Virus record (IMG/VR): IMGVR_UViG_3300025070_002617
Span: 1 to 22,833 of that record
Strand: one strand, 5' to 3'
Source: a virus
Length of the DNA: 22,833 nt
How positions within the stretch are numbered: the stretch's first letter is position 1; each line of letters opens with the position of its first letter. The translations under genes were made by a program, and so were the position numbers. Positions 1 to 22,833 of this stretch are shown here, in pieces. The notes under the pieces were generated by a model. That model ran no database searches. It was not told the origin of the DNA and saw only the letters and a program-made list of their open reading frames with translations.

Positions 1-1
1 A

Positions 2-55
2 ATAAAATCCAAAAAGTTAGACGACTACATATTTCAGGACTATGAAGAAAAGTGA
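2..55 (+). CDS. C-terminal end of an upstream gene (partial)
   Basis: Frame 2 is open from the window edge to a TGA at 53-55 and encodes an acidic/lysine-rich tail ending DYEEK. The composition suits a phage protein better than the other two frames. Only 17 residues are visible, so no function can be given. The stop directly abuts the GTG start of the next gene in the same frame, so the two reading frames are separated only by this TGA. Confidence 0.4.
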   Translation: MKSKKLDDYIFQDYEEK

Positions 56-484
56 GTGTGTGACTACGAGAACCCCTGGTTGTTTAAAGGTGAACCCTTT
101 ACCGGCGATCTTATTGGGGATAACTTTGGCTTTGTTTATCTCATTACCAATAAGTCAAACAAACGACAATACATTGGGAGAAAGTATTTTTGGTCCTTTA
201 GAACCCCTAAAGGAAAGAAGCGTAAGGTAAAACAAGAATCCGATTGGAAAAAATACTATGGTTCATGTCCCGAATTAAAAGAGGATGTGAATCTTTTTGG
301 TAAGAATAAATTCTCTAGAGAGATACTTTCCTTACACGATACCAAAGGTCAGACTAACTTTGAGGAGACACGTCAGTTGTTTCTGAACGAGGTTCTGTCT
401 CAGCGGTTGACAGATGAGACACCCCTGTACTACAATTCGAATATCCTTGGACGGTACTACCGAAAGGATTACTACAATAAATAA
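56..484 (+). CDS. GIY-YIG domain endonuclease-like protein
   Basis: A 142-residue protein with a GIY-YIG nuclease core. Residues 25-31 (GFVYLIT) match the GIY strand and residues 39-41 (YIG, followed by RK) match the YIG strand, with the usual short spacing. A basic stretch (about 51-59) and a conserved-looking SDWKKYYGS segment (62-70) follow. Proteins that begin with an NPW segment before this core recur in T4-like cyanophages. The family cuts DNA, often as homing or repair-type nucleases. No separate DNA-binding domain (zinc finger or NUMOD) is evident, so homing is not demonstrated. The start is GTG: a stop lies immediately upstream in frame, and the ATG at 42 is in another frame. A late box overlaps the end of this gene. 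Confidence 0.72.
   Translation: MCDYENPWLFKGEPFTGDLIGDNFGFVYLITNKSNKRQYIGRKYFWSFRTPKGKKRKVKQESDWKKYYGSCPELKEDVNLFGKNKFSREILSLHDTKGQTNFEETRQLFLNEVLSQRLTDETPLYYNSNILGRYYRKDYYNK
476..483 (+). promoter_or_regulatory. T4-type late promoter box AATAAATA
   Basis: AATAAATA is one base from the T4 late consensus TATAAATA. It overlaps the TAA of the GIY-YIG gene and ends 29 nt before the ATG at 513. The preceding bases make TACAATAAATA, so a -10-like TACAAT (473-478) is fused to it, but I see no good -35 at 16-18 nt. Confidence 0.6.
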
Positions 485-512
485 ACTTTACTTGAATTTC
501 GCAATTATTTCG

Positions 513-1118
513 ATGTCTAGAAAATTTCTTACTGGTCTGACTATTTCAGCAACACTACTTGGTAGTGCGTGTGTCGCTGCAAAAACTGATGACACAGTGG
601 TAAAAGAAAATGTTGTGACAGCAGAATATGACCCAGTTGTGATTGTTGAGGTTGAGAAAGAATGGAAATGTCCTACATGTTCACCTAATGAACAATATGT
701 TCTTACAAAACTTCAAGAATATACAATTATCAAAGATCGTAATGCCCTTGCTACGATCATGGGTAACATCAAGCAGGAGAGTAAGTTCATCCCTAACATC
801 TGTGAGGGTGGTGCTCGCGTCTCTTACACTGAATGTAAGTCTGGTGGATTTGGTTTGATTCAGTGGACTAGTATTGGTCGTTACAGAGGACTTGGAAACT
901 TCTGTGCTAAATATCAATGTGATCCATCTTCTCTAGAAGGTCAAGTTCGCTGGATGGTTAACGAACCAATCTTCCAAACAAATCTTCCTGTATTTGAAGG
1001 GCACGATCAAAGTATATCTTATTACATGCGTCCTGCATATAGATGGTTGGGGTGGGGTATCAAAGGATATCGTGAACAATATGCTTACGATTATAGTAAA
1101 AAAATGGTACTGGTTTGA
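513..1118 (+). CDS. Exported phage tail-lysozyme-like muralytic protein
   Basis: A 201-residue protein. Residues 1-23 look like a Sec signal peptide: MSRK, then a hydrophobic stretch, then SACVAA before KTDD. Cys20 sits in a poor lipobox, so signal peptidase I cleavage after Ala23 is more likely than lipoprotein processing. Residues about 75-180 match the phage tail lysozyme fold: GNIKQESKF at 84-92, with Glu89 as the likely catalytic acid, and GGFGLIQWTSIGR at 111-123. Many Cys residues (53, 56, 97, 108, 131, 136) could form disulfides outside the cytoplasm. The ATG at 513 is chosen over the in-frame ATG at 414 because the longer form overlaps the nuclease gene and would bury the signal peptide. 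The late box at 476 suggests late expression, as expected for lysis or virion entry. Confidence 0.75.
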   Translation: MSRKFLTGLTISATLLGSACVAAKTDDTVVKENVVTAEYDPVVIVEVEKEWKCPTCSPNEQYVLTKLQEYTIIKDRNALATIMGNIKQESKFIPNICEGGARVSYTECKSGGFGLIQWTSIGRYRGLGNFCAKYQCDPSSLEGQVRWMVNEPIFQTNLPVFEGHDQSISYYMRPAYRWLGWGIKGYREQYAYDYSKKMVLV

Positions 1119-1121
1119 TTT

Positions 1122-1829
1122 ATGCTTGTAGACAATTCTTTAGTATTTGATAATACAGTTTTTGAAATAAACGAAGACCCAATAATTACTACGATCGATA
1201 CAGAAATTGCTAAGATAACAACAATTGATAACTTTTATAAGGACATAGATGGGGTTATATCACAACTTCCAAAAATGCCTATAAGTTTAATCTGGGAACA
1301 ACCAGATAACAACAAAACTTTTATTGATGCAAGAAAAGTATACAAATCAAATATGCGTGGGACAACACTTCCATATGCATTTGATGGGTCATTACATATA
1401 TTGTTGTCAAATATCATTGAGTTTCCTCCAGAAAGAATGGATGTCAGTAAAGAATTTACTGTGAATTGTTTTTCATTTACTGAAGAATTTGAACCATTTC
1501 TAAAGGATAATTGGTATGGGTGTCATCGAGACGATCATGATATTCTCCCTAGGGATGGTGTTTCTGCTACAGGTCAAATCGCTATTGTGGTTTTTCTAAA
1601 TGAACACTATGAGGAAGGTGAAGGAATGAACTTCTATGACGTTCCACCGGGTGTAAAAACTAACATTCGTTGTAAAAAATCTGAAGTTAAACAGATACAT
1701 AGTGTGCAGGGTAAAAAGAATCGTGCAGTTATTTTCGACTCTCAGTTTCCTCATGGACAACATACGCCAACGAGTCAGTTCAAGGACGAGATGAGATACA
1801 CTCAAGTTATTTTTGTTCCATTGTATTGA
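1122..1829 (+). CDS. 2OG-Fe(II) oxygenase-like protein
   Basis: A 235-residue protein starting 3 nt after the lysozyme stop. The C-terminal half has the ligand pattern of 2-oxoglutarate/Fe(II) dioxygenases: H135-x-D137 (CHRDD), a distal histidine at 211 or 214 (FPHGQHTP) and Arg225 (MRYTQVIF), which could bind 2-oxoglutarate. It resembles the DUF6445-type oxygenase-like proteins. The N-terminal 100 residues carry no motif I recognise. Such proteins are frequent in T4-like cyanophages and their substrates are mostly unknown. No sequence feature points to a substrate here. Its stop is followed within 2 nt by the hairpin that contains the tRNA promoter. Confidence 0.65.
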   Translation: MLVDNSLVFDNTVFEINEDPIITTIDTEIAKITTIDNFYKDIDGVISQLPKMPISLIWEQPDNNKTFIDARKVYKSNMRGTTLPYAFDGSLHILLSNIIEFPPERMDVSKEFTVNCFSFTEEFEPFLKDNWYGCHRDDHDILPRDGVSATGQIAIVVFLNEHYEEGEGMNFYDVPPGVKTNIRCKKSEVKQIHSVQGKKNRAVIFDSQFPHGQHTPTSQFKDEMRYTQVIFVPLY

Positions 1830-1834
1830 TACCC

Positions 1835-1863
1835 TTGACACCAGTCAGGGTTTACCCTATACT
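1835..1863 (+). promoter_or_regulatory. Sigma70-type promoter for the tRNA cluster
   Basis: TTGACA (1835-1840), a 17-nt spacer and TATACT (1858-1863), giving a start near 1870. The -35 lies inside a hairpin, 1831-1851: ACCCT, bulged T, GAC, loop ACCA, GTC, AGGGT. A second palindrome, AGGGTTTACCCT (1847-1858), fills the spacer up to the -10. The hairpin begins right after the stop of the oxygenase gene and is followed by only three T residues, so any terminator activity would be weak. Confidence 0.82.
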
Positions 1864-1868
1864 ATAAA

Positions 1869-1933
1869 AGTGGTTGAGAGACCACTGCTGTGACCCCCTT
1901 GGTAGTTCAGGGTTAGAGGCGATAGGAACTACC
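1869..1933 (+). other. Structured leader of the tRNA transcript
   Basis: Two perfect stem-loops lie between the predicted start and tRNA-Arg. One is AGTGGT-TGAGAG-ACCACT at 1869-1886, at the 5' end of the RNA. The other pairs GGTAGTTC (1901-1908) with GAACTACC (1926-1933) around a 17-nt loop. Part of the second element (TAGTTCAGGGTTAGAGG) resembles a tRNA D-arm, but no full cloverleaf can be drawn. It could be a processing signal, a tRNA remnant or a small RNA. Confidence 0.5.
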
Positions 1934-1937
1934 CCAC

Positions 1938-2011
1938 GGGTCAGTAGCTCAGATGGATAGAGCAATTCACTTCTAATGAATTGGTCGGGGGTTCGAGTCC
2001 CTCCTGACCCG
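1938..2011 (+). tRNA. tRNA-Arg (TCT)
   Basis: A full cloverleaf: acceptor GGGTCAG/CTGACCC, D-stem GCTC/GAGC, anticodon stem ATTCA/TGAAT, and loop CTTCTAA with anticodon TCT at 1972-1974. The T-arm is GGGGG-TTCGAGT-CCCTC and the discriminator is G2011. CCA is not encoded. It reads AGA, a codon used often by the AT-rich genes in this window. Confidence 0.95.
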
Positions 2012-2015
2012 TCAT

Positions 2016-2088
2016 TGGCCTATAGCTCAGTTGGTAGAGCACGGAGCTGTTAACTCTGTTGTCCTAGGTTCGAGTCCTAGTGGGCCAG
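2016..2088 (+). tRNA. tRNA-Asn (GTT)
   Basis: A cloverleaf with acceptor TGGCCTA/TGGGCCA (one T-G pair), D-stem GCTC/GAGC, anticodon stem CGGAG/CTCTG, anticodon GTT at 2049-2051, T-loop TTCGAGT and discriminator G. CCA is not encoded. Only four bases separate it from tRNA-Arg, so the two are co-transcribed. Confidence 0.95.
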
Positions 2089-2091
2089 TTA

Positions 2092-2163
2092 GCTCGAATA
2101 GTTCAGAGGTAGAACACTTGATTTACATTCAAGTTGTCGGGGGTTCGATCCCCTCTTCGAGCA
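2092..2163 (+). tRNA. tRNA-Val (TAC)
   Basis: A cloverleaf with acceptor GCTCGAA/TTCGAGC, D-stem GTTC/GAAC, anticodon stem CTTGA/TCAAG, anticodon TAC at 2124-2126, T-loop TTCGATC and discriminator A. CCA is not encoded. It is three bases downstream of tRNA-Asn and is the last member of the cluster. Confidence 0.94.
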
Positions 2164-2185
2164 TGTCGTATCAATCTAATGAATC

Positions 2186-2434
2186 ATGTTAGTTATCAGA
2201 TGCAAAAATTGTAATGTAGAACTTACGAGTTCTCCAAAGACTCAGGTCTGCGGTTGTTCAAATAACACCACACTCACTGATGATAAGATTTCTGCTGTTG
2301 ATTTATCTAGAGTGTTGATTATATCTAACAATAAACTTGATGATAGTCATGATGTACTGACTGCAGCAGACTTGATGTATCAGGAACAAAGACGTAGACG
2401 TAAGGTAAAGAGACTTGACTTTGAGGTGAGATGA
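2186..2434 (+). CDS. Small zinc-ribbon-like protein
   Basis: An 82-residue protein with four cysteines near its N-terminus (C6, C9, C22, C24; pattern CxxC-x12-CxC), which suggests a metal-binding knuckle. The C-terminus is basic (EQRRRRKVKRL, about 67-77), consistent with nucleic-acid contact. I recall similar short proteins in cyanophages annotated as hypothetical, and no function is known to me. It lies 22 nt after tRNA-Val with no promoter of its own, so it probably reads from the tRNA promoter, and it overlaps the next gene by 4 nt. Confidence 0.65.
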   Translation: MLVIRCKNCNVELTSSPKTQVCGCSNNTTLTDDKISAVDLSRVLIISNNKLDDSHDVLTAADLMYQEQRRRRKVKRLDFEVR

Positions 2435-2994
2435 TATTTAAGGAATTACATAAGAACGTCTTTCATGTTAATAATGTTTTCCCTACGGAAATGTTTTTAC
2501 GAGTTGGTGATGAGTTTAATCCCATAAACAACCACTGGATCTTTGATAAAGAATCGTCATATGATGATGGGAATAGTTCTATTAGAGGCAAAATAGTAAA
2601 AAGTTCTAGTTTCATGGGTGACAATCTCGTTCTCATTAACATAGGAATGTATGTAAAGCTGAAAGCTGAAAAACATCTAAGACAAAAATTAAAACTAATC
2701 AAAGTAAATACCAACATTCAATATTCTGGCATGCATTCTATCTTTCATAAAGACGGTCCATTGGATAATCCATCGGATTCACTATGGACATTTGTGATAT
2801 TTTGTCAATCAAATTGGAACACAATCTGGGGCGGAGAGTTCTGTTGTAATGTAGGTGACGAATATGTTTATGTCCCATACATTCCTAATAACGGATGTTT
2901 ATTTGATTGTAGGAATGACCATACCGGTTTTGCACCCAATAACTTAACATCAAAACCCAGACTGTCATTGGCATATACTTTTCTAGAGACTTGA
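2431..2994 (+). CDS. 2OG-Fe(II) oxygenase superfamily protein
   Basis: A 187-residue protein with the double-stranded beta-helix ligand set. H106-x-D108 (FHKDG) is followed by WGGEF (133-137), a distal His164 in NDHTGF and Arg177 in PRLSLAYTF, which would hold 2-oxoglutarate. Length and spacing fit the small prolyl-hydroxylase-like oxygenases common in marine T4-like phages. The substrate is unknown. It differs clearly in sequence from the oxygenase-like protein at 1122, so the two are not a recent duplication. It starts in an ATGA overlap with the zinc-ribbon gene, and its stop overlaps the -35 of the next promoter. Confidence 0.72.
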   Translation: MIFKELHKNVFHVNNVFPTEMFLRVGDEFNPINNHWIFDKESSYDDGNSSIRGKIVKSSSFMGDNLVLINIGMYVKLKAEKHLRQKLKLIKVNTNIQYSGMHSIFHKDGPLDNPSDSLWTFVIFCQSNWNTIWGGEFCCNVGDEYVYVPYIPNNGCLFDCRNDHTGFAPNNLTSKPRLSLAYTFLET

Positions 2995-3019
2995 CTTTGA
3001 AGTCAGGTAACGATACAAT
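2991..3019 (+). promoter_or_regulatory. Sigma70-type promoter with palindrome at -35
   Basis: TTGACT (2991-2996), a 17-nt spacer and TACAAT (3014-3019). A perfect inverted repeat, TGACTT-TG-AAGTCA (2992-3005), overlaps the -35 and is a candidate operator. The last three bases of the -10 are also the first three of the late box at 3017-3024. Confidence 0.7.
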
Positions 3020-3024
3020 AAATA
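3017..3024 (+). promoter_or_regulatory. T4-type late promoter box AATAAATA
   Basis: AATAAATA is fused to the -10 of the promoter above, giving TACAATAAATA. It ends 17 nt before the ATG of the antitoxin-like gene. Confidence 0.6.
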
Positions 3025-3041
3025 AATCAACTACAAATGTG

Positions 3042-3218
3042 ATGATGGAAGTCTTTACTGTAAAAGAGTATCAAGATCGTTGGGATGAGTTGATGGAAAG
3101 AGTGGAGAATGGGGAGACTTTTGGTATAGTCAATGAGGATGGACAGGCTGCCGTGATGATGCCTGCTGATGACGAGACTATGCGAATATACACAGAGAAT
3201 AACAACGAAGCTTCTTAG
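3042..3218 (+). CDS. Phd/YefM-like antitoxin-family protein (orphan)
   Basis: A 58-residue protein (or 57 from the second ATG at 3045). The pattern VFTVKEYQDRWDELMERVENGE followed by FGIVNEDGQAAVMMPAD fits the N-terminal fold of Phd/YefM antitoxins: a first strand, a helix with a conserved RVENGE turn, then a GxAAVM strand. In this family that fold dimerises and binds palindromes in its own promoter, while a C-terminal tail blocks the toxin. Here the tail is only about 18 residues and no toxin gene follows, because the next element is a tRNA 10 nt downstream. It may act as a regulator or as an antitoxin against a host toxin; that is inference. The longer reading from TTG at 2991 is rejected because that codon is part of the -35. 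Confidence 0.62.
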   Translation: MMEVFTVKEYQDRWDELMERVENGETFGIVNEDGQAAVMMPADDETMRIYTENNNEAS

Positions 3219-3228
3219 GCTTCTATTT

Positions 3229-3301
3229 GCTTCTTTAGCAATCCGGTGAATGCACCGATCTCATAAATCGGCTAAGGTGGGTCCGACTCCCACAAGAAGC
3301 A
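3229..3301 (+). tRNA. tRNA with CAT anticodon (Met or Ile2)
   Basis: Acceptor GCTTCTT (3229-3235) pairs with AAGAAGC (3294-3300) and A3301 is the discriminator. The anticodon stem is CCGAT/ATCGG and the loop CTCATAA has CAT at 3262-3264. The T-stem is GTGGG/CCCAC. Two features are unusual: the D-stem has only three pairs (GCA/TGC), and the T-loop is TCCGACT, with C where T55 is expected. The G1-C72 pair argues against an initiator tRNA. Elongator Met and lysidine-modified Ile2 cannot be told apart by eye. CCA is not encoded. It is probably co-transcribed with the antitoxin-like gene. Confidence 0.82.
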
Positions 3302-3303
3302 TT

Positions 3304-3356
3304 GAGGTCAGTTCGCAGACTGTCCTCTTGACTCTTACAGTCAAAACCCTTATAAT
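3304..3356 (+). promoter_or_regulatory. Hairpin plus sigma70-type promoter
   Basis: TTGACT (3328-3333), a 17-nt spacer and TATAAT (3351-3356), giving a start near 3363. The -35 is the left arm of a perfect inverted repeat, TTGACT-CTTAC-AGTCAA (3328-3344). Directly before it is an imperfect hairpin, 3304-3327 (GAGG and CAGT pairing with ACTG and CCTC, one T/T mismatch), abutting the tRNA 3' end; it could help tRNA maturation or weakly terminate. It drives the gene at 3379. Confidence 0.8.
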
Positions 3357-3378
3357 ACTAAGGTCAACAATCAAGACA

Positions 3379-3591
3379 ATGACTATTACTTCTAAGTTCA
3401 AAAAAGACATCACAACTCTTCGGTCTGCAGCCAATGGGGAATTCTTCCTTGACGTAAAGAATCCAAAACTTTACAAGAAGGTTCGTAAATTTTATGAGAA
3501 TGATGGTGTAACTTTTTCGGGTGATCCTCTCGACGATTATGACATTCTCATTGATTGTATTGCAGAAGATCTTGAAAGTGTGGAAGTATGA
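3379..3591 (+). CDS. Small conserved cyanophage-type protein, function unknown
   Basis: A 70-residue protein. It has a Lys-rich helical start (TSKFKKDITTLRSAANGEFF), then KNPKLYKKVRKFY, and an acidic C-terminal half (DPLDDYDILIDCIAEDLESVEV). I recall close relatives as a recurrent short hypothetical protein in T4-like cyanophages. No catalytic motif, signal peptide or membrane segment is visible. The ATG at 3379 is chosen because it lies 16 nt after the predicted transcription start; the longer open frame would run through the promoter and the tRNA. It overlaps the next gene by 4 nt. Confidence 0.75.
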   Translation: MTITSKFKKDITTLRSAANGEFFLDVKNPKLYKKVRKFYENDGVTFSGDPLDDYDILIDCIAEDLESVEV

Positions 3592-3863
3592 ACGATTTAG
3601 ATCCTAAGTCTGTTGAGACGACCGAGACTATTATTATTCATGAACGGTTTCCTTATCGTTTTGTTCAAAAGGGGTATATTCAACTGAATGGTAAACCCGA
3701 TTTTCGTTTACAAAAGGCAGACGGGTATACTAAAAAGTACTCTGACATCTATTTGTTTGATAACGGAGAGCAACTTCTTCTTGCTATTGAAGACAAAGAA
3801 TATCCTAAGTGGCTTGATCCTGATGATGTACCTTGTTATGTAAGGGATAGAGTTTCCAGATAA
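3588..3863 (+). CDS. Small protein, function unknown
   Basis: A 91-residue protein beginning in an ATGA overlap with the preceding gene, so probably translationally coupled to it. The pattern FPYRFVQKGYIQLNGKPDFRLQKADGYTKKY, then a short YLFDNGEQLLLAIEDKEYP strand region, suggests a small beta-rich fold. No known catalytic or binding motif is evident. No signal peptide or membrane helix is present. I do not recognise a function. Confidence 0.65.
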   Translation: MNDLDPKSVETTETIIIHERFPYRFVQKGYIQLNGKPDFRLQKADGYTKKYSDIYLFDNGEQLLLAIEDKEYPKWLDPDDVPCYVRDRVSR

Positions 3864-3864
3864 T

Positions 3865-3872
3865 AATAAATA
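3865..3872 (+). promoter_or_regulatory. T4-type late promoter box AATAAATA
   Basis: AATAAATA begins 1 nt after the stop codon of the 3588 gene and ends 21 nt before the ATG at 3894. No matching -35 is present, so this would be a late-only promoter. Confidence 0.65.
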
Positions 3873-3893
3873 GAACAGATTTGTATTTCGATT

Positions 3894-4148
3894 ATGTCTA
3901 GTAGAAAAACATCAGATACTGGAGCATATATGTCTCAGTATGACCAGGAAGTAGAAACCAGACTTAAGGCTCTTGAGACTGGGGTCAAGAAGGTTGGAGA
4001 AGAAGTTCAAAAAAAGAATTCTGCCCCTGCCGCTCCTGCTCCTGCTCCGGTTAGTGGTGATCTAGAAGCCAAAGTAGACTTGCTAATTAGTATTCTAAAA
4101 CAGGCACCTGGTCTTAATATTGAAAAACTGTCTAAAGGTAAACTCTGA
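3894..4148 (+). CDS. Coiled-coil protein with Ala-Pro linker, possible virion component
   Basis: An 84-residue protein in three parts. Residues 14-41 form a likely coiled coil (YDQEVETRLKALETGVKKVG and onward). Residues 43-55 are an Ala/Pro-rich flexible linker (SAPAAPAPAPVSG). Residues 56-84 form a second helix (LEAKVDLLISILKQ) and a basic tail. The late box upstream and this helix-linker-helix design suit a minor structural or assembly protein, but nothing in the sequence proves it. It ends the transcription unit, with an intrinsic terminator 53 nt downstream. Confidence 0.62.
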   Translation: MSSRKTSDTGAYMSQYDQEVETRLKALETGVKKVGEEVQKKNSAPAAPAPAPVSGDLEAKVDLLISILKQAPGLNIEKLSKGKL

Positions 4149-4201
4149 TATGAGTTTCTTGCTTCTCTAAAGAGCAAGTGGCGCGGCATGAACCCTATAC
4201 T

Positions 4202-4230
4202 AGGAGGTCTTGACAAAGGCCTCCTTTTTT
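4202..4230 (+). terminator. Intrinsic terminator that contains a promoter -35
   Basis: AGGAGGTCTT (4202-4211) pairs with AAGGCCTCCT (4216-4225) as a 10-bp stem with one T-G pair and a GACA loop, followed by a T tract to 4230. The apex of the hairpin spells TTGACA, the -35 of the next promoter. It separates the 3379-4148 unit from the glycan island. Confidence 0.85.
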
Positions 4231-4238
4231 AATACAAT
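4210..4238 (+). promoter_or_regulatory. Sigma70-type promoter of the glycan island, nested in the terminator
   Basis: TTGACA (4210-4215), a 17-nt spacer and TACAAT (4233-4238), giving a start near 4245, about 20 nt before the first island gene. The -35 sits at the hairpin tip and the T tract fills the spacer. No late box is seen here. Confidence 0.8.
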
Positions 4239-4265
4239 ACATAGAGAGATATTGTAATTATTCAT

Positions 4266-4760
4266 ATGAAGATTGGTTTTAATTGTAGTTCCTTTGACTT
4301 GTTTCATGCAGGACATGTGACAATGTTGAAGATGGAAAAAGAACTATGTGATTATCTTGTAGTTGCTCTTCAGGTTGATCCTACTATTGATAGACCTGGT
4401 ATCAAAAACAAACCCACTCAGAGTGTGTACGAGAGGTATGTACAACTCCAAGGTTGTAAGTATGTTGATGAGATCTTGGTATATGAAACCGAAGATGATC
4501 TTATTAATCTTATCAAAACTCAAACACTCGACATTAGATTCTTGAGTGAAGAGTATAAGGACAGAGATTTCACAGGAAAACAATACTGTATTGATAATAA
4601 TATTGAACTACATTATCATTTAAGACGACATAAGTATTCTTCGACTGAACTTAGGAATAGAGTTTATACTTTGGAGAATGCAAAAAGAACTGAATTAGTT
4701 CCGGGAGAAGTATTTGACCAATATTCACCAGAACTTCTTAACAAGTATGAGAAATCATGA
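4266..4760 (+). CDS. Cytidylyltransferase-family nucleotidyltransferase (TagD/RfaE-like)
   Basis: A 164-residue protein with the HxGH nucleotidyltransferase signature at 14-17 (FDLFHAGHVTML), an ERYVQLQGCKYVDEILVY segment (about 56-73) and a C-terminal YSSTELR (124-130). The last matches the (S/T)T-x-L-R element that contacts the nucleotide in glycerol-3-phosphate cytidylyltransferases and ADP-heptose synthases. The reaction is expected to be transfer of CMP or AMP to a phosphorylated polyol or sugar, with pyrophosphate released. The acceptor cannot be read from the sequence. It is the first gene of the island and overlaps rmlB by 4 nt. It does not have the fold or motifs of RmlA, so it does not supply dTDP-glucose. 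Confidence 0.8.
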   Translation: MKIGFNCSSFDLFHAGHVTMLKMEKELCDYLVVALQVDPTIDRPGIKNKPTQSVYERYVQLQGCKYVDEILVYETEDDLINLIKTQTLDIRFLSEEYKDRDFTGKQYCIDNNIELHYHLRRHKYSSTELRNRVYTLENAKRTELVPGEVFDQYSPELLNKYEKS

Positions 4761-5668
4761 GTATTTTAGTTACAGGTGGAGCAGGGTTCATTGGAAGTAA
4801 TCTTCTTCATTACCTTGAACAGTTTGGTGAGGAAGTTATCTGCATGGATAAACTTTCTTATGCTGCAGATGAAACTAATCTTCCAGATTATGTAAAGTTT
4901 TATCGGACAGATATTGCTGATGATGAATCGGTAAGAAATGTATTTGAAAAGGAGACTATTACAAAAGTCTTTCATCTTGCAGCAGAGAGTCATGTAGATA
5001 ATTCAATTAAAGACTGTAAACCTTTCATTCATTCTAATATTACAGGCACTGTTAATCTTCTTCAGTGTGCATTAGAACATGAAGTAAGTAGATTTATGCA
5101 TATCTCTACTGACGAGGTGTTTGGTTCTATTGCATACGGTTCCTTTAATGAGATATCTAGATACCGACCAAGGAATCCATACTCTGCATCTAAGGCTGCA
5201 AGTGATCATTTCGTAAATGCATACCATACCACATACGGATTACCAACTATTATTACAAACTGTTCTAATAACTATGGTCCACGACAATATCATGAGAAGA
5301 TGGTACCCAAAACTATCTTAAGCATTATGAATGACATTCCGGTTGATGTATATGGTAGTGGATTGCAAATCCGTGATTGGATTTATGTTGAGGATCATTG
5401 TAAGGCCCTTGTAGAACTTTGTAAGAGAGGTAGAGCAGGTCAGAGTTACAATGTTGGTGGTGAATGTGAGTTGAAAAACATTGAACTTGTTCATAGGATT
5501 GCTAGATTGATGAATAAAGAATTTGAAATTAACTTCGTTAAAGATAGACCGGGCCATGATCAAAGATATTCAACATCAAATGATAAGATCACAACTGAAA
5601 CACCTTGGACTGTATCGACACATATCGATGAAGGTCTCTTAAAAACTATCAAATATTATTATGAATAG
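4757..5668 (+). CDS. rmlB: dTDP-glucose 4,6-dehydratase
   Basis: A 303-residue extended SDR enzyme. It has the NAD-binding TGGAGFIG (6-13), HLAAESHVDNSI (73-84), the RmlB-specific STDEVFG (117-123, with catalytic Thr118, Asp119 and Glu120), the active-site pair Tyr142/Lys146 (YSASK), and NNYGPRQ (171-177). It converts dTDP-D-glucose to dTDP-4-keto-6-deoxy-D-glucose, the branch point for rhamnose and other 6-deoxysugars. It is slightly shorter than the usual 340-360 residues, mainly through trimmed loops. It is coupled to the cytidylyltransferase gene (ATGA) and to rmlC (8-nt overlap). No RmlA gene is in the window, so substrate probably comes from the host. Confidence 0.93.
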   Translation: MSILVTGGAGFIGSNLLHYLEQFGEEVICMDKLSYAADETNLPDYVKFYRTDIADDESVRNVFEKETITKVFHLAAESHVDNSIKDCKPFIHSNITGTVNLLQCALEHEVSRFMHISTDEVFGSIAYGSFNEISRYRPRNPYSASKAASDHFVNAYHTTYGLPTIITNCSNNYGPRQYHEKMVPKTILSIMNDIPVDVYGSGLQIRDWIYVEDHCKALVELCKRGRAGQSYNVGGECELKNIELVHRIARLMNKEFEINFVKDRPGHDQRYSTSNDKITTETPWTVSTHIDEGLLKTIKYYYE

Positions 5669-6197
5669 AATTGATACTCCTCTCAAGGATGCATTTGTTA
5701 TTCAAGCAGATAAGTATAAAGATAATAGAGGATTCTTTCTAGAGTCTTATAACTCTAGATCATTCAAAGAAATTGGCTTAGATGTTGAGTTTGTTCAAGA
5801 CAATCACTCTAACTCTTCGGTAAATGTTCTTAGAGGACTTCACTATCAGGTGAAGAGACCACAAGGTAAACTTGTTCGGTGTATGTCTGGACGGATTCTG
5901 GATGTTATAGTAGACTTGAGGGAGTCCTCAGAGACTTTTGGTGAGTCGTATTCGATTGATTTGCATTCACCCGAAGTCATGTTATGGGTTCCACCTGGGT
6001 TTGCTCATGGGTTTTATTGTATGACAGACAACTGTCATATTGCATATAAAACTACTGATTATTACTATAAAGAGTACGACAGAACTCTTCTATGGAATGA
6101 TAAAGACCTTGGTATTCAATGGCCAACTACAACACCCATCCTTTCGGACAAAGATAAATTAGGTAAGACTATGAGTGAGTGTGAAAAGTATGACTGA
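5661..6197 (+). CDS. rmlC: dTDP-4-dehydrorhamnose 3,5-epimerase
   Basis: A 178-residue cupin of standard RmlC length. Motifs in order: DNRGFFLES (21-29), RGLHYQ (58-63, with catalytic His61), VDLR (84-87) and PPGFAHGF (111-118), then a Tyr-rich YKTTDYYYKEYD segment (129-140) that supplies the catalytic tyrosine. It epimerises C3 and C5 of dTDP-4-keto-6-deoxyglucose to give dTDP-4-keto-L-rhamnose. With rmlB just upstream it forms the core of an L-rhamnose or 6-deoxy-L-talose route. The final ketone reduction would need an SDR, possibly the next gene. Confidence 0.93.
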   Translation: MNRIDTPLKDAFVIQADKYKDNRGFFLESYNSRSFKEIGLDVEFVQDNHSNSSVNVLRGLHYQVKRPQGKLVRCMSGRILDVIVDLRESSETFGESYSIDLHSPEVMLWVPPGFAHGFYCMTDNCHIAYKTTDYYYKEYDRTLLWNDKDLGIQWPTTTPILSDKDKLGKTMSECEKYD

Positions 6198-7011
6198 CCT
6201 TTCTTTATTTGGAGGTACAGGGTACATCGGTTCAACATATGAACGAATGTACCCTGGTAATGTAATCATTCCTCGTGGTCAAAGACATTTTGATACCAAG
6301 AATGTATTGTATTTTATTAGTACAACAACTAATCAGAATGTTTTTCAAGATCTACAGGTTGATATTGATGTCAATCTAAAAATCTTTACTGAATTCTTAT
6401 CACATTGTAAGAGAACAGATACTGTAATCAACTTTGTAAGTTCTGGGTTTGTTTATGGTAACGATATCCTAGATGCCAAAGAGACTGACTGTTGTAATCC
6501 AACTGGGTTCTATTCTATTACTAAAAGATGTGCAGAACAACTTCTGATGTCTTATTGTGAGACCTTTGGTATCAAATATCGTATCTTTAGGATTGGTAAT
6601 GTCTTTGGTATTGACCCAACAGTATCACAAGGTAAGAATGTTCTAGGTTATATGATCCGTCGTTTGAAGAATGATGACTACATCGTATTGTATGAAGGAG
6701 GTAACTATGTAAAAGATTATATGCATGTTGAAGATGTGTGTAGTGCAATGAAACTTCTGATGGATGAGTCCGATACAAATAACATCTACAACATTGGTAC
6801 TGGTGTATCTCGTTCATTCCGAGAAGTCATCGAGTTTGCAAAGGACTATGTTGGAAGTAATAGTGAGTTGATTAGTGTGGAGATGCCTGAGGAACAGAAG
6901 TATCTACAGATCAAAAACTTTACAATGAATGTAGACAAACTTTCATCCTATGGTCATGTTCCGAACCTTGCAATTGATACTGGAGTCGAAATGATGTGTA
7001 AAGCATATTGA
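6190..7011 (+). CDS. NAD(P)-dependent extended SDR (candidate dTDP-4-ketosugar reductase or epimerase)
   Basis: A 273-residue protein from ATG 6190; an in-frame ATG at 6175 would add five residues. Motifs: FGGTGYIG (7-14), SSGFVYG (84-90), YSITK (Tyr108, Lys112) and FRIGNVFG (133-140). The start at 6190 places the Rossmann motif at the usual distance and gives an 8-nt overlap with rmlC. Its position after rmlB and rmlC suggests it completes that pathway as an RmlD-type or 6-deoxytalose-type reductase. However, it lacks signatures that would fix substrate, so it could equally be a 4-epimerase. It is shorter than typical UDP-sugar epimerases (about 310-340). Confidence 0.75.
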   Translation: MTDLSLFGGTGYIGSTYERMYPGNVIIPRGQRHFDTKNVLYFISTTTNQNVFQDLQVDIDVNLKIFTEFLSHCKRTDTVINFVSSGFVYGNDILDAKETDCCNPTGFYSITKRCAEQLLMSYCETFGIKYRIFRIGNVFGIDPTVSQGKNVLGYMIRRLKNDDYIVLYEGGNYVKDYMHVEDVCSAMKLLMDESDTNNIYNIGTGVSRSFREVIEFAKDYVGSNSELISVEMPEEQKYLQIKNFTMNVDKLSSYGHVPNLAIDTGVEMMCKAY

Positions 7012-7035
7012 CTACAGAACAATTTTTGGTAAAAT
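7008..7035 (+). promoter_or_regulatory. Sigma70-type promoter inside the island
   Basis: TTGACT (7008-7013), a 16-nt spacer and TAAAAT (7030-7035). The -35 overlaps the stop codon of the SDR gene. Its -10 shares three bases with the late box at 7033-7040. It would drive the GDP-mannose epimerase gene. Confidence 0.55.
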
Positions 7036-7040
7036 AAATA
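7033..7040 (+). promoter_or_regulatory. T4-type late promoter box AATAAATA
   Basis: It forms TAAAATAAATA with the -10 above and ends 20 nt before ATG 7061. It gives the second part of the island a possible late start. Confidence 0.65.
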
Positions 7041-7060
7041 GTAAGTAACAAATTAAATGT

Positions 7061-8125
7061 ATGTCTGAATTTAAGAAAACCGCACTGGTACTAGGTGCGG
7101 GTGGTTTTATTGGTAGTCATATGGTGAAAAGACTACGATCAGAAGGATACTGGGTTCGTGGTGTTGACCTAAAGAGACCAGAGTATTCTGATACTGAAGC
7201 AAACGAATTCATTCAAGGCGACTTGCGTGATAGAAGTTTTGTTCGCCGTTGTATTCGTACCACTGGTGTCAATGGTGGGTTCTATGCACAGATTGTGGAT
7301 AAGTTTCTGTCACCCTTTGATGAGATTTATCAGTTTGCTGCTGATATGGGTGGTGCTGGATTTGTATTCACTGGTGAGAACGATGCAGATATCATGCACA
7401 ACTCAGTGTCTATCAATCTGAACGTACTTGAAGAACAGCACCTTCTTAATCTGGACAAAGATGTAAACAAGACCAAAATCTTCTATTCTGGTTCTGCATG
7501 TATGTACCCAGAACATAATCAACTTGATCCTGATAACCCAGACTGTAGTGAAGAATCCGCATATCCCGCAGCACCAGACTCCGAATATGGATGGGAGAAA
7601 CTATTCTCTGAGCGTCTCTACCTTACTTACAATCGTAACCATGGGATCCCTGTTCGGGTTGCTAGGTATCACAATATCTTCGGACCTGAAGGAACCTGGG
7701 ACGGCGGAAGAGAAAAGGCACCAGCTGCAATCTGCCGTAAAGTTGCTTACCTCCCGAACGTCGGTGGAGGAATCGAGGTGTGGGGAGATGGCTTACAAAC
7801 TCGTTCCTTCTTGTACATTGATGAATGCATTGAAGCAACTCGAAGACTGATGGATAGTGACTTTATGGGTCCTGTGAATATTGGTTCAGAAGAGATGGTC
7901 ACTATCAATCAATTGGTGGAGACTGCAGGAAAGATTTCTAATAAAGTAGTTAGAAAGATTTACAAACTAGATGCACCTCTAGGTGTTCGTGGCCGTAACT
8001 CTAACAACGATCTTATTCGTGAGAAGCTTGGATGGGATTACTCTCAAAGTCTTGAAGAGGGTATTCGTAAAACATATGAATGGATCTGCACACAAATTGA
8101 GGCGAAGACTGATGAAAGTATTTGA
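7061..8125 (+). CDS. gme: GDP-D-mannose 3,5-epimerase
   Basis: A 354-residue extended SDR with the distinctive pattern of plant-type GME. Motifs: LGAGGFIGSH (11-20), FAADMGGAGFVFTGENDADI (92-111), SGSACMYPE (143-151, with catalytic Cys147), EYGWEKLFSERLY (175-187, with Tyr176 and Lys180), ARYHNIFGPEGTWDGGREK (201-219, with Lys219) and the LYID segment near 251. In plants the equivalent Cys and Lys carry out C3/C5 epimerisation. The product is GDP-L-galactose, with GDP-L-gulose as a by-product. It has its own composite promoter. Its third codon positions look less AT-rich than those of the genes around it. It is the most confidently assigned GDP-sugar enzyme in the island. Confidence 0.92.
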   Translation: MSEFKKTALVLGAGGFIGSHMVKRLRSEGYWVRGVDLKRPEYSDTEANEFIQGDLRDRSFVRRCIRTTGVNGGFYAQIVDKFLSPFDEIYQFAADMGGAGFVFTGENDADIMHNSVSINLNVLEEQHLLNLDKDVNKTKIFYSGSACMYPEHNQLDPDNPDCSEESAYPAAPDSEYGWEKLFSERLYLTYNRNHGIPVRVARYHNIFGPEGTWDGGREKAPAAICRKVAYLPNVGGGIEVWGDGLQTRSFLYIDECIEATRRLMDSDFMGPVNIGSEEMVTINQLVETAGKISNKVVRKIYKLDAPLGVRGRNSNNDLIREKLGWDYSQSLEEGIRKTYEWICTQIEAKTDESI

Positions 8126-8996
8126 TGTATTTCTATTTGGTTATGAGTTGGATCTATTAGAGATTCGTATGAATCTTCTTGAACCTTATGTTGATTACTT
8201 TGTATTCAGTGAAGGTGGTAAGACATTTTCTGGTGAAGATAAGGGGTTTATATTTGAATCGACAGACGAGAGATTTGAGAAGTTTAAAAATAAAATCATC
8301 TACACTAAGATCGAAGAACCGACATCTGAACAACTTCAGGCTCAAGGTGTAAAGTATAATGTAAAGAAAGAATCTTTTATGAGAGATACTTTTTATAAGG
8401 ATAGCATCATCGATGTCCTCAAAGAACATTGTTCTGATGAAGATGTAATCATCTGGTCTGATCTAGACGAAGTACCTAATCCAGAAGTCATTGAACAAAT
8501 TAAAGACTTCTACGAACCTGGTACGGTGTATAACTTTGCACAAGATAACTACCAAGCTGCGTTGAATTGGTTCGAAACTACAGGTACTATTACCTCTCAA
8601 ACACAAGACTTCTCTTATGAAGAAGAAGGTCCACGTTGGATTGGTACCAAGATGTGTGACTTTGCCACACTAAGTAAGTATTCTTTGACTAACATTAGAC
8701 GTGAACTTCCTCAAGAGAAGAATCTAAGAATCTACCCAGGTGGTTGGCATTGGAGTACAGTTGGCAGTGATGAAGAGTGTACTATGTACGAGAGAGTGAT
8801 GAAGAAGATCAAGTCTTCTGCACATACTGAACTCAACAACGAAAAACTGATTGGTGAACTCGAACAGAGATTAAAAGATGGTCGGTCACCACTAGGTCAG
8901 GACAATGCATCATACTGTATTACTCACTTTGATGCTGATAGGTTCCCACAGTATCTAATCGATAACCAAGAAAAGTATTCTTATTTGATCAAATGA
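8112..8996 (+). CDS. Glycosyltransferase family 17-like protein
   Basis: A 294-residue protein. The N-terminus reads FDVFLFGYELDLLEIRMNLL (4-23), then VDYFVFSEGGKTFSGEDKG (27-45), the hallmark start of GT17 (relatives of the bisecting GlcNAc transferase). SDLDEVP at 116-122 is the DxD metal- and nucleotide-binding motif. GGWHWST (about 214-220) is also conserved-looking. GT17 members in bacteria and viruses transfer a sugar to glycan acceptors; the donor is not predictable here. ATG 8112 gives a 14-nt overlap with gme; the longer open frame lies entirely within gme and is rejected. No membrane segment or signal is present, so it acts in the cytoplasm. Confidence 0.85.
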   Translation: MKVFDVFLFGYELDLLEIRMNLLEPYVDYFVFSEGGKTFSGEDKGFIFESTDERFEKFKNKIIYTKIEEPTSEQLQAQGVKYNVKKESFMRDTFYKDSIIDVLKEHCSDEDVIIWSDLDEVPNPEVIEQIKDFYEPGTVYNFAQDNYQAALNWFETTGTITSQTQDFSYEEEGPRWIGTKMCDFATLSKYSLTNIRRELPQEKNLRIYPGGWHWSTVGSDEECTMYERVMKKIKSSAHTELNNEKLIGELEQRLKDGRSPLGQDNASYCITHFDADRFPQYLIDNQEKYSYLIK

Positions 8997-9952
8997 TTGT
9001 AACTGAAATTTATAGGGGTTCTGGACTGGGAAACCAGATCTGGAACCTGGTGGTATCTAGAATCCTCGCACATAGACATGGATATAAGTGGGGCGTAAAG
9101 AAAAGTACTCCATTCAAGGCAAGAAAGTTCATGCCAGACTTTGATTATGGGGAAGAAGTAGTTGGTGGTCATACTCCTAGAGAGGGACAACCACCAGAAT
9201 CATTACCTGATGGTATCACTCATTATATTCGTGAGAGAAATGATCCTCTTCCACAGTGTGGTCATAGCGGTATATTTTTTGATCCTGGTCTATGGAATAA
9301 TCTTCCTGACAATTCAAAGATCGATGGTCTCTTTCAATGTTTAGGTTATATTGATGATTGTAAAGATGATATTCGTCAATGGTTATCTCATAATGTAAAT
9401 GTTATTGAGTATTCTGATGAAGATATTTGTGTCATTCACTTCCGTGGTGGTGAGTATTTGATTACTGCATCATGGTTAGAACCAAAGTTCTACGAGAATG
9501 CACGTGATAGGATGTTGGAACAGAATCCAAACATGAAGTTTGTAGTTGTGACTGACGATCCAGAGAATGCAAACAAGTTTATTCCTTGGGCAAAGGTTGT
9601 AGGCGCAACTACTCTCAAGGAACAAGAAGACATTGAACAAGGAACAGGTTTTTTCAAATACAAAGGAGGCAATATCGGTGTTGATTATTCTATTCTACAT
9701 AATGCTAGGAACGTCATCATGTCAGCATCAACATTCTCCTTCTGGCCAGTATGGACATCTAATGTCACACCCAAGGTCATTGCACCCAAGTACTGGTTTG
9801 ACCATAAAACTTCCAACGGTTGGTGGAGAGGTGACGATATGATCGTCAAAGATTGGGATTACATTGATAGAGAGGGTAAACTCTTCAGTGGTCCTGATTG
9901 TCAGAAGGAGTATGACCTTTACAGACTCAAGACTCCATATTATAATCACTAA
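8993..9952 (+). CDS. GT11 (alpha-1,2-fucosyltransferase)-like, divergent
   Basis: A 319-residue protein with the three landmarks of GT11: RGSGLGNQIWNLV (8-20), IHFRGGEYL (148-156, the equivalent of HIRRGDY) and SASTFSFWPVW (244-254, the equivalent of NSTFSWWGAW). GT11 enzymes use GDP-L-fucose to fucosylate galactose acceptors. The donor-contacting motif has changed from RRGD to RGGE, so the donor may differ. It follows the GT17 gene with an ATGA overlap, two genes downstream of gme. The C-terminal third (about 255-319) is longer than in the other two GT11 proteins of the window. Confidence 0.75.
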   Translation: MIVTEIYRGSGLGNQIWNLVVSRILAHRHGYKWGVKKSTPFKARKFMPDFDYGEEVVGGHTPREGQPPESLPDGITHYIRERNDPLPQCGHSGIFFDPGLWNNLPDNSKIDGLFQCLGYIDDCKDDIRQWLSHNVNVIEYSDEDICVIHFRGGEYLITASWLEPKFYENARDRMLEQNPNMKFVVVTDDPENANKFIPWAKVVGATTLKEQEDIEQGTGFFKYKGGNIGVDYSILHNARNVIMSASTFSFWPVWTSNVTPKVIAPKYWFDHKTSNGWWRGDDMIVKDWDYIDREGKLFSGPDCQKEYDLYRLKTPYYNH

Positions 9953-9966
9953 AGACAGAGAGTATC

Positions 9967-11262
9967 ATGTATCAATTGATTGAGAACTTCATTCAATCCG
10001 CCAAGGAGATGGATGATAATGTGTTTCCATTCATGGCTAACAAAGATTGGAAGCCAGGCAACAATGTATATTACTCTGGACCATATTGGAATGATCTAGA
10101 AGCACAAGAACTTATCTACGCTGTAATGAAAGGTAAGTGGTTATCTTCTGGTGAGAAGGTAAATAAATTTGAGAAAGAGTTCTCTAATAGATTTGAGTTT
10201 GGTCATTCTGTTATGGTGAACTCTGGCTCATCAGCCAACCTAGTGATGATTGCTGCCCTGAAAAAATACTATGGGTGGGAAGATGGTGATGAAGTCATCG
10301 TATGTTCCTGTGGTTTTGCAACAACCATTGCACCACTGGCTCAGGCTGGTCTTAAACCTGTTTTTGTTGACATCAATTGGGATGACCTGAACTGGAATAT
10401 GGATCAGGTAGAAGAGAAGATTACTGAAAGAACACGTGCAGTATTTTCTTCACCTGTTCTAGGTAATGCTTATGATATGGACAGGTTGGTAGAACTTTGC
10501 AAGAGTAAAGATATTCATATTATTGCTGACAACTGTGATAGTCTAGGTAGTAAGTATAAAGAGAACTATCTGACCAAACATGCAGTTGCTGCATCGTGTT
10601 CGTTCTATCCTGCACACCATATCTGTACTATTGAAGGTGGTATGGTATCATCAAACAACAAAGCAATTATTGATCTTGCTCGTAGTTTTGCTTGGTGGGG
10701 TCGTGGATGTTATTGTGTAGGGCAACAGAACCTACTCTCTAATGGTGTCTGTGGCCGTCGTTTTGATACTTGGTTGGATGGTTACGAAGACATTGTTGAT
10801 CACAAGTATGTGTTCTCCCAGATGGGTTACAACTTGAAACCACTTGACATGCAAGGTGCAGTTGGTTCAGTTCAACTTCTGAAGTTTGATGATATTCATA
10901 GACTGAGAAGGAAGAACAAAGATCGTATTCAAAGGATCATTGAAACCATTGATGGTTGTCGTGTTGTTAACGAACGTGATGATAGTGAGACCAGTTGGTT
11001 CGGTGTTCCTATTGTGTGTGATAACAAGAAACTAAAACACTCTCTTGTTGCCCATCTGGAGAAGAATAAAGTTCAGACACGTAATTACTTTGCCGGTAAC
11101 ATTCTTCTTCATCCTGGATATTCACATCTAGATGATGCCATGAAGTACCCTGAAGCCAATAAGGTTCTTAACACAGTATTCTTCTTGGGTTGTTCACCAG
11201 TCATTACTGATGATATGATAGACTACATTGAAACAGTCGTAGAGGATTTTAAAAATGCTTGA
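9967..11262 (+). CDS. RfbH/E1-type PLP and [2Fe-2S] sugar 3-dehydratase
   Basis: A 431-residue member of the DegT/DnrJ/EryC1/StrS fold family. The PLP-lysine position is His217 (SFYPAHH, 212-218), as in the deoxygenating enzymes RfbH/AscC (E1) and ColD, so it should not be an aminotransferase. Four cysteines, C190, C248, C250 and C262, match the E1 iron-sulfur pattern C-x57-C-x-C-x7-C, except that the last gap is x11 (four extra residues, about 253-256). Other E1-like segments are WWGRGCYC (243-250), CGRRF (262-266), DHKYVFSQMGYNLKPLDMQ (278-296) and SWFG. E1 removes the C3 hydroxyl of CDP-4-keto-6-deoxyglucose on the way to 3,6-dideoxyhexoses and needs a partner reductase (E3), which is not seen here. 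The nucleotide and sugar used in this phage are uncertain. Confidence 0.87.
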   Translation: MYQLIENFIQSAKEMDDNVFPFMANKDWKPGNNVYYSGPYWNDLEAQELIYAVMKGKWLSSGEKVNKFEKEFSNRFEFGHSVMVNSGSSANLVMIAALKKYYGWEDGDEVIVCSCGFATTIAPLAQAGLKPVFVDINWDDLNWNMDQVEEKITERTRAVFSSPVLGNAYDMDRLVELCKSKDIHIIADNCDSLGSKYKENYLTKHAVAASCSFYPAHHICTIEGGMVSSNNKAIIDLARSFAWWGRGCYCVGQQNLLSNGVCGRRFDTWLDGYEDIVDHKYVFSQMGYNLKPLDMQGAVGSVQLLKFDDIHRLRRKNKDRIQRIIETIDGCRVVNERDDSETSWFGVPIVCDNKKLKHSLVAHLEKNKVQTRNYFAGNILLHPGYSHLDDAMKYPEANKVLNTVFFLGCSPVITDDMIDYIETVVEDFKNA

Positions 11263-11977
11263 TCTATCCAGAGTTACATGCTTTGCGATTGACAATACAA
11301 ATCGAATAGAAGAAACCATCAATGCACTTCATACTTGTAAGAACGTAGCAAACTTTGGGGAGGTCAAGTTAGTTACCACCCCAAACTACGTCAACAAATA
11401 CAAGGACGAATGTTCTGTTGATGGTATTTTAGTAGAAGAACAAATCAAACCACTTACTAATATTGATGAATACAATTACTACATTCTTTACCACCTTCAC
11501 AAACACATTAATACAGAGTTTTGCCTCCTCGTCCAGGATCATGCTTTTATTATTAATCCTGATGCTTGGAGGGAGGAGTTTTTCTCGTATGACTACATCG
11601 GAGCCCCATGGCCAATCAGAGACAGAGCATACATCACTCCCTATGGAGAACATCAGCGAGTAGGTAATGGTGGATTCTCATTGAGATCAAAGAAACTTTT
11701 AGAAGTTCCACGAACACAATGGATACCATTCAGAGTTGCCGATGTTGCAAAGGACTTCTATAAGATGTTTGGTGGTAACAACACGAACGAGGACGGTAAT
11801 ATATGTGTCCACAACAAACACCTTTATGAGCTGCGTGGGTGTAAGATAGCTCCAATAGAAGTAGCAAAATACTTTTCATACGAGTCTCCTGTCCCTGAGA
11901 ACCAAGGCATAATTCCATTTGGGTTCCACAATAATCTTCCACCTGGTGTCACCGTGGAGGGTTATAACCCCCGATAA
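11255..11977 (+). CDS. DUF5672-type putative glycosyltransferase
   Basis: A 240-residue protein. Conserved-looking blocks are FCLLVQDHAFIINPDAW (89-105), YIGAPWP (114-120), VGNGGFSLRSKKLL (136-149) and NEDGNIC (178-184), with a PFGFH segment near 223. This set is typical of DUF5672, a family found beside other glycosyltransferases and believed to have a GT-A-like fold with QD(H) as a DxD-like motif. The activity is inferred and has not been shown for this subgroup as far as I know. It overlaps the dehydratase gene by 8 nt. A perfect palindrome and a late box follow it. Confidence 0.78.
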   Translation: MLDLSRVTCFAIDNTNRIEETINALHTCKNVANFGEVKLVTTPNYVNKYKDECSVDGILVEEQIKPLTNIDEYNYYILYHLHKHINTEFCLLVQDHAFIINPDAWREEFFSYDYIGAPWPIRDRAYITPYGEHQRVGNGGFSLRSKKLLEVPRTQWIPFRVADVAKDFYKMFGGNNTNEDGNICVHNKHLYELRGCKIAPIEVAKYFSYESPVPENQGIIPFGFHNNLPPGVTVEGYNPR

Positions 11978-11980
11978 ATA
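11959..11980 (+). promoter_or_regulatory. Palindrome and T4-type late box
   Basis: A perfect 12-bp palindrome, GGGTTATAACCC (11959-11970), lies at the end of the DUF5672 gene. Two bases later comes GATAAATA (11973-11980), one base from the T4 late consensus, ending 19 nt before the methyltransferase ATG. No -35/-10 pair is evident, so this would be a late-only entry point into the second half of the island. Confidence 0.55.
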
Positions 11981-11999
11981 CTACAGATTTGTTATTACT

Positions 12000-12683
12000 A
12001 TGTCATTTGTTTATAATGCTCCCTCCTTTGTGGAGGTAGACAACGTGTTCCCTGAAGGTCCAAAAAGAACTGACAATAACACAGCAGCATACACTCTCAA
12101 TCACATTACCTTTGCAGAAAATGTGGATGAGTTTGGAGGAGAAGGAGATATTCTAGAGTTCGGTGTCTGTAGTGGTGGTACACTACTCCCTATAGGACAG
12201 AAGAATCCATCACGTAAAGTCTTTGGTTTCGATCACTTCAAAGGTCTAGAAGTCACACAACAACCAACACCATCGTATGCTGGTTGGGCAGAAGGTGCAT
12301 TCCGTATTGGTGACCCACAGTATACTTGGATCCCCAAAACTGTAGAAGATGTTAAGAGAAAGTGTTCAGTCTCACCTAATATCAAAATCTTTGTTGAAGA
12401 TGTTCATGAGATGGTAGAGAAAGAACCATCTGATTTTGGTATTGGTAAGGTTGGTGCAATTCATATTGATCTAGACATCTACGAACCCACAGTATCAGCA
12501 TTCAAGTTCATCGATAAGTGTGAATGGGATAAACTCTACTTCCGTTTTGATGACTGGCATGGTCATGAGCCTGACTATGATCATCACGAAAGAAAAGCAT
12601 TTAGAGAGTGGATTACAAAACACGGATACAACTTCGAAATCATTGAAGATGGTATCAGTGCTGGTGTCAAGGTATGGAAATAA
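12000..12683 (+). CDS. TylF/MycF-like SAM-dependent sugar O-methyltransferase
   Basis: A 227-residue protein. The SAM-binding glycine motif is ILEFGVCSGGTL (51-62), followed by FGFDHFKGLE (75-84), an acidic HIDLDIYEPT (155-164) and FDDWHG (183-188). In macrocin-type methyltransferases the latter two supply metal-binding acidic residues. Members methylate hydroxyls of deoxysugars in antibiotics and surface glycans, so a role in capping or decorating the island's glycan is reasonable. The start at 12000 lies 19 nt after a late box; the longer open frame overlaps the previous gene and is rejected. It overlaps the GT2 gene by 10 nt. Confidence 0.82.
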   Translation: MSFVYNAPSFVEVDNVFPEGPKRTDNNTAAYTLNHITFAENVDEFGGEGDILEFGVCSGGTLLPIGQKNPSRKVFGFDHFKGLEVTQQPTPSYAGWAEGAFRIGDPQYTWIPKTVEDVKRKCSVSPNIKIFVEDVHEMVEKEPSDFGIGKVGAIHIDLDIYEPTVSAFKFIDKCEWDKLYFRFDDWHGHEPDYDHHERKAFREWITKHGYNFEIIEDGISAGVKVWK

Positions 12684-13384
12684 AGGTATCAGTAGTCATC
12701 CCTTGTTATGAGTATGGTGGTAAGGGTGTCAGATACCTTTCTGATATGTTTAGAACCATCTCACAACAAACACTAAAGGAAGTAGAAGTTATCATTCCAG
12801 ATCACAGTGTCAATACTGACATTGAAGAGTTCTGTCATGATAACATTTTTGATTTAAATATTATCTATTTTAGAAACGAAGAGAACCGCGGTGATGTAGC
12901 ATCTAATAAGAATCTTGGAATGGATCTTGCTAAGGGTGAGATTGTTAAGATGATGTATATGGATGACTACTTCTATACGAATGATGCACTAGAGAAAACT
13001 TATAATACATTAATAAATTCCGATAAGATGTGGTTGGTATGTGGTACTAATCATACGAGAGATAATGGTAAAACATTTGATACGTTCATCATGCCCCGGT
13101 GGAATGACAATATGTTACGGGCCAGAGGAAACAATACCATGAGTGGTGTTTCTGTGATATCATACAAGAACCCTATAGATGTCAGATGGGATTCGAAAAC
13201 AATTATGTTACTGGATGTAGATTTCTACTACTCACTAAGGTCTAAGTATGGTGATTGTATCTACTTGAATGAGTGCATGATTACTCAGAGGGTAAATAAA
13301 GATGCGTTGTCATCCACGATTAGTGACGAGGATGTACAAAAAGAATTTGTGTATTGTAGAGAGAAACACGGTATTATATTATGA
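12674..13384 (+). CDS. GT2-family (GT-A) glycosyltransferase
   Basis: A 236-residue protein. The N-terminus VSVVIPCYEYG (5-15) is the first strand and nucleotide-binding loop of GT2. ENRGDVASNKNLGMDLAKGE (70-89) is the central helix, and MYMDDYF (94-100) carries the metal-binding DD pair. It is short for GT2: the catalytic domain is present but there is no C-terminal membrane or extra domain, so it should be soluble. Donor and acceptor cannot be predicted. It starts inside the methyltransferase gene (10-nt overlap) and ends in an ATGA overlap with the GT92-like gene. Confidence 0.85.
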   Translation: MEIKVSVVIPCYEYGGKGVRYLSDMFRTISQQTLKEVEVIIPDHSVNTDIEEFCHDNIFDLNIIYFRNEENRGDVASNKNLGMDLAKGEIVKMMYMDDYFYTNDALEKTYNTLINSDKMWLVCGTNHTRDNGKTFDTFIMPRWNDNMLRARGNNTMSGVSVISYKNPIDVRWDSKTIMLLDVDFYYSLRSKYGDCIYLNECMITQRVNKDALSSTISDEDVQKEFVYCREKHGIIL

Positions 13385-14208
13385 AACATTACCTGTCAAT
13401 CGCATCTGTTTTCAAGAATGAAAGCTGGAATCTTAAGGAGTGGGTTCTACATTATAAGCATCACGGGGTTGATCACATCTACTTGGTCAACGACTTCAGT
13501 GATGATGAGTATTTGCCTATACTTGAACCGTTCATTCGTGAAGGATTTGTTACACTCTTCCAGAATAATATCACAGAAAAATATACTGGTAGACAGACTG
13601 ATGTAAACAATCGTTTCTTCTTACCTATTTGTAATGAAACTCAATGGATTGCCCAAATCGATCTAGATGAATTTCTATATAGTCCTAAGACAGTAGACTT
13701 AAAAGAAGTCTTAAGGAACTACGAAGAGTACGGTACAATTGAAACCAATTGGGTATGGTTCAATAGTAACGATCATCTTTATCACCCTGATGGTGGTCTG
13801 GTTAAGAATTTTACTAGTCGTGCTGAATTTGGAGACAGGGTATGGATGACCCATCGATCCAGATGTGCTGGTGCCGGACAAGAAGAACCTGAATGGTTTA
13901 ATCTTTGGGCACCTAAACAGATTGCAAACACTAGATTTGGTGTACAATCTTTTAATATTCATAAGATATTCACTAGTGGACCTAACATTAACTTATCATT
14001 TGTTGGTAGACCAGACGATCCTGAGATACTAAACAATCACTACCAGATTCAATCAAGAGAGTTCTGGGAAAAGATTAAGATGACAAGAGGTGCATTGAAT
14101 AACTGGTACGCAGCCAATGCAAGAGGTTGGCATACTTTCTATTCATTAGACGTAGGAGATACTGTAGACACAACACTGGCGGAACAAAACAAGGAGATTG
14201 AATTATGA
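13381..14208 (+). CDS. GT92/GT2-like glycosyltransferase
   Basis: A 275-residue protein beginning SIASVFKNESWNLKEWVLHY (6-25), then HGVDHIYLVNDFSDD (28-42). This is the usual opening of GT92 and related GT2-like families (xxKNE...W..hh...G..h.....d.S.D). QIDLDEFL (92-99) is the DxD site. RSRCAG (158-163) and NHY near 220 are further conserved-looking points. Relatives transfer galactose or other hexoses, but the donor here is unknown. No membrane segment is seen. It overlaps both neighbours by 4 nt, so translation is probably coupled. Confidence 0.82.
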   Translation: MKHYLSIASVFKNESWNLKEWVLHYKHHGVDHIYLVNDFSDDEYLPILEPFIREGFVTLFQNNITEKYTGRQTDVNNRFFLPICNETQWIAQIDLDEFLYSPKTVDLKEVLRNYEEYGTIETNWVWFNSNDHLYHPDGGLVKNFTSRAEFGDRVWMTHRSRCAGAGQEEPEWFNLWAPKQIANTRFGVQSFNIHKIFTSGPNINLSFVGRPDDPEILNNHYQIQSREFWEKIKMTRGALNNWYAANARGWHTFYSLDVGDTVDTTLAEQNKEIEL

Positions 14209-15011
14209 CTATTGGAATGAACAACCTTGGTAGTAATGGAAGAATTGGTAATCAACTATTCCAATATGCTGGACTTGTAGGTATTGCAAAGAATAAAGGT
14301 TATGACTTTAGAATCCCAGAAGACCAAGAGCTCAGTAAATGTTTTGAAATGCTTCATTGTGGTAACCGTTATGGTCTTATTGACGGACCTGAGTGTGTTC
14401 TTCATGAGTCTCATACATTTGCAGAAGACCTTTTTAATGAGTGTCCTAATCACATTCATCTAAGTGGGTACTTTCAAACAGAAAAGTATTTTAAAGATGC
14501 ACAACGATTATTGAAATGGGATTTTAGATTTAAAGATACTATTATCGATGAAGTTGATTATACCTATGGTGATATTCTAAGTACAAACCCCGTCTCTATC
14601 TGTGTGAGAGAGTATAATGATCACTTTGATTACCCTGGTAGTCATAACAATCATCGTAACTTGCCATGGGAATATTTTGAACGTGGTATTGAGATGTTAG
14701 GTAAAGACAGAACTTATATTATCTGTTCAAACAATCTCGATTTATGTAGAGAACAAGAAGTATTCAAAGGTAAGAACTTCTATTTCAATGACATCACAAC
14801 TAAGGTAGAAAAGTCTCACTTTGATCTATGTTTGATTTCTAAGTGTTCGGACTTTATAACCTCCAATAGTACATTTAGTTGGTGGGGTGCATACTTATCA
14901 CAGAATCCAAATAAGAGAGTGATTGCACCAACACCATGGTACGGTCCTGGTCTACAACATATTAGTACAGAAGATTTATACCCCGAGTCATGGGAGGTAA
15001 TTAAAGCATGA
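14205..15011 (+). CDS. GT11-like protein with altered donor motif
   Basis: A 268-residue protein, clearly GT11 by GRIGNQLFQYAG (12-23), GYFQTEKYFK (88-97) and SNSTFSWWGAYL (220-231). The usual HIRRGDY donor motif is replaced by CVREYNDHF (133-141): His becomes Cys, the second Arg becomes Glu and the Gly is lost, while the first Arg (135) is kept. The enzyme may be inactive, may use another donor, or may act as a partner subunit. It is a paralogue of the GT11 at 18318, sharing the FQTEKYFK and NSTFSWWGA segments. It has ATGA overlaps on both sides. Confidence 0.83.
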   Translation: MTIGMNNLGSNGRIGNQLFQYAGLVGIAKNKGYDFRIPEDQELSKCFEMLHCGNRYGLIDGPECVLHESHTFAEDLFNECPNHIHLSGYFQTEKYFKDAQRLLKWDFRFKDTIIDEVDYTYGDILSTNPVSICVREYNDHFDYPGSHNNHRNLPWEYFERGIEMLGKDRTYIICSNNLDLCREQEVFKGKNFYFNDITTKVEKSHFDLCLISKCSDFITSNSTFSWWGAYLSQNPNKRVIAPTPWYGPGLQHISTEDLYPESWEVIKA

Positions 15012-15787
15012 TTGAGATTGCAATTCACGATGGTTCACCTGGTTTAGCAAATAGAATTAAAAACTATGCAGGTATCTATAGAACATTTAAACAATGTATG
15101 ACCACCAACGAGGCGGATGCATATATCTTTAACGACATCACTCTGGCAAACATAGAACAACTTGGATATTATCCATGTTTTGATCACTGGAGATTACCTA
15201 TTCTCCCTGGTGAAGATAGAAAGACTGGTGAGTATAAGTATATCGATCTTCTATATGAAGATACCCCTAAGTATTTTATCGAACAGTATAAGAAAGCATT
15301 TGGTTACTTACAACCTAGACAAGATATTGTTGATTATGTTAACGATTTTACTGAGGGTTGGGGCAAAGTAGTTGGTTTGCATATTAGATCGTGGTACTGT
15401 GATAGACACAAGTATCATAGTAATGAACTGTTTGAAAGTGTTATAGATACTTTCGACAAAGATAGAAAGATCTTTCTTTGTGGTGACAACAGTGATGTAT
15501 TGAAACACTTTGAGAATAAGTATGGCAATCGTATCATCACTCACGAACAGAAGAAATATAATCATCCACACATGGCTGAGTCAGGACATAACAAGTCCAT
15601 GCAAGACACAGTAGACGCATTCATTGACTTGATGCTTCTGTCCAAGTGTGATACCATTGTGGGTACATATGCCTCAACGTTTGCTGAGGTTGCATGGTGG
15701 TTAGGAGATACCAAACCTAAGGTAATTATTCCCGAACCATACAATGTAGAGGAATCATTTAAGAATAGGATTTTTGAGAGACTATGA
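15008..15787 (+). CDS. Fucosyltransferase-fold (NodZ/GT23-like) glycosyltransferase
   Basis: A 259-residue protein. GLANRIKNYAG (12-22) resembles the G-x-x-N-R glycine loop of GT-B fucosyltransferases. VGLHIRSWYCDRHK (122-135) contains the H-x-R donor-binding motif. KIFLCGDNSDV (154-164) and GTYASTFAEVAWWLG (219-233) match the C-terminal nucleotide half. Together this fits the NodZ/alpha-1,6-fucosyltransferase and O-fucosyltransferase superfamily, whose members use GDP-L-fucose. The precise family is uncertain. No signal or membrane segment is present. Confidence 0.72.
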   Translation: MIEIAIHDGSPGLANRIKNYAGIYRTFKQCMTTNEADAYIFNDITLANIEQLGYYPCFDHWRLPILPGEDRKTGEYKYIDLLYEDTPKYFIEQYKKAFGYLQPRQDIVDYVNDFTEGWGKVVGLHIRSWYCDRHKYHSNELFESVIDTFDKDRKIFLCGDNSDVLKHFENKYGNRIITHEQKKYNHPHMAESGHNKSMQDTVDAFIDLMLLSKCDTIVGTYASTFAEVAWWLGDTKPKVIIPEPYNVEESFKNRIFERL

Positions 15788-16680
15788 AAACTTCCCTTGT
15801 TACGGGTGGTGCCGGATTTATCGGTAGTCACTTGGTGGACAAACTATTATCAATGGGTCACAAGGTGATCGTTCTTGATAATGAATCATCTGAAGGTCAT
15901 GATGATTATCATTGGAACAGTGGTGCAACAAATTACCCTGTAGACATTCGAAATTTTTATCATATTGTTGATAAGTTTAGGGGAGTTGATTATGTCTATC
16001 ATCTTGCGGCTAAGGCAAGTGTTCAGGCATCGATTGACTTCCCACTTGATACAATGGAAACACAGGTCATGGGTACAGCCAATGTACTTGAAGCTGCAAG
16101 ACAGTGTGGTGTAGAAAAGTTTATCTACTCATCTACCTCTGCATGTTATGGTAATAAGAATCCTATTCCCAATACGGAAATTATGAGAGAAGACCCTCTC
16201 AATCCTTATGCTATTGGTAAGTTGGCTGGTGAACAACTGGTCAAGTCATATCATGGTCTCCATGGTATGAAAACTGTAGCATTTAGATATACTAATGTGT
16301 ATGGAGAGAGGGCCAGACATGTAGGAACATATGCTCCCGCAGTGAGTAAGTTTCTGAAGATGACCCGAGAGGGACAACCCATTACTATCTTTGGTGATGG
16401 TTCACAACGTCGTGACTTTATTCATGTATCTGATGTAGTCAATGCCAATGCACTGATTAGTTTCATGGAACTTGACAACTGGGGTGAAGTTTATAACATT
16501 GGGTATGGTGAGAACTGGAGTATTAAAGATATTGCAGATGCCATCTCTGATGATCAGGTTTTCTTATCAGGTAAACCTGGTGAGATGAGAGAAACCCTTG
16601 CAGATATTCGTAAGGCAAAGTCAGAACTGACCTGGAAACCTAAAGTAAACATTCTTGATTGGATCAAAACACAACTATGA
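15784..16680 (+). CDS. UDP-sugar 4-epimerase-like extended SDR
   Basis: A 298-residue protein with TGGAGFIGSH (7-16), YHLAAKASV (72-80), SSTSACYG (116-123), Tyr142/Lys146 in PYAIGK, FRYTNVYG near 168-175 and RRDFIHVSDV near 210-219. The pattern fits the GalE/WbpP group of UDP-hexose or UDP-HexNAc 4-epimerases. These share the Ser/Thr-Tyr-Lys triad and invert C4 through a 4-keto intermediate. Substrate choice between UDP-Glc, UDP-GlcNAc and UDP-uronic acid cannot be made by eye. It sits between two glycosyltransferase genes with 4-nt overlaps, which suggests it supplies a donor to one of them. Confidence 0.83.
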   Translation: MKTSLVTGGAGFIGSHLVDKLLSMGHKVIVLDNESSEGHDDYHWNSGATNYPVDIRNFYHIVDKFRGVDYVYHLAAKASVQASIDFPLDTMETQVMGTANVLEAARQCGVEKFIYSSTSACYGNKNPIPNTEIMREDPLNPYAIGKLAGEQLVKSYHGLHGMKTVAFRYTNVYGERARHVGTYAPAVSKFLKMTREGQPITIFGDGSQRRDFIHVSDVVNANALISFMELDNWGEVYNIGYGENWSIKDIADAISDDQVFLSGKPGEMRETLADIRKAKSELTWKPKVNILDWIKTQL

Positions 16681-17483
16681 TTGACCTATCACAAGCAACG
16701 TTTATTATTCCTATCAGAATTGAATCCTCAGATAGGTTGAGAAATGTTATTACTACTACAGCATTTCTTTTAGAGAACTTCAATACAAACATTATCATCA
16801 AAGAAGTTGATAGTGAATCTGTATTTGAAAGAGATGCTCTTCCGATTCTTAAAAGTATCTTGGATGTAAATGTAAATGTAAAACATATCTTTGAGCAGAG
16901 TAACGAACCATTGTTTCATAGACAAAGAGTTCTAAATGAGATGATTATGGAAGCAGATACAGAGATAGTTGTGAACTATGACTGTGATGCTATCCTCCCT
17001 CTAGAATCATATGAACTAGCATACAAAGGTATTCTTGATGGTATCTACGATGTTGTATACCCTTATGCATCTGGTAACTATCAATACCAAGTAGAACAGT
17101 CGGACAAAGTTGTATCTCATTTTCTAGAGACAACAGACTATGAGTATCTGAAATCACATTCTAAAGTTCATGATGCACAGTATGGACATGTTCAGTTCTT
17201 CAACCGTGATGTTTATATCAAAGGTGGTATGGAGAATGAAAACTTTAAAGCCTATGCACCAGAAGACAAGGAAAGGTTTTACAGATTTACAAAACTAGGG
17301 TATAATGTAGGACGTATATCTAACTACATATACCATCTCGAACATTCCCGTGGTGAGAACTCTTGGTTTTCTAATCCTCACATGAATTCTAATATGTCTG
17401 AATGGGATAAGATTCAAAAACTGACCAAAGAAGAGCTCATAGAGTATTACTCGGTCCAAAGTTATCTTAAAAAGTATCAATGA
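16677..17483 (+). CDS. GT-A glycosyltransferase, GT7C/chondroitin-synthase-like
   Basis: A 268-residue protein. The N-terminal half is GT2-like: FIIPIRIESSDRLRN (9-23) and the metal-binding DCD at 102-104 in VNYDCDAIL. The C-terminal half has GGMENENFKAYAPEDKERFY (183-202), the hallmark of the GT7 C-terminal galactosyltransferase domain also found in bacterial chondroitin-type polymerases, followed by YIYHLEHSRGENS (217-229). The combination suggests a beta-linked hexose or HexNAc transferase. ATG 16677 is chosen because it makes the ATGA overlap with the epimerase that is typical of this operon; the longer frame lies inside that gene. Confidence 0.8.
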   Translation: MIDLSQATFIIPIRIESSDRLRNVITTTAFLLENFNTNIIIKEVDSESVFERDALPILKSILDVNVNVKHIFEQSNEPLFHRQRVLNEMIMEADTEIVVNYDCDAILPLESYELAYKGILDGIYDVVYPYASGNYQYQVEQSDKVVSHFLETTDYEYLKSHSKVHDAQYGHVQFFNRDVYIKGGMENENFKAYAPEDKERFYRFTKLGYNVGRISNYIYHLEHSRGENSWFSNPHMNSNMSEWDKIQKLTKEELIEYYSVQSYLKKYQ

Positions 17484-18331
17484 AAATTCTTAATCTAGGT
17501 TCTGGTGGTCAGATAGGTGCATACCTGTCTGACTATCTTCGTAAAAAGGGTCACGAGGTTTTTGATTTCGATATCACAAATGGTCCAGAACAGGATCTAA
17601 CTCTGATTCCAAATCTATCTCTTGAACATTATGTAAAAGAATCAGACTTCGTATTCTTTCTTGCATTTGATGTAGGTGGATCACGATATCTGAAGAAGTA
17701 TCAACATACCTTTGACTTTATCAATAACAACACTCGTCTGATGGCGAATGTATTTGGTCTATTGGAAAAATACCATAAGAGATTTATCTTTGCATCTTCA
17801 CAGATGGCAAACATGAGTTACTCACCCTATGGTATTCTTAAAACTGTAGGAGAATTATACACTAAGTCACTCAAAGGATTGACAGTTAAGTTCTGGAATG
17901 TATATGGTATTGAGAAAGACCATGAGAAGTCTCATGTAATTACTGATTTCATTCGTAGAGGGTTTGAAGAAGGTCAGTTTGAGATGATGACTGACGGTAC
18001 AGAAGAAAGACAGTTCTTATATGCTGAAGACTGTTGTAGAGGTCTTGAGACTATCATGGAATGTTATACTGACTTCAAACCTGAAGATGAACTACACTTG
18101 ACATCATTCCACTGGAATACAATTAAGGAAGTTGCAGAGATTATTTCTGGTCAATTCAATATAATTGAGAAGTATGATGTTAAAATCAAACCAGGAACAT
18201 CAAAAGATAGTGTTCAACTTGACAAGAGGAATGAAGCAAGTAATTATATTCACGGGTGGTGGATTCCAGAGACTACAATTGACCAGGGTATTGCAAAAGT
18301 ATTCAACGAAATGAAAAATGATTGGGTTTGA
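17480..18331 (+). CDS. NAD(P)-dependent extended SDR of unknown substrate
   Basis: A 283-residue protein. LGSGGQIGAYL (6-16) is the Rossmann glycine loop, FASSQMANMSYSPYGILK (104-121) holds the active-site Ser and the Tyr117/Lys121 pair, and VKFWNVYG (136-143) and RQFLYAEDC follow as in sugar SDR enzymes. The FDVGGSRYL segment (63-71) takes the place of the more usual HLAA region, resembling the GME-type MGG loop only loosely. It is probably a nucleotide-sugar epimerase, dehydratase or reductase; the substrate cannot be read from the sequence. It overlaps the following GT11 gene by 14 nt. Confidence 0.75.
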   Translation: MKILNLGSGGQIGAYLSDYLRKKGHEVFDFDITNGPEQDLTLIPNLSLEHYVKESDFVFFLAFDVGGSRYLKKYQHTFDFINNNTRLMANVFGLLEKYHKRFIFASSQMANMSYSPYGILKTVGELYTKSLKGLTVKFWNVYGIEKDHEKSHVITDFIRRGFEEGQFEMMTDGTEERQFLYAEDCCRGLETIMECYTDFKPEDELHLTSFHWNTIKEVAEIISGQFNIIEKYDVKIKPGTSKDSVQLDKRNEASNYIHGWWIPETTIDQGIAKVFNEMKNDWV

Positions 18332-19112
18332 TTATCTCGGAAAGGCTGGACAACTGGGTAACCAGATGTTTCAGTTTGCAGCAATAAAGGGTATTGCACA
18401 AAATCGAGGATACGATATGTGTATCCCTAAACATAATCAGAAACATCATGACGGTATAGGTAACATACTTACTATCGAACTTGATAATGTATTTGATATT
18501 GAGTGTCAAAGAAGTACAATAGGATCTGATATTCTTACAGAGCAAAGGTTTGATTTCGATGAAACCTTATTCAATAACTGTCCAGATAATGTAAGTCTGT
18601 ATGGTTTTTTTCAGACAGAAAAGTACTTCAAACATATTGAAGATACTATCCGCAGGGACTTTATATTCAAAAAGAGTATTCGAGATGACTGTAAAGAAAT
18701 TGTAGAGGAAGTTTTTGATCAAGATCCTATCGCATTACATATTCGTAGAGGTGATTTTTTAATCAACAGTGGTAATCATCATAACCTTTCTCTTGATTGG
18801 TATGAGAAAGCACTGAAGAAGTTTGACCCTGATAGAGAAGTCATCATATTTTCTGATGATATATTCTGGGCATCTGCTCAAGAACTCTTCAAACCTGATA
18901 GGTTTATTATCTCTGATGGTAATAGTTCTTATCATGATCTGTTTATGATGACACAGTGTAGTGACTTCATTATTGCAAACTCCACCTTCTCATGGTGGGG
19001 TGCATGGTTGGCCAACACGGGTAGAGTGGTTGCTCCATCTAAATGGTTTGGACCAAACAATGCTCACTTAAATACACAAGACCTGTACCCTAGTCACTGG
19101 GAGATTTTATAA
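18318..19112 (+). CDS. GT11 alpha-1,2-fucosyltransferase-like protein
   Basis: A 264-residue protein with all GT11 motifs intact: KAGQLGNQMFQFA (9-21), ALHIRRGDFL (139-148) and ANSTFSWWGAWL (220-231). The length (about 260-300) is normal for bacterial FucT2 enzymes. It should transfer a 6-deoxy or related L-sugar from GDP to a galactose-like acceptor. The window has no GDP-fucose synthesis genes (gmd, fcl), but does have gme, so GDP-L-galactose is a candidate donor. It is a paralogue of the protein at 14205. It ends one base into the start of the GT25 gene (TAATG). Confidence 0.88.
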   Translation: MIGFDYLGKAGQLGNQMFQFAAIKGIAQNRGYDMCIPKHNQKHHDGIGNILTIELDNVFDIECQRSTIGSDILTEQRFDFDETLFNNCPDNVSLYGFFQTEKYFKHIEDTIRRDFIFKKSIRDDCKEIVEEVFDQDPIALHIRRGDFLINSGNHHNLSLDWYEKALKKFDPDREVIIFSDDIFWASAQELFKPDRFIISDGNSSYHDLFMMTQCSDFIIANSTFSWWGAWLANTGRVVAPSKWFGPNNAHLNTQDLYPSHWEIL

Positions 19113-19915
19113 TGGATAAGAACAAATCAGTATACAAACTTAACGGTATTGGTCCGATCTATTGTATTAATCTAGATGGTCAACCAGAGAGATGGAAGTT
19201 TATGGAGGACCAGTTTAAGTACTGGGAGATCAAAGACTACACGCGTATCTCTGCCTATGACGGTCGTGAAGACGACTTAAGTGATATTCTGAAGGGAAGA
19301 TACCCTGACATGGTTTCATCGGGTGAGGTGGGTTGTGTGACATCTCACCTTAAGGCTATCAAACATTGGTATGAAACCTCTGATAGTCCTTATGCAATCA
19401 TCATGGAAGATGATTGTGATCTAAACCTTGTACGGTTCTGGAACTTTACATGGAAGGATTTCTATAGTAAGATTCCTTATGATTGGGACCTTTGCCAGAT
19501 TGCTATTATTTCAACTGGTGATATCCACATCAAAGTTCACAAGAGGTTTGTCAATGACTTCTCAACTGCTTGCTACCTTATCACAAGACACCATGCTGAA
19601 AAGATGATTCGTCTTCACTGTAGAGGTGACAAGTACAAACTTGATAATGGTGTAAGACCAAGACCAGTTGCAGATGATCTTCTGTATAATTCTGGTAATG
19701 CTTATGCCCTTCCCCTTTTATTATACAAAACTGAATTGGGTTCTAGTATTCATCCAGAACATGTAGATGTATTTCATAAACAAAACTATGAAGCACAGAT
19801 GAACTTCTGGGCAAATGCTGGAGCTCAAATGACAATTGACGAACTGATGGACTTCGATCCTTACCTTGGTAGAGTGTCGAATTCATCACAACAACAGCCC
19901 CCACAAGGGGGTTGA
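19112..19915 (+). CDS. GT25-family glycosyltransferase
   Basis: A 267-residue protein. IYCINLDGQPERWKFME (16-32), TRISAYDG (44-51), GEVGCVTSHLKAI (71-83) and the DxD-bearing YAIIMEDDCDL (94-104) are the four classic blocks of GT25 (the LPS beta-galactosyltransferase and collagen galactosyltransferase family). Residues VADDLLYN (about 187-194) could supply the catalytic or base region. The C-terminus ends in a low-complexity SSQQQPPQGG tail, encoded where a G/C hairpin overlaps the stop. It is the last gene of the island. The next promoter's -35 overlaps its TGA. Confidence 0.88.
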   Translation: MDKNKSVYKLNGIGPIYCINLDGQPERWKFMEDQFKYWEIKDYTRISAYDGREDDLSDILKGRYPDMVSSGEVGCVTSHLKAIKHWYETSDSPYAIIMEDDCDLNLVRFWNFTWKDFYSKIPYDWDLCQIAIISTGDIHIKVHKRFVNDFSTACYLITRHHAEKMIRLHCRGDKYKLDNGVRPRPVADDLLYNSGNAYALPLLLYKTELGSSIHPEHVDVFHKQNYEAQMNFWANAGAQMTIDELMDFDPYLGRVSNSSQQQPPQGG

Positions 19916-19940
19916 CATAACCGAAACCATCGGTTATAAT
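19896..19940 (+). promoter_or_regulatory. Perfect-consensus sigma70 promoter with adjoining hairpins
   Basis: TTGACA (19912-19917), a 17-nt spacer and TATAAT (19935-19940): a 12/12 match at optimal spacing. A hairpin with stem AGCCCCC/GGGGGTT and loop ACAA (19896-19913) ends at the -35. A second inverted repeat, AACCGA-AACCA-TCGGTT (19919-19935), fills the spacer and could be an operator. The last three bases of the -10 begin the late box at 19938. Confidence 0.9.
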
Positions 19941-19945
19941 AAATA
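19938..19945 (+). promoter_or_regulatory. T4-type late promoter box AATAAATA
   Basis: AATAAATA is fused to the consensus -10, giving TATAATAAATA. Unlike the other late boxes it lies far (114 nt) from the next start, so a late transcript would also carry the structured leader. Confidence 0.6.
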
Positions 19946-19995
19946 ACATCACCTTTGTCTTTCAGTAATTAAAGTAACAAACGGTAATATTTAAC

Positions 19996-20052
19996 AGGGA
20001 GTTGTCGATTCCCTTTCCATCCGTGGGTATTCTCCACGAGAAAAAAACGAGG
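19996..20052 (+). other. Structured 5' leader and ribosome-binding site
   Basis: In the leader of the 20060 gene, AGGGA (19996-20000) can pair with TCCCT (20010-20014). CGTGG (20022-20026) pairs perfectly with CCACG (20034-20038) around a 7-nt loop. An A-rich run then leads to the ribosome-binding site CGAGG (20048-20052), seven bases from the ATG. The hairpins may stabilise the mRNA or control its translation. Confidence 0.5.
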
Positions 20053-20059
20053 TAAACAA

Positions 20060-20431
20060 ATGTTCAAATCTGTATTCGCAGCTGCTGCTGCTCTGTCCAT
20101 GTCCGCCGGTGCTGCCCTTGCAGGTCCTTATGTCAACGTCGAAACCAACGCAGGTTGGGTCGGTGATGACTACTCTGGTGCTGTAACCGATCTTCATATT
20201 GGCTACGAAGGTGCTATCGGTGAGAACGCCGGTTGGTATGTTCAAGGCGGTCCTGCTATCGTTGCCGTTGACGGTGAAGAGTCTGAGACTGAGATCTCCG
20301 GTAAAGTTGGTGCTTCCGTTGCCCTGACCGAATCACTCGGTGCATATGGCGAACTTTCCATGTTGACTGCTGATCAGGACTTCGATGACCTGAACGTCGG
20401 TGGTAAGTTGGGTCTTAAGTACAACTTCTGA
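20060..20431 (+). CDS. Small outer-membrane beta-barrel-like protein with signal peptide
   Basis: A 123-residue protein. Residues 1-21 form a clear Sec signal peptide (MFKSVF, an Ala-rich core, then ALA before Gly22). The mature part is about 102 residues of alternating polar and hydrophobic strands rich in Gly and Tyr (AGWVGDDYSG, GWYVQGGPAIVAV, KVGASVALTESLGAYGELS). It ends GLKYNF, with a terminal Phe like the beta-signal recognised by the BAM machinery. The length fits an eight-strand barrel. I recall similar short proteins in cyanophages as hypotheticals. Codons use many C/G third positions, unlike the glycan genes, which together with the consensus promoter suggests high expression. An intrinsic terminator follows. 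Confidence 0.72.
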   Translation: MFKSVFAAAAALSMSAGAALAGPYVNVETNAGWVGDDYSGAVTDLHIGYEGAIGENAGWYVQGGPAIVAVDGEESETEISGKVGASVALTESLGAYGELSMLTADQDFDDLNVGGKLGLKYNF

Positions 20432-20465
20432 TAACCAGACAGGTATCCTTCTAGAAGGTATATTG

Positions 20466-20489
20466 GGAGTGCTACGGCACTCCTTTTTT
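20466..20489 (+). terminator. Intrinsic terminator
   Basis: GGAGTGC-TACG-GCACTCC (20466-20483), a perfect 7-bp stem with a 4-nt loop, followed by six T residues. It ends the transcript of the outer-membrane-like gene. A 12-bp palindrome, CCTTCTAGAAGG (20447-20458), lies just upstream. Confidence 0.93.
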
Positions 20490-20514
20490 ATGAAAGCAAT
20501 TACTAAACCGTCCA

Positions 20515-20540
20515 CCACTCCTTGACTGGGGTGGTTTTTT
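20515..20540 (+). terminator. Second terminator, loop equals the next promoter's -35
   Basis: CCACTCC (20515-20521) pairs with GGGGTGG (20528-20534) through seven pairs, one of them T-G. The 6-nt loop is TTGACT, and six T residues follow. The loop is exactly the -35 hexamer of the purine-operon promoter. Confidence 0.82.
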
Positions 20541-20550
20541 ATTGTATAAT
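20522..20550 (+). promoter_or_regulatory. Sigma70-type promoter of the purine operon, nested in the terminator
   Basis: TTGACT (20522-20527), a 17-nt spacer and TATAAT (20545-20550), giving a start near 20557, about 15 nt before the first ATG. The spacer contains the right arm and T tract of the terminator. Confidence 0.85.
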
Positions 20551-20571
20551 GAACTCACAATAAACACACCT

Positions 20572-20736
20572 ATGGATAAAATCGATACACAGGGTATGAG
20601 TCTTCCTGGCAAATCAAAGAAACCAAGTAGTTATGATCCTATGTCAGTAAAGCATCGTACAATCTTCACACCAGAAGAACGCATGGAGTTGAAGCAAATT
20701 ATTCATGAAGTACTTGACGAGAGGGAGAAAGTATGA
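20572..20736 (+). CDS. Small protein, first gene of the purine operon, function unknown
   Basis: A 54-residue protein. After a polar start (MDKIDTQGMSLPGKSKKPSSYDP) it has a helix-forming C-terminus (FTPEERMELKQIIHEVLDEREKV), which could dimerise or bind a partner. No known domain is recognised. ATG 20572 is chosen because it follows the predicted transcript start; the upstream in-frame ATG-like codon at 20542 lies in the -10 region. It overlaps purS by 4 nt. Confidence 0.62.
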   Translation: MDKIDTQGMSLPGKSKKPSSYDPMSVKHRTIFTPEERMELKQIIHEVLDEREKV

Positions 20737-21008
20737 AATTTAAAGCATTAGTATTCATCCGACTACGATCACAGGTTGATGACTCTCCTGGTAATGCCGT
20801 GAGAGATGGTAGTAGACGATTGTCTGAGTTGGATATCAAGAAACTTAGACTTGGTAAGGTGATTGATATTTGGTTGGAAGCAGAGACCAGAGAGTATGCC
20901 GAGAAAGAAATCGAAATGCTTTCTGATCGTTTCTATGCCAATACAGTTATGGAAGACTGGGACTATGAATTGACTGAGATTGAAGAATTTCCTAAAGGTA
21001 TTGAGTAA
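20733..21008 (+). CDS. purS: PurS-like subunit of FGAM synthetase
   Basis: A 91-residue protein. The PurS pattern is visible: KFKALVFIRLRSQVDDSPGN (2-21), then LRLGKVIDIWLEAE (38-51), a helix with AEKEIEMLSDRFYANTVMEDWDYEL (56-80). PurS joins PurQ and the short PurL in phosphoribosylformylglycinamidine synthase, which converts FGAR to FGAM in purine synthesis. The protein is close to the usual PurS length (about 80-90). A strong ribosome-binding site, GAGGGAG (20721-20727), precedes it. purL and purQ are not in the window and would have to come from elsewhere in the phage or from the host. Confidence 0.8.
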   Translation: MKFKALVFIRLRSQVDDSPGNAVRDGSRRLSELDIKKLRLGKVIDIWLEAETREYAEKEIEMLSDRFYANTVMEDWDYELTEIEEFPKGIE

Positions 21009-21202
21009 TGGAATTTAACACACCAGGATCAAGCAAGACAGGTATTACTCCTAAATTTAAAGAGTATGTTGTTGAATGGCAACTCAATAATATTGAGAAA
21101 CTATTGGATGCTAAGGTAGAACGCTGTCATGTATACAACAGCGATAACCGAGATGAAGTATACAATCAAATTACTATTACATATAAACTGGAGGATGATT
21201 GA
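21008..21202 (+). CDS. Small protein in the purine operon, function unknown
   Basis: A 64-residue protein starting in a TAATG overlap with purS and ending in a TGATG overlap with purC. It is therefore tightly coupled to both. The sequence (EFNTPGSSKTGITPKFKEYV, then VEWQLNNIEKLLDAKVE and a strand-like YNQITITYKLEDD) shows no motif known to me. Its position makes a role linked to purine enzymes possible but unproven. Confidence 0.6.
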   Translation: MEFNTPGSSKTGITPKFKEYVVEWQLNNIEKLLDAKVERCHVYNSDNRDEVYNQITITYKLEDD

Positions 21203-21900
21203 TGGAAGTAATCTTAGAAGGCAAGGTCAAAACTGTGTATGCTGGTGACGATGCTGATCGTGTCATCATTGAGTATCATGATAAGGTGACTGCTGGTAAT
21301 GGTGAGATGGTTGATCATCCTTTAGGAAAAGGATCTCTCTGCTGTAGTATCTCATCTATCATCTTTGAAAAACTTTCCAAAGAACTTATCCCAACACATT
21401 ATATTGATATGGTTGGTGCGAACAAGATGATCTGTAAGAAAGTAGATATCGTTCCACTAGAAGTTATTTGTAGGAATCGTGCTGCTGGATCTATTGTTCG
21501 TGAGACAACTCTTCAAGAAGGTGCTCCACTACCACAACCGATTGTTGAGTTCTTTCTGAAGGATGATAGCAAGCATGATCCCCTTCTAACACCAGATCGT
21601 GTGCGTTTGATGGGATATAATCCTGATCCATTTGTTGAGATGACACTACGGATTAATGATTATCTTCGTCAGATGTTCTACATTATGGGCATTGATCTGG
21701 TTGACTTTAAAGTTGAGTATGGATACACCGCTCACGGAGAGTTGTTACTTGCTGATGAGATTAGTCCTGATAGTATGAGACTATGGAAGATTGGTAGTGA
21801 TGAAAGATTTGATAAGGATCTATTCAGAAACGACGAAGGAGATATTGTTCCTGCTTATCGGGAAATCCTTGACCGACTACAACCACTTGCAATTCAATGA
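21202..21900 (+). CDS. purC: Phosphoribosylaminoimidazole-succinocarboxamide (SAICAR) synthase
   Basis: A 232-residue protein, near the bacterial norm (about 237-245). It opens with LEGKVKTVYAG (5-15, the nucleotide-binding start, equivalent to the usual EGKAKxVY). It also has PLEVICRNRAAGS (85-97, a PurC signature), KDDSKHDPLLT (120-130) and ADEISPDSMRLW (about 194-205, with the second signature). It joins CAIR and aspartate with ATP to make SAICAR. ATG 21202 has GGAGG (21190-21194) seven bases upstream; the TTG at 21199 is rejected. It overlaps the next gene by 4 nt. Confidence 0.94.
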   Translation: MEVILEGKVKTVYAGDDADRVIIEYHDKVTAGNGEMVDHPLGKGSLCCSISSIIFEKLSKELIPTHYIDMVGANKMICKKVDIVPLEVICRNRAAGSIVRETTLQEGAPLPQPIVEFFLKDDSKHDPLLTPDRVRLMGYNPDPFVEMTLRINDYLRQMFYIMGIDLVDFKVEYGYTAHGELLLADEISPDSMRLWKIGSDERFDKDLFRNDEGDIVPAYREILDRLQPLAIQ

Positions 21901-22136
21901 ACGATCTTAAAATTTACTGCCAAACTGAAGACGACCAAACAAATATTGTTGAGTTTATTTTCTCTCAATATGAGGATGTGAAAGTATCTACTTGGGAACC
22001 TGATCCGGTCGAAACCGGAACATGGGGGATGTTTGTTGATGAGTTTCCGCCGGAATTAGTGGGTAAGTTGGAACAGTATCTTGCGGGTGAAGATTCTTGG
22101 GAACTTGATGAAGAAGTTGAAATTGTATTAGAATGA
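21897..22136 (+). CDS. Small acidic protein, function unknown
   Basis: A 79-residue acidic protein (IYCQTEDDQTNIVEFIFSQY, then EPDPVETGTWGMFVDEFPPE and a C-terminal DSWELDEEVEIVLE). No known domain, signal or membrane helix is seen. It has ATGA overlaps with purC and with the next gene. Its strong negative charge is typical of small phage proteins that bind host factors, but nothing here identifies a target. Confidence 0.6.
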   Translation: MNDLKIYCQTEDDQTNIVEFIFSQYEDVKVSTWEPDPVETGTWGMFVDEFPPELVGKLEQYLAGEDSWELDEEVEIVLE

Positions 22137-22405
22137 AACACGAAATCCCTGATGAGATTAGAAAGAATGCCTTCACCTGCTTCACTAGTTTGAATGAAGC
22201 AGAGCGAGCAGTCGTTATGTATGGTGAGGATGAGTATCGTAAATCACTAGACCTTGAGAATGATGATGCTCCCTGTTGGGTTATGAATTCTGGTGAGACA
22301 CATGGGTTCGTAGGTTGGAACCCTATATGTGTCCCCACCATGGACTACATTGTATGGAAACTAAAACGTCGTGAACAAATTGCCAGAGGTGAAATCATTG
22401 GATAA
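22133..22405 (+). CDS. Small protein, function unknown
   Basis: A 90-residue protein with a helical start (IPDEIRKNAFTCFTSLNEAE), a GFVGWNPICVP segment near 58-68 and a basic C-terminus (WKLKRREQIARGEIIG). No motif allows a function. It starts in an ATGA overlap with the previous gene. Its last bases carry the ribosome-binding site of the next gene. Confidence 0.6.
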   Translation: MKHEIPDEIRKNAFTCFTSLNEAERAVVMYGEDEYRKSLDLENDDAPCWVMNSGETHGFVGWNPICVPTMDYIVWKLKRREQIARGEIIG

Positions 22406-22568
22406 GTTATCAAAAGATGAGATGAGAACTAAGATCAAAGAGTTTTCTGCTATTCTCAAAAGTCAAAGACAACACTGGGAAGAAGAAAACAAACAAGGAT
22501 TTACATATTCTTGTGATCTAATCTCACAATCACTTATCACATTGTACATTCGTTTAGGTAGAGACTAA
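22398..22568 (+). CDS. Small helical protein, function unknown
   Basis: A 56-residue protein from TTG 22398, which has AGAGG (22385-22389) at an 8-nt spacing. GTG 22389 and a further upstream start are possible but would overlap their neighbour more and leave the ribosome-binding site inside the frame. The sequence begins LDKLSKDEMRTKIKEFSAIL, probably a long amphipathic helix, then QRQHWEEENKQGFTYSCDLI and a second helix. No domain is recognised. It ends in a TAATG overlap with purM. Confidence 0.55.
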   Translation: MDKLSKDEMRTKIKEFSAILKSQRQHWEEENKQGFTYSCDLISQSLITLYIRLGRD

Positions 22569-22833
22569 TGGACTATAAAACTGCAGGAGTTGACATTCAA
22601 AAGGGAAGATCCTTTGTAGAATATCTTAAGGTGATGGCACCTAATATTGGTGGGTTCAATGGTATGATGGAAATCCCATCAGGATATGAAAAACCTGTGC
22701 TGGTATCTGGTGCTGATGGTGTTGGAACTAAAATTAATATCTGTAGGATTGCCCGTGATTACTCCACTATTGGTCAGGATCTCGTTGCTATGTGCGTCAA
22801 TGACGTTATATGTTCTGGTGCTAAACCTCTTTA
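22568..22833 (+). CDS. purM: AIR synthetase (phosphoribosylformylglycinamidine cyclo-ligase), 5' part
   Basis: The first 88 residues of PurM; the gene runs off the window. Visible landmarks are YKTAGVDIQKG (3-13), IGGFNG (27-32), the nucleotide-binding VSGADGVGTKIN (46-57) and STIGQDLVAMCVNDVICSGA (66-85), the core signature of PurM. The enzyme closes the imidazole ring (FGAM to AIR with ATP). With purS (FGAM formation) and purC (a later step) this gives three steps of the same pathway in one phage operon. Confidence 0.94.
   Translation, partial: MDYKTAGVDIQKGRSFVEYLKVMAPNIGGFNGMMEIPSGYEKPVLVSGADGVGTKINICRIARDYSTIGQDLVAMCVNDVICSGAKPL

Follow-up and report, generated by a model that had tools for sequence, protein, structure and literature searches.

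The closest described counterparts of the element analysed here are the promoter-early stem-loops (PeSLs), composite promoter-terminator cassettes of T4-like phages that are said to have been described by Arbiol in 2010 and by Comeau in 2014, and that are reportedly found in phage RB49. PeSL-like elements were judged to be sparse in cyanophage S-PM2 (PMC4503421). The other relevant system is wcaG, a candidate riboswitch of cyanophages and marine metagenomes that occurs near exopolysaccharide genes and was placed in 5' UTRs (PMC2864571), a 5'-UTR riboswitch view repeated in PMC9964418 and PMC9602691. Our search of the literature on nested promoter-terminators found nothing relevant.

The window, that is, the whole stretch of viral DNA that was analysed (22,833 nucleotides), contains the following features.

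3865-3872, plus strand: late-promoter-like AATAAATA before the 84-aa gene, a pattern match only
3894-4148, plus strand: 84-aa gene upstream of the element (phrog_35121, function unknown)
4114-4192, plus strand: wcaG remnant (Rfam RF01761, 24 bits), its conserved 3' half at about 4152-4192
4202-4225, plus strand: predicted terminator hairpin of 10 bp, with arms AGGAGGTCTT (4202-4211) and AAGGCCTCCT (4216-4225) and loop GACA (4212-4215)
4210-4215, plus strand: -35 hexamer TTGACA, of which TT ends the 5' arm and closes the loop and GACA is the loop
4226-4230, plus strand: T tract TTTTT directly 3' of the stem, whose final base (4225) is also T
4233-4238, plus strand: -10 hexamer TACAAT, after a spacer of 17 nt (4216-4232)
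4266-4760, plus strand: cytidylyltransferase-like gene (PF01467), the first gene of the glycan operon
4757-5668, plus strand: nucleotide-sugar epimerase/dehydratase gene (PF16363, PF01370)
20060-20431: outer-membrane-like protein gene preceding the second nested element
20514-20550, plus strand: second nested element, ACCACTCC[TTGACT]GGGGTGGT TTTTT ATTG TATAAT

At 4202-4230, a stable stem (ten of ten pairs standard, one of them U.G; computed folding energy of the hairpin, -15.7 kcal/mol) is followed immediately by a T tract, as in an intrinsic terminator. TTGACA-17-TACAAT, with 11 of 12 matches, is a sigma70-like promoter by sequence, and its 17-nt spacer consists of the 3' arm, the T tract, and AA. 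Both the 10-bp stem with its GACA loop and T tract and the position of TTGACA at the hairpin apex, 17 nt before TACAAT, were present as the preliminary description had read them. One stretch of 37 bases thus appears to end upstream transcription and to start the next gene block. The genes from 4266 onward matched CTP_transf_like, GDP_Man_Dehyd/Epimerase, dTDP_sugar_isom, and DegT aminotransferase models, and these sugar-gene domain matches suit the label "glycan island" that the block had been given.

A T4-like cyanophage is the most likely source of the window: one gene of the window codes for an outer-membrane-like protein of cyanophages (PF24653), and Synechococcus phages are the nearest named records for the region of the element. 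A DNA similarity search among named phages with a 50-mer from this region gave five Synechococcus phages together with weak unrelated matches. Four tRNA genes (Rfam) were located at 1938-2163 and 3229-3301 beside small unknown genes, and relatives carry many tRNAs in the corresponding neighbourhood.

As in PeSLs, a predicted sigma70-like early promoter and a stem-loop are packed between genes in a variable region of a T4-like phage, and a promoter (TTGACA-17-TACAAT) joined to a stem-loop (a covarying T-tract hairpin) was predicted here. The geometry, in contrast, is different. In RB49, the hairpin is found within the spacer, over the -10, or as a separate terminator shortly upstream of the -35, and in none of the RB49 intergenic promoters inspected is the -35 located at the tip of a terminator with a T tract. 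PeSLs are further characterized by many similar, recombinable copies per genome, compared with two nested elements in this 22.8-kb contig, and by a place at gene-exchange junctions; here the element is kept with unrelated upstream sequences, and in phage S-B43 wcaG and the element are separated by a gene. Because its geometry differs although the composite idea is shared, the element is regarded as a new geometry of that idea and not as a PeSL. An ordinary intrinsic terminator with a separate sigma70 promoter behind it would provide both functions in the identical order, but here the bases are shared, so that the -35 and the spacer are the terminator. Elsewhere in the window, a promoter-like site of the form TTGACA-17-TATAAT at 19894-19940, in which the spacer and the -10 form a hairpin of 7-8 bp and ahead of which stands another strong hairpin lacking a T tract, represents the RB49 type of promoter/hairpin overlap. 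Strong promoter-like sites at 1835-1863, 2991-3019, and 3328-3356 also overlap inverted repeats without T tracts.

In simple scans of the window, neither promoter-like sites alone (38 versus 38.8 in shuffles) nor terminator-like sites alone (6 versus 5.7) were in excess, and the 4202 promoter and the 4202 terminator each appeared in these lists. In contrast, a scanner requiring a terminator and a promoter in register found two cases in the window versus 0.15 per dinucleotide shuffle. The unusual part is the overlap of terminator and promoter, not either class alone. The second case, with TTGACT, is at 20514-20550; a pattern search for TTGACA or TTGACT inside hairpins with T tracts had been proposed in the preliminary description. 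The whole genomes of Syn9 and RB49 contained two nested elements each, which is about the chance level and no excess; nesting is therefore not a general property of T4-like genomes. Promoter-scan matches inside genes (407, 4569, and others) were put aside as expected by chance.

Comparison with relatives revealed that the nested element, with a varying stem, is retained in contigs that carry the same cytidylyltransferase, and that the exact pattern occurs once in each of 49 matching contigs. The wcaG-core pattern was found at at least 80 loci; among the matches listed, 70 were non-redundant, and of these 52 had a terminator with an in-register -10, 10 had a terminator-like hairpin only, and 8 had neither called. 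In the 52 in-register loci among the matches listed, the position of the -35 with respect to the loop is constant, 46 have a 17-nt spacer and 44 have TATAAT as the -10, and a few are without a -35 starting with TT. TTGCAT, with three of six matches to TTGACA, is the commonest -35 in relatives; the window itself has TTGACA. Among the terminator-like hairpins of the same loci (matches listed, all drawn from related sequences), TTnnnn at spacer 17 was present in 47 of the 61 distinct post-wcaG hairpins versus a nested promoter in 9 of the 259 others, and an in-register -10 in 53/61 versus 30/259. Given the relatedness of the sequences, the p-value for this association is only indicative.

The eight modelled pairs were all canonical in each of 36 distinct related hairpins among the matches listed, although these were chosen for a TT-closed loop and at least six continuous pairs, so that full pairing partly follows from the choice. 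What does not follow from it is the covariation, with two to six pair types per position across the 36, and the drop to about 62% canonical pairing after permutation of the arms. Since all 36 hairpins are fully paired in their true arms while the -35/-10 register is fixed, the comparison indicates that the nested arrangement is not due to chance, and it suggests that selection maintains both uses while most letters of the stem change. A plain terminator occupies the place of the nested element in contigs L192, L198, L201, and L209 and in phages S-B43 and MA01, that is, where no promoter is needed, and the plain terminators after wcaG have neither the GCATA loop nor the -10. One relative (L123) is without the element, its gene following directly after the upstream stop codon. 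That a single element would end the upstream unit and start the next, as had been proposed, is well supported by this comparison of relatives.

Among the matches listed, the first genes behind nested elements matched epimerase/dehydratase models in 26 of 49 cases and were cytidylyltransferase-like in 10, with a few other sugar enzymes; the 18 wcaG copies without a nested promoter had neither type as first gene and precede genes for CpeT, 2OG oxygenases, and methyltransferases. Nested promoters thus appear to lead mostly into nucleotide-sugar genes. In cultured phages, a biased sample picked for resemblance to a query of which the hairpin was part and in which all carry wcaG, the post-wcaG nested elements stand before genes for a glycosyltransferase, an epimerase, or a GDP-mannose dehydratase. 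S-SM2, Bellamy, and SynMITS9220M01 are among the cultured phages that have the nested element. Away from wcaG, nested elements follow a porin gene in S-SRM01 and a photosystem II gene in Sf-FS3, and further ones occur in S-SKS1 and S-RIM4; those of Sf-FS3 and S-SKS1 resemble the 20514-20550 element of the window.

The window retains only the 3' half of wcaG, and its 24 bits lie below the Rfam gathering score of 42. At the corresponding place, relatives carry a full wcaG (43-104 bits, the best 103.9), which in most copies is directly upstream of the nested element. wcaG often begins 0-50 nt past the upstream stop codon; among the matches listed, its start lies at a median of 31 nt past the stop codon of the upstream ORF, and 19 of 77 starts are within 12 nt of that codon or overlap it, which leaves no room for a promoter before wcaG. 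Because the upstream stop codon adjoins it and the terminator and promoter come after it, wcaG looks like mainly a 3'-UTR element in most copies, and transcripts from the nested promoter would not contain it. Its location upstream of exopolysaccharide-type genes is common to the published copies and to these relatives; unlike in the published 5'-UTR view, a terminator and a promoter usually stand between wcaG and the next gene. One exception is S-H38, in which wcaG is followed almost at once by the start of the next gene, in line with the 5'-UTR view.

Two further observations concern the surroundings of wcaG. In S-B43 (L161:19230-20043), wcaG is followed by a plain terminator, and the gene that separates wcaG from the nested element is placed as if inserted at the junction. 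Tandem intergenic RNA-like modules, an AGTC-hairpin followed by CTGGTCGGG or CTGGTGGAGTC, occur upstream of wcaG and of some genes, both at L231:7740-7830 (minus strand) and in cultured phages; they resemble wcaG halves and have no Rfam match at E 1 or better, and at least one is present in 10 of 18 phage records (reversed-pattern control, 0).

We consider it probable that the cassette serves as shared terminator and promoter punctuation, with exclusion on the 37 bp: the anatomy, covariation, fixed register, and association with wcaG and glycan genes come from sequence and comparison, and from these we infer that termination and initiation take place, as well as their exclusion and timing. In the RNA, the hairpin with its U tract would terminate transcripts of the upstream unit, which in relatives would carry wcaG in the 3' UTR; as duplex DNA, the shared bases would act as a sigma70-type promoter for the glycan operon, with the -35 at the hairpin apex. 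The upstream transcript would end in the T tract and the operon would start about 14 nt downstream. By the standard footprints of RNA polymerase, a polymerase terminating about 14 nt before a start site and a promoter-bound polymerase cannot coexist. The earlier statement that both uses are compatible accordingly holds over time only, and simultaneous occupancy is excluded by these footprints. Terminating and promoter-bound polymerases would exclude each other on the 37 bp, which would thereby insulate the glycan operon from read-through, and heavy upstream transcription could occlude the nested promoter. The built-in order of expression suggested in the preliminary description fared less well: AATAAATA at 3865-3872 suits it, but the late-promoter motif NATAAATA was not enriched before wcaG-bearing genes (2/64 versus 84/953), and an early/late ordering is a guess.

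A more elaborate proposal, that wcaG, terminator, and nested promoter form one unit in which a 3'-UTR wcaG of the upstream transcript sets termination and a three-way gate between read-through, termination, and fresh initiation on the 37 bp times the glycan genes, is tentative and rather doubtful. It is unlikely that wcaG acts as an aptamer with the hairpin as its expression platform, so that a ligand sets read-through and the nested promoter provides a second, ligand-independent input. In keeping with such control, most copies have wcaG immediately before the hairpin, a riboswitch role near exopolysaccharide genes has been put forward for it (PMC2864571), and the pairing of the 5' arm with upstream sequence was slightly stronger for own than for swapped partners (-10.60 versus -10.25 kcal/mol), just beyond 20 permutations. 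This excess is small, however, and may reflect relatedness, and because stems vary widely while the 3' end of wcaG is nearly constant, no conserved antiterminator pairing was seen. Moreover, the cassette persists with half of wcaG in the window, with no wcaG visible just upstream in relative L122, and with an intervening gene in S-B43. As cassette and wcaG are separable in these three cases and the pairing excess is small, wcaG-controlled termination is possible but not favoured.

A functional promoter whose inverted repeat acts on DNA, for example as a protein site or a DNA-strand structure, and causes no termination is very improbable: the promoter-like sites at 1835, 2991, and 19912 do overlap inverted repeats without T tracts, as in RB49, but what is conserved is the pairing and not the stem sequence, which argues against a protein site. 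In addition, the nested cases have a T tract behind the stem, and in other phages the corresponding place is taken by plain terminators made of a hairpin and a T tract. It is equally hard to credit that the terminator alone is functional and that the hexamers arise as side effects of an A+T-rich tail together with a favoured loop. TTGCAT makes a weak -35, the GCATA loop could be stable and GNRNA-like, and promoter-like matches by themselves do not exceed chance in the window. However, the in-register -10 is rare elsewhere (the 30/259 versus 53/61 among the matches listed), plain post-wcaG terminators are without both the GCATA loop and the -10, and the genes behind nested copies would otherwise have no promoter.

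As regards wcaG, most of the copies examined are followed by a predicted promoter that belongs to the next gene, an arrangement that fits ill with a simple 5'-UTR riboswitch; if the three-way gate were true, wcaG would be a termination-coupled 3'-UTR element instead. It is covariation, not resemblance, that points to phages keeping a terminator and a promoter in shared letters, and the element would thus clearly exemplify double coding in regulatory DNA.
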